64,000 nt of DNA, taken from NCBI RefSeq assembly GCF_000622405.1, contig NZ_JASF01000005.1:1240001-1304000 (forward strand). The letters run 5' to 3'. A program made the position numbers and the translations under genes. The notes beneath the pieces are model-generated. The model ran no database searches and was not told the origin of the DNA. It saw only the letters and a program-made list of their open reading frames with translations. Numbering within the stretch: position 1 is the first letter of the stretch; each line of letters begins with the position of its first letter. The stretch is from Sulfitobacter donghicola DSW-25 = KCTC 12864 = JCM 14565 (GTDB taxonomy: Bacteria; Pseudomonadota; Alphaproteobacteria; Rhodobacterales; Rhodobacteraceae). Shown piece by piece: positions 1-64,000 of this stretch.

Positions 1-288
1 ATCGGCGCCTATCGCCCTGACATGCGGGAAGTGGACGACGAGGCCCTTCAACGTGCACGCCTGTTTGTCGACAGCGTGGACACCACAATCGGCCATATCG
101 GAGAGTTAAAAATACCGCTTGAGGCTGGGGCCATCTCTCGTGAAGACATCATAGCCGATTTTTACAATCTGGATGCCTTCAAACGCACCTCAGCCGATGA
201 GATCACCATCTGTAAAAACGGCGGCGGGGCGCATCTGGATTTGATGACCAGCAAATATATCCTTGATCAGTGGCGCAAGGTCACGTGA
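1..288 (+). CDS. Ornithine cyclodeaminase / mu-crystallin family protein, 3' part
   Basis: The reading frame is open from the first base, so the gene begins upstream of the window and only the last 95 residues are visible. The start IGAYRPDMREVDDEAL is the conserved segment of the ornithine cyclodeaminase/mu-crystallin (NAD-dependent) family, and the tail resembles that family's C-terminal helical part. Members deaminate ornithine to proline or reduce cyclic ketimines and related amino acids. The N-terminal NAD-binding residues that would separate these substrates lie outside the window, so the substrate cannot be named. The stop codon overlaps the GTG start of the following hydrolase gene (GTGA), so the two are probably co-translated. 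Confidence 0.8.
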   Translation: MGAYRPDMREVDDEALQRARLFVDSVDTTIGHIGELKIPLEAGAISREDIIADFYNLDAFKRTSADEITICKNGGGAHLDLMTSKYILDQWRKVT

Positions 289-1235
289 TCTGGATTTTCC
301 TATTCCTGCTTGCGGCAATCGCTGCGGCGCCCTTTGCCCTTGAACACTACCGCACGCAGATGAACGACGGCAGGCGCGGATCAGCACCTGGCCTGTTTGT
401 AGAACTGAGCCAGGGCACGACCCATTACCGCCTGAACGGCCCCTCTGATGGGCCCTTAATCGTCTGTGTTCATGGCCTGACCAGTCCCAGCTTTGTCTGG
501 GGCGAGCTTGCAAAAGAGCTCGTGGACAACGGCTTTCGGGTGCTGACCTATGATCTATATGGCCGCGGTTATTCTGATCGCCCTCACGGGGCGCAGGACA
601 AGGCGTTCTTCAACAATCAACTGAATGACCTGTTAGAATACCTCGAGGTTGAGGAACCCTTTCACCTGATGGGTTATTCGATGGGCGGTGCGGTTGCAGC
701 GGGTTTTGCGTCAACTTTTCCGACCCGTGTGCGGCGGCTTATCTTGATAGCATCAGCAGGGTTTGTCCTGCCTAGTTCCAAACCGCTTCACGTTATTCAG
801 GACCAAGGACTGGCTGGGAATTGGTTGTTGCTGGCCGCCTACCCCAAGCAGCTTCGCAGTGGTATCCGTGCCGAACAGGAAAGCGGGACCGCCCCACCGC
901 AAATTTCCCAAGCCCAAGAAGCCGAACTGGAATACCAAGGCTTTCTGCCTGCGGTCCTGTCCAGTTTGCGCGGGATTTTGCGCCACCCCTTGGAGGGTGA
1001 ACACCTTAGCATTGCAAAGGCCGAAATACCCGTCTTGGCAATCTGGGCAGAAGAAGACGACACCATTCCCGCAAGCGCGATGGGCCAGCTTGCTGCTTGG
1101 AACCGGAATGCCATCCATGAGGTCATCGAAGACGCGGGGCATGGCGTAACCTACACCCATAGCGAACAGGTTCTTGACCTTATCGGCGGCTTCCTACCTC
1201 TACCCGCAGGTGACGATTGGGGCCACGACCAATAG
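285..1235 (+). CDS. Alpha/beta hydrolase, membrane-anchored at the N-terminus
   Basis: A serine hydrolase of the alpha/beta fold. The nucleophile elbow is GYSMGG, the acid residue lies in the segment WAEEDDTIP, and the histidine is in EDAGHG near the C-terminus. The oxyanion-side HG motif (VCVHGLTSP) precedes them. The protein opens with one hydrophobic helix of about 15 residues, so it is probably membrane-anchored or exported. I chose the GTG at 285 because it overlaps the upstream stop codon as GTGA and has AAGG four bases before it; an in-frame GTG at 270 has no visible ribosome-binding site. The substrate is unknown; esterases, haloperoxidase-like proteins and meta-cleavage hydrolases share this fold. 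Confidence 0.85.
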   Translation: MIWIFLFLLAAIAAAPFALEHYRTQMNDGRRGSAPGLFVELSQGTTHYRLNGPSDGPLIVCVHGLTSPSFVWGELAKELVDNGFRVLTYDLYGRGYSDRPHGAQDKAFFNNQLNDLLEYLEVEEPFHLMGYSMGGAVAAGFASTFPTRVRRLILIASAGFVLPSSKPLHVIQDQGLAGNWLLLAAYPKQLRSGIRAEQESGTAPPQISQAQEAELEYQGFLPAVLSSLRGILRHPLEGEHLSIAKAEIPVLAIWAEEDDTIPASAMGQLAAWNRNAIHEVIEDAGHGVTYTHSEQVLDLIGGFLPLPAGDDWGHDQ

Positions 1236-1238
1236 GGG

Positions 1239-2474
1239 TTAGGCAAGTGCTGGTTGTGATCTGTCTTCTTTGACTGGCAAATGCACGATCGCGCTGAACG
1301 CCCCTACGGCGACACCAATCCACCAGACCGTCGTGTAGCTGCCATAGGCGTCATACATGCGCCCTCCCAGCCAGACACCGACAAAACTGCCTAATTGGTG
1401 GCTGAAAAAGATGATCCCGTACAAGGTACCCATATAGCGCAGCCCATAAATATGCGCGATCAACCCCGAGGTCAGCGGCACCGTAGCCAGCCACAAAGAC
1501 CCCATCGTAATCGAGAAAATAATCACACTTAACGGGGTGATCGGCAGCATGATGAACAAAGCTGCGATAATTGTTCGGCCAGTGTAGATACCCGCAAGCA
1601 GGTATTTCTTTGAATACCGCTTGCCAGCCCAGCCCGCCAACAACGTGCCACAGACATTTGCAGCACCAATCAAGGATATCGCAACAGCGCCCAACGCCGA
1701 GGTGGATGTGATCCCCATGTTATGCAGCACCCCACCCGCAAGGATCGGGCCGCACATCTCGGTCACAAAAGCAGGAAAATGGGCCGTGACGAAAGCCAGC
1801 TGATAACCGCAAGAAAAGAAGCCCAAAAAGATCAACGTATAGCTGGGGTCTTTGAAGGCGCGCAAAAGGATTGCCCCCATCGCCTCTTCGAGGTCTGCCT
1901 TATCGGCCTGCACAGGCGCGCGCATAAAGGGCAACAACAGGATCACCGACAGGATTAACGCGGCAAAGACGGTAAACACCATCTGCCAGCTCATCATACC
2001 CAGCAGCCATTCCGCGACCGGAGCCCCAAATATCTGCCCCACACTGCCCGCCGCAGTTACAATCGCCAGTGCCATCGAACGGTTTTCATCAGAAGACGCG
2101 CGGCCGACAACCGCAAGGATGACGCCAAAACCTGTCCCCGCGATACCAAACCCTACCAACCATGCGTAGGTTTGGTGGGCAATTGGCGTATCTGACCCCG
2201 CTGATAGAATAAGACCCAAGGCATAAACGACTGCCCCAATAATGATCGCCTTTCGGTCGCCAATTTTCTCTGCAATAGCGCCAAAGATCGGCTGCCCTAC
2301 TCCCCACGCCAAATTCTGTATGGCAATCGCCAGCGAAAACTCGGCCCGCAGCCAACCAAACTCTTCCGCAATGGGAATCTGAAAAACACCAAAAGAAGCG
2401 CGGATCGCAAAACCGACCATGATGATCACACAGCCGACGATCAGCACGGGCGAGAATAAAGGTGTCTTTTGCAT
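1239..2474 (-). CDS. Major facilitator superfamily transporter
   Basis: A 411-residue inner-membrane carrier with about twelve hydrophobic helices and the internal loop GAIAEKIGDRKAI, matching the MFS loop 2-3 motif. The overall pattern (N-terminal FGVFQIPIAEEFGW, long hydrophobic runs) resembles the monocarboxylate/oxalate-formate branch, but the substrate cannot be read from sequence. Two ATGs lie six bases apart. The second (2474) is preferred because GGAG sits seven bases before it, while for the first (2480) it is only one base away. It converges with the upstream hydrolase, leaving three bases between stop codons, and is divergent from zapE across about 105 bases. Confidence 0.85.
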   Translation of the reverse strand: MQKTPLFSPVLIVGCVIIMVGFAIRASFGVFQIPIAEEFGWLRAEFSLAIAIQNLAWGVGQPIFGAIAEKIGDRKAIIIGAVVYALGLILSAGSDTPIAHQTYAWLVGFGIAGTGFGVILAVVGRASSDENRSMALAIVTAAGSVGQIFGAPVAEWLLGMMSWQMVFTVFAALILSVILLLPFMRAPVQADKADLEEAMGAILLRAFKDPSYTLIFLGFFSCGYQLAFVTAHFPAFVTEMCGPILAGGVLHNMGITSTSALGAVAISLIGAANVCGTLLAGWAGKRYSKKYLLAGIYTGRTIIAALFIMLPITPLSVIIFSITMGSLWLATVPLTSGLIAHIYGLRYMGTLYGIIFFSHQLGSFVGVWLGGRMYDAYGSYTTVWWIGVAVGAFSAIVHLPVKEDRSQPALA

Positions 2475-2585
2475 CTGCATGCTCCGTTTAGGTTAGGCTA
2501 AGGTGAGTGAGCAAATAGGGCTCGTCAACAAATCGATTGTATGCACACACTTTTCAATGGCGTTGGTGCACAGTAGGAAACACCC

Positions 2586-3647
2586 ATGAATGATCTGCGC
2601 ACCCTCTACGACCAAATGATTGCCGATGGCACCCTGCGGGCTGATCCTGCTCAGGAAGCGGTAATTCCTGAATTCGACCGGCTTCGCGATGCCTTGATGA
2701 ATCCCCCCAAGAAAAGCCTGTTTCGAAAGGCGCCGGAACCGCCCAAAGGGCTGTACCTATGGGGCGGCGTTGGACGCGGGAAATCCATGCTGATGGATTT
2801 ATTCGTCTCTAACCTTGGGAATATTCCTGCCCGTCGGGTTCACTTTCACGCCTTCATGCAGGAAATCCATGCCGCCATGCATGAGGCCCGCAAAACGGGG
2901 GTTGAGGATGCAATTGCTCCCGTTGCCAAAGATGTCAGCGACAAGGTGCGGCTGCTGGCCTTTGATGAAATGCAGATCACTGACATCACCGACGCGATGA
3001 TTGTTGGCCGCTTGTTTGAGGCGCTATTTGCCGATGGGGTTGTGGTGATCACCACGTCAAACCGGATTCCAGATGATCTGTATAAACACGGCCTAAACCG
3101 AGACCTGTTTGTGCCCTTTATCGAATTGATCAAACAGCGGATGGTCCTGCACGAATTGGTCAGCCCAACCGACTACCGCCAAGACCGCCTTGCTGGCAGT
3201 ACCGTCTATTTCAGCCCCTCAAACGAAGACAGCCGCGCAGCTATGAACGCTGTTTGGCATGATTTGGCCGGAGGAGAAGCCGCCCCTTTGACCCTAAAGG
3301 TTAAAGGCCGAGAGGTTATTCTCCCCAAATTCAGGAACGGAGTTGCCCGCACTCGGTTTCACGACCTATGCGGACAGCCCCTTGGCCCTGCGGATTACCT
3401 TGCGGTTGCTGAGGCGGTAAAGGTTCTGATGCTGGACGATATCCCAAGCCTTGGCCGCAGCAACTTTAACGAGGCAAAGCGCTTTGTAACGCTTATCGAC
3501 GCCCTTTATGAGGCACGTGTACGTTTCATTTGCTCAGCCGCAGCCGAACCAGAGATGTTATATCTGGAAGGTGAAGGGACATTTGAATTTGAGCGCACAG
3601 CGTCGCGTCTGCGGGAAATGCAAAGCGAAGATTGGGGCGACGCCTAA
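2586..3647 (+). CDS. zapE: Cell division protein ZapE (AFG1-type ATPase)
   Basis: A 353-residue P-loop ATPase of the AFG1/ZapE family. The Walker A motif GGVGRGKS is at residues 60-67 and the Walker B/sensor stretch LLAFDEMQITD near 122-132. The family signature HFHAFMQEIHAAMHE follows Walker A. In E. coli ZapE associates with the Z-ring under stress; the mitochondrial homologue AFG1/LACE1 helps turn over respiratory complex subunits. Which role applies here is not visible. The start has AGGAAA upstream. Its stop codon overlaps that of the convergent small membrane-protein gene by four bases (CTAA). Confidence 0.9.
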   Translation: MNDLRTLYDQMIADGTLRADPAQEAVIPEFDRLRDALMNPPKKSLFRKAPEPPKGLYLWGGVGRGKSMLMDLFVSNLGNIPARRVHFHAFMQEIHAAMHEARKTGVEDAIAPVAKDVSDKVRLLAFDEMQITDITDAMIVGRLFEALFADGVVVITTSNRIPDDLYKHGLNRDLFVPFIELIKQRMVLHELVSPTDYRQDRLAGSTVYFSPSNEDSRAAMNAVWHDLAGGEAAPLTLKVKGREVILPKFRNGVARTRFHDLCGQPLGPADYLAVAEAVKVLMLDDIPSLGRSNFNEAKRFVTLIDALYEARVRFICSAAAEPEMLYLEGEGTFEFERTASRLREMQSEDWGDA

Positions 3648-3850
3648 TCGCTAAAGCTAAACAGCTCTTGGCTGTTGTCACGGCTCACTTCTTCGGCAGT
3701 CATTTCTGGGTGATAAGGCGCGGATTGTCCAAGAAGGCTCCACCCTCCAAGACCCATAATCCCTAGCGCGATACCGCTAAAAACCATTTGTCGCAGAAAT
3801 GTAGATTTAGGGGTGGCAGCCCCCGACGTCTCTGGTCGTGTATTTTCCAT
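3644..3850 (-). CDS. Small single-pass membrane protein of unknown function
   Basis: A 68-residue protein with a polar N-terminal 24 residues, one hydrophobic helix (about residues 24-42, rich in Gly, Leu and Ile) and an acidic C-terminal tail. I recognise no named domain. A good Shine-Dalgarno (GAGGA, about six bases upstream) supports the ATG. It lies downstream of folC on the same strand, 115 bases away, and converges on zapE with a 4-base overlap. The predicted topology puts the acidic tail on the side opposite the N-terminus. Function unknown; the call rests on RBS, topology and compact placement. Confidence 0.6.
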   Translation of the reverse strand: MENTRPETSGAATPKSTFLRQMVFSGIALGIMGLGGWSLLGQSAPYHPEMTAEEVSRDNSQELFSFSD

Positions 3851-3965
3851 GCTCGGTCCTCAGGATTTCCGGTTTTGCGCGCAGAATTCGCTATCCGGTA
3901 TTATTACCCTCGTAATGTGCGGCAAGACTCTTCGTCAACGCAACACATCTGCATTTTAAATATAA

Positions 3966-5240
3966 CTACTGGTTGTGGCGCAAAATGTTGCCAGCAAGAT
4001 ACAATGAACCGCAGATCAAAACACGCGCCTGTGGGGCTTTATCTATGATCGTTGCAAGCGCTTGATCGACGTTATCAGCCTCAAAGGCGGCCATCCCCGC
4101 ATCTTTGGCCGCTTGTGCAGTGGTAGCCGCCGGAAGCGTAGCCGCTTCGCCTGGGATTGAAACCGCGTGTAGCTCGCTCACATACGAGGACAGTGGGCGC
4201 AGATAACCTGTAATATCTTTGGTGTTTAGCATCCCGCAAATCAGATAGGTTGGAACCTCTGGCAACTCTCCCAAAACAGCGGCAAGCGCTTTGCCCGCTG
4301 CGGGGTTATGACCGCCATCCAGCCAAAGTTCGGCCTGACCGGCTGCCTTGACCAAGGGGCCATCTTTCAGGCGCTGCATACGGGCAGGCCACTTTGCATT
4401 GGTGATCGCAGCTTCGCAGGCTTGATTGTCAAAACCCAGCGAACGCAGGGTGGCGATCGCGCCGCCCGCGTTTTGTACCTGGTGCAAACCGGGCAAGTTC
4501 GGCAATGGCAAATCCAACAGGCCTTGTTCGTCCTGATAGACCATGCGACCTGCTTCGCGGTAGGCATGCCACTGCTGACCATAGACGCTAAGCGGCGCAA
4601 GGTTGCGCGCGGCAACTGCTTCGATCACGTCCAGCCCTGCCTCTTGTTGTGGGCCAACAATGCAGGGCACGCGGCGTTTGATGATACCCGCCTTTTCACC
4701 AGCGATCTCGGCCAGCGTTTCACCCAAAAATTGCTGGTGATCCAAATCAACTGGTGTGATCACTGTCGCCGCTGGATTGGCGATCACATTTGTTGCATCC
4801 AATCGCCCACCAAGGCCGACCTCTAGCAAAGTATAATCAGCAGGCGTGCGCGAAAACGCTAGGATCGCGGCACAGGTTGTGATCTCGAAATAGGTGATGT
4901 TCGCCCCGTTATTCGCAGCATAACATTCGTCCAAAACCTCGGTCAGGGCTTCTTCGGTGATCAACTCTCCTGCCAGTCGAATGCGTTCATGAAACCGCGC
5001 GAGGTGGGGCGAGGTATAGGCGTGAACCTTTTTACCCGCCGCCTCGAGCCCTGCACGGATCATCGCCTGAGTAGAGCCTTTGCCATTCGTCCCCGCAATA
5101 TGGATAACGGGTGGCAAATTGTTCTGCGGGTTCCCCAGCGCCTCCAACAAGGTCAACATCCGATCCAACGTCAGATCGATGATCTTTGGGTGTAGCGCCA
5201 TCATCCTGTCAAGGATCACGTCCGAGGTCGAAGTATTCAT
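3966..5240 (-). CDS. folC: Bifunctional dihydrofolate / folylpolyglutamate synthase
   Basis: This 424-residue Mur-ligase-family enzyme adds glutamate to dihydropteroate and then to tetrahydrofolates, using ATP. The P-loop HIAGTNGKGST spans residues 47-57, followed by the family segments YTSPHL and FEITTCAAILAF. The central Mur-ligase stretch LLEVGLGGRLDATN and the C-terminal segment WLDGGHNPAA are both present. The length fits the family. It is the second gene of the widespread alphaproteobacterial accD-folC pair, 92 bases after accD on the same strand, which links fatty-acid and folate synthesis genes in one unit. Confidence 0.95.
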   Translation of the reverse strand: MNTSTSDVILDRMMALHPKIIDLTLDRMLTLLEALGNPQNNLPPVIHIAGTNGKGSTQAMIRAGLEAAGKKVHAYTSPHLARFHERIRLAGELITEEALTEVLDECYAANNGANITYFEITTCAAILAFSRTPADYTLLEVGLGGRLDATNVIANPAATVITPVDLDHQQFLGETLAEIAGEKAGIIKRRVPCIVGPQQEAGLDVIEAVAARNLAPLSVYGQQWHAYREAGRMVYQDEQGLLDLPLPNLPGLHQVQNAGGAIATLRSLGFDNQACEAAITNAKWPARMQRLKDGPLVKAAGQAELWLDGGHNPAAGKALAAVLGELPEVPTYLICGMLNTKDITGYLRPLSSYVSELHAVSIPGEAATLPAATTAQAAKDAGMAAFEADNVDQALATIIDKAPQARVLICGSLYLAGNILRHNQ

Positions 5241-5332
5241 TTCGGAAGGCCTTTGCTGGGATAGGTAACAAGGTGAGAATTTTGAACATTACTCAACGAG
5301 CTAAAAAAACAGCCCCATTGAACAAAGAACCT

Positions 5333-6280
5333 CTATTTCTCTTCAGCATCATCCAGAGGGATATCCGCGTCCTCGGGTTCTTCCTGCGCAGCTTCCTCGG
5401 ACGGCGGTGGTAAATCCCCCCGTACCGCAGGGCTAAGGCCCAGCAACATACGGGTAATCGTGATCAATTCATCCCGCATCTGTGGTCGCGCTGTGACGCG
5501 ATCCAACATACCGTGATCCAACAAATACTCAGCCCGCTGGAAACCCTCTGGCAGACGTTCGCGGATGGTTTGCTCAATCACCCGTGGGCCAGCAAAACAG
5601 ATCAACGCATTCGGTTCTGAGATGTGAACATCACCCAGCATAGCATAGCTTGCCGTTACGCCGCCTGTTGTCGGGTGTGTCAGCACCACGATATAGGGTA
5701 GGTTTGCTTCTTTTAGCATCTGTACCGCAACTGTCGTGCGCGGCATCTGCATCAAGCTCAGGATGCCTTCTTGCATCCGCGCGCCACCAGCAGCAGAAAA
5801 CAGGATCAACGGACGCTTCAGCTTCACCGCTTCTTCGGCGGCGGCGATGATCGCGTTGCCTACATACATCCCCATGGAACCAGCCATAAAGCTGAAATCC
5901 TGCGCACAGGCCACGATCGGCGTGCGGCCGATTTCACCTGTCGCAACCAGCATCGCTTCGTTTTCTTCGGTGCTTTTCTGAGCAGCGCGCAAACGGTCGG
6001 GGTATTTTTTCTGGTCTTTAAACTGCAGCGGGTCCGTAATGGGCGCGGGGACTTTCACCTCGTTAAACACACCGCCATCGAATAGGGCGCTAAAGCGATC
6101 ACGCGGAGTGATATGCATGTGGTGGCCACAGTTCGTGCAGACATTCAGGTTTTCGCTAACCTCGCGGTGGAACAACATGGTCCCGCAATCGTCGCATTTC
6201 GTCCAAAGGTTCTCTGGCGTTTCGCGACGCGAAAAGATCGAATTGATCCGAGGTTTGACGTAGTTGTTGATCCAGTTCAT
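5333..6280 (-). CDS. accD: Acetyl-CoA carboxylase carboxyltransferase subunit beta
   Basis: AccD pairs with AccA to transfer the carboxyl group from biotin to acetyl-CoA, giving malonyl-CoA for fatty-acid synthesis. The N-terminal zinc ribbon is intact, with cysteines at 29, 32, 48 and 51 (CDDC and CTNC). The carboxyltransferase crotonase-fold core follows, including [11 protein letters not shown] and the glycine-rich [11 protein letters not shown] and [10 protein letters not shown] segments. The last 25 residues are a highly acidic tail, commonly variable in this subunit. GAGG seven bases before the ATG supports the start. trpB, which often precedes accD, is not here; a CPBP protease lies upstream instead. 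Confidence 0.96.
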
Positions 6281-6340
6281 GCCGGCGCCTCGTTACGTTA
6301 CGTTTCCAACCCAGATAAGGGGCTAACGACAGAATTGCAA

Positions 6341-7237
6341 TCAGCGCCTCAAAGCGAGGCGCGCTGCAAGCCAGCTGACCAGCATAAGAGCGAAATCTAC
6401 GGGTAACCAATCACGCAATTGCGCCGCGTCATTCATACCGAACGGTGCATGCCACAACGCAAGCCCCCCCAAGCTATCAGGTAGCGCAGCTATCAAAAGA
6501 GCCGAGATATTATTTACAAAATGAACCGCTAGAGCTGGGCCAATCGTGCCCGAACGGGCCGTCAAATCCGCCATCAATAGGCCGAAAACTCCCGCCCAGA
6601 GCAATATCAAAACCGCGTTATCCCCTGCCTCATTCGGTTGATAGTGACCTAGCGCAAACAAGGCAGAAGGCAGAACCATCCAAATAAGAGGGGATTTGAA
6701 ACGCGCCCCCAATTGTTGTTGTAGATAACCACGAAAGAAAACCTCTTCGGCGCTGATTTGTACAAAAACGGCGATCAACGAAAGCGGCAACAAAAGCAGC
6801 CAGCGCCCAACCGGCAAGTTCGGTACCAGTGGCTCATCCATGCCATAGGGTGGTAAAACCATAAGAACAGCGCCCAGCGCGACTAACATCCCCAAGACGC
6901 GAAAGAACTGGGGCACAGCAAGGATCTTTGGCCCAAACACAGTCTGCGGATCACGGTGGTGAACCATTTTAACGCCGAAAAAGACAGCCAGAGTAATCAG
7001 CGCAAACCCCATCAGCAAAGCATACATTGCCAAAGGTGTGCTTCCTGACATCAGTTCAGTCTGGAATTTCGGGTATTTGGTCACATATTCGTTTAGCACC
7101 AGTTGATAGGCCAAGGTCATGACAAAATAGGCGCCAACCATAACGCAAAGGCCGACAACCAGCCGCCAAACCTCTGAATGGCTTTTTGCAGCCGCGCAGT
7201 GGATTATATGCGCACGGTAATCTGGAAATAGAGCCAC
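6341..7237 (-). CDS. CPBP-family intramembrane metalloprotease
   Basis: A 298-residue integral membrane protein with about eight hydrophobic helices. The CPBP (Abi/CAAX-processing type) active-site motifs are intact: EEVFFRGY with the paired glutamates at 164-165, a histidine in ALGHY (198), and HFVNN (His 239, Asn 242). Known members cleave prenylated proteins, process bacteriocins or confer bacteriocin self-immunity; the substrate here cannot be inferred. The start is a GTG whose first base is the last base of the upstream gene's TAG stop, so translation is probably coupled to the pseudo-ABC protein. That coupling suggests a shared function, possibly peptide handling in the membrane. Confidence 0.82.
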   Translation of the reverse strand: MALFPDYRAHIIHCAAAKSHSEVWRLVVGLCVMVGAYFVMTLAYQLVLNEYVTKYPKFQTELMSGSTPLAMYALLMGFALITLAVFFGVKMVHHRDPQTVFGPKILAVPQFFRVLGMLVALGAVLMVLPPYGMDEPLVPNLPVGRWLLLLPLSLIAVFVQISAEEVFFRGYLQQQLGARFKSPLIWMVLPSALFALGHYQPNEAGDNAVLILLWAGVFGLLMADLTARSGTIGPALAVHFVNNISALLIAALPDSLGGLALWHAPFGMNDAAQLRDWLPVDFALMLVSWLAARLALRR

Positions 7238-10200
7238 TAACTTTTGTCCTCAAAAGTCGGTTCTGGGATTGAAAGCCGCGCCTCTCGGATAACGGAAGCG
7301 GCGCCCGTAAGATGCCCCGCAACTGTTTGCAGTAGGCTCAGCAGGACTTCCTTGTCGTTTTCGATAACAGAGCGGAATTCATCCGCGCCAAACCGCAGGA
7401 ATTTGGAATCCTCCACGGCTTTTAGGTTGGCCTGACGCGGCTCTCGCACGATCACGGCCAAATCCCCAATAACCCGCCCCGGCTCGATCGTTGAAACCGG
7501 CTGTTCTATTTCGTTACCGTCATTAAATGTCAGCACTGCTTTGCCCGACAAGCAAAGATAGGTTGCGTCAGCAGGTTCACCCGCCGAGAAGATCGCCTTG
7601 CCTGCAGGAGCATCGTACCATTGCGCCGCAAAGGCCAACAACCGTTGGGCGCGTGGCTCTAGAGGGCGAAAGAAGTCGCTGCGTTGTATCACTTCCAACT
7701 TTCGGCGCAGGTCTTCGGAGACTGTGCCAGAGCTTTCGTAGGTTTCACTGCTATCCACCCCGTTGACGCGCCCATGGTTGATCTCGACCGACATATCGTA
7801 ACTGTTATTGTCGCCAAAATTGTCGCTCAGAAAAATTTGAGTCGTCTCCGGCATAAGATCCTTAAGGCGCTCGCGTGCGCCCAGCAGATCGCTATCAATG
7901 AACGCCTGATCAAAGACCAACACGTCGGGGCGTTTAATGCCAGCCCGTGAGAAAGCAGCCCGTTCCAGAATTGAAGGCGGCAGGTTGGTTCCGCCTATTG
8001 TTGTTGGAACATCAAAGATGTTTGTGGCAACGGCGCTACGCAAATTATTTTCGCGCAATACGTCCGAAACAGCATCCATAACCAAATCCGCTTGCATACC
8101 CGCCACCGAAGAAATCCGGCCATAGATGAGGTTTTCCAATATGGTCAGCCGCGGCAAATAGGTTTCCGGTGAAATCGGTACAAACATATCTTTGGCGTAT
8201 TTACGCAATTCAGATGCCCGATGGCGGCGGATATTTAGAATTTCATCCTTAAAGCTTTCAGGAAATGCAGGGCCAATCTGTTCGGCTGTAAACGCAAAAG
8301 GAACCGTGAGCAGCAGTGCAAATTCCTCTTCACTCAGCGCGCCATCCCCGCTGCTGCGGCGGCGCGCTGAAATGTCGACCAAACGTTCATATAGCGCCTC
8401 ATCTATATCCAAAGCCGTAAACAGCGGGTGGTTTGTCCCATCCATCCCGAATGTTTGGTGCAGCGTTTCGATCAATGTTTGGGAAATTGCGATAGCTTGT
8501 TCGGCAAGACCTTGTTCAGCGATCATCGAAAGCAAGTTTTTTTCAGCCGCCAGCCCTTCTTGGGTGATGTCTTCCTTGGGCGCTGCAAACAACAGGTTCC
8601 CCCCCAAGGGGACCGCGGGGTTAAATGCTTCGGGGTCGAAACGGTGCACCACATGGTCCAGATTCCGTTCAACCAGCTTCGCATAGACCTCATCCCGAAG
8701 CCCAACAATCTTTTCGGCTAGACCCGCATGAAGGTCCGGATTCATTTGGGAATCCAACATCCCACGGATGATGCCTTCATCAGCATTCAAAACATGGCTT
8801 AGCTCAAACCACCATGCGTGGACCTGCTGCATGTTTTCCAACTCGGCCAAGGCTGGATCCAGCCAATTCGCCTGCAAACTATCCATACTGTTACCAGAGC
8901 GCCGCGCCTCGATCCCAAAACGATCCTTGCGGTTTGGATCCCATAAAACAGTTTTGGGTGACGTGCGAAGTGACATCAACAGGTTATCCCCAAGGGTTCC
9001 CTGAAACAGGTAGGGGCGCGATTGAACATAGCCAATGCGCGCAGCAATCACCGCCTGATGAAGTCCGCTGATGTCGTGCCCCCCCATGGAAACGCTGCCT
9101 CGGGTCGGCACGACTTCGCGGGTCAATAGTTCCGCTATTGCGCGGCGCTCGGCCAAGGACGATGTTTGGATAGCAACCTGCGAACCTTTGGGAATTTCCA
9201 ACGACAGATTTTCCAGTACCGAGGTACCATCCAGCGTGCGCACCGTCACATTTTTCAGACTAATATCACCTTTCAGATGCGGGATCGTCTCTGGCGTGCC
9301 TTCAAAGAGCTTTTCATCAATCATACCGCTCGGATTAAACCGCTCGGTCACGATCTCCCAACGCAGCGCCATATCCTGCGTTTGGTTGTAATAGGTCAGC
9401 AACTCCTTCCAAGGGTTGCTCAGGTCTTTGTAGGCGGCCAAAGCCGCGACAAGCGCGCCCACTGTAATCTGGCCTTGGATCGCAAGAATACCGCCCACCA
9501 GATAGAAGAAAAACGGTGTGAGCTGGGTGATGAAGTTGTTCAGGAACTTCATAAAGAATTTCTTTTGGTAGATCTTGAACCGGATATCAAAAAGCTGCCC
9601 CAAACGATGGGTAAAGCCCGCCAAACGGAACCGCCATCCACCGTTGGTGCGCAAATCTGTTATCCCTGCTGCTGTCTCGCCGATTTCAGCAGCCAACAGG
9701 CGCACCTCTTTGATCCGCTCTTTGTTCAGCAGGTTAATCTGGCGCTGCAACATTGGAATGACATAGGCCTGCAACGGGATCAAAGCGACACCGGCAAGCC
9801 CAAACCAAACAGATTGCAAAAACAAAAAGACCACAATGATCAGCATTTGCCCCGCTTGGAAAACCGGCTGGGCCAGAAAATCACCCATTAGGCCTCCCAT
9901 CGGCTCGGCCTCGGACGTCACCATGCTGACAAGTTCGCCTTGGGATGTGTTCTGAAAATACCGATTTGGAAACCGCATCATCCGCGAAATCAGGTCAAAT
10001 CGAAAGCGGCGCAGCATACGTTCGGCGACGACCCCTTTCATCGTATTCAGGCGCATCTTTAGTAAACCATGCACCAAAACCGCGCCCAAATATGAAAAAC
10101 ACAACCCTGCAAGGAACTCAATTTGGCTCAATTCTGTGCCCATAACGGTTACGATGGCACTGTCCGAGCCAATCGCATCGTTGATGATCCTCTTGGGTAG

Positions 10201-10308
10201 TTCCAACGTCGCATAGAGAAACGGAAACGTAACAAGAGTAAGCCCAAGCAGCATGATCTGCTGAGGCTTGGAGTGCTTCCAGATAAAGGCAAACAGGCTA
10301 CGATCCAT
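7237..10308 (-). CDS. ABC exporter-like protein with degenerate ATPase domain, large insertion and C-terminal cNMP-binding domain
   Basis: The 1,023-residue protein begins like an ABC exporter, with a transmembrane region (residues about 15-300) and linkers typical of type IV exporters. Its nucleotide-binding domain starts normally (SVLENLSLEIPKG), but the Walker A position (380-392) reads IQTSSLAERRAIA, with the lysine changed to arginine and the glycines lost. The Q-loop glutamine (429) remains. About 270 mostly helical residues are inserted (445-715). The signature position (about 772-780) is GGTNLPPSI instead of LSGGQ, Walker B ends D800-Q801 rather than D-E, and the H-loop histidine is missing. 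Residues 880-985 form a cyclic-nucleotide-binding domain (GKAIFSAGEPADATYL; IGDLAVIVREPRQA). ATP hydrolysis is therefore unlikely. GGAG seven bases upstream supports the ATG. Confidence 0.85.
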   Translation of the reverse strand: MDRSLFAFIWKHSKPQQIMLLGLTLVTFPFLYATLELPKRIINDAIGSDSAIVTVMGTELSQIEFLAGLCFSYLGAVLVHGLLKMRLNTMKGVVAERMLRRFRFDLISRMMRFPNRYFQNTSQGELVSMVTSEAEPMGGLMGDFLAQPVFQAGQMLIIVVFLFLQSVWFGLAGVALIPLQAYVIPMLQRQINLLNKERIKEVRLLAAEIGETAAGITDLRTNGGWRFRLAGFTHRLGQLFDIRFKIYQKKFFMKFLNNFITQLTPFFFYLVGGILAIQGQITVGALVAALAAYKDLSNPWKELLTYYNQTQDMALRWEIVTERFNPSGMIDEKLFEGTPETIPHLKGDISLKNVTVRTLDGTSVLENLSLEIPKGSQVAIQTSSLAERRAIAELLTREVVPTRGSVSMGGHDISGLHQAVIAARIGYVQSRPYLFQGTLGDNLLMSLRTSPKTVLWDPNRKDRFGIEARRSGNSMDSLQANWLDPALAELENMQQVHAWWFELSHVLNADEGIIRGMLDSQMNPDLHAGLAEKIVGLRDEVYAKLVERNLDHVVHRFDPEAFNPAVPLGGNLLFAAPKEDITQEGLAAEKNLLSMIAEQGLAEQAIAISQTLIETLHQTFGMDGTNHPLFTALDIDEALYERLVDISARRRSSGDGALSEEEFALLLTVPFAFTAEQIGPAFPESFKDEILNIRRHRASELRKYAKDMFVPISPETYLPRLTILENLIYGRISSVAGMQADLVMDAVSDVLRENNLRSAVATNIFDVPTTIGGTNLPPSILERAAFSRAGIKRPDVLVFDQAFIDSDLLGARERLKDLMPETTQIFLSDNFGDNNSYDMSVEINHGRVNGVDSSETYESSGTVSEDLRRKLEVIQRSDFFRPLEPRAQRLLAFAAQWYDAPAGKAIFSAGEPADATYLCLSGKAVLTFNDGNEIEQPVSTIEPGRVIGDLAVIVREPRQANLKAVEDSKFLRFGADEFRSVIENDKEVLLSLLQTVAGHLTGAASVIREARLSIPEPTFEDKS

Positions 10309-10446
10309 GAAATGGCTCCGGTGGGTCTCTGCGCAAACTAGGCTTCCGAAGGGTGCATTACAATGCGCAGGAAGGACGCAATTGCTTGCAGCAGCCTCCT
10401 TGCAGGATTATGAGCTATCAGAGAATTATTCATGGAGCGCATAACA

Positions 10447-12213
10447 ATGTCTACCAATGCCCGTTTCGACAAAGCCAAATTACCTAGCCGTCACGTCACT
10501 GAAGGGCCTGCGCGCGCACCTCACCGCTCTTACTATTATGCTATGGGCATGACCGAAGAGGAAATTCACCAGCCTTTGGTCGGCGTCGCAACCTGCTGGA
10601 ACGAAGCGGCCCCCTGTAACATCGCCCTGAACCGTCAGGCGCAATCTGTAAAAGTCGGCGTTGCCTCCGAGCAGGGTACCCCACGTGAATTCACCACGAT
10701 CACCGTGACCGATGGGATCGCGATGGGCCATGAAGGCATGCGCTCCTCCTTGGCATCCCGCGAAGCGATTGCCGACACGGTCGAGCTCACCATGCGCGGC
10801 CACTGCTATGACGCCTTGGTCGGCTTGGCTGGGTGCGACAAATCGCTGCCGGGTATGATGATGGCGATGATCCGTCTGAACGTTCCGTCGGTGTTTATGT
10901 ACGGCGGTTCGATCCTACCAGGCAAAGCGCCAAAGGGCGCTGACGTACCGGACAATTTTGCAGACCGCGACCTAACCGTTCAGGATATGTTCGAAGCGGT
11001 TGGCAACTGGCAGAACGGGTCACTTTCCGAAACTGCTCTGGAAGTACTGGAGCGCGTTGCGTGCCCATCCGCTGGCGCTTGTGGTGGTCAGTTCACTGCC
11101 AACACAATGGCCTGCGTATCCGAGGCGATCGGCCTTGCATTGCCAAACTCATCTGGTGCACCTGCCCCATATGAAAGCCGCGATGAATACGCCCATGCGT
11201 CCGGCGCGGCCGTGATGAACCTGATCGAAAAGAACATCCGCGCCCGCGACATCTGCACCCGTGAAGCATTTGAAAACGCCGCACGTATTGTTGCCTGCAC
11301 AGGTGGCTCCACCAACGCTGGCCTCCACCTGCCAGCCATGGCGCATGAAGCAGGCATCGACTTCTTCCTCGAAGACGTCTGCGAAATCTTCCGCGACACG
11401 CCATATTTTGTCGATATGAAGCCAGGCGGCGCCTATGTCGCGAAAGACCTGTATGAAGCGGGCGGTGTTCCGGTTGTTATGGGCGAGTTGCGCAAAGCTG
11501 GTCTGATCCACGAAGACTGCCTCACCGCGACGGGCTATTCCATGGGTGAAGAGCTGGACAAAATCCAGCGCGAAGCAGACGGCAAGGTTATCCACACCGT
11601 TGCAAACCCGATCTCTACCACGGGCGGCGTTGTGGGCCTGAAAGGCAACCTCGCCCCTGAAGGTGCCATCGTGAAGATCGCTGGCATGGCCGAAGAAGAC
11701 ATCGTCTTTACCGGTCCTGCGCTGGTATTCGAATGCGAACAAGACGCCTTTGAAGCTGTGCAAAACCGCACCTATTCCGAGGGTGATGTATTTGTCATCC
11801 GCAACGAAGGTCCGCGTGGCGGCCCGGGTATGCGCGAAATGCTGGCAACCACTGCCGCTCTTTCCGGTCAGGGTATGGGCAAGAAAGTCGCTCTTATCAC
11901 CGACGGTCGCTTCTCTGGCGCGACCCGTGGTTTCTGTGTTGGTCACGTTGGCCCCGAGGCGGCAATGGGCGGCCCGATTGGCCTGCTGAAAAACGGCGAC
12001 ATGATCACGTTGAACGCGATCACGGGGTCGATCTCGGTTGATCTCACAGACGAAGAGCTGGCGACACGCAAAGCGGCATGGGAAGGTCCACGTGAAAACC
12101 TTTATGCCTCTGGCGCCTTGTGGAAGTACGCCCAGCTGGTTGGCCCAACATATCTGGGGGCTGTCACCCACCCCGGAGCCAAGAAAGAGCGCCATGACTA
12201 CATGGACCTCTAA
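10447..12213 (+). CDS. ilvD: Dihydroxy-acid dehydratase
   Basis: IlvD dehydrates 2,3-dihydroxy-isovalerate and 2,3-dihydroxy-3-methylvalerate to the 2-keto acids of valine and isoleucine synthesis, using an Fe-S cluster and Mg. The cluster cysteines lie in PCN (about 57), GCDK (about 130) and GACGG (about 212). The C-terminal substrate and metal segments are present, including [15 protein letters not shown] and GGPIGLL. The length of 588 residues is typical. I chose the ATG at 10447 because GGAG lies nine bases before it; an in-frame ATG at 10432 would place that GGAG inside the gene. The 3' end overlaps the next gene by 20 bases. Confidence 0.96.
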
Positions 12214-12796
12214 ATCCTTTGCGGCGCTCAGCATCTTTACCCTGCTGAGCGCCTGCGATGTTGTTGATACCAGTACCGGCCTGTTAGCCAACCTAGCGCC
12301 GCCCGAGGACAGCACCTCGTCTGCGCCGCTGACCCAAGCACAGATGATGCGCGGCAAGGTAACTTTGGTGCCACCAAGCGGCTATTGCATCGATGCTGCA
12401 TCCCTAAGCCAAAGCTTTGCCATCATGGCGAGGTGTGACAAGCTTGGTGCGAAAACAGGTGAAACGGGTGCCGTTGCGGGCCTTTTGACCGTTAGCCTGT
12501 CCCGCAAAGGGACGAATACTCCCCAGCCAACTCCACAGGAATTCGCAACCGCCGGCGGCTTGGCCGTGCCGTCCAATATTCAGCAGGGGGGCGAGCACAC
12601 TGTTTTCAAAACCTCCGGCACAGCCCCAAGCCCCGATTTGTCATCTGATCACTGGCGATCAATCGGGCAAGTCGGCGATTTTTCGATGAGCGCAGCCCTT
12701 TATGGCCCAAAGGGTCAACGTGCCATCTCCGACGAGGGGATTGGTGTTTTGGAAGAGATGATAAAACGCTCCACACAAGAAACGAACGCCAGCTAG
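12194..12796 (+). CDS. Putative lipoprotein of unknown function
   Basis: A 200-residue protein that begins with a lipoprotein signal: basic/polar start, hydrophobic run (about residues 9-18) and lipobox LLSAC, so it should be cleaved and lipidated at Cys 19 or so and sit on the periplasmic side. The mature part has no domain I recognise; it contains Ser/Thr/Pro-rich stretches and two cysteines ([10 protein letters not shown] and MARCDK) that could form a disulfide. The gene starts inside the end of ilvD (20-base overlap, different frame), and the frame stays open further upstream, but the signal peptide marks this ATG. Function unknown. Confidence 0.65.
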
Positions 12797-12804
12797 GACA
12801 TCAG

Positions 12805-12832
12805 CATGCTTGCGTGACTGTGTCCAAGCATG
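12805..12832. repeat. Short inverted repeat in intergenic region
   Basis: The arms CATGCTTG and CAAGCATG form an 8-bp perfect stem with a 12-base loop. It lies just after the stop of the lipoprotein gene and before the DUF6478-type gene. No T-run follows, so it is not a convincing intrinsic terminator. It could be an mRNA 3'-end stabiliser or an operator. Confidence 0.35.
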
Positions 12833-12914
12833 GCATCCTACCAAGAAGGCGCAAATCTGTCGGAAGATACCGTGATATTGCGCAAAAAGACGCAGTGAGC
12901 AGCAAGGCATAACG

Positions 12915-13688
12915 ATGGCCAAAATAGGCGGAACATTATTTGACGCGGCATTTTACAGCCGGACAATTGCTAAATGGGCCCGAAATGCGCGTTTGGCACG
13001 CTCTGCTGACCTATTAGCGCTGCGCCGCCAAAGGTTACATGCACGCCAGCTTAAGGCCCATCTAGATGCCTTGATTCACGTTGCAGATGAACGGCTGGCG
13101 CTTCCTCTCGAAGGGTCTACGAGTTTTCCAAAACCGCATAATGCCGATTGGGCATGGCGCCCCGAGTTGTGGCGCGGCCCATTGCCCCACCCAGGCCTTT
13201 CCGCGGTCCAAACCCGTTCGATGCTGGGCGAAGAAGTTACTCTTTTCCATGACTGTGAATTTTCCGAACTGACATTGCGCCAATTGCGCAACCTGCGGGA
13301 GGAAGACCTCGCGCCTTATGGTTTGCGAATGGATGTTTTCCGGTTTGACGGATCATTCCTATCGCTGGTTGTTGATATCCCAGCAGAAGGTGTCAGCGGC
13401 CTGAAACGGACCCATTTGATCCGCATGGATGCGATTGTCGAGCTTGAGAAACCTATCGAAATTTTCGCACGCCTAAACATCAAAAACGGCCCGAATACCG
13501 AACAGATCGTGCGAGAGCTGGACCTGAACCAAGACCAAATTGTTGTCGAGTTCGACCTCGCCTATTCCAACCTGAATGAACGCCGCGTTGAGGCGGCTTG
13601 GATCGATCTGATCTTTGAAGGGCCCGAAATGAACCAAGTCGTCTTGCGTGACCTGACCTTTTCGCGCCGCCCGAGAGCACAGATTTAA
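12915..13688 (+). CDS. DUF6478-type protein of unknown function
   Basis: A 257-residue soluble protein with no signal peptide or membrane helix. The N-terminal 60 residues are basic and helical (many Arg, Ala and Leu). The rest alternates short hydrophobic beta-like segments with acidic loops, for example the stretch from FRFDGSFLSLVVDI to ELEKPIEIFARLNI, suggesting a beta-sandwich. I recall this as a family restricted largely to Rhodobacterales (DUF6478) without an assigned role. It is followed after eight bases by a second small protein and shares the bidirectional terminator at 14.16 kb, so the two probably form an operon. Confidence 0.65.
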   Translation: MAKIGGTLFDAAFYSRTIAKWARNARLARSADLLALRRQRLHARQLKAHLDALIHVADERLALPLEGSTSFPKPHNADWAWRPELWRGPLPHPGLSAVQTRSMLGEEVTLFHDCEFSELTLRQLRNLREEDLAPYGLRMDVFRFDGSFLSLVVDIPAEGVSGLKRTHLIRMDAIVELEKPIEIFARLNIKNGPNTEQIVRELDLNQDQIVVEFDLAYSNLNERRVEAAWIDLIFEGPEMNQVVLRDLTFSRRPRAQI

Positions 13689-13726
13689 GCAGATAGATGA
13701 CCCTGAAACGGGTGACGGAGCAACCA

Positions 13727-14101
13727 ATGACCAATCTTGTCCTGACAAAAAGATTTTTGCGCCAAGGCGTCTGGCAGGGCCTGCTGACAGGCGCTTTGGA
13801 TGGTGCGTTACCGAAACTGGATGTGACACATCAAGGAACCCAAGTTCTTGATGTGACCGTAACCCCATTAGAAACCGGAGAAGGTCACGCGGTTAAAATC
13901 CCGATCCCGGCCGAAGCGGTTTCTGATGGGATGCAAACGATCCTGATTAGCGACGCTGACACCGACGAACAACTGGGCGAAATCAGCCTGATGGCGGGTG
14001 AGGCATTAGGTGATGATCTAAGGGTCGAGGTTGACCTTTTGCGGGCCGAATTGGACATGCTAAAGCGCGCATTCCGCCGCCATTGTCTGGAAACGGGCTA
14101 A
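13727..14101 (+). CDS. Small hypothetical protein, partner of the DUF6478-type gene
   Basis: A 124-residue acidic protein without signal or membrane helix. It shows alternating beta-like stretches (VLDVTVTPLE, HAVKIPIPAEA) and an amphipathic C-terminal helix (VEVDLLRAELDMLKRAFRRH) that could dimerise. I recognise no domain. An ATG at 13697 is in frame, but the ATG at 13727 has GGAG six bases upstream and is preferred. It lies 38 bases after the DUF6478-type gene and ends just before a clear terminator, so it is the last gene of this rightward unit. Function unknown. Confidence 0.6.
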   Translation: MTNLVLTKRFLRQGVWQGLLTGALDGALPKLDVTHQGTQVLDVTVTPLETGEGHAVKIPIPAEAVSDGMQTILISDADTDEQLGEISLMAGEALGDDLRVEVDLLRAELDMLKRAFRRHCLETG

Positions 14102-14154
14102 CCCAGTTGGCCTGAGTTCCAAGTGCCCTAACAGCATCAAAGCCACCCATATAC

Positions 14155-14188
14155 GAAAAAGGCCGCCCCGAATTTGGGCGGCCTTTTC
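14155..14188. terminator. Bidirectional intrinsic terminator
   Basis: A perfect 8-bp GC stem (GGCCGCCC / GGGCGGCC) with a 7-base loop is flanked by five A on the left and a T-run on the right, so it can terminate transcription from both strands. It sits between the convergent small hypothetical gene and ctpA. Confidence 0.88.
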
Positions 14189-14205
14189 TTTGATTTGATG
14201 CGGTC

Positions 14206-15543
14206 CTATTCTTTTGGACCCAGTGCCGAAAGACCTTTGAGAATGTCGATCGCATAAGCCAGCTGATAGTCTTCTTCGCGCAGCTCGGCCGCTTCTTCAG
14301 CTTTTTCGCGATCTTCCATGATTTGGTTCACTTCGTCTTCGGTTAGGCTGTCGTTGTTGAGGCTACCGCGCAGGTCCGCCTCGGAACGGGAACGGCGAAC
14401 TGGTGTATCCTCTTCTTCTTCGCTTTCAGCGCGCCGCGGCGGTTGTGCGACAACGATATCAGGGGAAACGCCCAAGGATTGGATCGAACGCCCCGATGGC
14501 GTGTAATAGCGCGCCGTGGTCAGGCGCATCGCGCCTTCGCTGCGCAACGGCATCACCGTCTGAACCGATCCTTTACCAAAGCTTTTTGTCCCGATCACAA
14601 TCGCACGACGATGATCTTGCAAGGCACCCGCAACGATTTCCGAAGCCGAAGCAGACCCGCCGTTGATCAGAACGACAATCGGTTTACCCTCGGCAAGATC
14701 GCCCAGCTTGGCGTTGAAGCGTTCACCATCGTCTGCTTCGCGGCCACGGGTGCTAACGATTTCTCCCTCATCCAGGAAGGCATCAGACACTTTAATCGCC
14801 TGCGTCAGCAAACCACCAGGGTTGTTGCGCAGATCGATAACAAAGCCGTTGATCGCATCCATACCGCCAGCGGTTTCAACTTTTTCTTTCAGCTGCTCTT
14901 CCAGTTTTGGATAGGTCTGATCGTTGAAAGTGCTGAGGCGCAGAACAACGCTATCGCCTTCGGTACGAGAACGAACAACGGTCAGCTCGATCGTGTCACG
15001 TACGATCGAGACATCAAATGGCTCGCTCTCGCCTTCGCGAACAACGGTGATCACGATTTCAGAACCAACTGGCCCGCGCATCAGTTCAACCGCTTCGTCA
15101 AGGACCAGCCCCAGCAGGCTTTCGCCGTTCACATGAGTGATAAAATCACCCGCTTCGATGCCCGCCTCATCAGCTGGCGTGCCATCGATGGGCGAGACAA
15201 CTTTAACAAAGCCTTCTTCTTGGGTCACTTCGATACCCAAACCGCCAAATTCTCCGCGCGTCTGTTCGCGCATTTTTGCTGCGTCCTTTGGCGACAAATA
15301 GCTAGAGTGTGGATCAAGCGAGGTCAGCATCCCGTCAATCGCCGCTTCGATCAATTCACCCGAATCGACTTCTTCGACGTATTGCGCCCGAATCCGTTCA
15401 AAGATGTCGCCGAATAGGTCCAGCTGCTCATAGACATTTTCCGTCTTGGCCGCTTCTTGTGCAAGCAAAGGCGCTGCGATCTGGGTGGTCGCGAGAACAC
15501 CCGCAACCGTACCACCAGCGGCGGCCATCAAAAACTTCTTCAT
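14206..15543 (-). CDS. ctpA: Carboxy-terminal processing protease (S41 family)
   Basis: A periplasmic serine protease that trims C-termini of envelope proteins and regulates peptidoglycan hydrolases. There is an N-terminal signal peptide (about residues 1-29, ending in PLLAQE), a PDZ domain (about 98-175, with GGLGIEV and the PADEAGIEAGD turn) and the S41 catalytic domain. The predicted Ser/Lys dyad is Ser 299 in GGSASASE and Lys 324 in SFGKG, 25 residues apart as in family members. The C-terminal region is very rich in Glu and Arg. It follows envC by four bases in the conserved gpmI-envC-ctpA order; LytM activators and Ctp proteases often act together on cell-wall hydrolysis. Confidence 0.95.
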   Translation of the reverse strand: MKKFLMAAAGGTVAGVLATTQIAAPLLAQEAAKTENVYEQLDLFGDIFERIRAQYVEEVDSGELIEAAIDGMLTSLDPHSSYLSPKDAAKMREQTRGEFGGLGIEVTQEEGFVKVVSPIDGTPADEAGIEAGDFITHVNGESLLGLVLDEAVELMRGPVGSEIVITVVREGESEPFDVSIVRDTIELTVVRSRTEGDSVVLRLSTFNDQTYPKLEEQLKEKVETAGGMDAINGFVIDLRNNPGGLLTQAIKVSDAFLDEGEIVSTRGREADDGERFNAKLGDLAEGKPIVVLINGGSASASEIVAGALQDHRRAIVIGTKSFGKGSVQTVMPLRSEGAMRLTTARYYTPSGRSIQSLGVSPDIVVAQPPRRAESEEEEDTPVRRSRSEADLRGSLNNDSLTEDEVNQIMEDREKAEEAAELREEDYQLAYAIDILKGLSALGPKE

Positions 15544-15547
15544 TTAA

Positions 15548-16675
15548 TCATCCATCCTTGTCGGTCCTGAACCAAGATGCAGGATCTTGGGGAACATTAT
15601 CTTGTCTGACTTCTATATAGAGCGTTTCTGAGCGCTCAGTACCAGTCCCATCACCATCTGTTGACAATTCACCGCTTGTTTCAGGGCCGCCCATTAATCC
15701 AATGGGGGCGCCAGCGGCTAAAACCTGACCAATTTCACCATAAACAGTCTCTAATCCGGCCAGAATAAAAAGTGTATCTGCCCGAGGCTCCAGAATCATT
15801 ACGTTGCCAAAATCTAATAATGGTCCCTGATAACGGATGGTTGCAGCCGTTGGCGACGTCACGATCGCGCGAGGGCGCGCCGCTAACAGCAACCCTGGTC
15901 GTTTGATTCCCGCCGCATCCGCTTCGTTCATGCCTCGTAGAACTAGGCTTTGAACTGGTAGGGGAAGCGCCCCGATCTGCCCCTCAATATTAATCGGTGT
16001 TTCAACATTAATGTTTTCACCTGTCACGATCTCGGACAGCCCCGATGCAAAGCCATCCAGTGTCTCGGTGGAGGCAATTAGAATCGCTGTTGAAACTGGG
16101 TCTTCGGTAAAACGTTTCGGAAGGTCGGTCCGTTCTGCAATCGCTTGGTTCAGGGCCGTTCTCGCGTCCTGCACCGCTGTAAGGCTCGTGCGGAGGCGCT
16201 CTTCGGCATCTGTTTGAAGTGTCCGAAGGGTTTGCACATCTTCCAAGTCACGGCGCAATTGGTCGGCACGTTTGTTCAGCGCTGGTGTCAATTCGGCCAA
16301 CAAAAGGCCTGCGCGCGCCGTTCCCGTAGGCCCATCAGGATGCAACAACGCTTTGGGGGTCGTCGAACCCATGCCCTGTAAGACGGCCAACAGTTGCCCG
16401 ACCTCACCATCCCTTGCCTCCAAACGCGCACTTAACTGCGACTCGCGAATGGCGGCTTGGCGAAGACCCGTCCGCATCGAAGCAAGGCCCGTTTCAAAAG
16501 CCAATATCGTTTCAGTAAGCGCGCGGACACGATCCCGCGCTCCACCCGCCGCATCCAGCTTTTCCGCCGCATCCTCTAGCATCGCCACCGCTGCGCGCGC
16601 TTGGGCCGCTGCATCATTTTGGGCAGCTGCTGGCGCGGCAAATACGATGCACAAAAGGAAAGCGCGAAGGATCAT
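15548..16675 (-). CDS. envC: Murein hydrolase activator EnvC-like (degenerate LytM) protein
   Basis: A 375-residue exported protein. A signal peptide (residues 1-18, ending APAAAQ) is followed by long Ala/Arg/Glu-rich coiled coils (about 20-210) and a C-terminal LytM-fold domain (about 265-370). The domain keeps the fold's landmarks (GNVMILEP, LAAGAPIGLMGG, TLYIEVRQDNVPQDPASWF), but the HxxxD and HxH zinc ligands of active M23 peptidases are absent. This is as in EnvC and NlpD, which activate amidases rather than cut peptidoglycan. It should therefore stimulate a septal amidase. Its ATG overlaps the gpmI stop as ATGA. Confidence 0.88.
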   Translation of the reverse strand: MILRAFLLCIVFAAPAAAQNDAAAQARAAVAMLEDAAEKLDAAGGARDRVRALTETILAFETGLASMRTGLRQAAIRESQLSARLEARDGEVGQLLAVLQGMGSTTPKALLHPDGPTGTARAGLLLAELTPALNKRADQLRRDLEDVQTLRTLQTDAEERLRTSLTAVQDARTALNQAIAERTDLPKRFTEDPVSTAILIASTETLDGFASGLSEIVTGENINVETPINIEGQIGALPLPVQSLVLRGMNEADAAGIKRPGLLLAARPRAIVTSPTAATIRYQGPLLDFGNVMILEPRADTLFILAGLETVYGEIGQVLAAGAPIGLMGGPETSGELSTDGDGTGTERSETLYIEVRQDNVPQDPASWFRTDKDG

Positions 16676-18189
16676 ACCAGCAGGTTCTTCCCTGTCATTT
16701 CATCTGGTTGATCCAAACCCATCAATGCCAAAACCGTTGGAGCAAGGTCGGCCAGACGTCCGGTTTGCAGGGTGGCATTTTCTGGCCCTCCTACGACAAC
16801 AACGGGAACTGGGTTCAGCGTATGCGCCGTATGGGCGCCGCCCGTTTCAGGATCAATCATCATCTCACAGTTGCCATGATCCGCCGTGACGATCATCGCG
16901 CCGCCCACCTTCTCAAGCGCGTCTAGCGCCTTGCCAAGGCCAGCATCCACCGCCTCACAGGCTGCAATTGCTGCGTCCAAATCGCCTGTATGGCCCACCA
17001 TGTCGGGGTTGGCATAGTTCACAACGATCAGATCATATTGCGCTTGGATCGCTTGGACGAATTGATCGGTGACCTCTTCGCTCGACATCTCTGGCTGTAA
17101 ATCATAGGTCGCCACCTTTGGGGAAAGTGGCATAAAGCGATCTTCACCTGTCTCTGGCTCTTCTGCCCCGCCATTCAGAAAGAAAGTAACATGGGGGTAT
17201 TTTTCAGTTTCCGCCAAACGGAACTGGCGCAAACCCTTTGCCGCAACCCACGCCCCTAATGTGTTCACGATTTCGGGCTTTGGGTACATCGTGGTCATAT
17301 AGGCTGTATGCGCCGAAGAATAGGCAGCCATTCCCATAACGGCCGACCAGCCGATCCGCGTACCGCGATCAAAACCCTGAAACGTTGGCGCGGCCAAAGC
17401 CTCCATAATTTCGCGCGCGCGATCTGCACGGAAATTCAGGCAGAAAAAGCCGTCTCCCTCCCGAGCGCCAGCATAGTCCCCGATCACGCAGGGCACGATG
17501 AATTCATCCACGACATCACTGTCGTAAGAGGTTTGGACGGCGGCAATGGCGCTATCTGCCTGTGCACCCGCACCCGTTGCGATGGCAGCATAGGCCTGCT
17601 CCACCCGATCCCAACGGTTGTCTCGGTCCATTGCGTAGTAACGGCCTGACAGTGTCACAATGCGCACGCCGTCAGGCAAAGCCTGTTCGAGAAAGGCGAG
17701 ATCAGCCAATGCAGATTGGGGGGCAACATCACGCCCATCCGTCAAAGCGTGGATGACAACAGGAACCCCCGCATCATTCAACGCATGCACAGCGGCAACC
17801 ATATGGGAAATATGCCCATGCACACCACCTTGCGAAACAAGGCCCATCAAATGGGCCGTACCACCTGTACGTTTCAGCGTAGCGATAAAATCCTGCATCG
17901 GAGCATGGGTGGCAAAACTACCCTCTTCAATGGCCAGATCAATCTGCCCTAAATCCATCGCCACAACGCGACCTGCACCAATATTGGTATGCCCAACCTC
18001 TGAGTTACCCATCTGACCCCGTGGCAAACCCACATCAGGGCCAAAAGTGGTAAGGGTCGCAGACGAGTTATTTGCCATTAGGCGATCCATGTTTGGCGTT
18101 TTTGCCAACAACGGGGCATTACCGTCAGAGCTTTCTCCGATGCCCCAGCCATCAAGAATACAAAGGACTACTGGTTTGGGGGATGACAT
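16672..18189 (-). CDS. gpmI: 2,3-bisphosphoglycerate-independent phosphoglycerate mutase
   Basis: This Mn-dependent alkaline-phosphatase-superfamily enzyme interconverts 3- and 2-phosphoglycerate in glycolysis and gluconeogenesis. Metal and catalytic motifs are intact: ILDGWG (Asp 13), GQMGNSEVGH with the phosphorylated serine at 63, and TADHGNCE near the C-terminus. At 505 residues it has the usual length. The frame remains open for another 16 codons, but the ATG at 18189 has GGAG about ten bases upstream and gives the family's normal N-terminus. It is the first gene of the gpmI-envC-ctpA unit, and its stop overlaps the envC start as ATGA. Confidence 0.95.
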   Translation of the reverse strand: MSSPKPVVLCILDGWGIGESSDGNAPLLAKTPNMDRLMANNSSATLTTFGPDVGLPRGQMGNSEVGHTNIGAGRVVAMDLGQIDLAIEEGSFATHAPMQDFIATLKRTGGTAHLMGLVSQGGVHGHISHMVAAVHALNDAGVPVVIHALTDGRDVAPQSALADLAFLEQALPDGVRIVTLSGRYYAMDRDNRWDRVEQAYAAIATGAGAQADSAIAAVQTSYDSDVVDEFIVPCVIGDYAGAREGDGFFCLNFRADRAREIMEALAAPTFQGFDRGTRIGWSAVMGMAAYSSAHTAYMTTMYPKPEIVNTLGAWVAAKGLRQFRLAETEKYPHVTFFLNGGAEEPETGEDRFMPLSPKVATYDLQPEMSSEEVTDQFVQAIQAQYDLIVVNYANPDMVGHTGDLDAAIAACEAVDAGLGKALDALEKVGGAMIVTADHGNCEMMIDPETGGAHTAHTLNPVPVVVVGGPENATLQTGRLADLAPTVLALMGLDQPDEMTGKNLLV

Positions 18190-18293
18190 ACGAACAGGCT
18201 CCGGCACTGAAAATGAGTGATAGGGCCTTTTACCCATCGCGCGGCAGGACGGGAACCGTTTTATCTGAATGAGGTTAGTTTGGAGGCAAATTT

Positions 18294-18467
18294 GTGAAAA
18301 TTGGCCCCCAAGGCTGCTGGTCGAACCAGCGAAGCGCGTTAAATTTTGCTCGGAACAGGCATCTGAATATGATGCTCTGCTTGCTTTGGCCTATCAAGGC
18401 TGTCAGCCTCCTGCTCAATCTATTGCATCTTCACCTTGGGGTATTAAGGAAGAAGAAAAAAATATAG
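18294..18467 (+). CDS. Candidate small membrane protein
   Basis: A 57-codon frame starting at GTG, with GGAGG seven bases upstream. The predicted peptide has a polar N-terminal 24 residues, a hydrophobic segment (about residues 26-50, mostly Leu, Val and Ile) and a basic end RKKKKI. That layout is what one expects of a small inner-membrane protein with its C-terminus in the cytoplasm. Against it: a GTG start, no recognised homologue and an AT-rich context in which such frames can arise by chance. Listed as a possibility only. Confidence 0.25.
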   Translation: MKIGPQGCWSNQRSALNFARNRHLNMMLCLLWPIKAVSLLLNLLHLHLGVLRKKKKI

Positions 18468-18590
18468 ATCGTTCTATGTAGTTCTGACTATGCAGTAACG
18501 ATGCGCGTTGCACGGTTGCCCCTGCAATAAATTTTCTACCAAATGGTTAAGAATTTCTTCACTTTTTACCAAAAACGATCACAAAACAGC

Positions 18591-18618
18591 GTGCGATACC
18601 CCATTTGGGTTATCGCAC
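18591..18618. repeat. Strong hairpin between gpmI and the zinc-finger gene
   Basis: The arms GTGCGATA and TATCGCAC pair perfectly over 8 bp. After one mismatch a further CCC/GGG pairing closes a 4-base loop. It is followed on the + strand by TTTATC, so it could be a weak terminator for any rightward transcript from 18.3-18.5 kb, or an operator near the start of the zinc-finger transcript. Confidence 0.45.
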
Positions 18619-18752
18619 TTTATCAAATATGCAGCACTCAAACCGCTTTTCCCCCAAAATGACCTACTGCATTCGAAATAAGCCCCTCTTGCCCGAAAGC
18701 GGCGAATTGGTCATAACCCTGATATCGAATGTGACTTGCTAGAGGCCCCGAT

Positions 18753-18932
18753 ATGACAACGACAGCCCAAGAAATCCGTATCGTCGACAGCTATCGCGTG
18801 GCCTGTGACGGGGGCGAAGGGGCTTCGGGCCATCCACGCGTCTGGCTGCAAATTCCCACCGATAAGGGCTGGGTGGAATGTGGATATTGCGGATGCAAAC
18901 ACATTCACAAAGATTTTGAAGGCAAAGTCTGA
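18753..18932 (+). CDS. Zinc-finger domain protein (zf-CHCC type)
   Basis: A 59-residue protein. It carries the zf-CHCC pattern: a first cysteine (18, in VACDGG), a histidine (27, in SGHP) and a C-x2-C pair (43 and 46, in VECGYCG), followed by CKHIHKDF. The same fold is found in the NDUFS6/13-kDa accessory subunit of respiratory complex I and in free-standing alphaproteobacterial zinc-finger proteins. A role with complex I is known for the mitochondrial family member, but for this short bacterial version it is only an inference. GAGG seven bases before the ATG supports the start. It lies 91 bases upstream of polA on the same strand. Confidence 0.8.
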
Positions 18933-19023
18933 GGCAAACTGCCCATAGATCGCCGTATCCCTCTGGTGAGCCTGCGCGGAGCATGGCAAAAGAAACACCA
19001 CCGCAAACAGGGAGCGCAATCAC

Positions 19024-21816
19024 ATGGCATTTGGCAAAGGTCACCACCTTCATCTGATCGACGGATCTGCCTTTATTTTTCGCGCCTATCACGCGCTACC
19101 GCCCCTTACGCGGAAATCCGATGGCCTGCCCATCGGGGCTGTATCCGGTTTCTGCAATATGTTGCAGCGCTATATCGAGGGAAACACAGGCGCAGATGCG
19201 CCGACCCACGTTGCCGTTATCTTTGACAAGGGCAGCCATACCTTCCGAAATGAAATGTACGACCAGTACAAAGCCAATCGCGAAGCGATGCCCGAAGACC
19301 TGCGCCCGCAAATGCCCCTAACCCGCGAGGCGACAATCGCCTTCAACATCGCCTGTGAAGAAAAAGAGGGCTACGAAGCCGACGACATCATCGCGACCCT
19401 ATCGGTTCAGGCGCGCGAAGCGGGCGGGCGTTGCACCATTATCAGCTCGGACAAGGACCTGATGCAGTTGGTTGGTGGCGGCGTCGAAATGTTCGATGCG
19501 ATGAAAAACAACTTGATCGACCGCGAAGGGGTCCATGCCAAGTTCGGCGTTTATCCCGAACGCGTCGTGGATGTGCAGGCGCTTGCCGGTGACTCGGTTG
19601 ATAACGTCCCGGGCGCGCCGGGCATCGGCATCAAAACCGCGGCCTTGTTGATCAATGAATACGGTGACCTTGATGCGCTGCTAGAGCGCGCGGGCGAGAT
19701 CAAACAACCCAAGCGCCGCCAGACCCTGATCGACAATGCCGAACAAATCCGCCTGTCCCGTCGCTTGGTGCAACTGGATGAAAAAACGCCATTGGACTTT
19801 ACGCTCGACGATCTTGAGGTCCGCGACCCTGATCCGGAAAAGCTGCTCTCTTTCCTGTCGCAGATGGAATTCCGCACCCTCACCAAACGCATTGCTGAAA
19901 CACTAAAGGTAGAGGCGCCAGTAATCCCCGAAGCCGCCCCCACTGAGGGCGCAGCCGAGATTGAGGCCATCCCGTTCGACAAAGCCAGCTACACAATGGT
20001 GAGCGATAAAGAGACCCTGCAAACGTGGCTCGATAAAATCTATGCCCGTGGCTATGTGGCGGTTGATACGGAAACGACGGGCCTCAACGATATGACTGCC
20101 GATCTGGTTGGCATCAGCCTCTGTGTCGAGGCGGGCGAGGCCTGCTATATCCCGCTGATCCACAAAGCCAACCGCGGTGATGATCTGTTTGGGTCAGATG
20201 ATTTGGCCGAAGGGCAGATGGGTTTCGAAGAAGCCCTGCGGATGCTTACCCCGATGCTAGAGGATCAATCGATCCTGAAGATCGGGCAGAACATGAAATA
20301 TGACGCCAAGATTTTTGCGCAGCTGAACATCGGCGTTACGCCATTCGATGACACGATGCTGATGAGCTATGCGATGCATGCCGGATTGCATGGTCACGGC
20401 ATGGATGCGCTCTCTGAACGGTATCTGAACCACACCCCGATCCCGATAAAACCCCTGCTTGGCAGTGGCAAATCCGCAATCACCTTTGACAAGGTTCCGC
20501 TGGAAGATGCCGTACCTTACGCCGCCGAAGACGCCGATATCACCCTGCGCCTGTGGCAACATTTCAAACCCGCCTTGCACCGTGCGCAAACAACCCGTGT
20601 TTACGAAACGCTAGAGCGCCCGCTGGTGCCTGTCCTCATGCAAATGGAACGTCACGGCGTGAAGGTAGATCGGGACACGCTTAGCCGTATGTCCAACGCC
20701 TTTGCCCAGAAAATGGCAGCATTAGAGGCCGAGATTCACGAGCTCGCCGGACGCCCGTTCAATGTGGGATCGCCCAAGCAACTGGGTGAAATCCTGTTTG
20801 ACGAAATGGGCCTAGAGGGCGGCAAAAAGGGCAAGACAGGCGCCTATGCGACTGGCGTTGATGTGCTAGAAGATTTGGCAACCGAACATGCGATGCCTGC
20901 ACGGGTTCTCGACTGGCGGCAGCTGAGCAAGCTAAAGTCCACCTATACAGACGCGCTACAGACCCACATCAATGCTGACACGGGGCGTGTGCACACATCC
21001 TATTCCATCACGGGTGCCTCAACGGGGCGTTTGTCTTCGACCGATCCGAACCTGCAAAACATCCCAATCCGAACCGAGGAAGGCCGCCGCATTCGCGAGG
21101 CCTTTGTCGCCGAAGAAGGCCGCACCCTTGTCGCGCTGGATTATTCCCAGATCGAATTGCGCCTACTGGCCCATATCGCTGATTTGCCATCGCTCAAGCA
21201 GGCCTTTGCAGATGGTTTGGACATTCACGCGATGACCGCCTCAGAGATGTTCAATGTGCCACTGGCCGAGATGACCCCAGACATCCGCCGTCAGGCTAAA
21301 GCGATCAACTTTGGCGTGATCTATGGCATCTCGGGCTTTGGTTTGGCGCGGAACCTGCGTATCCCGCGCGCCGAGGCACAGGGCTTCATCGACCGCTATT
21401 TCGAACGCTTCCCTGGTATCCGTACCTATATGGATGACACAAAAGCATTCGCCAAAGAACACGGCTATGTTCAGACCCTGTTTGGCCGCAAAATCCACAC
21501 GCCCGAGATTGCATCGAAAGGCCCCCGCGCAGGGTTTGCGGCCCGTGCGGCGATCAACGCGCCGATCCAAGGCACGGCCGCTGACGTCATCCGCCGCGCC
21601 ATGATCCGCATGCCTGACGCGATTGCAGACCTACCAGCCAAGATGTTGCTACAGGTCCATGATGAATTGCTGTTCGAAGTCGATAAAGGGGCCGAAGACG
21701 ACCTGATCAGCGTCGCACGCAACATTATGGAAAACGCCTCGGATCCTGTGGTGAAGCTGGATGTAAAGCTAACGGTCGATGCCGGAACAGGCAGTAACTG
21801 GGCCGAAGCGCACTGA
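19024..21816 (+). CDS. polA: DNA polymerase I
   Basis: A 930-residue repair and Okazaki-fragment polymerase with all three domains. The N-terminal 5'-3' exonuclease (about 1-290) has the metal-binding clusters YEADDIIATL and the helix-hairpin-helix GAPGIGIKTA. The 3'-5' proofreading domain has DTETTGL with Asp 348 and Glu 350, so editing is probably active. In the polymerase domain, motif A is DYSQIELRLLAH (Asp 706), motif B QAKAINFGVIYG and motif C VHDELLFEV (Asp 880). GGGAG about eight bases upstream supports the ATG. Its TGA overlaps the start of the glutathione S-transferase-like gene (TGATG). Confidence 0.97.
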   Translation: MAFGKGHHLHLIDGSAFIFRAYHALPPLTRKSDGLPIGAVSGFCNMLQRYIEGNTGADAPTHVAVIFDKGSHTFRNEMYDQYKANREAMPEDLRPQMPLTREATIAFNIACEEKEGYEADDIIATLSVQAREAGGRCTIISSDKDLMQLVGGGVEMFDAMKNNLIDREGVHAKFGVYPERVVDVQALAGDSVDNVPGAPGIGIKTAALLINEYGDLDALLERAGEIKQPKRRQTLIDNAEQIRLSRRLVQLDEKTPLDFTLDDLEVRDPDPEKLLSFLSQMEFRTLTKRIAETLKVEAPVIPEAAPTEGAAEIEAIPFDKASYTMVSDKETLQTWLDKIYARGYVAVDTETTGLNDMTADLVGISLCVEAGEACYIPLIHKANRGDDLFGSDDLAEGQMGFEEALRMLTPMLEDQSILKIGQNMKYDAKIFAQLNIGVTPFDDTMLMSYAMHAGLHGHGMDALSERYLNHTPIPIKPLLGSGKSAITFDKVPLEDAVPYAAEDADITLRLWQHFKPALHRAQTTRVYETLERPLVPVLMQMERHGVKVDRDTLSRMSNAFAQKMAALEAEIHELAGRPFNVGSPKQLGEILFDEMGLEGGKKGKTGAYATGVDVLEDLATEHAMPARVLDWRQLSKLKSTYTDALQTHINADTGRVHTSYSITGASTGRLSSTDPNLQNIPIRTEEGRRIREAFVAEEGRTLVALDYSQIELRLLAHIADLPSLKQAFADGLDIHAMTASEMFNVPLAEMTPDIRRQAKAINFGVIYGISGFGLARNLRIPRAEAQGFIDRYFERFPGIRTYMDDTKAFAKEHGYVQTLFGRKIHTPEIASKGPRAGFAARAAINAPIQGTAADVIRRAMIRMPDAIADLPAKMLLQVHDELLFEVDKGAEDDLISVARNIMENASDPVVKLDVKLTVDAGTGSNWAEAH

Positions 21817-22445
21817 TGACGGGCTCTGCTCCGATCCTCTATTCGTTTCGCCGCTGTCCCTATGCGATGCGTGCGCGGTTGGCCGTGTTATCATCTGGCT
21901 GTCGTGTTGAGCTGCGCGAAGTCGTTTTGCGGGACAAACCCGAAGCATTCCTTGCCGTGTCACCCTCGGCAACGGTGCCCTGTTTGGTTGATAAGGCTCT
22001 GGTGGTGGATGAAAGTCTGGACATCATGAAATGGGCGTTAGACCAGAACGATCCGCAAGGGTGGCTGGACATGCCAGAAGCAGGCCATGATTGGATCGCC
22101 CGCGCTGACGGCCCCTTTAAACACGCCTTGGATCGCACCAAATACGCGACTCGTTATCCTGACGAAGATGCCACAAAACATCGTAACGATGCCTGTATTT
22201 TCCTGTGCGATTTGGATCAGGCGCTGGGCCCATGGATTTTCGATCAGCCAAGCTTGGCCGACTATGCGATCCTGCCGTTCGTGCGCCAGTTTGCCTTTAT
22301 CGACAAAGCTTGGTTTGACGCGCAGCCATGGCCAAACCTGCACGCTTGGCTAGGTGCGTTTTTGGCGTCTGAAGACTTTCAAGCCATCATGCCCAAATTC
22401 GAACAATGGCAACCGCAAAGCGCGCCTGTGTTCTTTCCTGACTAA
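21816..22445 (+). CDS. Glutathione S-transferase-like protein
   Basis: A 209-residue thioredoxin-fold plus helical protein. The N-terminal domain has YSFRRCPYAMRARLAL-like spacing with Cys 14 in a CPY motif, as in glutaredoxin-2-like and omega/YibF-type transferases that use a cysteine. Next comes the cis-proline segment SATVPCLV and the glutathione-binding ESLDIMKWA. The C-terminal all-helical domain includes QPSLADYAILPFVRQF, the conserved N-capping region. It probably handles glutathione conjugates or mixed disulfides in the cytoplasm; the substrate is not evident. The start shares bases with the polA stop, so expression is likely coupled. Confidence 0.85.
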   Translation: MTGSAPILYSFRRCPYAMRARLAVLSSGCRVELREVVLRDKPEAFLAVSPSATVPCLVDKALVVDESLDIMKWALDQNDPQGWLDMPEAGHDWIARADGPFKHALDRTKYATRYPDEDATKHRNDACIFLCDLDQALGPWIFDQPSLADYAILPFVRQFAFIDKAWFDAQPWPNLHAWLGAFLASEDFQAIMPKFEQWQPQSAPVFFPD

Positions 22446-22446
22446 A

Positions 22447-22680
22447 TCAGGTCTTTGGAGCAGAGACGATCGCCGCGACGATGCGGCGGGCAATCGGTGC
22501 GACGACCAAAACCGTAGGGAAAGCAACCATCCAGCTGAACATCCACGATGTCATCCATGCTTCCATAAATGGCCCGTTGCCGTCCAGCGCCCGAAACGTG
22601 GCGATACCCGAGACAATGCAAGACATCAGGCCCGATAGGATAAAGCCAAACAAAACGGGAGCAAATTTTGCGGGGATCAT
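22447..22680 (-). CDS. DUF2798 small membrane protein
   Basis: A 77-residue protein with two hydrophobic helices (about 8-30 and 45-70), matching the DUF2798 family pattern KFAPVLFGFILSGLMSCIVSG and a second helix ending in PIARRIV. No function is established for the family. Its ATG overlaps the hydroxypyruvate isomerase stop as ATGA, so it is the downstream gene of that two-gene unit. It converges on the glutathione S-transferase-like gene with one base between stop codons. Confidence 0.8.
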   Translation of the reverse strand: MIPAKFAPVLFGFILSGLMSCIVSGIATFRALDGNGPFMEAWMTSWMFSWMVAFPTVLVVAPIARRIVAAIVSAPKT

Positions 22681-23432
22681 AACTGTTTCATCCAGTCCAA
22701 TGTAATTTCAGTTGAAGTATCAGGCGTATATTCACCACCGACCCAGCCGTCATAGCCCTTTGACCTCATGGAAGAAAAGAGATCGGAGAAAGCCACATTG
22801 CCGCACCCTGGTGCATTGCGATGAGGGGCATCACCAATCTGGACATGGGTAATCAGGTGATGAAATTTCTCGTACACCGCAACCGCATCACCATGGATCA
22901 TTTGCGCGTGATAGCTGTCAAATTGCAGCCCGAGATTTGGTGCATCCACCGCCGCGATTATTTCAGCTGCAAGGTCATAGTTGTTTAGGAAATAGTCCGG
23001 CTGGGCCTCTGGGCACAGTGGCTCGATCGTCAGCGACATGCCTTCTGGCGCCGAGGCTGTCGCTGCCTTTAGGTTTGTGATCATTCTGTCCTTGGCAGCA
23101 GAACCTGATGCAGCACCCGACATCACATGTATCTTGGGGACCCGCAATTCAGCCGCATAGCGAAAGGCGCGGCGCATGTCATAGGCAAACCGATCTTCGC
23201 TGCCCTCAACCGCTGCAAAACCACGCAAGCCGCCTGTATAATTTGGCGGTGGCGCGTTGATCAGCACCATCTCCAATCCATTCTTCAAAAGGGCGCGCTG
23301 GGTCTCTTTGGCGGGTGTTTCATAGGGGAACTGGACCTCAACAGCTTTAAACCCCGCCATCGCAGCTGCATCGAAACGGTCTAGATAGGGCAGTTCTGGC
23401 CAAAGGAGACTTAGGTTGGCGGCCGCTTTCAT
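22677..23432 (-). CDS. hyi: Hydroxypyruvate isomerase family protein
   Basis: A 251-residue TIM-barrel sugar-phosphate-isomerase-like (AP endonuclease 2 fold) protein. Hyi interconverts hydroxypyruvate and tartronate semialdehyde in glyoxylate metabolism. Family metal and catalytic segments are visible: LTIEPLCP (Glu), GLQFDSYHAQ (Asp/His), VQIGDAPHRN and VGGEYTP (Glu). The upstream frame is open for 13 more codons, but the ATG at 23432 has AAGGA eight bases before it and begins with the family's usual KAAANLSLL. Related enzymes such as 2-oxo-tetronate isomerase (OtnI) share these motifs, so the exact substrate is provisional. Confidence 0.85.
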   Translation of the reverse strand: MKAAANLSLLWPELPYLDRFDAAAMAGFKAVEVQFPYETPAKETQRALLKNGLEMVLINAPPPNYTGGLRGFAAVEGSEDRFAYDMRRAFRYAAELRVPKIHVMSGAASGSAAKDRMITNLKAATASAPEGMSLTIEPLCPEAQPDYFLNNYDLAAEIIAAVDAPNLGLQFDSYHAQMIHGDAVAVYEKFHHLITHVQIGDAPHRNAPGCGNVAFSDLFSSMRSKGYDGWVGGEYTPDTSTEITLDWMKQL

Positions 23433-23498
23433 TTCTTGTTTCCTTACAGGGTTGGAATTCGGGTCCGCCAAAATATCGGCCCCTCGGTTGTTTCTAGC

Positions 23499-24086
23499 TT
23501 AAGGCAGGTCTTTGGACGGGATGATGCCGAAAAACCTGCCCCCCGACCACACACCAAACCACCCATCATGGTGCACCCCAAGGTCAACCAAACGGTAAAA
23601 GCTTTTGCGGTCTATCAGTGCCTCAAGGTTTCGGCGAATACGGACATAGGGAGAGGGCTCTCCTGTTGCGGTGTCCCGTTCGAATCGCAAAGGAAAATCG
23701 TTGTCAGCCGTCGCGACATCGTCCAGATTTGTGGTAAAAGTCAGCTGCTGATCCTGACCACTGCCCGTCACTTCGAAATCGACTGCGACAAATGGCGCGT
23801 CATCCACACGAATGCCGACTTTTTCAACAGGCGTCACAAGGAAGTAGTCCTCACCTTCCCGAATGAGAATCGATGCGAATAATTTCACCAAAGCGGGCCG
23901 TCCAATTGGGGTTCCTTCGTAAAACCACGTCCCATCGCGGTGAATTTCCATATCAAGGTCACCGCAAAAAGGCGGGTTCCATTGCTCAACCGGCGGCAAA
24001 CCGCGCGAATTTGTTGCTTTTACCGCCTCAGCGAGGCTCGTTGCTGACGGTGTCACAGTTTTTTGTCCGCTCATTGCTTTTGCCAT
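23499..24086 (-). CDS. DUF1285 protein
   Basis: A protein of 195 residues matching DUF1285. The hallmark stretches are FCGDLDMEIHRDGTWFYEG, PIGRPALVKLFASILIREGEDYFLVTPVEK, FVAVDFEV, and near the end RIRRNLEALIDRKSFYRLVDLG. It has a two-domain beta-rich fold and no catalytic residues I can assign. ATGs at 24086 and 24074 are both possible; the second has GGA about nine bases upstream. The long open frame further upstream is antisense to moxR and not coding. It is divergent from the MoxR operon across about 58 bases. Confidence 0.85.
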   Translation of the reverse strand: MAKAMSGQKTVTPSATSLAEAVKATNSRGLPPVEQWNPPFCGDLDMEIHRDGTWFYEGTPIGRPALVKLFASILIREGEDYFLVTPVEKVGIRVDDAPFVAVDFEVTGSGQDQQLTFTTNLDDVATADNDFPLRFERDTATGEPSPYVRIRRNLEALIDRKSFYRLVDLGVHHDGWFGVWSGGRFFGIIPSKDLP

Positions 24087-24144
24087 TCCATCATTACGAG
24101 ATACACTTACATCATAACGATATAAACTGCACAGCGGAGAAGTC

Positions 24145-25170
24145 ATGACCCAAGCAGATACAAAAGCGGCCGAAGACATGGTCGAACAGATCGAAGCCTT
24201 GGGCGAAAAGCTGGGCGAGGCGCGCAAATCCATTACCGCGCGGTTCGTCGGGCAAGAGCGGGTTGTCGAGCTAACGCTGACAGCATTGCTATGCGGTGGC
24301 CATGGGTTGCTGGTGGGTTTACCGGGACTAGGAAAAACCAGACTGGTTGAAACCCTTAGCACTGTCATGGGGATGGACGGCAAACGGGTTCAGTTTACGC
24401 CCGATTTGATGCCAGCAGATATTCTTGGTTCCGAAGTATTGGAAAGCGATGCAGATGGCAGCCGCCGTTTTCGTTTTATCGAAGGCCCGATTTTCTGCCA
24501 GCTCTTGATGGCAGATGAGATCAACCGCGCCTCACCGCGCACGCAATCCGCTCTTTTGCAGGCGATGCAGGAAAAGACTGTGACAGTCGCGGGGCAGAAC
24601 CGCTCACTCGGGTCGCCCTTTCATGTTCTGGCAACCCAAAACCCGATTGAGCAAGAGGGGACCTACCCCCTCCCAGAGGCGCAGCTGGACCGTTTTCTCG
24701 TCCAAATCGATATCAACTATCCAGACCGTGAAACCGAACGGGATATCCTGATCGCCACCACTGGTGAAGAAGAAGCCCAAGCCGTTGAGGTCTTCACAGG
24801 AGAGCAGCTGTTAGACGCCCAGCGCCTTTTGCGCCGGATGCCGGTTGGTGACTCTGTTGTTGAATTGATCCTCGATCTTGTGCGCGCCTTCCGCCCCGAA
24901 GAAGAAGGCGTCAGTGATCGTGTGAAGGAAACTGTTGCTTGGGGCCCTGGCCCACGTGCTGCTCAGGCATTGATGCTGGCTGTTCGCGCGCGTGCATTGC
25001 TTCAGGGGCGCCTTGCCCCTTCCGCGGAGGATGTCATTGATATGGCCCATCCTGTTTTGATCCACCGCATGGCGCTTAACTTTGCTGCGCGGGCGCGTGG
25101 CGATAGCCTGACCGCTTTGATCGAGGATACTGCACTGGATCTGACTTCTACAAAGGCCGCCGTCGCGTGA
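24145..25170 (+). CDS. MoxR-family AAA+ ATPase
   Basis: A 341-residue AAA+ ATPase of the MoxR branch, which acts as a chaperone that helps insert metal cofactors or assemble partner complexes containing vWA proteins. Walker A GLPGLGKT is at 58-65, Walker B LLMADEINRA at about 120-129, and the sensor segment LATQNPIEQEGTYPLPEAQLDRF is complete. GGAG lies five bases before the ATG. It heads an operon in which every junction is a 4-base overlap: MoxR, DUF58 protein, DUF4159 protein and a second vWA/amidotransferase-like protein. This is the usual gene order for MoxR systems with vWA partners. Confidence 0.92.
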   Translation: MTQADTKAAEDMVEQIEALGEKLGEARKSITARFVGQERVVELTLTALLCGGHGLLVGLPGLGKTRLVETLSTVMGMDGKRVQFTPDLMPADILGSEVLESDADGSRRFRFIEGPIFCQLLMADEINRASPRTQSALLQAMQEKTVTVAGQNRSLGSPFHVLATQNPIEQEGTYPLPEAQLDRFLVQIDINYPDRETERDILIATTGEEEAQAVEVFTGEQLLDAQRLLRRMPVGDSVVELILDLVRAFRPEEEGVSDRVKETVAWGPGPRAAQALMLAVRARALLQGRLAPSAEDVIDMAHPVLIHRMALNFAARARGDSLTALIEDTALDLTSTKAAVA

Positions 25171-26048
25171 ATACCCCCCCTACCCTGCGGGCCGCTTCCG
25201 AAGCCGAAGCTGCCGCCTTTCCTGCCCTATTGGCGCGGGCTGAACATCTGGCTGGGGCTGTCCTGCTGGGTGCGCATGGCCGTCGTCGTGCGGGTGCGGG
25301 TGATGATTTCTGGCAGTATAGGCCCGCCCAAGCAGGCGATAGCCGACGTGCGATCGACCATCGACGCTCGGCCATGGGTGACACAGAGTTTGTTCGCGAA
25401 CGCGAATGGCAAATTGCCCAATCGGTCATGATGTGGGTGGATCAAGGCGCATCCATGCGCTTCGCTTCTTCGGATGCCCTTCCTCGGAAGGTAGACCGCG
25501 CGCGCCTCCTCGCTCTTGCTGTTGCGATCATGTTAAACCATGGCGGAGAGCGGGTTGGCCTTACCGGCACCCAGCTTCCTCCGCGCGCAGGGCGACAGCA
25601 GATCCTTTCGCTGGCCGAACTGCTTTGCAAAGACGATGATGCTGAATATGCCCCACCAGAGCATCGCGCGATGATCCCTCATGCGCGCGCGGTTTTCATC
25701 TCGGATTTTATGGGCGATATCGACGATGTGCGCACTGCCTTAACCAAAGCCGCAGACAGGGGTGTGCGCGGTGTGCTTTACCATGTACTGGACCCCTCAG
25801 AGGAAGCATTCCCATTCACGGGCCGCACCATATTTGAAAGCATGGGCGGAACGATTAGCCATGAAACCCTAAAGGCTAACGATCTAAAGGACCGCTATTT
25901 GGAACGGCTGACCGAACGCAAAGCCGAGCTGCAATCCCTATGTGCGCTGACCGGTTGGCAATATGGATTGCACCACACCGACAGCACAGCACAGACCGCG
26001 CTGCTGTGGCTTTTTGGTGCCCTTGATGCAAAGGCGGTGGCGGCATGA
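25167..26048 (+). CDS. DUF58 domain protein (MoxR partner)
   Basis: A 293-residue protein with the DUF58 signature: a basic, glycine-rich lead-in (GRRRAGAGDDFWQYRPAQ), then GDSRRAIDHRRSA, corresponding to the family's R-x-I-D-W motif with His replacing Trp. A vWA-like part follows (AVFISDFMGDIDDVRTAL). DUF58 proteins accompany MoxR ATPases and are thought to be clients or adaptors. The start is GTG, overlapping the moxR stop as GTGA; its own stop overlaps the next ATG as ATGA. No membrane helix is evident. Confidence 0.88.
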   Translation: MNTPPTLRAASEAEAAAFPALLARAEHLAGAVLLGAHGRRRAGAGDDFWQYRPAQAGDSRRAIDHRRSAMGDTEFVREREWQIAQSVMMWVDQGASMRFASSDALPRKVDRARLLALAVAIMLNHGGERVGLTGTQLPPRAGRQQILSLAELLCKDDDAEYAPPEHRAMIPHARAVFISDFMGDIDDVRTALTKAADRGVRGVLYHVLDPSEEAFPFTGRTIFESMGGTISHETLKANDLKDRYLERLTERKAELQSLCALTGWQYGLHHTDSTAQTALLWLFGALDAKAVAA

Positions 26049-28810
26049 TGGTTCTCGGCGGAATAGGCTTTACCGCGCCTTGGTTATTGCTCAGCTTGGC
26101 TGCGTTACCCATTTTATGGCTACTGTTGCGCGCCGTCCCCCCCGCGCCGATCAAACGTCGCTTTCCCGGTGTGGCGCTGCTGCTAGGCCTCAAGGATGAC
26201 GAAACCGTCTCCGACCGGACACCTTGGTGGTTGCTGTTGCTGCGCATGATCGCTTTGGCCGCGATCATCATCGGCTTGGCAGGCCCTGTTTTGAATCCAG
26301 AAGAAGAGCAAGCCGACGGGAATGGGCCCATTTTATTCGTGCTTGATGGGTCATGGGCCGGTGCAACGCGCTGGCCGCAACAGCTCGAAGCGATCGAGGC
26401 CCAGCTCACCCGCGCCAGCCGTTTGGAACGCACTGTCGGGTTTCTGACTTTGACCAATCCCAAGCCCCCCGTTTTCCAGTCTGCTGATGCGTGGCGCAGC
26501 AGGCTGGCCGGACTATCGCCAGAACCATGGCAACCCAGTTTGGCAATGCTTGATGAGGCAATGACCGCCCTGAATGGCGTTGGAGATTTCGATACCCTCT
26601 GGTTCAGCGATACTTTGGCCTATGAAGGGCACGAGACGCTATTAAACCTGCTTCAAGAGCGTGGAACGGTCGAGGCCTATCAAACTGCAATCAATGTTTT
26701 AGCCCTACGCCCCGCGCGGTACGAAGATGGCGCGGTGCAGCTGTCTGCGCTGCGTGCTGCGAGTGGGCCTACCCGTGATATTACCCTTCAGGCCATTGGT
26801 CGCGATCCTGCTGGAAACGGTAGAATTCTGGCTTCGACAACTACCACGTTTGAGCAAGGCGAAACGCAAGCAGACATCGCATTGGTCCTGCCGTCAGAGC
26901 TGCGCGCGCGCATCACCCGATTTGATATCGCAGGCCAGCGTTCAGCTGGTGCTAGCGCGCTAAGCGACGATGGGTTGCGCCGCCGCGAGGTTGCCGTAAT
27001 TTCGGACCGTGAAAACCGCGAAAGGTTAGAACTGCTTTCGCCCCACCATTATATCGAGCAGGCTTTGGCCCCTACTGCAGACCTGATTATTGGCGCGATG
27101 GTCGACGCCCTACCAGCAAATCCTGACGTTATCATTCTGGCTGATGTTGCGGCCCTGCCTTCAACGGATGCCGAACCTTTGATGGAATGGGTGGAAAACG
27201 GCGGCATGTTGGTTCGATTTGCGGGACCTCGCGTTGCCGCCAGTGACGTATCGCGCATAGACGAAGACCCGCTCATGCCTGTTCGCCTACGTGCCGGTGG
27301 TCGCAGTGTAGGGGGCGCCATGAGCTGGGGAGAGCCCAAGGCGCTGTCTCCCTTTTCCAAAGGCTCTCCTTTCTTTGGCCTCTCTGTGCCGGATGATGTG
27401 ACCGTCACCGCACAGGTCGTCGCCCAACCTGATCCGACATTGTCAGAGCGCGTTATCGCGTCCCTTAGCGATGGCACCCCGCTGGTGACCCGTAAAAACG
27501 TCGGACAAGGGCAGATCATTTTGTTCCACGTCACGGCAACGCCCGAATGGTCGACACTGCCATTGTCTGGCCTTTTCGTCGAAATGTTAGAGCGCCTCGC
27601 GGTCTCTTCCTCAGCCGCCAGCGCGACCTCGACCGCATTGGAGGGCACAACATGGGTTCCACGGCGGGTCTTGAACGGGTTTGGCGCACTGTCAGATGCT
27701 GGCGTTTTACCGGGAATTGATGGTCCTGCATTGGTCGAACAACCTACCGGCCCCGATTTACGCCCCGGGCTTTATTCTTCGGGGGATCGGGTTTTAGCCC
27801 GTAATGTGCTAAGCACCGACAGCGTGATTTCCCGCACAAGCTGGCCTGCAAACATAACTGTTCGAGGCCTAACGGTGGCACCAGAACAACCCATAGCAGG
27901 CTGGCTTCTTAGCTTGGCGATTTTGCTACTTTTGGCAGATGTGGTCGTCTCCCTTTCATTGTCGGGTCGATTGCTCAGCCGCAGCAATGCTACAGCGGCT
28001 GTGTTAGGGGGATTGCTAGTGCTTTCAACCCCTCTCGACGCACAGGTTGAGCAAGAGGATTTTGCCCTTGCCGCGACCTCTGAACTGGTTCTGGGGCATA
28101 TCATTACGGGTGACAACACGGTTGATGAAATCGCTCTGGCTGGTCTGCGAGGTCTAAGCGACACCCTGTTTTTCCGCACTTCTGTCGAACCTGCGAACCC
28201 GCTCAGCGTCAACCTAGAGACCGACGAGCTGGCGTTCTTTCCACTGCTTTATTGGCCGATCACCCCCAACCAAGCCACCCCTTCTCGCGAGGCTTATGCC
28301 AAGCTAAACGCCTATCTACGGACCGGCGGCATGATCCTGTTTGACACCCGAGATTCCAATACATCCCGTTTTGGCGCGTCGAGCCCGAATGGCCGCAAGT
28401 TGCAAGAGCTTGCAGCACCGCTAGACATTCCCGCGTTGGAACAACTTCCCAGCGATCATGTCATCACCCGTACCTTTTACCTTTTGCAGGATTTTCCAGG
28501 ACGTCATGCTGGACGAGATGTATGGGTCGAAGCCGCTGATCCAAACGCCGAGCAAATCGAAGGCATGCCCTTTCGTGATCTTAATGACGGTGTAACACCC
28601 GTTGTGATCGGCGGGAATGACTGGGCCGCAGCGTGGGCAGTCAATTCTACAGGCGGCCCGATGGTTCCCGTTGGGCGTGGCTATAGCGGAGAGCGCCAGC
28701 GCGAGATCGCCTATCGGTTTGGCGTGAATTTGGTGATGCATGTGCTTACCGGTAACTACAAATCAGATCAGGTGCATGTTCCTGCGCTGCTAGACAGGTT
28801 GGGCCAATGA
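26045..28810 (+). CDS. BatA-like / DUF4159 membrane protein
   Basis: A 921-residue envelope protein. The N-terminus has the BatA-type pair of membrane helices (about 8-30 and 58-80) around a short cytoplasmic loop. A vWA-like domain follows in which the metal-site motif reads LDGSWAG, so the last serine of DxSxS is alanine. The middle part (about 340-480) resembles the class I glutamine-amidotransferase-like fold (PDVIILADVAALPS, WVENGGMLVRFAG). Further helices lie near 617-640 and 655-668, and the C-terminal about 240 residues match DUF4159 (FFPLLYWPITP, LNAYLRTGGMILFDTRD). It is a candidate client of the MoxR ATPase. Its role is unknown. Confidence 0.85.
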   Translation: MMVLGGIGFTAPWLLLSLAALPILWLLLRAVPPAPIKRRFPGVALLLGLKDDETVSDRTPWWLLLLRMIALAAIIIGLAGPVLNPEEEQADGNGPILFVLDGSWAGATRWPQQLEAIEAQLTRASRLERTVGFLTLTNPKPPVFQSADAWRSRLAGLSPEPWQPSLAMLDEAMTALNGVGDFDTLWFSDTLAYEGHETLLNLLQERGTVEAYQTAINVLALRPARYEDGAVQLSALRAASGPTRDITLQAIGRDPAGNGRILASTTTTFEQGETQADIALVLPSELRARITRFDIAGQRSAGASALSDDGLRRREVAVISDRENRERLELLSPHHYIEQALAPTADLIIGAMVDALPANPDVIILADVAALPSTDAEPLMEWVENGGMLVRFAGPRVAASDVSRIDEDPLMPVRLRAGGRSVGGAMSWGEPKALSPFSKGSPFFGLSVPDDVTVTAQVVAQPDPTLSERVIASLSDGTPLVTRKNVGQGQIILFHVTATPEWSTLPLSGLFVEMLERLAVSSSAASATSTALEGTTWVPRRVLNGFGALSDAGVLPGIDGPALVEQPTGPDLRPGLYSSGDRVLARNVLSTDSVISRTSWPANITVRGLTVAPEQPIAGWLLSLAILLLLADVVVSLSLSGRLLSRSNATAAVLGGLLVLSTPLDAQVEQEDFALAATSELVLGHIITGDNTVDEIALAGLRGLSDTLFFRTSVEPANPLSVNLETDELAFFPLLYWPITPNQATPSREAYAKLNAYLRTGGMILFDTRDSNTSRFGASSPNGRKLQELAAPLDIPALEQLPSDHVITRTFYLLQDFPGRHAGRDVWVEAADPNAEQIEGMPFRDLNDGVTPVVIGGNDWAAAWAVNSTGGPMVPVGRGYSGERQREIAYRFGVNLVMHVLTGNYKSDQVHVPALLDRLGQ

Positions 28811-30849
28811 CGTCGACAATTGTATTTGACCCAATGATCCCTTGGCCTCTTTTGGTGATGGTCGCCGTCATTGCGGCAATTAGTGCGCTTGTGGCCGCTG
28901 CGCGGGGACTGCGCGGAGCGGGCCTAAGGGGCCTTGCAGCCGTTGTGGTTCTTGCCGCACTTTCCGGACCATCCTTTCAGCAAGAAGACCGCGCAGCCCT
29001 TAGCGATATTGTCTTATTACTAGAGGACGAAAGCGCCAGCCAACGCCTTGCGGATCGGGAAGCCCAATCCACCACCGCTGCGGATCGCATTGCAGCCCAG
29101 ATCCTTGCCCGCCCCAACACTGATCTTCGGCGTATTGCTATTCCAGACGGACAGGGCGATGCGGGAACTGAGATGATGACCGCCCTTTCCGAAGCTTTGG
29201 CCGAAGAACCACGTGCAAGGGTTGCTGGCATCGTTGCCGTAACGGACGGGCGCGTCCATGATGCCCAATTACCTATCGAGCTCCCCGCCCCGCTTCATGT
29301 TCTGCTGAGCGGGAAGGAAACGGATTGGGACCGTCGGCTAAGTGTTCTTGGCGCGCCCGCATTTGCGATCATCGGTGAGCCTGTTGTTTTAACCCTGCGT
29401 ATTGATGATCTTGGCAATGCACCTGCGGGAGAAGCTTTCGCCGATCTGGACATCTCAATTGATGGCGAAGACCCGCAGCGGTTTCAGGTGCCGATTGGTG
29501 AAGATTTGGAATTGCCAGTGACCCTGCCCCATGGCGGGCGCAATGTTTTGCGCTTTTCGCTGCCCGAAGCGGAAGGCGAGCTAACAGATCGCAACAATGC
29601 TGCCGTGATCCAAATGAACGGCGTTCGGGATCGTTTGCGCGTGCTGCTGGTCAGCGGGCAACCCCACGCTGGGGGGCGCATCTGGCGCAACCTGTTGAAA
29701 TCCGACAGCTCGGTCGACCTTGTTCATTTCACCATCCTGCGACCGCCAGAAAAGCAAGACGGCGTACCCGTTTCGGAACTCTCTCTGATCGCCTTTCCGA
29801 CACGTGAACTGTTCATGGAAAAAATCGACGACTTTGATCTCATCATCTTTGATCGTTACAAACGTCGCGGCATTCTCCCTTCGCTTTACCTAGACAATAT
29901 CGCAAACTATGTGCGCAAAGGTGGCGCTGTTCTGGTCTCGGCTGGCCCTGATTTTGCCAGTGCCGATAGCCTTTATCGCTCGCCTCTTGGGTCCATATTG
30001 CCAGCCAACCCAACGGCACGTGTTCTGGATGAACCCTATTTGCCCGTGGTGTCTGACCTTGGTGACCGCCATCCAGTGACTTCGGGCTTGCCCAATGAGG
30101 GTGAATGGGGCCGCTGGCTGCGCCAGATCGAGCTCAACCCAACATCGGGCAACGTTGTTATGACAGGCATCGATGATCGTCCCCTTTTGGTTCTGGACCG
30201 CGTTGAAGAAGGCCGTGTCGCCATGTTGGGCTCTGATCATGCGTGGCTGTGGAACAGAGGCTACGAAGGCGGCGGCCCACAGCTAGAGCTTTTGCGCCGC
30301 CTTGCCCATTGGATGATGGGCGAACCCGAACTCGAAGAAGAGGCCCTTACTGCAACCGCAGACGGCCAGACCATGCGTATTGAAAGACGTAGTTTGAGCG
30401 AAGAGGTCCCACCCCTAACGATCACTGGCCCTGATGGGGAGACAACCGAACTGACGTTGGAACCCACCGCTCCGGGACGTTTCACGGCAACCTTTACAGG
30501 TCCGGAAATTGGCCTTTACCGTCTAGAGAATGGTGACCAGCTGAGCGTCATTGGCCTAGGGCCAGCAGCGCCACGCGAATTTGTCGAGACAATCGCAGAC
30601 GGTGCCGCGCTTGAGCCAGCGGTTAGCGCTTTGAGGGGGGGCATCACCCGTTTGGAAGACGGTCTTCCGCGCATTCGAAACGTGCGTGCAGGGCGTCCGG
30701 CTGCGGGCCGCGGTTGGATCGGCTTTACCCCGCGCAACGCCTATGAAACCAAAGACGTCCGCCAAACCCCGATCCTGCCTGCTTGGCTGGTCCTGCTGCT
30801 GAGTGCTGGTTTGATAACTGCCGCATGGCTACGGGAAGGGCGCCGCTAG
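28807..30849 (+). CDS. Membrane protein with vWA-like and amidotransferase-like domains
   Basis: A 680-residue protein with two N-terminal membrane helices (about 14-32 and 38-53), a periplasmic bulk and one C-terminal helix (about 657-674) followed by a basic tail. The stretch LLLEDESAS keeps the vWA DxSxS pattern, unlike its upstream neighbour. Residues about 330-400 have the glutamine-amidotransferase-like pattern (DFDLIIFDRYKRRG, IANYVRKGGAVLVSAGPDF) but no catalytic cysteine that I can see. A beta-sandwich-like region (about 510-590) precedes the last helix. It overlaps the DUF4159 gene by four bases and ends the MoxR operon, three bases before the GNAT gene. Function unknown. Confidence 0.8.
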   Translation: MTSTIVFDPMIPWPLLVMVAVIAAISALVAAARGLRGAGLRGLAAVVVLAALSGPSFQQEDRAALSDIVLLLEDESASQRLADREAQSTTAADRIAAQILARPNTDLRRIAIPDGQGDAGTEMMTALSEALAEEPRARVAGIVAVTDGRVHDAQLPIELPAPLHVLLSGKETDWDRRLSVLGAPAFAIIGEPVVLTLRIDDLGNAPAGEAFADLDISIDGEDPQRFQVPIGEDLELPVTLPHGGRNVLRFSLPEAEGELTDRNNAAVIQMNGVRDRLRVLLVSGQPHAGGRIWRNLLKSDSSVDLVHFTILRPPEKQDGVPVSELSLIAFPTRELFMEKIDDFDLIIFDRYKRRGILPSLYLDNIANYVRKGGAVLVSAGPDFASADSLYRSPLGSILPANPTARVLDEPYLPVVSDLGDRHPVTSGLPNEGEWGRWLRQIELNPTSGNVVMTGIDDRPLLVLDRVEEGRVAMLGSDHAWLWNRGYEGGGPQLELLRRLAHWMMGEPELEEEALTATADGQTMRIERRSLSEEVPPLTITGPDGETTELTLEPTAPGRFTATFTGPEIGLYRLENGDQLSVIGLGPAAPREFVETIADGAALEPAVSALRGGITRLEDGLPRIRNVRAGRPAAGRGWIGFTPRNAYETKDVRQTPILPAWLVLLLSAGLITAAWLREGRR

Positions 30850-30852
30850 CCG

Positions 30853-31281
30853 ATGATCATTCGGGATCTCATAGCTGACGATTTTCCCGATGCGCTGAGG
30901 CTATATCAGGTTTTAACCCGCGATCCGGTTCCTGTCACAACGGACCCTGCGGCGTTTCATGCGGTTCTGGACCATGCTGGCACAACCATCGTAGGTGCCC
31001 AGATCGAGGATAGGATCGTCGCAATGATCACCCTTCACATATTGCCGAATATGACCTCGGGCGGACGCGCTTATGCGCTTGTTGAAAATGTGATTTGCGA
31101 TCCTGAACATCAGGGAAAAGGCATCGGCAAAGCGGTGTTGCAGGCTGGATTGGACAAAGCCAAAGCTAAAGGATGTTACAAAGCGATGTTACTGACGGGC
31201 GAAGCCAGAGGCGCGCGTGGTTTCTACGAAAGCCTTGGGTTTTCCGGCCACGAAAAACACGGGATGATCTTGCGCTTTTAA
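30853..31281 (+). CDS. GNAT-family N-acetyltransferase
   Basis: A 142-residue acetyltransferase. The acetyl-CoA pyrophosphate-binding motif A, normally R/Q-x-x-G-x-G/A, appears as HQGKGIG within VENVICDPEHQGKGIGKAVL, and motif B includes GCYKAMLLTGEARGARGFYESLGF, the normal C-terminal GNAT ending. The acceptor substrate is not predictable. It lies three bases after the MoxR operon and may be its last member, although no functional link is evident. Its TAA overlaps the stop of the convergent AEC transporter by four bases (TTAA). Confidence 0.85.
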   Translation: MIIRDLIADDFPDALRLYQVLTRDPVPVTTDPAAFHAVLDHAGTTIVGAQIEDRIVAMITLHILPNMTSGGRAYALVENVICDPEHQGKGIGKAVLQAGLDKAKAKGCYKAMLLTGEARGARGFYESLGFSGHEKHGMILRF

Positions 31282-32189
31282 AGAAGGAACTGCGCCCAAA
31301 ACGGCAGCGCCAAAAGCGTCACAACAACCTGCCATGTCATTATGTTTGCATACAGCTCTGCGTCCCCGCCCATTTGTTTGGCGACAATATAGCCATTTGC
31401 GGCAGCAGGTACTGAAAAGACCAAAGCACCAGCGAACATCTGATCGGTCGGCAATTCTAGCATCCTACCGAAAATGACAAACATGCTGGAAGCCAAAACT
31501 GGCCGCATGAGCACACCCAAAACAACCTGCCATCTTATTCGCGTCAAACGGCGCAAACTGATCCCCGCACCGACAGCCAACAGACCAACACCCAAGGCGC
31601 CACGACCGACCATATCTAATGTCTGGGCGATCGGTTCGGGCAAGGACAGCCCGCTCAAATTCAGCGTCAAACCAATTGCACAGGCTTGGACCAGAGGATT
31701 GCGGATAAGCGTATTGAAAATTCGCGAAAAACTAGCCTTGGAAGGGCCAAAGGACGCAATGACTACAATGCAGGTGACATTGACCATCGGCACCAAGACA
31801 GCAATGGCGATAGCCAAAATCGCAATTCCATCCGGCAAAAATTGCTCGGCAGCGGCGAGGGCAACAAAAGCGTTCCAGCGAATGCCGCCCTGAAACAAGG
31901 ATGTGAATTGAGCATTACTTAGCGTTTCACAGGGGATCAACCGCAGCGCCAACGCAAAAACAGCCACCACAATCAAGGTCCCAACCAAAGCAGCGCCAAA
32001 GCCGCCAAAACGATCTAGCGATAGATCCGACCGAGAGATTGCTAAAATGAGGGTTGCAGGGATCAACCCCCTAAAAGAAAGCGTTTCAATCGCCCCCCAA
32101 TTGTTTCGCGGTATGATATCGGATTTGGCCAAGGCGTAACCTGAGCCAATGATCAGCAAAAGCGGCAATATGGAGAGGGCAAATGACAT
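31278..32189 (-). CDS. AEC-family transporter (auxin efflux carrier-like permease)
   Basis: A 303-residue permease with about ten hydrophobic helices in two five-helix halves. The N-terminal half begins with LPLLLIIGSGYALAKSDIIPRN, and the second half has the family features GVGLLAVGAGISLR and the tail VFSVPAAANGYIVAKQMGGDAE with its conserved Asn. Bacterial AEC members carry malonate, malate or other small carboxylates or amino acids; the substrate here is open. It converges with the GNAT gene and lies downstream of pbpC on the same strand, 27 bases away, so it may be read from the same transcript. Confidence 0.85.
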   Translation of the reverse strand: MSFALSILPLLLIIGSGYALAKSDIIPRNNWGAIETLSFRGLIPATLILAISRSDLSLDRFGGFGAALVGTLIVVAVFALALRLIPCETLSNAQFTSLFQGGIRWNAFVALAAAEQFLPDGIAILAIAIAVLVPMVNVTCIVVIASFGPSKASFSRIFNTLIRNPLVQACAIGLTLNLSGLSLPEPIAQTLDMVGRGALGVGLLAVGAGISLRRLTRIRWQVVLGVLMRPVLASSMFVIFGRMLELPTDQMFAGALVFSVPAAANGYIVAKQMGGDAELYANIMTWQVVVTLLALPFWAQFLL

Positions 32190-32216
32190 GCCTGAGCAGT
32201 GTCACCCGCACCCGAA

Positions 32217-34250
32217 TTAGTCCAGCCGTATTTCAACGCTTGCGCTGCGCCCTTTTGCATCGATGACTGAAATCTCGTTAAACCCCGCGACATCCAGTGA
32301 CAGAACCGCATTGCGTTCACGCAACTGGGTCAGAACAGGTGCGCCGTTAACCAGAACGGTTAATGGCAGAACGCCCTCACGTAGCTTTAAGGGCACGCCG
32401 TATCCGCTGCGCCGCAATGTGGCTCCGTCAGGTGGAAAGGTCACCACGGGGCTATGGCGTTCCTTTGCAAAAACAGCATCACGTGGCTGAAATATCCGCA
32501 ACGGTTCTGGTAGGCTGGCAGTGCCCAGAATGATCGTGTCACTTGGAGGAAGGGGTAACGCCTCTCGTGTGTGGCCAATGCGCCCTAGGGCTTCGAACAG
32601 GATCGGCGCCGCAAGATCGCCCCCAAATGCACCAGGTACCGGGGTGCCATCAGGCCGACCCAACCAGACCCCCACAACATGCCGCCCGTCATACCCAATG
32701 GCCCAAGCATCTCGGTGGCCATAAGAAGTCCCCGTTTTATAGGCCACCTGCCCTGCTGCCGCTGCTGTACCGCGGGGTGGAAGGATATCAGCCAAGATGT
32801 CGGTAACCTGCCACGCTGCAACATCCGAGATGATTTGACGTGGTGGCGATGGGGGTGCTGCAAGGGGCTGTTCATGCAAGGTTTGCGCTCTGCCCCCTTG
32901 TGCAATGCCTGCATATAGTTGAACCAAATCGCGAAGAGTCATACCCGCTCCGCCCAAGGCAACGGCCAAACCCGCCTGACCGCTGGGCAGCTTTGCGTCA
33001 ACACCCGCGCGGCGCAGGCCAGCCATCAACCGCGCGACACCCATCTCATGCGTAAGCAAAACCGGAGGAATATTCAGCGATAGCCCCAGCGCATCGCGAA
33101 CGGTCAACATGCCCCGAAATTCGCCATCAAAATTCTGCGGCGCGTAGGTTCCAAATGAAACAGGCGCGTCATTGATTAATGTATCGGGGTGCACCAGCCC
33201 TTCGTCAAAGGCGAGCCCGTAAATCAGGGGCTTCAGCGTTGATCCAGGTGAGCGGATAGCCGAGGTCATATCCACAAACCCAAGCGCACCACCAGCGGCT
33301 GAATAGGCCGGAGACCCAACATGGGCAAGGATTTCTCCGGTTGTGTGATCGGCGATCAGGATCGCGGTTGAAACACCTTTGGGTTGCTGGGCCACAGCCC
33401 GCAGAGCCAGCGCCTGAATTTGCCGTTGCAGATTTGCATCAATCGTCGTGTCATGGCGCAATGCCGTTGGGGCCTTGGAGCGGAGCATTGCCGCAAGATG
33501 CGGCGCATCTTGGGGAATGGACCGCATCTTGCGCGGGATATCGGGCTGCCGATCAGTGGCTCCCATATCCAATCGTTTCATCACCCGTTCACGCGCTGCG
33601 AATGCTGCAACTGGGTGGCGATCCGGTCTGCGGGCTTCTGGTGCTTGGGGCAGTGCAATCAACAATGCCGCTTCCGGTTCTGTCAGGCGATAAGGCTCTT
33701 TCTCAAACCAAGCCCAACTTGCCGCGCGTATCCCTTCAACCGCTCCCCCATAAGGTGCATGGTGAAGGTAAAGGGACAGGATGTCTTCTTTGCTCAGCCG
33801 CCGCTCCAACGCCCAAGCAACCCGCATTTGCCGCAACTTGCCTGTCACCGACCCTGTTCCAGAGTTTTCCAGCAAACGCGCAACCTGCATCGTTAGCGTA
33901 GATCCGCCCGACACCACCTGCCCATGCCAAGCGGCCTGAGCCGCTGCCCGCATCATAGCAACGAAATCAACACCAGTATGGCTATAGAACCGATGGTCTT
34001 CGTATCGGATCAGCTGAGCAACAAAATCAGGATCAACTTGCTCTAACTGGACAGCCAACCGCATCCGCCCCTCTTCAACGGGAAAGGCACGCAACATTGC
34101 ACCATCCCTTGCACGCACTTCCACTGCAACCTCGGACAGAACAGGGGGGAGCTTGGTCTGGGCAACCCAGTCATCCAGCCGATCACGCCCATGGGCGGCC
34201 AGCCCCATCACCAAGGCCAAGGTGATAAATGTCGTGCCAATAGATTTCAT
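32217..34250 (-). CDS. pbpC: Penicillin-binding protein 1C
   Basis: A 677-residue bifunctional peptidoglycan synthase anchored by an N-terminal helix. The glycosyltransferase (GT51) domain has the catalytic glutamate in YEDHRFYSHTG (Glu 84) and GGSTLTMQ. The transpeptidase domain has the SxxK motif in SPGSTLKP (nucleophile Ser 337) and KTGTS. A C-terminal BiPBP-C beta domain (about residues 600-677) completes the family architecture. It is translationally coupled by an ATGA overlap to the preceding alpha-2-macroglobulin gene. This association is conserved in many Gram-negatives and suggests peptidoglycan repair at sites where the outer membrane has been breached. Confidence 0.94.
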   Translation of the reverse strand: MKSIGTTFITLALVMGLAAHGRDRLDDWVAQTKLPPVLSEVAVEVRARDGAMLRAFPVEEGRMRLAVQLEQVDPDFVAQLIRYEDHRFYSHTGVDFVAMMRAAAQAAWHGQVVSGGSTLTMQVARLLENSGTGSVTGKLRQMRVAWALERRLSKEDILSLYLHHAPYGGAVEGIRAASWAWFEKEPYRLTEPEAALLIALPQAPEARRPDRHPVAAFAARERVMKRLDMGATDRQPDIPRKMRSIPQDAPHLAAMLRSKAPTALRHDTTIDANLQRQIQALALRAVAQQPKGVSTAILIADHTTGEILAHVGSPAYSAAGGALGFVDMTSAIRSPGSTLKPLIYGLAFDEGLVHPDTLINDAPVSFGTYAPQNFDGEFRGMLTVRDALGLSLNIPPVLLTHEMGVARLMAGLRRAGVDAKLPSGQAGLAVALGGAGMTLRDLVQLYAGIAQGGRAQTLHEQPLAAPPSPPRQIISDVAAWQVTDILADILPPRGTAAAAGQVAYKTGTSYGHRDAWAIGYDGRHVVGVWLGRPDGTPVPGAFGGDLAAPILFEALGRIGHTREALPLPPSDTIILGTASLPEPLRIFQPRDAVFAKERHSPVVTFPPDGATLRRSGYGVPLKLREGVLPLTVLVNGAPVLTQLRERNAVLSLDVAGFNEISVIDAKGRSASVEIRLD

Positions 34251-37200
34251 GGCGTGACGATCAACCGATCCGATGCGGTATGTGCGCGATACTCAGGGCG
34301 ATACATATCAGACACCAAAGCTGCCGGATGGTGGTATTCACCCGGTGTTACGGCCCGCACGACATAAGCCAGTTGAAAGGCATCTGAGCTTTCGTGATCC
34401 ACAGCCGCAAGAAACCGATCCGCGCGGAATTCAACGTTTTGTGTTTCCTTCACCTTGATCCATTTCAACGCCGTGATCGACGCGCTGTTCAACAGGTTGG
34501 GGTTGTCGATCTCAAACCCTCCCGGCAGCGGATCGTCTATCATCAAACGCGCTCCGATTTCCTCAAATGGCGTTACCTCTAAAACCGCGACCAAACGGGT
34601 GCCGCTGGCCACGGGCCCTGTAATCTCCTCCCCTTCCATGGAAAAGTATTTACGGGTGAGCGCATAGCCATACCCGCCAGCCACAGGAGGCGTTTGCGGC
34701 ACCCCGTAAGTGGTTAGGGTGATGTCTGTGGCCTCGGCCCCAGTGTTTCGAATTTGGGAAACGGATGGCACATCACCGCTAAGTTGACGCACAACCGGCC
34801 CTGTTGCTGCTACGCCATCTACCTCAAGGGTATTGTTTGGCGCGGCCTCTAATGCGTGCGCCGCCAGTACAACCTGAGCCGCCTCTTGCGTGGATAGATT
34901 TCGCCTGAAAGACATTGATTCTGCCAGCCCGTCTAAATCAATCGCCTGACTTTGGGACAACGTTGCCAGCTCCAGAACAGCCGCGCGATCCCGCAGGGCG
35001 CTTCCAAAATCATTCCGCCATTGGGTCGAGTTGATTTTCTTTAACAACAGGGCAGCCGACCGCGCGAACATTCTATCTGCGCGGGTTGGCTCTCCGTATG
35101 CTGCTAGGGCCGCCCCTAACTGTGCCGCCGCCATCGGGGTAGAAAATGCTGCCGCTTTGGTATCGGCGTAATAGCGCAGATCCCCCATTTGCGCAGCCCC
35201 TGCCCGCGCAAGCACAAGCAACGCATAAGCAATGTCTTCGCCGCCGCTATCGAAATCAGGTGCGAAATTGATCCGGTTGCGAAGGTTGTCCAAAGCCGCA
35301 GACAAAGCCCGTTGCGGCACGTGATGCCCCTGCGACTGCGCTCTCCATAAAAAGTCGGTCACATAGGCGTCGAGCCAGAAGTTACCACTCCCCGCGCGCC
35401 AAAGGCCAAAGGCTCCGTTTGATGCCTGCCGAGCCAAAACACGCGAAATGCCTGCTTGGATTTTTGCGTCTATCTCGGATGGCGTGCCCAATCCTGAATT
35501 CTCTGCCAGCCCGCTCAGATACAAAAGCGGCACGGTCGCAGAGGTTACCTGCTCGGTGCAGCCATAGGGATACCGATTCAACTGTTGCAACAATCCAGGA
35601 ACGTCGAACCGCGCCAGAGGGCCTGCTGTTAATGTCGCTGAGGCCGTCGATTTGTGCAGACCTGCAAACGCTTCGGCATCAAAGGTAAATGTCTGCCCCG
35701 CCTCCAGCGCAAATCGCCGCGTGGTGGCGACCTCGGGATCATTGAGGCGCACTGGCAGGATCAGTGTTTTCTTCAGTTCCTGTCCATCAGGTGTTGTCAG
35801 TTTGACCGAAATGTTATGATCGCCCACTTCGAGAGCCCGCAGATCAAGCGGCAACCGCAGGCTGCCCCCCTCCGTCAGGTTCACCTCACCCGAAACCGTG
35901 CGAACATCCACTCCAGCATCCGCTGTTATGTCCAGCGCCATCACCCCTGCTGCGCCGCCGGTATGAACCAGTTCCAGCAACAAGCGGCTGCTGTCCTGTG
36001 GTGCCATCAATCGAGGGAGGCTAGCCGTCATGACAACAGGATCGCGCGCGACGACATCGCTGGTTGCATTGCCGACGGCTGTTTCGCTCCACGCGACAGC
36101 CATCAAACGGATTGTGCCGTTAAAGGCAGGTCTTTCGACCTTGATCACAGTGCGGCCATTCGCATCCAATTTCACAGGACCGCTAAAAAAGGCCATCAGG
36201 TCTTCGGTGGGGGGAGGCGATTGCAGCTGCGCGGCCGTACTTGCGTCACCACCCGAACGGGTTGCCCCCATCCGACCGCTCAAGCCGTCAATCAGCCGCC
36301 CATAGACATCGCGCATCCCTACGCCCAACCGTCGCTGCCCAAAGTAATGCTGTGAAGGGTCGGGCGCTTCAAAACCCGTCAAATTCAAAATGCCCACATC
36401 AACAGCGGCCAAAGTGACATAGCCCGCCTCTGCACCTTTCAGACCCGAAACCTGAACTGGCACTTCCAAAATACCCGCCTGCCCGTCGACTTCCTGAGCG
36501 GCGTTCAGAGTAACCGTGAGCTGTTTGCCCGCTGGTAAGATCTGAGCATGGGCCAAGCCCAGACTACGCGCGGGATTGAGGCCAGCGTTTTCATCCATCG
36601 GCCTGACTACCGAAGCCGTCACATAGGCACTGCTGCCCCATTCTTCAGTGATGTTCAGCGGGATCACCGTCTCACCTGCGTCTACAGCGAGGTTCATCTG
36701 TTCGATCACGCGGTTGGACAGTACCGAGATGTTCGCGACCCCAGCTTCGGGCGCCACGATACGTAGCTTTGCCGTATCACCCGTCAAATAGCTTTCCCGG
36801 TCCAAGGACACGGCCAGAAAATCCGGAGTGCTGGACGTATCGCCACCCCCATACCAGCCAGAAGCCACAGAAACCGACGTTGCTGCATATGGGGCGTTTT
36901 GGTTTTCGACAACCAGCTCGTATTGCCCCCACTCGGTCGGTAAAGACAGCAAGGTTGGCTGAGGGGTTAAGGTGCTTTCTCCAGTATCAATACGGATACG
37001 GCGGGTGATGGGTTCCCACGCCCAATTGCCACCATTCTGATACCATTGATAACGGGTTTCGATACGGTTGAAGGTCCAGCGCACGGCCATTTCGCCTTGG
37101 GTGGTTATGAGGTCAAATTGCGCCTCTTCGCCTTCGGCTAGCACGTCATCAAACGCGGGTTTGATCCCGATCATCGGCCCTTGGGGGGCCAATCCACGTG

Positions 37201-39661
37201 TTTCTCGGCGCTCAACAGGGCGCCCCGACCCTTCGGAAATGCGCGCAACCACCGAAAGCTGCAAAGGCTGGGTTGGTAGCTCGTCAACTTTTGGCATTTT
37301 GAGTGTAGTGCGCGCTATGCCATCGGTGTCGGTTCGGGTGTTGTCTAAATAAGCTGTGCGCGTATTGAACCGCTGGTCATGACGGCCAAACAGATACCCT
37401 TGAAAGGCGTCCAAACGTCTTGTCGTGCTCAGACGCGCTTCGCCTTCAACAGGCATATCTGCTGCTGGCGCCCCAAACAGATACCGCGCCTCAATTTCCA
37501 TAGTGGGCGCATCGCCCAGTTTTAGCGGGGTATCAGGCAGGCCCAAATCAAACTCGACCCGATCAGGCAAGAAATCCTCGACCAGAATAGTCTGAGAAGA
37601 CAGAGGCGCCGCGTTGGTATCTGCAAAAACATCCAACCGCCACGCCCCTCGGGGGGCTTGGCCTGATAGCGGCAGTGCAAAAACATGGCCGCCTGATACA
37701 GCATTTGCACTCAGCGCACGGCTGTATTCTGCGCCATCGGGGCGTTTCAGCACTGCAACTAACGGCAGACCGTTCACTGCCTTGCCACCTTCATCACGGG
37801 TCAACACCGTTGCGTGGATTGTTTCACCAACGCGGTACGCGCCGCGATCGGTGGTGAGGAACGTGTCGATTGGCGGAGCGGGTGGGCGTCCCTCTACACC
37901 ACGATCTGAAAGATCGAATTCCGGGTCAAGAAGCGACAGAAACGCGAAATCCCCATCGCTGCCTTCAGCCATCAAAAGCGCCGGAGCAGATGAGCCGTTC
38001 CCTCGGGTTAGCCCTGCTTCAAAATGCGCACGGCCGTTGGAATCCGTTGCCACCTTTCCCAGAACCTCATTCGAGCGAGAAATCAGGCTAAGCGTAACAT
38101 CTGCCCGAACCGCAGCATCCTTTAACCCCAAAACATTCACGTGCAATCCATCCACGCCAGACAGGGTGCTTAGCCCCAAATCGGTAAGGACAAACCATTG
38201 CGTCGCAGCAGGGGTGTCATAGGGGTCAGCACCCTTCACTTTTGCCGTCAGCGCGTAAATCCCAGCTGGCTGCCCCTTTAGCGCCTCGGCCATGGGCAGT
38301 CGCGTTGTGACGTTCTGGTTCAGCTTATTGTCTACGTCACCGACGCCAACCCAGATATTCTGAGCGATAGAGGACGCAAACTGATCCTCTTTGTATTTGC
38401 TAAGCGGCTTGCCGAAATAGCTATCCTGAATCGCGCGCAACAGGTTGCGATCACTTACGCGGCGCAACAAAAGCTCGACACGATCCAAATTGACGGTTTC
38501 GATTGGCAACGCCGCCAAAGAGCTGCGCGGCAAAACATAAGAACGCCCAGTGAAACGCACCGAGGGCTCTCGATCACGAACATAAAGAGAGATCGGCACG
38601 TCCTTGTGCAGCACCTCTCCACTGGCAGCAGGCAATCCTGACCGGAAGGTCGCCGTATATTGGCTGCCGTGTTGTACACCTTCGATACATAGGTCGCGAT
38701 TACCGGCCTCTACGATCAATGTCGGGTCTTGGAGGCGGACAAATGGCGTGTAATCCGTACCCGCCTGTACCAGATTTTCCGAAAACTCCGCACAGATACG
38801 AGGCCGCGCGCTGTTGTTGTCCACGCGCGTATCTACGATCCGAAACCCGTATTTCCCAATCGCAACATCCAAGGCCGCTTGTAGCTCTTGGCGGGGTTCA
38901 ATTTCTTGGGCTAAGCGCAAGGGTGCGATCATATCCCGTCCGCGCCTGTTTGCCTCCAATGCCCGCGCCAAAAGGTCTAGCGCCGTCACCTGTTCGTATT
39001 CGTTTGAGGCCCGAAGATAGGCGTTTATCGCTGCTGGGATTGCATCCTGTTTTAACCGTCGCGCCAAATCGCGGGGCATCTCGCCGCGAGGTCTAAGCCC
39101 CAGCCATGCCAATTGCGCCCACAGATCGCCGCGGTCAGACATCGCAACCGCCTGACTGGCCCAACGAGATGCAGAAGCCATATTCCCGCGAGACAAAGTA
39201 GCGCTCAAGGCTGCTGTCACATCCTCTAATAGGAAATCTCCTGTCGGGAAACGCTCCGCATTTATCAGAACCAGCCGATTTGCCGCAGTGAAGTCTTCTG
39301 GCCGCAGAAACTCGATCTCCGCTTTTGCGCGCGCTGCAGTCTCTTGGATTGATTGAGGTGTCCGTATCTTCTTTGCCGAAATAGCCCCTTCAAAAATCTC
39401 CGTTTCTGAAACCTCGGATTTGGGAAAGCATGCCTTTGATCGTGTGTTGAACGTGAAAGCCACGCAAGATGGCTGTGCATCACATGCTTTGACACATGCC
39501 GCGCGATTGGTATCAAAAAGAGGCCCCAGATCCGCACCGTAAAAATCGACATCTTGCGAATAAAGATATCGGTGATCAGGAAGCACATTTTGAGCCATTG
39601 CTGGGGGTGAAAAAATAGTTCCCAACAAAAAAACGCCGACCAATAGCTGCAAAATGCGCAT
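34247..39661 (-). CDS. Bacterial alpha-2-macroglobulin with N-terminal PAN domain
   Basis: An 1,804-residue periplasmic protease trap. There is a cleavable signal peptide (residues 1-23, ending PAMAQ) without a lipobox. Residues about 27-95 form a PAN/apple-like domain with cysteines in RAACVKACDAQPSCVAF and KACF. Then come multiple beta-sandwich macroglobulin domains, the bait-region area with the MG10-type core, and the thioester-containing helical domain with the motif PYGCTEQ (Cys 1368, Gln 1371), so it can covalently trap proteases. The absence of a lipid anchor distinguishes it from the E. coli YfhM type. The gene precedes and overlaps pbpC. Its promoter region is shared with a divergent histidine kinase and contains a palindrome. 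Confidence 0.93.
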   Translation of the reverse strand: MRILQLLVGVFLLGTIFSPPAMAQNVLPDHRYLYSQDVDFYGADLGPLFDTNRAACVKACDAQPSCVAFTFNTRSKACFPKSEVSETEIFEGAISAKKIRTPQSIQETAARAKAEIEFLRPEDFTAANRLVLINAERFPTGDFLLEDVTAALSATLSRGNMASASRWASQAVAMSDRGDLWAQLAWLGLRPRGEMPRDLARRLKQDAIPAAINAYLRASNEYEQVTALDLLARALEANRRGRDMIAPLRLAQEIEPRQELQAALDVAIGKYGFRIVDTRVDNNSARPRICAEFSENLVQAGTDYTPFVRLQDPTLIVEAGNRDLCIEGVQHGSQYTATFRSGLPAASGEVLHKDVPISLYVRDREPSVRFTGRSYVLPRSSLAALPIETVNLDRVELLLRRVSDRNLLRAIQDSYFGKPLSKYKEDQFASSIAQNIWVGVGDVDNKLNQNVTTRLPMAEALKGQPAGIYALTAKVKGADPYDTPAATQWFVLTDLGLSTLSGVDGLHVNVLGLKDAAVRADVTLSLISRSNEVLGKVATDSNGRAHFEAGLTRGNGSSAPALLMAEGSDGDFAFLSLLDPEFDLSDRGVEGRPPAPPIDTFLTTDRGAYRVGETIHATVLTRDEGGKAVNGLPLVAVLKRPDGAEYSRALSANAVSGGHVFALPLSGQAPRGAWRLDVFADTNAAPLSSQTILVEDFLPDRVEFDLGLPDTPLKLGDAPTMEIEARYLFGAPAADMPVEGEARLSTTRRLDAFQGYLFGRHDQRFNTRTAYLDNTRTDTDGIARTTLKMPKVDELPTQPLQLSVVARISEGSGRPVERRETRGLAPQGPMIGIKPAFDDVLAEGEEAQFDLITTQGEMAVRWTFNRIETRYQWYQNGGNWAWEPITRRIRIDTGESTLTPQPTLLSLPTEWGQYELVVENQNAPYAATSVSVASGWYGGGDTSSTPDFLAVSLDRESYLTGDTAKLRIVAPEAGVANISVLSNRVIEQMNLAVDAGETVIPLNITEEWGSSAYVTASVVRPMDENAGLNPARSLGLAHAQILPAGKQLTVTLNAAQEVDGQAGILEVPVQVSGLKGAEAGYVTLAAVDVGILNLTGFEAPDPSQHYFGQRRLGVGMRDVYGRLIDGLSGRMGATRSGGDASTAAQLQSPPPTEDLMAFFSGPVKLDANGRTVIKVERPAFNGTIRLMAVAWSETAVGNATSDVVARDPVVMTASLPRLMAPQDSSRLLLELVHTGGAAGVMALDITADAGVDVRTVSGEVNLTEGGSLRLPLDLRALEVGDHNISVKLTTPDGQELKKTLILPVRLNDPEVATTRRFALEAGQTFTFDAEAFAGLHKSTASATLTAGPLARFDVPGLLQQLNRYPYGCTEQVTSATVPLLYLSGLAENSGLGTPSEIDAKIQAGISRVLARQASNGAFGLWRAGSGNFWLDAYVTDFLWRAQSQGHHVPQRALSAALDNLRNRINFAPDFDSGGEDIAYALLVLARAGAAQMGDLRYYADTKAAAFSTPMAAAQLGAALAAYGEPTRADRMFARSAALLLKKINSTQWRNDFGSALRDRAAVLELATLSQSQAIDLDGLAESMSFRRNLSTQEAAQVVLAAHALEAAPNNTLEVDGVAATGPVVRQLSGDVPSVSQIRNTGAEATDITLTTYGVPQTPPVAGGYGYALTRKYFSMEGEEITGPVASGTRLVAVLEVTPFEEIGARLMIDDPLPGGFEIDNPNLLNSASITALKWIKVKETQNVEFRADRFLAAVDHESSDAFQLAYVVRAVTPGEYHHPAALVSDMYRPEYRAHTASDRLIVTP

Positions 39662-39686
39662 GACAGAATCCCTTATGTAAATGCAT

Positions 39687-39703
39687 TCAGCGTGACACGC
39701 TGA
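39687..39703. promoter_or_regulatory. 17-bp palindrome, candidate operator
   Basis: Two perfect 8-base arms (TCAGCGTG / CACGCTGA) around one central base. An extra half-like AGCGTC follows four bases later. It lies between the divergent starts of the alpha-2-macroglobulin gene (39661) and the histidine kinase (39793), 26 bases upstream of the former's start codon, so a bound dimeric regulator could control one or both. Confidence 0.5.
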
Positions 39704-39792
39704 CCAGCGTCAAAGCAAGGGGAAGCGCCTTAAGTACATTTTTACGGTCTTTGGTCCAAATAAAGGTCACCTATGCGGACAATGAGGAATCG

Positions 39793-41982
39793 ATGAGCCT
39801 ACACAACAAACTCACCGAAGAGCGGCGCGCCCGTTTGGCAGCTGAGCGTTTGCTTGAGCTGAAGAAGGCTGAGTTGTTTGCAGCTAATCGAAAGCTGGGT
39901 CTAAATACCCAGCAATTAAGCGAAGAAATCGTTGATACCCGCGCTTTGGTTGAAAGCATGGGGGAAGAAAACCGCAAGGTAAAATCCGATCTACATGCCG
40001 CCCACGAAAAGATTGCCGTGGTTGAACGGCGGCTGTGGCATTCAATCGAAACGATCGAAGACGGATTTGCCTTTTTTGACGTCGACAACCAACTGATTAT
40101 GGCCAATCAGGCCTATTTGGCGGTTTTTGAAGGGTTGGAAGTGATCCAACCAGGTGTGAATTTCATCACTATTTTACAAGCACTCACCGATGAAGGGATC
40201 GTTGATTTAGGTGGGGTAGAGCCGACAGAATGGCGCCAACGCATGTTGCAGCGGTTTCAACAAAAAAACCCAGAACCCGAAGTGATCCAACTTTGGAATG
40301 GGGCCTATATAAAGATGATCGACCAAAGAGGCCCCAGCGGGGATATGGTTTCCTTAGGTCTGAACATCACCGCTACCGTTAAATATGAACGCGAATTGGA
40401 CGCGGCCCGTGAGCTTGCTGAATCTGCAAGCCGTGCAAAATCTGCATTTCTGGCGAATATGAGTCACGAAATCCGAACCCCGATGAATGGCGTGGTCGGG
40501 ATGGCCGAATTACTAAGCGAGACCTCCCTGACAGAGGAACAGCAGCTTTATGTTCAAACGGTTAAGAACTCTGGCGAAGCCCTGTTGGTGATCATTAACG
40601 ACGTTCTGGATTATTCAAAGATCGAAGCAGACCGTCTTTCACTGCACACTGCCCCCTTTGATCTGGAAGCGGCCTGCCAAGAAGTGATCATGCTGTCAAA
40701 ACCCATGGCACGAGACAAAAAAATCGAGCTTCTTTTGGATTTCGATCTATTCCTGCCCAATCTTCTTGAGGGTGATGCTGGCCGCATTCGGCAGGTTCTC
40801 ACCAATTTGGTTGGAAACGCTGTCAAATTTACATCCAAAGGCCATGTTGTCGTCCATGTGACGGGAACGCCTCAGCCTGAAAATGGAACCGTTTCCGTCA
40901 CCGTATCTGTGGAAGATACTGGCATCGGTGTTCCCGAACATATGAGGGATCACATTTTTGGTGAGTTCAATCAGGTGGAAAATGAACGTAACCGAAAATT
41001 CGACGGTACGGGCCTTGGATTGGCGATTACGAAACGCCTGGTTGAAATGATGGACGGCGAGGTTTGGTTTACCTCCAAAGAAGAAGCCGGATCCTGTTTT
41101 TGCTTTCGGATTGAATTGAATGTTGGGGAAGGTGCCGAAACCATCGACCCTTGCCTGCCTGAAAACTTGCGCAAAGTCTTGGTTGTTGACGCTCATCCGG
41201 CCAGCCGCGCGTTGTCGGAAAGCCAGCTTGCCCGTCTCAATGTACAAACCATTGGTGTCTCATCCACTGCTGACGCGATCGACGCTTTGGACGACCAGAT
41301 CGATATTGTCATCACTGACCATCAACCGCCGCAAGTTGATGCGCTGTCTCTGTCGTCAAAGTTGGACGCGATGAATTTCGAAAAGCCATTGTTGTTGATT
41401 AGCGAAAATACTGCCCAATTGAACAAATCACCTGATGCGACCAAATTCGCAAAGATGTTGCAACAACCTCTTTCGTGTCGCACATGGATTTCCACACTCA
41501 GCGACATACTGCCAAAAGATAGCCCCGCACAAATCTCTGATAAATCACCGCGTGCTGAGACCCGTCAAATGCGCATTTTGGCAGCCGAAGATAATAAAAC
41601 GAACCGGTTGGTGTTCAGCAAAATGGTTAAATCCCTGAATATCGATCTCAAGTTCGCAGAAAACGGGATTGAAGCGGTTGAACTATACCAAAGCTTTAAA
41701 CCTGATTTAGTGTTTATGGACATTTCAATGCCGAAAATGGATGGCAAGGAAGCCACCCAAGCCATCCGGAAAATCGAGACCAAAACAGGAAAACACATCC
41801 CAGTGGTCGCCATGACAGCCCATGCGCTTCGCGATGACGATACCTCGATTTTGAAAGCGGGTTTGGACCACTATCTAACCAAACCGTTGCGCAAGGCCGC
41901 TATCCAAGAGCATATTGAACTTGCTCAACCGAAAGGAACTTTGCCGCTGCTCCTAGACGACCCTGCTCAGGTGGTTGGGTAG
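39793..41982 (+). CDS. Cytoplasmic hybrid histidine kinase with PAS and two receiver domains
   Basis: A 729-residue sensor kinase with no membrane helix. Order: an N-terminal coiled coil (about 1-90, Glu/Arg/Leu-rich), a PAS domain (about 90-205, ETIEDGFAFFDVDNQLIMANQAYL), HisKA with the phospho-histidine in MSHEIRTPMNG (His 225), HATPase (NLVGNAVKFT, DTGIGVP, GTGLGLAI), a first receiver (about 460-570) and a second receiver (about 590-715). The second is intact (AAEDN, phospho-Asp 643 in FMDISMP, KPL). The first keeps Asp 509 (ITDHQPP) but has only one acidic residue in VVDAHP and a glutamine where the lysine should be, so it is probably a pseudo-receiver. I chose ATG 39793 with AGGA upstream; a TTG at 39751 is possible. 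No cognate regulator is adjacent. Confidence 0.9.
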   Translation: MSLHNKLTEERRARLAAERLLELKKAELFAANRKLGLNTQQLSEEIVDTRALVESMGEENRKVKSDLHAAHEKIAVVERRLWHSIETIEDGFAFFDVDNQLIMANQAYLAVFEGLEVIQPGVNFITILQALTDEGIVDLGGVEPTEWRQRMLQRFQQKNPEPEVIQLWNGAYIKMIDQRGPSGDMVSLGLNITATVKYERELDAARELAESASRAKSAFLANMSHEIRTPMNGVVGMAELLSETSLTEEQQLYVQTVKNSGEALLVIINDVLDYSKIEADRLSLHTAPFDLEAACQEVIMLSKPMARDKKIELLLDFDLFLPNLLEGDAGRIRQVLTNLVGNAVKFTSKGHVVVHVTGTPQPENGTVSVTVSVEDTGIGVPEHMRDHIFGEFNQVENERNRKFDGTGLGLAITKRLVEMMDGEVWFTSKEEAGSCFCFRIELNVGEGAETIDPCLPENLRKVLVVDAHPASRALSESQLARLNVQTIGVSSTADAIDALDDQIDIVITDHQPPQVDALSLSSKLDAMNFEKPLLLISENTAQLNKSPDATKFAKMLQQPLSCRTWISTLSDILPKDSPAQISDKSPRAETRQMRILAAEDNKTNRLVFSKMVKSLNIDLKFAENGIEAVELYQSFKPDLVFMDISMPKMDGKEATQAIRKIETKTGKHIPVVAMTAHALRDDDTSILKAGLDHYLTKPLRKAAIQEHIELAQPKGTLPLLLDDPAQVVG

Positions 41983-42746
41983 GGCCTGAGGAACACAGGT
42001 GCATCTGGTTTGGATAGCTCGGGCGCGTAAGAATACCCGCCAGTGTCAAATTCCAAAATTCCATCGGCTGAATCTATGCGTTTTTGAACGATAAACCGTG
42101 CCATGGCGCCGCGTGCGCGTTTCGCAAAAAAGCTGACGATCTTTGGCCCTTTGCCATCGCCCTTGTCCTCCATAAACTGCGGTGTGATCACGCGTAGCTT
42201 AAGAGATTTCAGGTCAACGGCCCCAAAATATTCCTGACTAGCACAGTTAATCAAGACATCGCTTTTTGTGGCCTCCCCCTGAAGGTCCAGCGCCTTAGAG
42301 AGCTCTGTACCCCAAAATTCATACAGGTTCTTACCCCGCCGCGTTTTCAATCGGCTGCCCATTTCCAAACGATAAGGTTGAATGGAATCAAGGGGCCGCA
42401 GAACACCGTAAAGACCGGATAAGATCCGCAAATGGTCCTGAGCATAGGCCATTTCATCCGCATCCAAACTACCCGCTTCGAGCCCCTGATAGGTATCGCC
42501 TGCAAAAGCCAACGCCGCGGGGCGGGTCGTTTCAGGTGCGGGGGTTTCCTCAAATGCTTTGAACCGGTCGCGGTTCAATTTGGCCAAATCATCGCTAAGC
42601 GACATGAGGGATTTCAAATCACCCAAGGTCAGGTTTCGGGCAGTCTTGGCCAAACTCAGCGCCTCGGCTCCGAAATCAGGTGTTGTTGTTTGCAGATCGC
42701 GTTCTGTCCAATCAAGCTTTTTGGCCGGAGAAATCACTACTAGCAT
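41967..42746 (-). CDS. yaaA: Peroxide stress protein YaaA (DUF328)
   Basis: A 259-residue cytoplasmic protein matching YaaA end to end: MLVVISPAKKLD at the start, PAALAFAGDTYQGL, DHLRILSGLYGVLRPLD, and VKFFAKRARGAMARF-like sequence (here SFFAKRARGAMARF) near the end. In E. coli YaaA limits oxidative DNA damage by lowering intracellular free iron and has a DNA-binding fold. GAGGA before the ATG supports the start. Its 3' end overlaps the convergent kinase gene by 16 bases. It lies 52 bases downstream of recQ on the same strand, and both proteins bear on DNA-damage protection. Confidence 0.94.
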   Translation of the reverse strand: MLVVISPAKKLDWTERDLQTTTPDFGAEALSLAKTARNLTLGDLKSLMSLSDDLAKLNRDRFKAFEETPAPETTRPAALAFAGDTYQGLEAGSLDADEMAYAQDHLRILSGLYGVLRPLDSIQPYRLEMGSRLKTRRGKNLYEFWGTELSKALDLQGEATKSDVLINCASQEYFGAVDLKSLKLRVITPQFMEDKGDGKGPKIVSFFAKRARGAMARFIVQKRIDSADGILEFDTGGYSYAPELSKPDAPVFLRPYPTT

Positions 42747-42798
42747 ATCAGTTCCTCTTTTGGATCGCGCTGCGCATCTAAATTCGCTCTGTCGCTTG

Positions 42799-44844
42799 TT
42801 ACTCTGCCGCCTTTAGAACGTCCAGAAATGCCGCGCCGAAACGTTCGGTTCGGCGTTCACCCAAGATACGTTCAATTGCGGCCAAATCCGCATTCCGAAG
42901 CTGCGCAACCTTTGCCAAGAGAGAGGCAGAACAGCTTAGCGGCTTTTCTGTCCCCAAGGCACCCCGCGAAAGCCCAGCCTGCGTTTCCATCAGCTGATCG
43001 TAAACATCACCGGCCTCTCGCCCTGCGAGTTTGCGTCGTTGCGGGTGCATCATTTCGGCTTCGCCATTGATCACTTCGAGGAACGCCGCGCCGTAGCTAT
43101 CCAGCTTTTTGGCACCAATGCCGCTGACACCCGCCATTTGGTCTAGGTTTACTGGGCGGGTCTCGGCCATCTCGATCAAGGTGCGATCGGTAAAGATGAT
43201 ATAGGCAGGCACTTTTGCTGCTTCGGCCAGACCACGCCGTTTTGCTTTCAACGCGCTTAGTAATGGCGCGTCTTCCTCGTTGACCATCGCTTTTACGGCG
43301 GGGCGGCGGCCAGCGCCTGCCGCTTTGATACTATCGCGTCTCAGCGTGATCTTGGCTTCGTCCCGCAAGATCGGCAATGCGGCGTCCGTCATACGCAACG
43401 CGCCGTGGCGGGAAGGGTCTGGGCGGATCAGGTCACGGCCCATCATTTGACGGAAAACCGCCTGCCATTCGGGTTTTGAATATTCCTTGCCAACCCCATA
43501 TGTCGGCAAGGATTGATGACCCCGTTGTTTGACTTTGTCGGTTTCATTCCCCAACAAAATGTCGATCAAATGCCCAGCGCCAAACCATTCTTCGGTGCGC
43601 AACATCGCCGACAGCGCCTTTCGAACGGCGGTCGTGCCATCAAACGTATCAACAGGCGTATCGCATAAATCGCATCGCCCGCAGGTAACATCGGTTTCAT
43701 CGAAATACCCCAGCAAGGTTTTACGCCGACATTCCAGCGCTTCGGCCAAGCCCAGCAAGGCGTTCAAACGCGCATGATCTGCAGCGCGCCGTTCTGGCGG
43801 AGCAAGCCCTTCGTCGATCTGAGTACGACGCAGGCGGATATCTTCGGGGCCAAAGAGGGTCAGAGTTTCGGCAGGTGCGCCATCACGGCCAGCGCGGCCA
43901 ATTTCCTGATAGTAGGACTCGATGCTTTTGGGCAGGTCCGCATGGGCGACCCAGCGAATATCCGGTTTATCGATCCCCATACCAAAGGCCACGGTCGCGG
44001 CAACGATTAGCCCGTCTTCCTGTTGGAAACGCCGCTCGGCGATGCGCCTGTCTTCGGCCTCCATCCCACCGTGGTAATGGATTGCGGTTTGTCCCGCTTC
44101 ATTCAGCGCACGGGCGATGCCTTCGGTTTTGGCGCGCGTGCCGCAATAGACGATCCCAGATTGGCCACGGCGGGCAGCTGCGAAATTAAGGATCTGATTT
44201 CTAGGGCTGTTCTTTGCGCTAAAGGCCAAGTGGATGTTTGGGCGATCAAATCCCCGCAGAAAAGAGCGCGGCGGCGTTCCGTCAAACAGCTTTTGAATAA
44301 TCTCGGCCTGCGTTTCGGCATCGGCTGTCGCTGTGAAAGCAGCCAGCGGAACGCCCAGCGCGCGCTTTAGCTCTCCGATACGCAGATAGTCGGGGCGAAA
44401 ATCATGGCCCCATTGGCTTACGCAGTGGGCCTCATCAACGGCGATCAGTTGCACGCCAACCCGTTTGAGCATGCCCATCACAGAGCCCGCCGCCAACCGT
44501 TCGGGTGCCATATAAAGTAGCTTTAGCGTACCCGCCTCTAGCCCTTCCCAAACAGCGTCCGTTTCTTCGGGGGTATTGCCAGAGGTCAGCGCCCCTGCGC
44601 CAACACCCGCCTCTTGCAGGGCGCGGACCTGATCCCGCATCAACGCGATCAAGGGTGAGATCACCACCGTAACCCCGTCGCGCATCATCGCTGGCAGTTG
44701 AAAGCATAAAGACTTGCCGCCACCCGTAGGCATGATGGCTAAAACGTTCTCGCCAACGGTTACCGCCTCGACGATTTCTTCTTGCCCGGGGCGGAACCCG
44801 TCAAAGCCGAACACATCTTTTAGCAGCGAAGTAGCGCCGGACAT
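42799..44844 (-). CDS. recQ: ATP-dependent DNA helicase RecQ
   Basis: A 681-residue 3'-5' helicase for recombination and stalled forks. The helicase core has PTGGGKS (residues 39-45), the DEAH box VDEAHCVSQWGHDFRPDY, the aromatic-rich loop and motif VI (YYQEIGRAGRDG). The zinc-binding subdomain has Cys in CRRKTLLGYF and CGRCDLCD. A winged-helix RQC region follows, and then an HRDC-type domain (about 520-600). The C-terminal 70 residues form an additional HRDC-like extension often seen in proteobacterial RecQ. It precedes yaaA on the same strand; the 92 bases upstream separate it from the YggT gene. Confidence 0.95.
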   Translation of the reverse strand: MSGATSLLKDVFGFDGFRPGQEEIVEAVTVGENVLAIMPTGGGKSLCFQLPAMMRDGVTVVISPLIALMRDQVRALQEAGVGAGALTSGNTPEETDAVWEGLEAGTLKLLYMAPERLAAGSVMGMLKRVGVQLIAVDEAHCVSQWGHDFRPDYLRIGELKRALGVPLAAFTATADAETQAEIIQKLFDGTPPRSFLRGFDRPNIHLAFSAKNSPRNQILNFAAARRGQSGIVYCGTRAKTEGIARALNEAGQTAIHYHGGMEAEDRRIAERRFQQEDGLIVAATVAFGMGIDKPDIRWVAHADLPKSIESYYQEIGRAGRDGAPAETLTLFGPEDIRLRRTQIDEGLAPPERRAADHARLNALLGLAEALECRRKTLLGYFDETDVTCGRCDLCDTPVDTFDGTTAVRKALSAMLRTEEWFGAGHLIDILLGNETDKVKQRGHQSLPTYGVGKEYSKPEWQAVFRQMMGRDLIRPDPSRHGALRMTDAALPILRDEAKITLRRDSIKAAGAGRRPAVKAMVNEEDAPLLSALKAKRRGLAEAAKVPAYIIFTDRTLIEMAETRPVNLDQMAGVSGIGAKKLDSYGAAFLEVINGEAEMMHPQRRKLAGREAGDVYDQLMETQAGLSRGALGTEKPLSCSASLLAKVAQLRNADLAAIERILGERRTERFGAAFLDVLKAAE

Positions 44845-44936
44845 TCATGAGACCTGAAATTTGGAAAAGCAGCCCTCACAGAATCACACATCACTGATGG
44901 AGGGGCAAGGGCTTCACGCCTTGCTTTCCTGAGTGA

Positions 44937-45224
44937 TTAGTAAAAAAGGGCCGCGTTGTTTGTAAGTATGATCCGCGCAATCGCGACACCGATCAAAACC
45001 GCCAAAGGTGCCAAATCTAGGCCACCCATGTTCGGCAGAACACGACGGATGGGGCCGTAAATCGGCTCTAACAGGCGGTTAATACCATACCAGATCTGCG
45101 CCACGATAGGCTGGCGCATGTTCAACACCTGAAAGTTGATCAACCACGACATGACCACATGAGCGATAATAAAAAACCAAAGGATGTTCAGCAGAAGCAT
45201 CAGAATCATAAATATGGAAGTCAC
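44937..45224 (-). CDS. YggT-family membrane protein
   Basis: A 95-residue inner-membrane protein with two hydrophobic helices (about 5-30 and 70-90) and the family's conserved central segment MSWLINFQVLN plus RLLEPIYGPIRRVLPNMGGLDLAPLAVLI. YggT proteins have been linked to osmotic tolerance and, by gene neighbourhood, to cell division (SepF/YlmG relatives), but a molecular function is not settled. I prefer the GTG at 45224, which has AAGGG about nine bases upstream and gives the normal family N-terminus; an ATG at 45260 adds twelve unusual residues. It is divergent from the thioesterase gene. Confidence 0.88.
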   Translation of the reverse strand: MTSIFMILMLLLNILWFFIIAHVVMSWLINFQVLNMRQPIVAQIWYGINRLLEPIYGPIRRVLPNMGGLDLAPLAVLIGVAIARIILTNNAALFY

Positions 45225-45359
45225 AGCATTTCGCCCTTTTTCAAAACATCTGATTAGCAATTAAGCGCGCTGCCCTAAAAGGACAAGAGTGCCCCGAGGT
45301 TCATGGTTGACCTGGGCCCAATAAACGTCATTTAGGGCACTTCGATGGAGTACCCCTAA

Positions 45360-45902
45360 ATGTTTCCAATTGTCCGACTAATCAAAGACGTATTTCTGGC
45401 CAGCCGTCAGCCTCCGCTGACGTCTCTGACCGATGTGCATGTGTCCCATCACATCTGTTGGCCCCATGATTTGGATATGTTTCTAGAGCTCAACAATGGG
45501 CGTGCGCTGACCCTGTATGATTTGGGACGGATCGCGATGGCCCAACGGGTTGGGCTGGTGGCTGTTTTGCAGCGTGAAAAATGGGCCATGACAATGGCAG
45601 GGTCGCATGTGAGATTCCGTCATCGGATCAAAGGGTTTGAACGGTTTGAAGTGCGTAGCCGCGCCGTTTGCTGGGATGATAAATTCACCTACATTGAGCA
45701 ATCCATGTGGAAAAAGGACGGGCGCTGCGCCAGCCATGCGCTGTACCGCGCGGCAGTTACGGACAAGGATGGCATCGTCAAACCTCCGCGTGTTCTTGAC
45801 GCGATGAGGATGGAGGCGACATCGCCTCCGATGCCCGACTGGATTAAAAACTGGGCCGAGGCAGAAGCAACGCGCCCGTGGCCGCCCATGCAGGATATCT
45901 AA
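45360..45902 (+). CDS. Hot-dog-fold thioesterase
   Basis: A 180-residue protein of the 4HBT/hot-dog superfamily. The N-terminal core has the pattern HHICWPHDLDMFLELNNGRALTLYDLGR, typical of the THEM6/FcbC-like acyl-CoA thioesterase branch in which an Asp in this strand-helix region is catalytic. Next is the central strand FRHRIKGFERFEVRSRAVCWDDKFTYIEQSM. It probably hydrolyses an acyl-CoA of unknown chain type in the cytoplasm. GGAG about nine bases before the ATG supports the start. It is separated by 145 bases from the next gene on the same strand and likely has its own promoter in the 135-base divergent gap shared with the YggT gene. Confidence 0.82.
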   Translation: MFPIVRLIKDVFLASRQPPLTSLTDVHVSHHICWPHDLDMFLELNNGRALTLYDLGRIAMAQRVGLVAVLQREKWAMTMAGSHVRFRHRIKGFERFEVRSRAVCWDDKFTYIEQSMWKKDGRCASHALYRAAVTDKDGIVKPPRVLDAMRMEATSPPMPDWIKNWAEAEATRPWPPMQDI

Positions 45903-46047
45903 GCCGACCCAGCCCGTAAAAAACCGCCCCAAACAAGCGTTTGCGCGCTAATCATTGCGTTACGGTTTTCTGAAAATTTAAAACCTGTCCTTGCGCCTTT
46001 AGATGCAGCCTGTTCTATCATTGCAGAAAATGGGGAGGCGAGGATCT

Positions 46048-47421
46048 ATGGCGGTGGTTTCACAACGCAAGCGAATTTGGGGATGGTATTTTTTCGACTG
46101 GGCAAGCCAGCCGTATAATACGCTGATCCTTACATTCATCTTTGGCCCCTATTTCACTGGCACACTTTCCGCCAACCTGATTGCCGACGGCATGGCCGAT
46201 GAAGCTGCCCGCGCCCAAGCCCAAGCCTATTGGGGCTGGGGGCTTGCTGCGACGGGGATTTTGATTGCCATACTTGCCCCTGTTTTGGGTGCAATTGCTG
46301 ATAATTCAGGGCGTAAAATGCCGTGGATTTGGCTTTTCTCGGCGATGTATTTCGTGGGGTCAGGCGCTCTTTGGTGGAGCGCTCCACAGGATTTTTCGGT
46401 GCTTTGGACGCTCTTCTTTTTTGGAATGGGTCTGATCGGGATGGAATTCGCAACCATCTTTACCAACTCTTATCTGCCCGAGCTAAGCGATGACCCCGCC
46501 GAGCTAGGCCGCATTTCCGGTTCTGGCTGGGCCTTTGGCTATGTCGGCGGATTGATCGCTTTGGTGATTATGCTGCTCTTGTTTCAAGCCACGGCAAATG
46601 GGACCACGATGATCGGTCTGCAACCTTTATTCGGAATGGACACAGAAACCAAGGCAGACACCCGCATTGTCGGGCCGCTGACCGCTATCTGGTTTGCCGT
46701 TTTTATGATTCCCTTCTTTCTTTACACCCGCGATACGCGCACAACCGGCGCAGATCCGCTGGTGATCGGCGACAGCCTGAAATCGCTTTTACGAACCCTC
46801 AAAGGGTTACCAAACCACCCGTCACTGTTGGCATATCTCGGGTCGTCCATGTTTTATCGTGACGGGCTAAACGGGTTGTATACTTTTGGCGGCATCTACG
46901 CATTTGGTGTTCTGGGATGGACGGTTACCCAAGTCGGAATTTTCGGGATCGTTGCGATTATCTCTGGCGCTGTTTTTTGTTGGATTTCCGGTCGGGTGGA
47001 TCGGGCCATCGGGCCAATGCCTGTTATCGCTTTCTGCGTTCTTACCTTGGCTTTTGTGTCTCTTTTGATCGTGACAATCACACCGGAATCCATTCTGTTT
47101 ATTCCGATCGCACAGGGTAGCAATTTGCCCGATGTCACCTTCTTTATCACCGGCGCGATCATTGGTGCCGCTGGTGGCGCATTGCAGGCATCTTCGCGCA
47201 ACATGATGACGCGACAGGCCAATCCCGATCGCATGACCGAGGCCTTTGGCCTTTATGCGCTATCGGGCAAGGCGACCTCATTTTTGGCCCCTGCACTGAT
47301 CGCATTTGCTAGCCAAATCACCGGTAGCCAGCGTTTGGGCGTTAGTCCCGTTGTTGGACTGTTTATTATTGGCCTGATCCTGCTATTCTGGGTGAAACCG
47401 AAAGGGGATTTCAGAAAATGA
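46048..47421 (+). CDS. UMF1-family MFS transporter
   Basis: A 457-residue carrier with about twelve hydrophobic helices. The N-terminal motif IWGWYFFDWASQPYNTLILTFIFGPYF is characteristic of the UMF1 (Atg22-like) branch of the MFS, whose members are suggested to export amino acids or related compounds. It also has LAPVLGAIADNSGRKMPW, the MFS loop 2-3 motif. The chosen ATG has GGAGG nine bases upstream; two earlier in-frame ATGs (46003, 46030) do not. Its stop overlaps mepA as ATGA, giving a three-gene operon with mepA and a phytase-esterase-like gene. Export of a murein-derived product is only a speculation from that context. Confidence 0.87.
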   Translation: MAVVSQRKRIWGWYFFDWASQPYNTLILTFIFGPYFTGTLSANLIADGMADEAARAQAQAYWGWGLAATGILIAILAPVLGAIADNSGRKMPWIWLFSAMYFVGSGALWWSAPQDFSVLWTLFFFGMGLIGMEFATIFTNSYLPELSDDPAELGRISGSGWAFGYVGGLIALVIMLLLFQATANGTTMIGLQPLFGMDTETKADTRIVGPLTAIWFAVFMIPFFLYTRDTRTTGADPLVIGDSLKSLLRTLKGLPNHPSLLAYLGSSMFYRDGLNGLYTFGGIYAFGVLGWTVTQVGIFGIVAIISGAVFCWISGRVDRAIGPMPVIAFCVLTLAFVSLLIVTITPESILFIPIAQGSNLPDVTFFITGAIIGAAGGALQASSRNMMTRQANPDRMTEAFGLYALSGKATSFLAPALIAFASQITGSQRLGVSPVVGLFIIGLILLFWVKPKGDFRK

Positions 47422-48374
47422 CTATCAAAAAGTTACTGACCATCGCCGCCTTGGGAGTTCTCGTCGCCAGCTGTGGTGGCGCGCGCGACATTAGTGGCTC
47501 AAAGGCACGCAAACCCGATCTTCCGACAATTGGCGAGCTGGCTGGCCCCTTGGCCAATGTTGAGGCCAAAAAGCTATTCGGGACGAAATCCTCAAACTCT
47601 CTTCAAAACCCTGCACCTTTTGGTAGCTATGCAAAAGGCTGTTTAGCAGGGGCCGAGCAATTGCCTGAAACGGGCCCAACCTGGCAGGCGATGCGCCTTT
47701 CCCGTGGGCGCAATTGGGGTCACCCCGAATTGATCGATATGGTCAAAAAGTTAAGCCAGTTTGCAGCGCAACAACCTGGCTGGAATGGGTTGTACGTTGG
47801 TGATCTAAGTCAGCCGCGCGGTGGACCGATGCTGACCGGTCACCGCAGTCACCAGATCGGACTGGACGCTGATATCTGGATGCTGCCTCCGACCTCGCTT
47901 AGCCTGACGCGCAAACAGCGCGAGAATATTTCGTCGATTTCAACGCGCCGCGCAAAGGGTGCCTATGTGAACGATGCGTGGACGCGCTCGCACCACCAAA
48001 TCATCAAAGCCGCTGCAAAAGACCCCCGTACCGAACGGATTTTTGTCTTTCCCGGTGCCAAGGTGCAAATGTGCGCCGATGAAAAAGGGGATCGCGGGTA
48101 TCTGCGTAAAATCCGCCCTTGGTATGGCCACCACTATCATTTTCACATCCGCCTAGCCTGCCCCAAAGGCGCAACAGGATGCCGTAACCAAAACCCGCCA
48201 CCAGCTGGTGATGGCTGTGATGATGCACGTCAATGGCAGGCTAACATCCTGAACCCGCCAAAGGCAAAACCGCAACCAAAACCCGCCAAGCCTGCCACAC
48301 CTAGAAAAGCACGGCGTGAACTGGTTCTGGCGGATTTGCCAGCACAGTGCAAAGCCGTACTTGATTCTCAGTGA
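47418..48374 (+). CDS. mepA: Penicillin-insensitive murein endopeptidase, probable lipoprotein
   Basis: MepA is a LAS-type zinc metallopeptidase that cuts the D-Ala-meso-DAP cross-links of peptidoglycan independently of beta-lactams. Zinc ligand motifs are intact: GHRSHQIGLDADIW (His 145 and Asp 152 by spacing) and HYHFHIRLACP near residue 240. Conserved cysteines for the family's disulfides are present (GCLAG, QMCAD, ACPKGATGC). The N-terminus ends in the lipobox-like LVASC (Cys 19), so this version may be a lipoprotein, whereas E. coli MepA is soluble in the periplasm. A lysine/proline-rich segment (about 280-300) follows the domain. It overlaps its neighbours on both sides (ATGA and GTGA). 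Confidence 0.93.
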   Translation: MTIKKLLTIAALGVLVASCGGARDISGSKARKPDLPTIGELAGPLANVEAKKLFGTKSSNSLQNPAPFGSYAKGCLAGAEQLPETGPTWQAMRLSRGRNWGHPELIDMVKKLSQFAAQQPGWNGLYVGDLSQPRGGPMLTGHRSHQIGLDADIWMLPPTSLSLTRKQRENISSISTRRAKGAYVNDAWTRSHHQIIKAAAKDPRTERIFVFPGAKVQMCADEKGDRGYLRKIRPWYGHHYHFHIRLACPKGATGCRNQNPPPAGDGCDDARQWQANILNPPKAKPQPKPAKPATPRKARRELVLADLPAQCKAVLDSQ

Positions 48375-49234
48375 TCCGGCTTGCCCTTATCCTCATCTGC
48401 CTGTGCTCTAGCGTACAGGCAGGCCCTTCGCTAAAATCAAATGGCGCGTTCCGCTGGGAACTAGATGCGCCATGGTTTGGCGGGTGGTCTGGTATAGAAA
48501 TGTCAGGCGATGGTCAGCAAATGACAGTCATCAGCGACCGTGGCCAATTGGTACGGGCGGTGGTGAACCGATCTGGAGGCCGTATCACTGGCGTTGCGGT
48601 TCAGGATTCCAAACGATTAGGCCGCGCATCGGGCGGGCGTTTACGCAAAAAGGCTAGCGATGCAGAAGGGCTTGCTATTGGCCAAAACGGGCAGGCCTAT
48701 GTCTCCTTTGAGCACCGCCACAGGATCATGCAGACCAATACCCAAACAGGGCGAACAAGTGGCAAGATCGGCCTGCCGTTTGAGAACACGCTGGGCGACA
48801 ATGCGGGTGTGGAAGCTTTGGCAATTGATGCCAGTGGGACTTTGTTTGCTATTGCTGAACAGCCTTTAGCAGGGGATGCGCCGTTTCCCTTGTATGCTTT
48901 CCAAGGCGGTAAATGGCGGGTAAGCGCCCGCATTCCCAAACGGGGTCCGTTTGTCCCCGTTGGTGCGGACTTTGACCGGTTTAACCGCCTTTGGGTTCTG
49001 GAACGCGCAACAACACCTTTAGGGTTTCGCAGCCGCATCCGTCGCTTTGTCATCGATCCAAGCGCCCCTCAGGAACACACGATGCTCACCACGATCCCAG
49101 CGCGTTACGATAATCTGGAAGGCCTCAGCGTTTGGAGCGATCAACGAGGCCAAATGCATGTCACCATGATATCCGATGACAACTTTATGCGGATATTGCG
49201 GACGCAGATCGTGGAATACATCGTAAAAGAATAA
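48371..49234 (+). CDS. Esterase-like-activity-of-phytase family protein, exported
   Basis: A 287-residue protein with a short signal peptide (about residues 1-17, ending SSVQA) and a beta-propeller-like repeat pattern: WFGGWSGIEMSGDGQQMTVISDRGQL, SDAEGLAIGQNGQAYVSFE, NAGVEALAIDASGTLFAIAE and YDNLEGLSVWSDQRG. These D-AEGL/ExLA-type repeats match the 'esterase-like activity of phytase' family; its members are extracytoplasmic, and the activity of this protein is not established. The start is GTG, overlapping the mepA stop as GTGA, so it ends the UMF1-mepA operon. Confidence 0.8.
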   Translation: MIRLALILICLCSSVQAGPSLKSNGAFRWELDAPWFGGWSGIEMSGDGQQMTVISDRGQLVRAVVNRSGGRITGVAVQDSKRLGRASGGRLRKKASDAEGLAIGQNGQAYVSFEHRHRIMQTNTQTGRTSGKIGLPFENTLGDNAGVEALAIDASGTLFAIAEQPLAGDAPFPLYAFQGGKWRVSARIPKRGPFVPVGADFDRFNRLWVLERATTPLGFRSRIRRFVIDPSAPQEHTMLTTIPARYDNLEGLSVWSDQRGQMHVTMISDDNFMRILRTQIVEYIVKE

Positions 49235-49284
49235 CCTTGCGCGGACACTAAAAGCCGCCTAAAGCCGCTTTGTCTACGATTCCC

Positions 49285-49322
49285 GCAGACCAAGTCGCCG
49301 CACCCTTGCAAAAAACGGTTAT
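49285..49322 (+). promoter_or_regulatory. preQ1-I riboswitch, probable
   Basis: A compact pseudoknot can form immediately before yhhQ. CAAG (49291-49294) pairs with CTTG (49305-49308), enclosing the loop TCGCCGCACC. The loop's CCG (49298-49300) pairs with CGG (49316-49318), reached through an A-rich linker CAAAAAA. This stem, C-rich loop, A6 tail and loop-tail pseudoknot are the layout of the class I preQ1 aptamer. It ends nine bases before the ATG, so preQ1 binding would probably hide the ribosome-binding region. The downstream gene is a queuosine-precursor transporter, the expected target. Confidence 0.68.
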
Positions 49323-49326
49323 TATT

Positions 49327-49944
49327 ATGACACGCACACACCTACCTGGCATCATTGCCATGGCCGCCATCGTTGTGGCCTCAAATATCCTTGTTCAATT
49401 TCTCTATGGAAACTGGCTGACGTGGGGGGCTTTCACCTATCCGCTCGCCTTTCTTGTGACTGACGTGATGAACCGCGTCTATGGCACCGCCGCTGCACGG
49501 CGCGTTGTGTTGGTTGGTTTTGTTGTGGGCGTTGTTTGCTCACTTATCGGGACCCAAATCATGGGTGAATTCGGCCCGCTGGTCACTGTTCGCATCGCCA
49601 TCGCCTCTGGCCTCGGGTTTCTTACCGCTCAACTGCTGGACGTTGGTATCTTTGCCCGCTTGCGCGATGGCGCATGGTGGAAAGCGCCACTTGTCTCAAC
49701 TTTGGTTGGTAGCACGGTTGATACTGTGATCTTCTTTTCCATCGCCTTTTCCAGCACGCTTTCCTTTATCCATCCAGCAACTGATGTGTCTTGGGCAAGT
49801 CAAATCATGCCGATCCTTGGCGCTGGCCCCATGGCCCCGCTGTGGGTATCGCTGGCGGTCGCGGATTGGGCTGTAAAGCTATCACTGGCGCTGCTTGCGC
49901 TGGTACCTTTCCGGTTCATCACAGCGCGCCTGCGCGCCGCATAA
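49327..49944 (+). CDS. yhhQ: Queuosine precursor (preQ0/preQ1) transporter
   Basis: A 205-residue permease of the YhhQ/VUT-1 family, with about six hydrophobic helices and the family features ASNILVQF, WGAFTYPLAFLVTDVMNRVYG, and VSTLVGSTVDTVIFFSIAF. It imports deazapurine precursors used to make queuosine in tRNA. The frame is open from a TTG at 49270, but the ATG at 49327 gives the normal N-terminus and leaves the preceding riboswitch-like element in the leader. Presence of this transporter suggests that the organism salvages precursor; synthesis genes are not in the window. Confidence 0.92.
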   Translation: MTRTHLPGIIAMAAIVVASNILVQFLYGNWLTWGAFTYPLAFLVTDVMNRVYGTAAARRVVLVGFVVGVVCSLIGTQIMGEFGPLVTVRIAIASGLGFLTAQLLDVGIFARLRDGAWWKAPLVSTLVGSTVDTVIFFSIAFSSTLSFIHPATDVSWASQIMPILGAGPMAPLWVSLAVADWAVKLSLALLALVPFRFITARLRAA

Positions 49945-50035
49945 AGAGGCAATCTGCTACCAAGGCTAAATTTCACCTCAAAAAACGCTTTGTGTTTTTG
50001 AAAACCTGTGCAACGCTTCAGGTGAGTTCAACAAA

Positions 50036-50174
50036 TGTAAAGGAGGTGATCTAGTGTCAAGAACGGTACTGGAGCGAGGTGTCGGAACAGCTTTGGAGGT
50101 CGTTTGTTAGGGCAGCCCCTAGCATCTGAAAACCAAAGTGGACTGTCGGTCTAACCGATCCCACCTCCTATACA
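50036..50174 (+). ncRNA. Structured RNA candidate with long terminal helix
   Basis: The two ends, TGTAAAGGAGGTG and CACCTCCTATACA, pair over 13 positions with a single mismatch, closing a 139-base element. Nested inside, in consistent order, are CGGT/ACCG, ACAG/CTGT, CTTTGG/CCAAAG and an apical TAGGG-CAGC-CCCTA hairpin, giving a rod-like fold. A GC hairpin follows directly at 50183. The 5' strand AAAGGAGGTGATC is the exact complement of the usual 16S rRNA 3' end. It is followed by a GTG at ideal spacing that opens an 18-codon frame, so the element may instead be a leader whose ribosome-binding site is hidden in the helix. The rod shape is 6S-like, but I do not recognise a known family. Confidence 0.5.
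50054..50110 (+). CDS. Possible 18-codon leader peptide inside the structured RNA
   Basis: A GTG start lies seven bases after AGGAGG, within an extended 13-base match to the anti-Shine-Dalgarno region, which is as strong a ribosome-binding site as exists. The frame encodes an 18-residue peptide ending in VVC and stops at a TAG. The same ribosome-binding site is base-paired to CACCTCCT about 115 bases downstream. Whether it is translated is unknown; the reading frame is too short for composition to help. Confidence 0.3.
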   Translation: MSRTVLERGVGTALEVVC

Positions 50175-50182
50175 ATTCGATT

Positions 50183-50210
50183 GGGCCGCTCTGTTTCAGG
50201 GCGGCCCTAT
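50183..50210 (+). terminator. GC-rich hairpin, probable terminator of the structured RNA
   Basis: A perfect 7-bp stem GGGCCGC / GCGGCCC with an 11-base loop, followed by TATT. It lies nine bases after the end of the RNA candidate and before the arfB start. The T-run is short, so termination may be partial, allowing read-through into arfB. Confidence 0.6.
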
Positions 50211-50267
50211 TCGCATCTTGGGGCAATGCCCTCTTCACCTTGGTCCGCTTGTCGCTATGTTAGGGCC

Positions 50268-50687
50268 ATGCTGTATATCAACGACACCATCACCATTCAG
50301 GACTGGGAACTGACCGAAAGCTTCATGCGCGCCTCAGGCCCGGGTGGGCAGAACGTCAATAAGGTGTCATCTGCTGTTGAGCTTCGGTTTGAGGCCGCGA
50401 CCTCTCCGTCGATACCCCTGCCGATCAAAAACAGGCTACGCCGCCTTGCGGGGCGTCGGTGGACCAACGAGGGCGCGCTGGTTTTGCAATGTGATGAAAC
50501 CCGCAGTCAGGCCCGCAACCGCGAAATCATCCGCGAACGCCTGAAAGAGTTGATCGAAAAGGCTGTTACCCCTCCCAAACGGCGGATCGCAACACGCCCA
50601 ACGCTAGGCTCGAAAAACCGCCGCCTAAAGGCCAAGAAAGTGCGTGGCGAGGTAAAAGCCATGCGCGGCAAAGTTGATCCAGACTAG
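50268..50687 (+). CDS. arfB: Alternative ribosome-rescue factor / peptidyl-tRNA hydrolase ArfB
   Basis: A 139-residue release-factor-like protein that frees ribosomes stalled at the end of non-stop messages. The catalytic GGQ is in ASGPGGQNVNKVSSAVELRF (about residues 25-44), with the RF domain-3 fold around it. The Lys/Arg-rich C-terminal tail (PPKRRIATRPTLGSKNRRLK and onward), which enters the empty mRNA channel, is complete. The frame opens 29 codons earlier, inside the upstream hairpin, but the ATG at 50268 gives the family's normal start. Its stop overlaps that of the convergent cobF by four bases (CTAG). Confidence 0.94.
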   Translation: MLYINDTITIQDWELTESFMRASGPGGQNVNKVSSAVELRFEAATSPSIPLPIKNRLRRLAGRRWTNEGALVLQCDETRSQARNREIIRERLKELIEKAVTPPKRRIATRPTLGSKNRRLKAKKVRGEVKAMRGKVDPD

Positions 50688-51430
50688 GATTTGCGCAGCA
50701 GGTAGATATCCATGATCCACCCGTGATCCGCGCGCAGCTCTTCTCGGGTGGTATTGATCTGTTCGGCGACGTCGCTAAGTGGCCCTTGGATGATCGTTTC
50801 TTCTTTCATCCCCACATAGGCGCCCCACCAGATGTGAACGCCAGTCGGGTTAATCGCATCAAAGGAACCGCCCGCATCCAGCATAATGGCAACCGTATCT
50901 ACGCCACTTGGCCAGCCTTCATCGCGCAAACGGCGACCCGTGGTCACGATGAACGGCGCACCGATTTCATTTAGGACGGTTGCATGCGCAGCCGTTAGCG
51001 CCTGAAGGGACGTAATACCAGGGATCACTTCGATCTTTGGCGCGGGGTCTAGGCGTGCTGCGATGCGAAGGGTGCTGTCATACAGTGACGGGTCACCCCA
51101 AACCAATAGAGCAACCTTTTTGGATGTTCCGTGCGCGTCAATCTCTGCCTGCCAAACCTCTGCGATTGCATCATGCCAATCATCAACCCGCTTGCGGTAA
51201 TCAGGCGTAGAGGGGTCACGGACGGGCAGTTCGAATTCGGCTATACGTGTTTCTGCATTCGTGATGACTTCGTCACAGATATCGCGGCGCAATTGCGCAA
51301 GGTCATCTTTCCCTGCCCCTTTGTTGGGAATCAGGATCAGGTCTTGGGCATTCATGGCGCGGATTGCTTGTAGCGTCAGGTGCTCGGGGTTGCCTGTACC
51401 GATGCCGATTAGCGTCAAATGGATGCTCAT
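50684..51430 (-). CDS. cobF: Precorrin-6A synthase (deacetylating)
   Basis: CobF methylates C-1 of precorrin-5 with S-adenosylmethionine and releases the extruded acetyl group as acetate, giving precorrin-6A. It is diagnostic of the aerobic (late cobalt insertion) pathway. The 248-residue protein begins with the tetrapyrrole-methylase nucleotide loop LIGIGTGNPEHLTLQA, and has the family's LLVWGDPSLYDSTLRI and VIPGITSLQALTAAH segments. It is the last gene of the leftward cobalamin operon; its ATG overlaps the DUF1636 stop (ATGA). Confidence 0.95.
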   Translation of the reverse strand: MSIHLTLIGIGTGNPEHLTLQAIRAMNAQDLILIPNKGAGKDDLAQLRRDICDEVITNAETRIAEFELPVRDPSTPDYRKRVDDWHDAIAEVWQAEIDAHGTSKKVALLVWGDPSLYDSTLRIAARLDPAPKIEVIPGITSLQALTAAHATVLNEIGAPFIVTTGRRLRDEGWPSGVDTVAIMLDAGGSFDAINPTGVHIWWGAYVGMKEETIIQGPLSDVAEQINTTREELRADHGWIMDIYLLRKS

Positions 51431-51732
51431 GCAGGTATCCTTGCGATGGCTTTATGGCGCAGATCCCCTAACACCCGAGCATCTTGAAATGTCCCATCAG
51501 GCGACGCGTCATAAAGTGCCGAAAACGTCTCTAACAAGGGGATATCAGCTTTGGTTACGTCACCAAACAGATAGGCAACCTTCCCCCCCGAGCGAAACGC
51601 AACGGTCTGCGCGCGTGTACATCCCGACATACAATCGATCCCCTCAACGTTCAGCTTGGGCAAAGCCGCTTGCACCTCTTCCAAAAAGCTTTGGCTGTTC
51701 TTGGTGCATGTTGTGCAGACGAACAGTTTCAC
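51427..51732 (-). CDS. DUF1636 protein, thioredoxin-like metal/Fe-S candidate
   Basis: A 101-residue protein with four cysteines in the order CTTC (residues 6 and 9) and CMSGC (34 and 38), spaced as in thioredoxin-like [2Fe-2S] ferredoxins. The DUF1636 fold is supported by FVCTTCTKNSQSFLEEVQAALP at the start and RSGGKVAYLFGDVT in the middle. It is embedded by ATGA overlaps between cobA and cobF, so it is surely co-expressed with cobalamin synthesis. The family often accompanies cob genes, but no reaction is assigned. An electron carrier for CobG or another redox step, or a metal carrier, are guesses from context. Confidence 0.85.
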   Translation of the reverse strand: MKLFVCTTCTKNSQSFLEEVQAALPKLNVEGIDCMSGCTRAQTVAFRSGGKVAYLFGDVTKADIPLLETFSALYDASPDGTFQDARVLGDLRHKAIARIPA

Positions 51733-52454
51733 CCCTCTTGCTCCGCAAGGGGGCCATAGAAAATCAGCGCTGGCGTTGAGGTCTCAGTCGCTTCCAGATG
51801 TTTAGCCAAGGTGGAGATCGTATACCGTTCGACCCGCTGGGCTGGGGTCGATACCGCCTCGGCCAGCATTGCAGGCGTATCCGCAGGAAGGCCGTGTTCG
51901 ATCAACCGAGCCGCTAGGCCAGCGAAAGTGCGTTTACCCATATAGACAACCGTGGTCGCCAACGGATCGGCAAGTGCTGCCATATTCACGTCAGGTGGCA
52001 AATCGCCCGTAACATCGGCGCCCGTGATAAATTGAACCCGCCGCGCCGTGAGGCGGCGGGTGAGCGGTATGCCCGCTACGGCCGCTGCCGCGGACGCGCT
52101 GGTAACACCCGGCACAATATCAAACGGTATACCTGCTTCACGCAGCGCTGTGATCTCTTCTTCGAGGCGTCCGAACATGCCGCTATCGCCCGATTTCAGA
52201 CGCACCACCTGCAACCCTGCCTCGGCATATTCGACCAAGGTCCGGCTCACGTGATCTTGCTTTGGCGATGGGCGGCCAGCGCGTTTTCCAACGCCGATCA
52301 GGTCAGCATCGGCGCGCGCCAGATCAAGGATAGGGCCAGACGAGAGGTCATCAAACAAAATGACATCCGCCGTCTCAAGACGTTTCACCGCCTTTACCGT
52401 CAGCAATTCCGGATCACCTGGACCCGAGGAAACAAATGAAACGAAACCTGTCAT
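51729..52454 (-). CDS. cobA: Uroporphyrinogen-III C-methyltransferase
   Basis: CobA methylates uroporphyrinogen III at C-2 and C-7 to precorrin-2, the branch point from heme to cobalamin and siroheme. The 241-residue protein has the SAM loop SSGPGDPELLTVKA, the family's VVRLKSGDSGMFGRLEEE, and PFDIVPGVTSASAAAA segments. It is a stand-alone methylase, without the dehydrogenase/ferrochelatase domain of CysG. ATGA overlaps link it to cobB before it and the DUF1636 gene after it. Confidence 0.95.
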   Translation of the reverse strand: MTGFVSFVSSGPGDPELLTVKAVKRLETADVILFDDLSSGPILDLARADADLIGVGKRAGRPSPKQDHVSRTLVEYAEAGLQVVRLKSGDSGMFGRLEEEITALREAGIPFDIVPGVTSASAAAAVAGIPLTRRLTARRVQFITGADVTGDLPPDVNMAALADPLATTVVYMGKRTFAGLAARLIEHGLPADTPAMLAEAVSTPAQRVERYTISTLAKHLEATETSTPALIFYGPLAEQEG

Positions 52455-53776
52455 GCGCCCTCTGCAATCAGATGGAAAAACGTACCCGAAACCTGCCCGC
52501 CGCCTTCGTTACGACGGTAGGTTCCTGTTTCTGTGACCATAAGGCCGTTGCTATCGGTGATCTGGGCGAGCGGTGTATCCGGCTCATCCACAATCGTTGC
52601 ATAGTGGAACTCATGCCCTCTGAGCTGTGCGCCAGCTTGTGCACCGGGGATTGATGCATCCAAGGTCGCGCGGCGATAGCCAAGGTGGAACTTGCGCTTT
52701 GCAAAGGATGTTTCAAGGCCAAGCAGCCCAGTCATCTCATGGCGCGCACCTTCCTTGTCTACGATCCCAGCACCCAGCGCCATATAGCCTCCACACTCTC
52801 CGTGGACGGGGCGGGTTTCGGAAAACTTGCGCAATCCTTGTTTGAACGTGGTCGCCGCAGCCAATTTACCAGCGTGAAGTTCGGGATAACCGCCCGGTAG
52901 CCAGCAAACGTCGGCGCGATCATCTGGAGATTGGTTTTCGAGAGGCGAGAATGGGATCACCTCGGCACCGGCCGCGCGCCAGCCAGCCAAAAGATGGGGA
53001 TAAACAAATGCAAATGCGTTATCCTGAGCCAATGCAATGCGCTGCCCCGGAGGGATAATTTTCCTAGGTGCAGGAGCCTGATCCAATGTTCCGCGCGCCG
53101 CGCTGCGCAACGCATCAAGGTCGACATGTTCGCTCACAAAACTTGCGGCATCGTCCAGAACCTCATGCAGGTTTTCCTGCTCTCCCGCTTGGACCAGACC
53201 AAGGTGGCGTTCAGGCAATTCCATCTCGGTACGACGAGGCAGCACGCCGAGGACAGCAATGCCTGCTTGCTCCATCCCAACACGCACCAATGCCTCGTGG
53301 CGCGGCGATGCAACGCGGTTCAGAACCACGCCCGCCAAGGTAACGTCGGGCCGCATCATTTTGAAACCCAGCGCCGTTGCCGCAACCGATTGCGCGGCAC
53401 CAGAAACATCCAGCACCAGCACAACAGGCCATCCCATATGGGCGGCGATATCGGCGCTTGCGCCATTTCCTGAGGCGCCTTTGATTGCCACACCGTCAAA
53501 CAAGCCCATGGACCCTTCGGCTAGGATCAATTCCGCGCCATCCGCATTGCCAACCAACCCTTCGATCCGCTCAGCCTCCATCGACCAGCTGTCGATGTTA
53601 AACGAAGCCCGCCCTGAAGCCGCAGTATGAAAAGCCGGATCAATGTAATCAGGTCCGCTTTTGAAGGGCTGGACCGCGACGCCTTGTTTGCGAAACGCTG
53701 CCAGCAAACCCAGCATCAATGTCGTTTTTCCTGTCCCCGACGCGGGGGCGGAAATCATCAAACCTGAAGGTATCAT
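52451..53776 (-). CDS. cobB: Hydrogenobyrinic acid a,c-diamide synthase
   Basis: This enzyme uses glutamine and ATP to amidate the a and c carboxylates of hydrogenobyrinic acid (cobyrinic acid in anaerobes). The N-terminal P-loop domain starts with [16 protein letters not shown] (about residues 10-25). The C-terminal class I amidotransferase-like domain has the nucleophile cysteine in [11 protein letters not shown], preceded by [11 protein letters not shown]. At 441 residues it has the normal length. Its product is the substrate of the CobN-CobS-CobT chelatase, whose large subunit is encoded upstream in the same operon. Confidence 0.95.
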
Positions 53777-54555
53777 TCGGCCTCCGGAAAACGAGGGGAG
53801 GTACCAACGGGGCGGAAACGACGGTCATAATCCCCTGCATAGAGCCTGCTTTCGCCAAATTCCTCGGCGCCAATCGCGTGGCCAACCAAGATCAAAGCCG
53901 TGCGGGCCATCTCTTCGCCGACTGCTGTTTGCAAGGTTGAGAGGGTCGCGCGAACCACGCGTTCGTCTGGCCAGCTCGCGCGCCATACAACGGCAACGGG
54001 GCAATCAGGCCCATAGTGCGGCGTGAGCTCTTCAACCACTCGATCCAGAACATGCACGGAAAGATGAATAGCCAAGGTCGCGCCAGTTGCTGCAAAATTG
54101 GCAAGGGTTTCGCCTTCGGGCATTGCCGTTGCACGGCCCGATGTGCGTGTAAGGACAACGGATTGGACAACACCGGGCAGCGTCAATTCTGACGCAAGCG
54201 TGGCAGCCGCAGCGGCAAAGCTGGGAACACCGGGGGTTACATCATAGGGAATGTCCAACGCGCGAAGGCGGCGCAGCTGTTCCCCCATGGCGGACCAGAT
54301 CGAAAGATCACCGGAATGAATGCGCGCAACATCTTGGCCTTTGGCATGAGCCGCTGCGATTTCTTCCATGATTTCATCCAACGAAAGGCGCGCAGTATTC
54401 ACGATATGCGCACCCTCTGGGCAATGTTCCAGAATACCTTCCGGCACCAAAGACCCTGCATAAAGGCAAACAGGGCATGCCGCGATGAGGTCACGCCCGC
54501 GTAGCGTAATCAGATCGGCCGCTCCGGGGCCTGCACCTATGAAATGTACTGTCAC
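53773..54555 (-). CDS. cobM: Precorrin-4 C11-methyltransferase
   Basis: CobM transfers a methyl group from SAM to C-11 of precorrin-4, giving precorrin-5. The 260-residue methylase has the N-terminal loop [16 protein letters not shown] followed by [15 protein letters not shown], a hallmark of the CobM/CbiF group. The SAM-binding [17 protein letters not shown] and [14 protein letters not shown] are also present. Its end overlaps cobB (ATGA), while two bases separate it from cobE upstream. Confidence 0.95.
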
Positions 54556-54557
54556 GT

Positions 54558-54935
54558 CTATTCCTCTTTCACATCAGCTATCGCCGCTGTTGCCATACCA
54601 TCGCCCGAGATCACCCGCGCTGCAATCAGCTGCGCATTCGGGCCTGCGGCCACCAATGCCGCTGCTTCGCATAAACTACCAGTGCCAAATTGATCCAGCA
54701 CTCTTTGAGATTGGGTTGGCGTTATCATTTGGCCCATATCTTCGGTGCGAACCCCCAACCCCGGTAGGCTCATCGTTTGGGCAAGCTCTTTGAAGACCGA
54801 CGCGCGTGATTTCGCACTTTCGGTTACCAGCGCCTGAATCGGCTCGCCTCCTGCTTCTTTCAGGGCACGCAAAAGGGCGTCCTGCAAAGAGGCCATAGAA
54901 GCGCCGCTGCGAAATCCAAAACCTGCGACTCTCAT
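54558..54935 (-). CDS. cobE: Cobalamin biosynthesis protein CobE (CbiG C-terminal type)
   Basis: A 125-residue protein matching the C-terminal domain of CbiG: an N-terminal [19 protein letters not shown], the middle [20 protein letters not shown] and the end [37 protein letters not shown]. CobE is needed for cobalamin synthesis in aerobic producers, but its reaction is unclear; in CbiG the related domain takes part in ring contraction chemistry. An in-frame ATG upstream (54977) lies within cobL; the ATG at 54935 overlaps the cobL stop as ATGA and gives the normal start. Confidence 0.88.
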
Positions 54936-56113
54936 AGTGTCACACTCCATTGCACAATGGGTCGCGAGGCATTCCACCCGCGCATTGGCCCCAACGGCGT
55001 CGCCTGAGCGATGTCAAACCGCATCAAGGCTCCGCCTTTTGCCGCATGTTCCTGCGCAAGCAGCGCTTCGGTTTCTAGTGTAACACCATTCGCAACAAGG
55101 CGTGTACCAGCAGGAAGAAGCCCATAAAGTTTCTCTAACAAGGGCTTTCTTGCGCCACCCCCAATGAAAACTGCATCAGGTGTTTCTTGATCCAAAATTG
55201 CCTCGGCCGCGATACCCGTGATGCACGTCATGCGATGCGACAGACCAAAGTCATCAATGTTTTGGACGATGTTGGCCGACCGTTCAGTATGCTGCTCAAA
55301 CGCAATTGCCCGTCCACCAGCCAGACACCATTCGATTGAGATCGAACCAGAACCCGCCCCGATATCCCAAAGAAGCTCTCCCCCCCGTGGGGCAAGCGCG
55401 CTGAGGGTCAATGCGCGAACTGGGCGTTTTGTAATCTGCCCGTCATTGGCAAAGCTGTCGTCTGGCAGGCCCGATGCCCGTGAGATGCCAACCTTCGCGG
55501 GCAAGGCAACGGCCACAGCAACCGGCGCAACAATATCAGACAGATCGAACCCATCCGCCTGAACCGCGCGTAGTCTTTCGCGCGGACCTCCCAAACATTC
55601 CATCACAGTCAGGGTCGCCGCCCCTGCGCCCTCATCGCAAAGCCATTGCGCAAGTTCAGCAGGCGCATCCCCGTCCCGCATAAGGCAGATCATACGACCA
55701 TATGGTGAAAGAACCCCGCGCAACCGCGCGAGGGGGGCGGCATGTAGGCCGTGGCAGGTTATGTCTTCCATCCTCCAGCCCAGCACCGAGGCGGCCAGAG
55801 TAAATGTTGAAGGTGCAGGGAATGCGCGCCACTCGCCCTGCTTTAGATCACGGACAAGGCTCCCCCCTGCTCCGTGCCAAAACGGATCGCCCGAGGCCAG
55901 AACGGCCACTTTTTGCCCACGATGTTCCAGAACCGGCACCGTGGAAAACGGGATCGGCCAAGCCTGCCCTTTTGCGCCAACCTGCGCTAGCTCAAGATGG
56001 CGGGGCCCGCCAAATACAATATCGGCATCCTCTAGCGCGGCACGGCTTGCAGGGGATAGCCCGTCCAAGCTATCCTCGTTGAGACCAATAATGCTCAGCC
56101 AAGGATCAGACAT
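54932..56113 (-). CDS. cobL: Precorrin-6B methyltransferase/decarboxylase (C5,15)
   Basis: A 393-residue fused enzyme. The N-terminal half (about 1-200) is a CbiE-type tetrapyrrole methylase (LSIIGLNEDSLDGLSPASR, VAVLASGDPFWHGAG). The C-terminal half is a CbiT-type Rossmann methylase with the SAM motif LLWDIGAGSGSISIEWCL. Together they methylate C-5 and C-15 and decarboxylate precorrin-6B to precorrin-8. The frame runs open for 23 more codons, but the ATG at 56113 gives the family start and lies one base from the divergent cobK start codon. Its own ribosome-binding site therefore lies within the cobK coding sequence. Confidence 0.94.
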   Translation of the reverse strand: MSDPWLSIIGLNEDSLDGLSPASRAALEDADIVFGGPRHLELAQVGAKGQAWPIPFSTVPVLEHRGQKVAVLASGDPFWHGAGGSLVRDLKQGEWRAFPAPSTFTLAASVLGWRMEDITCHGLHAAPLARLRGVLSPYGRMICLMRDGDAPAELAQWLCDEGAGAATLTVMECLGGPRERLRAVQADGFDLSDIVAPVAVAVALPAKVGISRASGLPDDSFANDGQITKRPVRALTLSALAPRGGELLWDIGAGSGSISIEWCLAGGRAIAFEQHTERSANIVQNIDDFGLSHRMTCITGIAAEAILDQETPDAVFIGGGARKPLLEKLYGLLPAGTRLVANGVTLETEALLAQEHAAKGGALMRFDIAQATPLGPMRGWNASRPIVQWSVTL

Positions 56114-56114
56114 T

Positions 56115-56861
56115 ATGCACGTCCTTCTTTTGGGGGGTACCACCGAGGCCAGCAAGCTGGCCCATGCGCTGAAATTGGCCAATATAGAGACTGTTTTTTC
56201 CTACGCTGGGCGAACCAATACGCCTGTGGCGCAACCCGTGCCCACACGGATCGGCGGCTTTGGCGGCATAGAGGGTTTGCAGCGTTTCTTGGGGGAAAGC
56301 GGCATAACCCATGTGGTTGATGCAACCCACCCGTTCGCCGCGCAGATGAGCCTGAATGCCTTTACCGCCTGCAAGACGCTTGGTCTTCCGTTGCTGCGCC
56401 TGCAACGTCCGCCATGGCTGGCCCAAAACGGCGACGACTGGATTGATGTTGCCGATATTGAGGCCGCGTGCGACGCGCTTCCCGATACACCAAGCAGAGT
56501 CTTTCTGGCGATTGGGCGCATGCATATTGATCTGTTTGCGCGAAAACCGCAGCACCATTACCTGCTGCGTTTGGTTGACGAACCTATGCACCCCATCGCC
56601 CTGCCCAACCATACGGCCATCATCGCGCGGGGACCGTTCGATATTGCGGGCGATATTAAACTTCTCAGAGGGCATGGCATCGGTCATGTCGTCGCCAAGA
56701 ACGCTGGCGGCGCAGGGGCGGTTGCCAAGATTGATGCCGCACGCGAGTTGGGGCTGCGCATGATCATGGTCGCGCGCCCTGACTTGCCCGACAGTCCGAT
56801 CGCTGCGAACAGCGACGAGGTTTTGCAATGGCTGCGTCATAGCGCCGAACGTGGCGTGTAG
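56115..56861 (+). CDS. cobK: Precorrin-6A reductase
   Basis: CobK reduces precorrin-6A to 6B with NADPH. The 248-residue protein has the nucleotide-binding start LLGGTTEASKLAHAL, the conserved VVDATHPFAAQMSLNA and RPPWLAQNGDDW segments, and VVAKNAGGAGAVAKIDAARELG near the C-terminus. It is the only cobalamin gene here on the + strand, inserted between cobJ and cobL. One base separates its ATG from that of cobL, and its 3' end overlaps that of cobJ by 25 bases. Any promoter for it must lie inside cobL. The longer upstream frame (from 55761) is antisense to cobL and not coding. Confidence 0.94.
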   Translation: MHVLLLGGTTEASKLAHALKLANIETVFSYAGRTNTPVAQPVPTRIGGFGGIEGLQRFLGESGITHVVDATHPFAAQMSLNAFTACKTLGLPLLRLQRPPWLAQNGDDWIDVADIEAACDALPDTPSRVFLAIGRMHIDLFARKPQHHYLLRLVDEPMHPIALPNHTAIIARGPFDIAGDIKLLRGHGIGHVVAKNAGGAGAVAKIDAARELGLRMIMVARPDLPDSPIAANSDEVLQWLRHSAERGV

Positions 56862-57571
56862 ACATAAGGCCCCACCCGCCGTGTTGCCGAGTTGCCCACC
56901 AACACAACCGTTCGCATGTCCGCCATATCTTCGGTGGCTTCGCCCAACGTGACCGTGTTCAGCCGCTGATCTGGGTGACTGACATTTCGGGCAAACGTGA
57001 TCAGGCGATCCGGCCCACATTCGCTGCGCAATATCTCTAATGCTTCGCCGAACTGATGGGGGCGGGATTTGGAACGGGGATTGTAAAAGGCCATCGCAAA
57101 ATCCGCGCGCGAGGCCATGCGCAAGCGATGCTCAATCACGCTCCAAGGTTTTAGATTATCACTAAGGTTGATCGCGCAAAAATCATGGCCCAAAGGCGCA
57201 CCAGCGGCAGCGGCAGCGGCGAGCATGGCCGTGATCCCAGGTTGAACTGTGATCTCAACGCCTTCAAATTCGGGCTGCGCCTCTAGGGCCTCAAAAACGG
57301 CTGAGGCCATCGCAAACACACCAGGATCCCCCGAGGAAACAACCACAACCCGCGCGCCGCTTTTGGCCAGTTGAAGCGCATGTGTCGCGCGGTCGATCTC
57401 AACACGGTTATCAGTGGCATGAAGGTTTAACCCTTCGCGCGGCTCGATACGTTTTACGTAAGGGATATAGCCGATCACATCCGTCGCCTGCGCCACGACA
57501 TCGCGGACTTCAGGCGTTACCAAAGATTCCCGCCCCGGCCCTAGGCCTACAATTGAAATCCAGCCGCTCAT
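56837..57571 (-). CDS. cobJ: Precorrin-3B C17-methyltransferase
   Basis: CobJ methylates C-17 and contracts the ring, converting precorrin-3B to precorrin-4. The 244-residue methylase has IVGLGPGRESLVTPEVRD, the central VVVVSSGDPGVFAMASAVFEAL, VQPGITAMLAAAAAAGAPLGHDFCAINLSD and the YNPRSKSRPHQFGEAL segment typical of CobJ. The ATG at 57571 overlaps the cobI stop as ATGA and is preferred over an upstream start at 57631. The 3' 25 bases overlap cobK on the other strand. Confidence 0.95.
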   Translation of the reverse strand: MSGWISIVGLGPGRESLVTPEVRDVVAQATDVIGYIPYVKRIEPREGLNLHATDNRVEIDRATHALQLAKSGARVVVVSSGDPGVFAMASAVFEALEAQPEFEGVEITVQPGITAMLAAAAAAGAPLGHDFCAINLSDNLKPWSVIEHRLRMASRADFAMAFYNPRSKSRPHQFGEALEILRSECGPDRLITFARNVSHPDQRLNTVTLGEATEDMADMRTVVLVGNSATRRVGPYVYTPRSAL

Positions 57572-58299
57572 TCCGCAGCCTCCGGCCGGCGCCCTTGGCC
57601 GTGGACCAATACGATTGCAAAATAGGGGCAATCATCATCCGCAACATCAGAAAGTTTGGCCACGCGCTCTTGGGGCATGGTGCCCTTTTCAACAAGCCAC
57701 GCGTCATCCAAACGCCCAGCGGCCTGCAAGGCGCGGCGTACGGTTGGAATGTTGCGGCCTGTCTTCATAATCACCAACGCATCAGCACGTTTCATATGGG
57801 TGATCATATCCTCTTCGGGCAAGGTTCCCATAAGCACGCTAAGGACATCATCGCCCCACGTGAACGGCGTTTGCAAACTGTTCCAGCACCCAACCATTCC
57901 CGGAATAGCAGGCAGCACTTCGACCTCGGCACGCCCTTGCAAACGGGTGTGAAGATGCATGAACGAGCCATAGAAAAACGGATCACCCTCACACAACACG
58001 ACAACTTCATGGTCCTTGGCCAAGGCCTCTAGCTTGTCCGCCCATTCTTCGTAGAAATCGACCATCAACTGGTTGTATTCATCCGAGCCGAAATGGAGTT
58101 CGGTCGTCACCGGATATTCCATCGGGTATTCGACCACATCATCGCGCAGCATATGCGCAACGATGCTGCGTGCCTGCCCTGCGCGCCCCTTTTTGCGAAA
58201 GAAGGCCACGTGTTTGGCATTGCGCACTGTGCGATCGGATTTGACGCTCATCAGGTCTGGATCACCGGGCCCAAGCCCGGCGCAAATCACTTTGCCCAT
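57568..58299 (-). CDS. cobI: Precorrin-2 C20-methyltransferase
   Basis: CobI methylates C-20 of precorrin-2, giving precorrin-3A, the first committed corrin step. The 243-residue methylase starts with ICAGLGPGDPDLMSVKS and contains VVVLCEGDPFFYGSFMHLHTRL, EVLPAIPGMVGCWNSL, and the C-terminal ALVIMKTGRNIPTVRRAL. It follows cobH by two bases and overlaps cobJ as ATGA. Confidence 0.95.
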   Translation of the reverse strand: MGKVICAGLGPGDPDLMSVKSDRTVRNAKHVAFFRKKGRAGQARSIVAHMLRDDVVEYPMEYPVTTELHFGSDEYNQLMVDFYEEWADKLEALAKDHEVVVLCEGDPFFYGSFMHLHTRLQGRAEVEVLPAIPGMVGCWNSLQTPFTWGDDVLSVLMGTLPEEDMITHMKRADALVIMKTGRNIPTVRRALQAAGRLDDAWLVEKGTMPQERVAKLSDVADDDCPYFAIVLVHGQGRRPEAAE

Positions 58300-58301
58300 G
58301 T

Positions 58302-58931
58302 TTATTCCACCCTGCTGGCAAGTGCGTTAATCGCGGCAACCGTCATGGCCGATCCGCCAAGGCGACCTTTAACAATCATTGAGGGCACCGGTGGTGCGGC
58401 CATAAGCGCGTCTTTGCTTTCTGCGGCGCCGATGAAACCAACAGGGCAGCCGATAATCGCCGCTGGGCGCGGGCAGTCGGGATCTTCCAGCATGTTTAGC
58501 AGGTGAAACAAGGCGGTTGGCGCGTTGCCAATCGCCACAAGAGCACCTTCAAGATGTGGGCGCCAAAGCTCTAGCGCTGCAGCTGAGCGGGTATTGGACA
58601 TCTCTTTGGCCATGTCAGGTACACGTGGGTCACGCAGGGTGCAGATCACTTCGTTCTCCCGCGGCAGACGTTTCCGCGTCACACCTTCGCTCACCATATA
58701 GGCGTCACACAAGATCGGCGCGCCGTCCTCTAACGCAGCGCGTGCCGCGATCGCCATATTCGGGCTAAAGTGGACGAACTCTTCTAGGCCCACCATCCCA
58801 GCAGCGTGGATCATCCGAACAGCCACGATTTCTTCTTCGGGGGTGAACCGACCCAATGACGCTTCGGCGCGGATGGTGGCAAAGGACTGGCGGTAAATCT
58901 CGGCGCCGTCTGTGATATAGGTATGGGGCAT
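58302..58931 (-). CDS. cobH: Precorrin-8X methylmutase
   Basis: CobH moves the methyl group from C-11 to C-12 of precorrin-8 to make hydrogenobyrinic acid, the first corrin of the aerobic path. The 209-residue protein has the active-site histidine in VRMIHAAGMVGLEEFVHFS (His 42), the conserved PILCDAYMVSEGVTRKRLP and the C-terminal AAIIGCPVGFIGAAESKDAL. Its ATG shares one base with the TAA of cobG (TAATG), so translation is coupled. Confidence 0.96.
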   Translation of the reverse strand: MPHTYITDGAEIYRQSFATIRAEASLGRFTPEEEIVAVRMIHAAGMVGLEEFVHFSPNMAIAARAALEDGAPILCDAYMVSEGVTRKRLPRENEVICTLRDPRVPDMAKEMSNTRSAAALELWRPHLEGALVAIGNAPTALFHLLNMLEDPDCPRPAAIIGCPVGFIGAAESKDALMAAPPVPSMIVKGRLGGSAMTVAAINALASRVE

Positions 58932-60055
58932 TAAACGTGGTCTTTCAGGTCAGCAGTGGAAAGGCCGGAGTAGTCCGGTACATCACCGGCATTTCCGTCT
59001 CTAATAAGGGCATAACCGCCAGATTCGGCGACAATTGTTATCGGGGCATCCGCAGGGTGAGCACAACCTTTGGTGCACCCAGAGATGTGCAGGGACTGTT
59101 GTGCGCCAATATGTTTGGCCAACGTCCTGCCTGTGCTACGGGTTTCATTCAAGGCCTGCGGGCATGCAGGTGATCCTGTACAGGCGGAAATACGCAATAG
59201 CGGATCAGACGGATCAGTTATCACACCATCGACGTCAGACAGGTCTGTCGCACCTTCAATCAAGAACATCCGCCATGGGGTCAGGCGTATGGCTCCGTGT
59301 TTCGCGAGGGTAGAAAGCGTTTCAACCCGAATTTGACCAAACGCCATTCCCACCAAGGCACCTGTTTCGGAATACCCGGGTTTAGGCGTAAATATTTCCG
59401 ACTGACGCGGTATCGACGCGCCCGCAGGTTCAAGCCCTGATGCAATTAGATGCTTCATACGGGAATGCCCATTTGCCTTCGCCATAAACCACTTGGCCAA
59501 TTCAATTGCAGCGGTTGCTGCAGTTTTGGTCGAGACAGGGCGGCCTGTTTTCATTCCATCAGCGACAAGGATCAAATCTCCGGTCGCGGAATATTCCAAC
59601 CTGATATCGGCTGAAGCATCCTGAAGGACAGGCGCATCACATGTATCTATCGCAAAACCAAATTTGCTGGGAAGGTCTGGCGCATCATCTGCCGCCAAAG
59701 CATCCGTTAGCATCGCTGCCAAGACCTCGGTTTCATCCTCAGGTTTCCAGAAAGGACAAACGAGAATGTTCCGGCGGGTTTCCACCTCTGGGGTTGGATC
59801 AATTAAACCCATCGCGCTTAGCCCCTCAATCAAGGCGCTATACCGTGCTTCAGAAACACCGCGTATCTGGATGTTACCCCTACTAGAGACATCCAGAAAC
59901 CCGTTCCCATGGGCAGCGGCAAGAGAGGCAATGCCGTCAGCCTGAGCACGGCGAAGCCTTCCGCCAAACGGGCGAACCCGCACGACCAACCCGTCACCCG
60001 ACATCATCGGGCGCAAGGCACCTGGGCACCAACCTTTGACTTCATGGCCCGTCAC
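58931..60055 (-). CDS. cobG: Precorrin-3B synthase
   Basis: CobG is an oxygen-using monooxygenase with a 4Fe-4S cluster that hydroxylates C-20 of precorrin-3A and forms the gamma-lactone. It shows that this cluster encodes the aerobic pathway. The 374-residue protein has the nitrite/sulfite-reductase-like ferredoxin halves (GFLDVSSRGNIQIRGV; GMAFGQIRVETLSTLA). The cluster cysteines lie in ACTGSPACPQA and SGCTKGCAHP. The start is GTG, overlapping the cobN stop as GTGA; no in-frame ATG is closer than codon 17. Confidence 0.94.
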   Translation of the reverse strand: MTGHEVKGWCPGALRPMMSGDGLVVRVRPFGGRLRRAQADGIASLAAAHGNGFLDVSSRGNIQIRGVSEARYSALIEGLSAMGLIDPTPEVETRRNILVCPFWKPEDETEVLAAMLTDALAADDAPDLPSKFGFAIDTCDAPVLQDASADIRLEYSATGDLILVADGMKTGRPVSTKTAATAAIELAKWFMAKANGHSRMKHLIASGLEPAGASIPRQSEIFTPKPGYSETGALVGMAFGQIRVETLSTLAKHGAIRLTPWRMFLIEGATDLSDVDGVITDPSDPLLRISACTGSPACPQALNETRSTGRTLAKHIGAQQSLHISGCTKGCAHPADAPITIVAESGGYALIRDGNAGDVPDYSGLSTADLKDHV

Positions 60056-63000
60056 TCCGCAGCCTCCATCGCTGCTGAAATCGAATTGCGCCGTGTGATC
60101 CAGATGCCTGCATCCCGCAAGGCGGCGAAACGGCTTCGCATTTCCATTAGGGCCTTCGGGTTTTCCTGTTCCAGAAACGCAACCAGATCATCCCGTCCCA
60201 GCGTCGCGTCGAAATAGAGATCGAAAAGATGGGCGGGTACCTTGCGCGTCAAATGCGCAAAGGCTGCGAGGTTGTCGAGCGTTGCCGCGATCTCTGCGCC
60301 ACCCCGAAAACCGTGGCGCATCATCCCGTTTGCCCAATCAGGGTTGGCCGCCCTAGCACGAACGACCCGCGCAATCTCTTCGGGCATGGTGCGGGCGCGT
60401 GGATCATCAATTCGCGTGCTGTCTACGTGATACAGCGCAGGTTCTGGTGCGCCCAAATGTGCCATCGCAGCGGCAAACCCGCCCTCGTGTGAGGCATAAT
60501 CAGAGGATAGCAAAACGTCTGTCTCGGTCAGGTCCTGAATATGCGCAAAGGCATCTGCCGCACGCAGGCGCGCCTCAAGCCCTTCTCGGTCTTGTTTGGC
60601 GTCACCCTTTGTGTCCAACGCCCACTCAGAGCCCTTTAGCCATGCTTCACCTGCTGATGATCGCCCTTCTGGCGAATAATCCTGCAAGGCGCTTTCCATA
60701 TTCATCCCATATAGCCCCGGTTTAGGGCCGAATATGCGCGGTGCGTTTTGTTTATAGGGGTTCATATCGTCGGCTTCTTCGCGCGCAGCCAGTGCGGCCG
60801 TACCTGCCTCAAACAGCCCGGCCAGACCAGGAAAGATGTCACGGAACAACCCCGATATCCTGAGGGTCACATCAATTCGTGGACGATCCAGCAAGGTGAG
60901 CGGTAGCACTTCAAATCCTGAAACCCGCTCTGATCCCTCGTCCCATTTTGGCGCTAGCCCAGCGAGGTGCATCGCCATCGCAACCTCTTCGCCTGCGGTC
61001 CGCATCGTCGCCGAGCCCCACAGATCAACGACCAACCCCTTAGGCCAATCTCCATGGTCCTGTAGATGGCGGCGCAATAATTCCTCGGCCAGCTTTACCC
61101 CCTGCGCATAAGCCGCCCGAGAGGGAACCGAACGCGGATCAACCGAATAAAGATTGCGCCCCGTTGGCAAAACATCAGACCGCCCGCGATAGGGTGAGCC
61201 CGATGGGCCCGCATCGACACGTTTTCCGTCCAACGCATGCAGTAACCCTTGGTTTTCACCCTCGGCTTTTCCGTAAATATGCAGCCCGTCGCCATATTGG
61301 CTTTCCTTGATATCACAGACAAAGCTGTCGATACGGGTCATCGCCTCTACTTCGCTGGCATCTTCGGTGAGGCCCAAATCCTGCTCAACTCCAGCTGCTT
61401 GCGCCTCTTGGCGAATGGTGCTTACCAAACGGTCGCGGCGGGCGGGGTCCAACCCGTCAGCTGTTGAATATTCGTCTAGCAAGCTCTCCAGCCGCAGCAA
61501 GGCATCGGGTGTTTCGCTTTGGGCCATTGGCGGTGGCACGTGGCCGAGGGTTACGGCACCGATACGGCGTTTTGCCTGCGCAGCTTCCCCCGGGTCATTG
61601 ACGATAAACGGATATATAACAGGCAGCTTTGCCGTTAACGCCTCTGGCCAGCATCCATTTGACAAAGCCACAGCTTTGCCCGGCAACCATTCAACCGTGC
61701 CATGCGCGCCGATGTGGACCAATGCATGATAACCCTGTTCGCGCAGCCACAGGTAAAACGCCACGTAGGAATGGCGCGGGATGCGGGCAAGATCGTGGTA
61801 ATCCGTATCGCGAGCGTCGATCGCGCCCCGTTCGGGCTGAAGCGCCACAAGAGCATTCCCACACATCTGCGCCGGAAAATTAAACCCGCCATCAGCAAAG
61901 AGGGGATCATCCTCTGGCGCGCCCCAAGCTGTTTGTAGATCGCCTTGCAAGTCGTTTGGCAGCGAAGCGAGTGCCGCATGATATTCGGCCAATGACCACG
62001 AGATCGTTTGTTGCGATAGAGATTGCCCAAAACCAGATGCCAACGACACATCGTATCCGGCTGACGCAAGGGTCTTGAGCATATCTTCGACGCTTGCCAA
62101 TGCATCTAGGCCGACAGCGTGGGCGATCTGGTCTTCTCGACCGGGGTAGGTAGAAAGAACCAGCGCCAATTTGCGTTCGGCAGGTTCTGTTTTTGAGAGG
62201 CGGTGCCAGCTTTCGACGCGGTCAATGACCGTCTCGATCCGGCCCGTATCCGCACGGTGTGAAAACCGTGAAAATTGCAGGTGCTCGTCTTTTTTGTCCG
62301 GCGCCTTAAAGCTGATGACGCCCGCAAAGAGGCGGCCATCCACCTCGGGCAACACAACATGCATCGCCAAATCAGCAGGTGACAGGCCGCGCTCGGATTC
62401 GGCCCAATCCTTTTTGCGCGCAGTGGATAGTGCCACCTGAAAGACAGGACACCCTTGGGCATCTAGGGGAGAAGAGCCATCATCACCGCGTCCAGAAAAC
62501 GCCGTGGCGTTTATGACCGCAACGGGGTCAAGCTGTGCCAAAGCGGACGGTAAAAAATCCCGCGCAACGGGCGATTTCAATGAGGGGGCAAATATGCCCA
62601 CCGCGTTATAGCCGCGGTTGCGCAGCCTTTTAATTAACGCGTCTATTGGCGCGGTATCAGCCGCGGTGAGATAGCTGCGATAAAAGGTGACGGCAACAGT
62701 ATCACCTTTCGGATCAACAGCTGGCAAACCCCCCGTGTCAGGGTCGTAAAACCCACAATCCGGTACCGTTTTTGCACCCAAGACGGGCCCTGCATAAAGC
62801 CCCGCCGCCAGTGCCAATTGCGCCAATGCCGCCTGCGCGGCAACCGCGCCGCCAGCGTCACAGAGATGCTGAAGCCTTCGCAGCGTTGAAACAGGCAGGG
62901 TCGAATGTCCATCCAGTGTCGGGTCTTCGCGACCGTCGGCCGGTAAAACCGCAAGGGCAATGCCATGACGCCGAGCGAAATCCTGCACCTGCATGATCCC

Positions 63001-63294
63001 GTAGGGCCAATAATTTTCGCCGCCAATCAGCCGGATCAGGATCCCTTTTGCCCCTGTTAGGGTCTGTTCTACGTAATTATCGACAGAGGCCGGATGGCGA
63101 AGCGCCGTAAGGTTACACAAGCGAAGCGTCGGTAGTTTGCCTTCTGCTCCGCCCGCGCGATGCCATCCCGCCGCGAAAGCGCCTAGGTCACTATCAGAGA
63201 AAGAAAGCACCACAAGATCGGCAGGCGATTGGCCTGGATCATATGGCGTTTCTGTATCCTCAAGCCCGTGGCTTTCGCGAAAGACGACATGCAT
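60052..63294 (-). CDS. cobN: Aerobic cobaltochelatase subunit CobN
   Basis: The large, substrate-binding subunit of the ATP-dependent chelatase that, with CobS and CobT, inserts cobalt into hydrogenobyrinic acid a,c-diamide. The protein shows the CobN/magnesium-chelatase H signature HIGAHGTVEWLPGKAVALS, PFIVNDPGEAAQAKRRIGAVTLGH, DIKESQYGDGLHIYGK, and the C-terminal GFRGGAEIAATLDNLAAFA. With 1,080 residues it is somewhat shorter than the roughly 1,250-residue reference proteins, but I see no missing core segment. cobS and cobT are not in the window. It starts three bases after cobW. Confidence 0.95.
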   Translation of the reverse strand: MHVVFRESHGLEDTETPYDPGQSPADLVVLSFSDSDLGAFAAGWHRAGGAEGKLPTLRLCNLTALRHPASVDNYVEQTLTGAKGILIRLIGGENYWPYGIMQVQDFARRHGIALAVLPADGREDPTLDGHSTLPVSTLRRLQHLCDAGGAVAAQAALAQLALAAGLYAGPVLGAKTVPDCGFYDPDTGGLPAVDPKGDTVAVTFYRSYLTAADTAPIDALIKRLRNRGYNAVGIFAPSLKSPVARDFLPSALAQLDPVAVINATAFSGRGDDGSSPLDAQGCPVFQVALSTARKKDWAESERGLSPADLAMHVVLPEVDGRLFAGVISFKAPDKKDEHLQFSRFSHRADTGRIETVIDRVESWHRLSKTEPAERKLALVLSTYPGREDQIAHAVGLDALASVEDMLKTLASAGYDVSLASGFGQSLSQQTISWSLAEYHAALASLPNDLQGDLQTAWGAPEDDPLFADGGFNFPAQMCGNALVALQPERGAIDARDTDYHDLARIPRHSYVAFYLWLREQGYHALVHIGAHGTVEWLPGKAVALSNGCWPEALTAKLPVIYPFIVNDPGEAAQAKRRIGAVTLGHVPPPMAQSETPDALLRLESLLDEYSTADGLDPARRDRLVSTIRQEAQAAGVEQDLGLTEDASEVEAMTRIDSFVCDIKESQYGDGLHIYGKAEGENQGLLHALDGKRVDAGPSGSPYRGRSDVLPTGRNLYSVDPRSVPSRAAYAQGVKLAEELLRRHLQDHGDWPKGLVVDLWGSATMRTAGEEVAMAMHLAGLAPKWDEGSERVSGFEVLPLTLLDRPRIDVTLRISGLFRDIFPGLAGLFEAGTAALAAREEADDMNPYKQNAPRIFGPKPGLYGMNMESALQDYSPEGRSSAGEAWLKGSEWALDTKGDAKQDREGLEARLRAADAFAHIQDLTETDVLLSSDYASHEGGFAAAMAHLGAPEPALYHVDSTRIDDPRARTMPEEIARVVRARAANPDWANGMMRHGFRGGAEIAATLDNLAAFAHLTRKVPAHLFDLYFDATLGRDDLVAFLEQENPKALMEMRSRFAALRDAGIWITRRNSISAAMEAAE

Positions 63295-63297
63295 GGT

Positions 63298-64000
63298 TTA
63301 GGCGCCCAGCGCCGCGTGAATTGCAGCCGGATCAACGTGATCATGTTCCGCAATCACAACCAACGCACCATTGCGTGGTTCAGCCCCCCAAGGGCGGTCA
63401 AACTGGTGACGCACGCGCGCACCAACGGCCTGAACCAAAAGACGCATTGGTTTACCTTTTACGGCTACATACCCTTTGACCCGCAAGATGTGCTGTTCGT
63501 CTGCCAGCTTTTCAATCGCAGCGGCCAAAGTCGCGGCGTCTTCGATTTCCGGCATCGGCACGACGATGGTTTCAAAGTCGTCATGCTCGTGGTCATGGTG
63601 GCCATCGTGATGGGACGGGCGCGCTGCCAGATCGTCTTCGGCTTTTGCATCCAGTCCCAAGACAACATTGGGGTCGATCACGCCTTCGCTCATCTCTAGG
63701 ATCGGGATTTTGCGAGGGCTTTCTGCTTCGATCACCTCGCGCGCTTTTGCCAGACCCTCAGGCCCAGCAAGATCTGCCTTGGACATCAGGATAATGTCGG
63801 CACAGCTGATCTGGTCCTCAAACACCTCAGACAGAGGCGTGTCATGATCTAGGCTTTCGTCCGCCTTGCGCTGCTCGTCCACTGCATGAACATCAGAAGC
63901 GAACGTGCCCGCAGCAACCGCTTCGGCGTCAGCCAGCGCAATCACACCATCAACGGTAATTTTGGAACGGATCGCTGGCCAGTCGAATGCTTTCAACAGC
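63298..64000 (-). CDS. cobW: CobW GTPase/metallochaperone, 3' part
   Basis: The frame is open to the right edge, so the N-terminal P-loop part lies beyond the window; about 234 residues are visible. They include the G4-like ILMSKADLAGPEG, the histidine-rich linker HHDGHHDHEHDD that probably binds metal, and the CobW C-terminal domain (HILRVKGYVAVKGKPMRLLVQAVG, GALVVIAEHDHVD). CobW is a COG0523 GTPase thought to deliver cobalt to the chelatase. It is the most upstream visible gene of the cobalamin operon, directly before cobN. The operon promoter and any cobalamin riboswitch must be further right. Confidence 0.93.
   Translation of the reverse strand, partial: LLKAFDWPAIRSKITVDGVIALADAEAVAAGTFASDVHAVDEQRKADESLDHDTPLSEVFEDQISCADIILMSKADLAGPEGLAKAREVIEAESPRKIPILEMSEGVIDPNVVLGLDAKAEDDLAARPSHHDGHHDHEHDDFETIVVPMPEIEDAATLAAAIEKLADEQHILRVKGYVAVKGKPMRLLVQAVGARVRHQFDRPWGAEPRNGALVVIAEHDHVDPAAIHAALGA

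Follow-up and report, generated by a model that had tools for sequence, protein, structure and literature searches.

What kinds of small RNA does this locus resemble? SgrS-SgrT is a small coding, dual-function sRNA. The closest described relative of the element reported here is CC2171 (RF01867), a family that Rfam types as "Gene; sRNA" and whose name we take to originate in a Caulobacter sRNA paper (Landt 2008). In the part of the Rfam 15 report available to us, RF01867 stands in the table of families improved with R-scape (PMC11701678), and the accessible portion of a Mesorhizobium huakuii study annotates one sRNA candidate as RF01867 (PMC5596092). A literature search, with many subscription papers outside its reach, found no paper on the function of CC2171; the other papers that use this word deal, by their titles, with different matters.

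The element lies between yhhQ and arfB in a stretch of 64,000 nucleotides from Sulfitobacter donghicola, the whole of which is called the window below (Table 1). A preliminary description, made from the letters of this DNA, had proposed a strongly paired RNA of about the size of 6S RNA, with a terminal helix that hides a ribosome-binding site and an 18-codon frame behind that site. It had also offered a leader of arfB and a sensor of ribosome availability as ideas. A check against the sequence bears out the described parts at their coordinates: TGTAAAGGAGGTG (50036-50048) and CACCTCCTATACA (50162-50174) form a helix with a single mismatch, 7 nt separate GGAGG (50042-50046) from the GTG at 50054, and the frame behind it has 18 codons.

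Table 1. Positions of the RNA element, its parts and its neighbours, counted from the first letter of the window
Feature	Position	Strand	Basis or remark
Whole RNA element as modelled by R1	50022..50210 (G000:C5:1290022-1290211)	+	ends are the ends of the model
Putative weak promoter-like region: TTTGTG 49989-49994, 17 nt, AACGCT 50012-50017	49989..50017	+	found by visual reading, at the register of the T-rich block enriched upstream in the window's branch
Extended Shine-Dalgarno AAAGGAGGTGATCTAG	50039..50054	+	complementarity to the 16S 3' end
18-codon frame VSRTVLERGVGTALEVVC, GTG start, TAG stop (50108-50110)	50054..50110	+	
Helix 1, 5' strand GGAGGT	50042..50047	+	partner 50163-50168
Helix 1, 3' strand ACCTCC, like the 16S anti-Shine-Dalgarno	50163..50168	+	
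Helix 2, hairpin with the start codon: 50050-50058 with 50065-50073	50050..50073	+	pairing across copies, window fold
Helix 3, 5' strand GTCGG	50081..50085	+	partner 50155-50159
Helix 3, 3' strand CCGAT	50155..50159	+	
Helix 4, 5' strand	50091..50096	+	partner 50133-50138
Helix 4, 3' strand	50133..50138	+	
Helix 5, apical hairpin with the stop codon inside; loop CAGC 50113-50116	50105..50124	+	
Terminator-like hairpin; weak T-run CCCTATTCG	50180..50210	+	
yhhQ, upstream neighbour	49327..49944	+	open reading frame, synteny; name as in the preliminary description
arfB, downstream neighbour, GGQ motif visible	50268..50687	+	open reading frame, synteny; name as in the preliminary description

Family membership and distribution

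To which RNA family does the element belong? At the curated gathering thresholds the window has no match in Rfam. With relaxed filters, the region 49940-50270 has RF01867 as its sole Rfam match, at 26.2 bits (E 7.5e-4) and below the curated threshold of 75 bits for that family; model positions 1-159 align with 50029-50208, the middle being largely unaligned, and broad many-genome runs under stricter filters gave no RF01867 match in this genome. We also built a covariance model of 192 positions (R1) from 30 Rhodobacteraceae copies, the window copy included. Other groups contributed 18 loci with the 20-base signature AAAGGAGGTGATCCAGTGTC; seven of them pass the RF01867 threshold, and R1 recovers six of these seven at full length and in the same places (E <=1.4e-4), while the seventh (L065) has E 0.05. 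Because the two models match in both directions, the window element is, on sequence comparison, of the same family as CC2171 and belongs to a divergent branch of it that lies below threshold. The two have in common the 5' block CAACAA..AAAGGAGGUGAUC.AGUGUC, the terminal GC hairpin and their size, and both the RF01867 5' signature and the terminal GC hairpin are present in the window element. They differ in the closing pairing, which is GGAGGT:ACCTCC plus GTCGG:CCGAY in the window's branch and CAUUGUC:GACAAUG in CC2171; the RF01867-type closing helix, in which codons 3-5 pair with the bases immediately 5' of the terminator, is absent from the window's branch. Comparison with Rfam, 6S above all, had been suggested at the outset. 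The 6S part came to nothing, and the weak RF01867 similarity that the comparison did bring out had been missed.

How widespread is the family? The window's genome has one full-length copy by blastn and four R1 matches, with the window copy among those listed. In 295 Rhodobacteraceae genomes, blastn (E 0.01) finds the element in 171. Although the Rhodobacterales branch falls under the current Rfam threshold, R1 (E 0.001) matches 273 of these genomes, 252 of them with E <1e-10; the other 21 should be read with caution, since a terminator hairpin by itself can score E 7e-4 with this model. In a class-wide set of 289 genomes, RF01867 matches occur in 60 (nine above the cut-off) and a start-codon-tolerant form of the signature in 54, its reversed control having no match among those listed. 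Phylum-wide, 53 of 349 genomes match, all within the 111 alphaproteobacterial genomes and none in the 238 others, a split that was counted by hand. A signature scan of named genomes, covering at least 119 stretches, returned, among the matches listed, two gammaproteobacterial contigs of metagenome-assembled genomes (MAGs) and one acidobacterial contig, which by their appearance seem to stand outside the family. In six genomes there are two to three RF01867 matches each, some of them weak. One genome (G306) carries two different family-like copies, L170 and L274 (MSHCHALNAASG.. and MSHGSAKGSVQF..), an indication that some lineages have paralogues.

The 20-base signature also stands in other surroundings. 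On L080 (933-952, -) and L106 (20-39, +), MAG contigs of the SAR92 cluster and Cellvibrionales, it is closely followed by CACTGGGAGCC..GGCTCCCTTTT and, by eye, a terminator-like hairpin, and CCAGTG could pair with CACTGG. Rfam at E 0.01 reports tRNAs alone on L080 and nothing on L106, and the elements may form a shorter analogue in their own right. On an Acidobacteriaceae contig (L146) the signature precedes a frame of 104 codons and looks like an ordinary gene start rather than a family member.

The small reading frame

Is the small frame kept among relatives? We read it in two sets of copies. The first comprises 90 blastn-found Rhodobacteraceae copies, that is, 30 loci plus 60 more picked by hand in rank order, with several skipped. 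The second is a non-redundant set of 128 copies from other groups, one copy of the window's branch (L125) included, in which a start triplet ATG, GTG, TTG or CTG was required (CTG was never found). It left out copies that resembled another by 85% or more, any with over three changes in the signature, those of the window's type, and L080, L106 and L146, the last, with its open frame of more than 100 codons, as an unrelated gene. All 90 Rhodobacteraceae copies start with GTG, and in 86 of them the frame is exactly 18 codons long, ending in TAG (45 copies), TAA (21) or TGA (20). The three longer frames have Cys, Cys and Pro at the stop position; TGG, which the apical pairing would permit there, is found in no readable copy. 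The standard deviation of frame length in this set is 1.0, compared with 17.5 and 18.9 in the other two frames, and in the 128 other copies it is 3.8, compared with 17.5 and 21.5. Every one of these 128 meets a stop at 14-35 codons in the small frame, and in the other two frames 18 and 22 copies run without a stop through the 260 bases read. Of 51 Rfam-model loci, 48 could be read (one of them a repeat; L237, L258 and L278 could not), with ATG as the start in 28, GTG in 18 and TTG in 2. A CTGG motif, present in 79 of the 128 copies, is in frame in 57 of them, a phase that supports translation and depends in part on related sequences. The 18-codon frame first pointed out in the window is thus kept across relatives in length, start and set of stops. 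The small frame looks real and under selection, and in our judgement it is very probably translated in most members of the family. The passages available to us of a paper on small open reading frames in Bradyrhizobium do not mention this RNA (PMC5082802).

Is it the peptide that is selected? Codon entropies were taken from 120 distinct frames of the window's branch, which were preselected for 18 codons, so that the stop counts of this set are not independent evidence. Over codons 13-18 the entropy at codon positions 1/2/3 is 1.44/1.43/1.14 bits; these values show the opposite of coding constraint, with no sign in the letters of protein-like selection on that part of the frame in the window's branch. 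Codons 2-6 give 0.59, 0.58 and 0.55 bits. The third position is highest in codons 7-12 (0.28, 0.25 and 0.45 bits) and in codon 2 (0.12, 0.12 and 1.70 bits), and such third-position variation would also be expected of a selected peptide start. Because frame length and start are kept and codons 13-18 are unconstrained, selection seems to act on translation and mostly not on the peptide.

Fold, covariation and the hidden ribosome-binding site

Do relatives keep the fold? The region 50020-50230 folds at -83.1 kcal/mol, compared with a mean of -65.0 kcal/mol after shuffling (z -4.2; none of 200 shuffles as low). RNAalifold gave a consensus fold for the 30 Rhodobacteraceae copies, the window copy being one of them. 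In this fold a standard pair fills 96.1% of pair cells, and 20 of the 46 pairs show two-sided change. Cells with two-sided change number 97, compared with 28.4 +/- 5.1 in shuffled alignments (0 of 500 as high). When the partner is shifted by 1-3 columns, pairing falls to 37-55%, a control that is biased toward the consensus fold because the fold was derived from the same 30 sequences. The helices differ in the support they receive. Helix 1 is paired in 99.4% of cells, with GGAGG paired in all 30 copies; it is nearly invariant and therefore without two-sided change, and its support comes from persistence and G-U changes. Helix 2 is paired in 100% of cells with one-sided changes only. Two-sided changes appear in two of the five pairs of helix 3, in all six of helix 4 and in five of the eight of the apical hairpin (helix 5). 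Compensatory change across relatives was the check set beforehand for a structured RNA with nested helices; the two-sided change is strong, and the proposal stands. Its 13-position terminal helix is present in the window but is not general in the alignment (A1), where the core is GGAGGT:ACCTCC.

The apical loop (50113-50116, within GGCARYCC) is unpaired yet strongly conserved in the window's branch, and a tertiary or intermolecular contact is possible there.

How firmly is the ribosome-binding site hidden? To open GGAGG, the window copy is predicted to need 10.1 kcal/mol; the median over the 90 Rhodobacteraceae copies is 6.4 kcal/mol, compared with 3.2 kcal/mol in 60 controls in which the rest of the sequence was shuffled base by base. 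In 125 other copies the median is 2.7 kcal/mol, not above that of 60 shuffled controls (3.1 kcal/mol). The hidden site of the preliminary description is thereby upheld for the window; because the opening cost is raised in the window's branch alone, hiding is shown for this branch only. To hiding throughout the family, nested folding gives no support outside the window's branch.

An alternative pairing was also considered for the window's branch, in which GAGGTG in codons 7-10 pairs with CACCTC and leaves the Shine-Dalgarno free. Its duplex energy is similar to that of the Shine-Dalgarno helix (means of -14.0 vs. -14.2 kcal/mol). Swapping the strands gave no cognate advantage, 93.7% of cells are paired vs. 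99.4% in the Shine-Dalgarno helix, and the breaks are uncompensated; the pairing was rejected. This test covered 85 of the 90 copies, the other five having no recognised motif 5' of the terminator, and used a wrong 3' stretch for five of the 85 (L184, L189, L205, L219 and L222).

What closes the RNA in the other branches? There codons 3-5 form the closing helix with the strand that leads into the terminator, typically as CAUUGUC:GACAAUG. Three of the 128 other copies had no terminator that could be found, and in the remaining 125 the mean cognate score of this helix is 6.10, a value that none of 5000 permutations reaches (maximum, 5.25); the permutations handle kinship by the 85% identity filter alone. 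The 65 copies without CATTG still score 5.22 on average (permutation maximum, 4.68). In one survey the terminator was misplaced in a few copies (e.g., L079, L095, L115 and L154). Many other-branch copies carry inside the frame a stretch that resembles the 16S 3' end (e.g., CCTGGATCNTCGCCTC); its pairing with the ribosome-binding site would cross the closing helix and therefore could be a switch or a pseudoknot. The best duplex between the site and the rest of the RNA has a mean of -16.2 kcal/mol in 74 other copies (shuffled, -12.5), -16.4 in 10 Bradyrhizobium copies (-12.7) and -16.0 in 124 copies of the window's branch (-12.9). Copies that singly beat all 60 of their own shuffles number 21 of 74, 0 of 10 and 11 of 124, respectively. 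This duplex test left out L080, L106, L146, repeats, frames longer than 30 codons and copies in which no terminator was located.

How the RNA might act, and how it compares

How might such an RNA work? Sequence comparison has shown a covarying nested fold with start and stop in fixed register, an extended 16S match and, in the window's branch, a drifting peptide end. Because frame length and start signal are kept and the peptide mostly is not, the RNA may act by being read. The reading we prefer, with chances that seem to us evenly balanced, is that of an independent short RNA gene of CC2171 type acting through its own translation, a ribosome-gated RNA; it is in part inferred. At rest, the ACCTCC strand would hold the Shine-Dalgarno shut and helix 2 would do so for the start codon, and a free 30S subunit would compete with the lock for the extended site. 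A ribosome elongating through the 18 codons would melt helices 2 to 5, and its termination inside the apical hairpin would leave an opened rod with an unpaired ACCTCC strand. An RNA with such a lock would respond to free 30S subunits or to the rate of initiation, and so would report, and perhaps buffer, initiation capacity. As for its output, our guess is that the freed strand, being like an anti-Shine-Dalgarno, might pair with other messages, or that the stability of the RNA might depend on ribosomes. Several observations count against the ribosome-gated model. Four of the 90 Rhodobacteraceae frames deviate in length (12, 19, 22 and 24 codons), and 10 Bradyrhizobium-type copies (L059, L064, L068, L069, L078, L087, L088, L101, L117 and L118) share a nearly invariant 14-codon frame, VSxxKRCHLAGIAR. 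Ribosome profiling in Caulobacter, in the part of the report accessible to us, found intergenic ncRNA regions untranslated, and two earlier predicted ncRNAs translated (PMC4117421). On the same side stand the raised opening cost being shown for the window's branch only, the few copies whose duplex singly beats all shuffles, the near-invariance of helix 1 and the third-position variation of codons 2 and 7-12. The wider form of the model, in which CC2171-type RNAs would be an alphaproteobacteria-wide class whose translation flips the fold around a decoy of the 16S 3' end and senses free 30S subunits, we put forward as tentative and rather doubtful.

Could the Shine-Dalgarno itself be the point of the RNA? 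The 16S 3' end of the window's genome reads CTGGATCACCTCCTTTCT at two places, and AAAGGAGGTGATCTAG can form 16 pairs with that end (CTGGATCACCTCCTTT), 15 of them Watson-Crick and one G-U. The complementary stretch reaches into the start codon, and an initiation complex cannot use complementarity that extends so far. Both points would suit a trans-acting structured RNA in which the extended Shine-Dalgarno acts on the 16S 3' end as decoy or antisense, with a role in 30S titration or rRNA maturation, and in which translation is incidental. However, GGTGGTC, GGTGCTT and GGTGCTC variants exist in Rhodobacteraceae, so full complementarity to 16S is dispensable there, and frame length, stop set and start set are kept in one frame only. 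We consider the decoy, and the titration or maturation role that would come with it, unlikely.

A dual-function RNA whose peptide is the product would account for the conserved frame, for the peptide that the Bradyrhizobium copies share, and for codons 6, 7 and 10-12, which are nearly fixed in the window's branch, as well as for the third-position variation of codons 2 and 7-12. Yet codons 13-18 are without coding bias, codons 4, 5 and 8 change their amino acid within the window's branch, helices 2 and 3 overlap the fixed codons, and the peptides differ from group to group. On this evidence a peptide product is improbable.

Is the RNA then part of the arfB message, as a cis-acting leader or attenuator? 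Its neighbours would suggest so in the window's branch: of 68 distinct loci spanning 1.5 kb or more, 65 have yhhQ upstream, in 59 arfB follows within 800 nt, and 56 combine the two (57, 52 and 49 of the 60 loci with sufficient flank on both sides). Against this, neither gene was found in 87 distinct loci of other groups, 72 of them sufficiently flanked on both sides, by tblastn with the window's proteins at E 1e-5, a search that distant homologues may escape; the link to arfB is therefore local, within the reach of this search. The count dropped L080, L106, L146, 62 loci under 1.5 kb and six repeats, and it is cleaner than an earlier neighbour clustering that used a crude gene caller. The ends of the element likewise speak for a unit of its own. 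A T-rich block (TTTTG/TTTGA-like) is enriched 42-38 nt before AACA in 120 sequences from upstream of the element in the window's branch, and 25 of 30 copies have TTTT after the terminal hairpin. In the window itself the promoter-like block and the terminator T-run are both weak, and mechanical scans of the window called no sigma-70 site and no terminator at the element; upstream of 82 other copies the sole position to stand out is a T at -41 (0.51 bits), which counts against the ribosome-gated model. The sole antiterminator candidate, an 11-nt match of the apical arm with the terminator arm, was rejected as uncompensated, apical changes being compensated within the apical hairpin and the terminator arm being nearly constant. 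The early idea of a leader for arfB, or of a sensor tied to it, is weakened by the confinement of the linkage to Rhodobacterales and by the upstream block and terminal hairpin of the window's branch, and we now rate an arfB leader as quite improbable; a general response to ribosome availability is possible. That the element is a 6S-like ligand of RNA polymerase, a likeness of size and rod shape only, has next to no chance of being right, as the window gives no match to the 6S model (RF00013), the frame is conserved, and the only 6S-like match of the genome lies elsewhere, at G000:C5:2569567-2569720 (37.4 bits, below the Rfam threshold of 46.4 bits), where this genome's probable 6S RNA is encoded.

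What follows for the family? Nearly every copy read of an RNA family filed as sRNA carries a short frame; selection keeps its phase and the place of its stop and, in the window's branch, acts little on the last part of the peptide. Should translation be the function, the ribosome-gated RNA would be a widespread regulator that ribosomes read directly. Set beside known systems, the window element has a rod and a similar size in common with 6S RNA but no match to that family. With leader-peptide attenuators it shares a strong ribosome-binding site, a short frame and a terminator-like hairpin, and it differs from them in having neither a constant downstream gene across groups nor a compensated antiterminator. 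SgrS-SgrT, SR1 and Pos19 of Rhodobacter sphaeroides are likewise short structured RNAs with a small frame, whereas the family of the window element has its frame in nearly all copies read while the peptide mostly differs.
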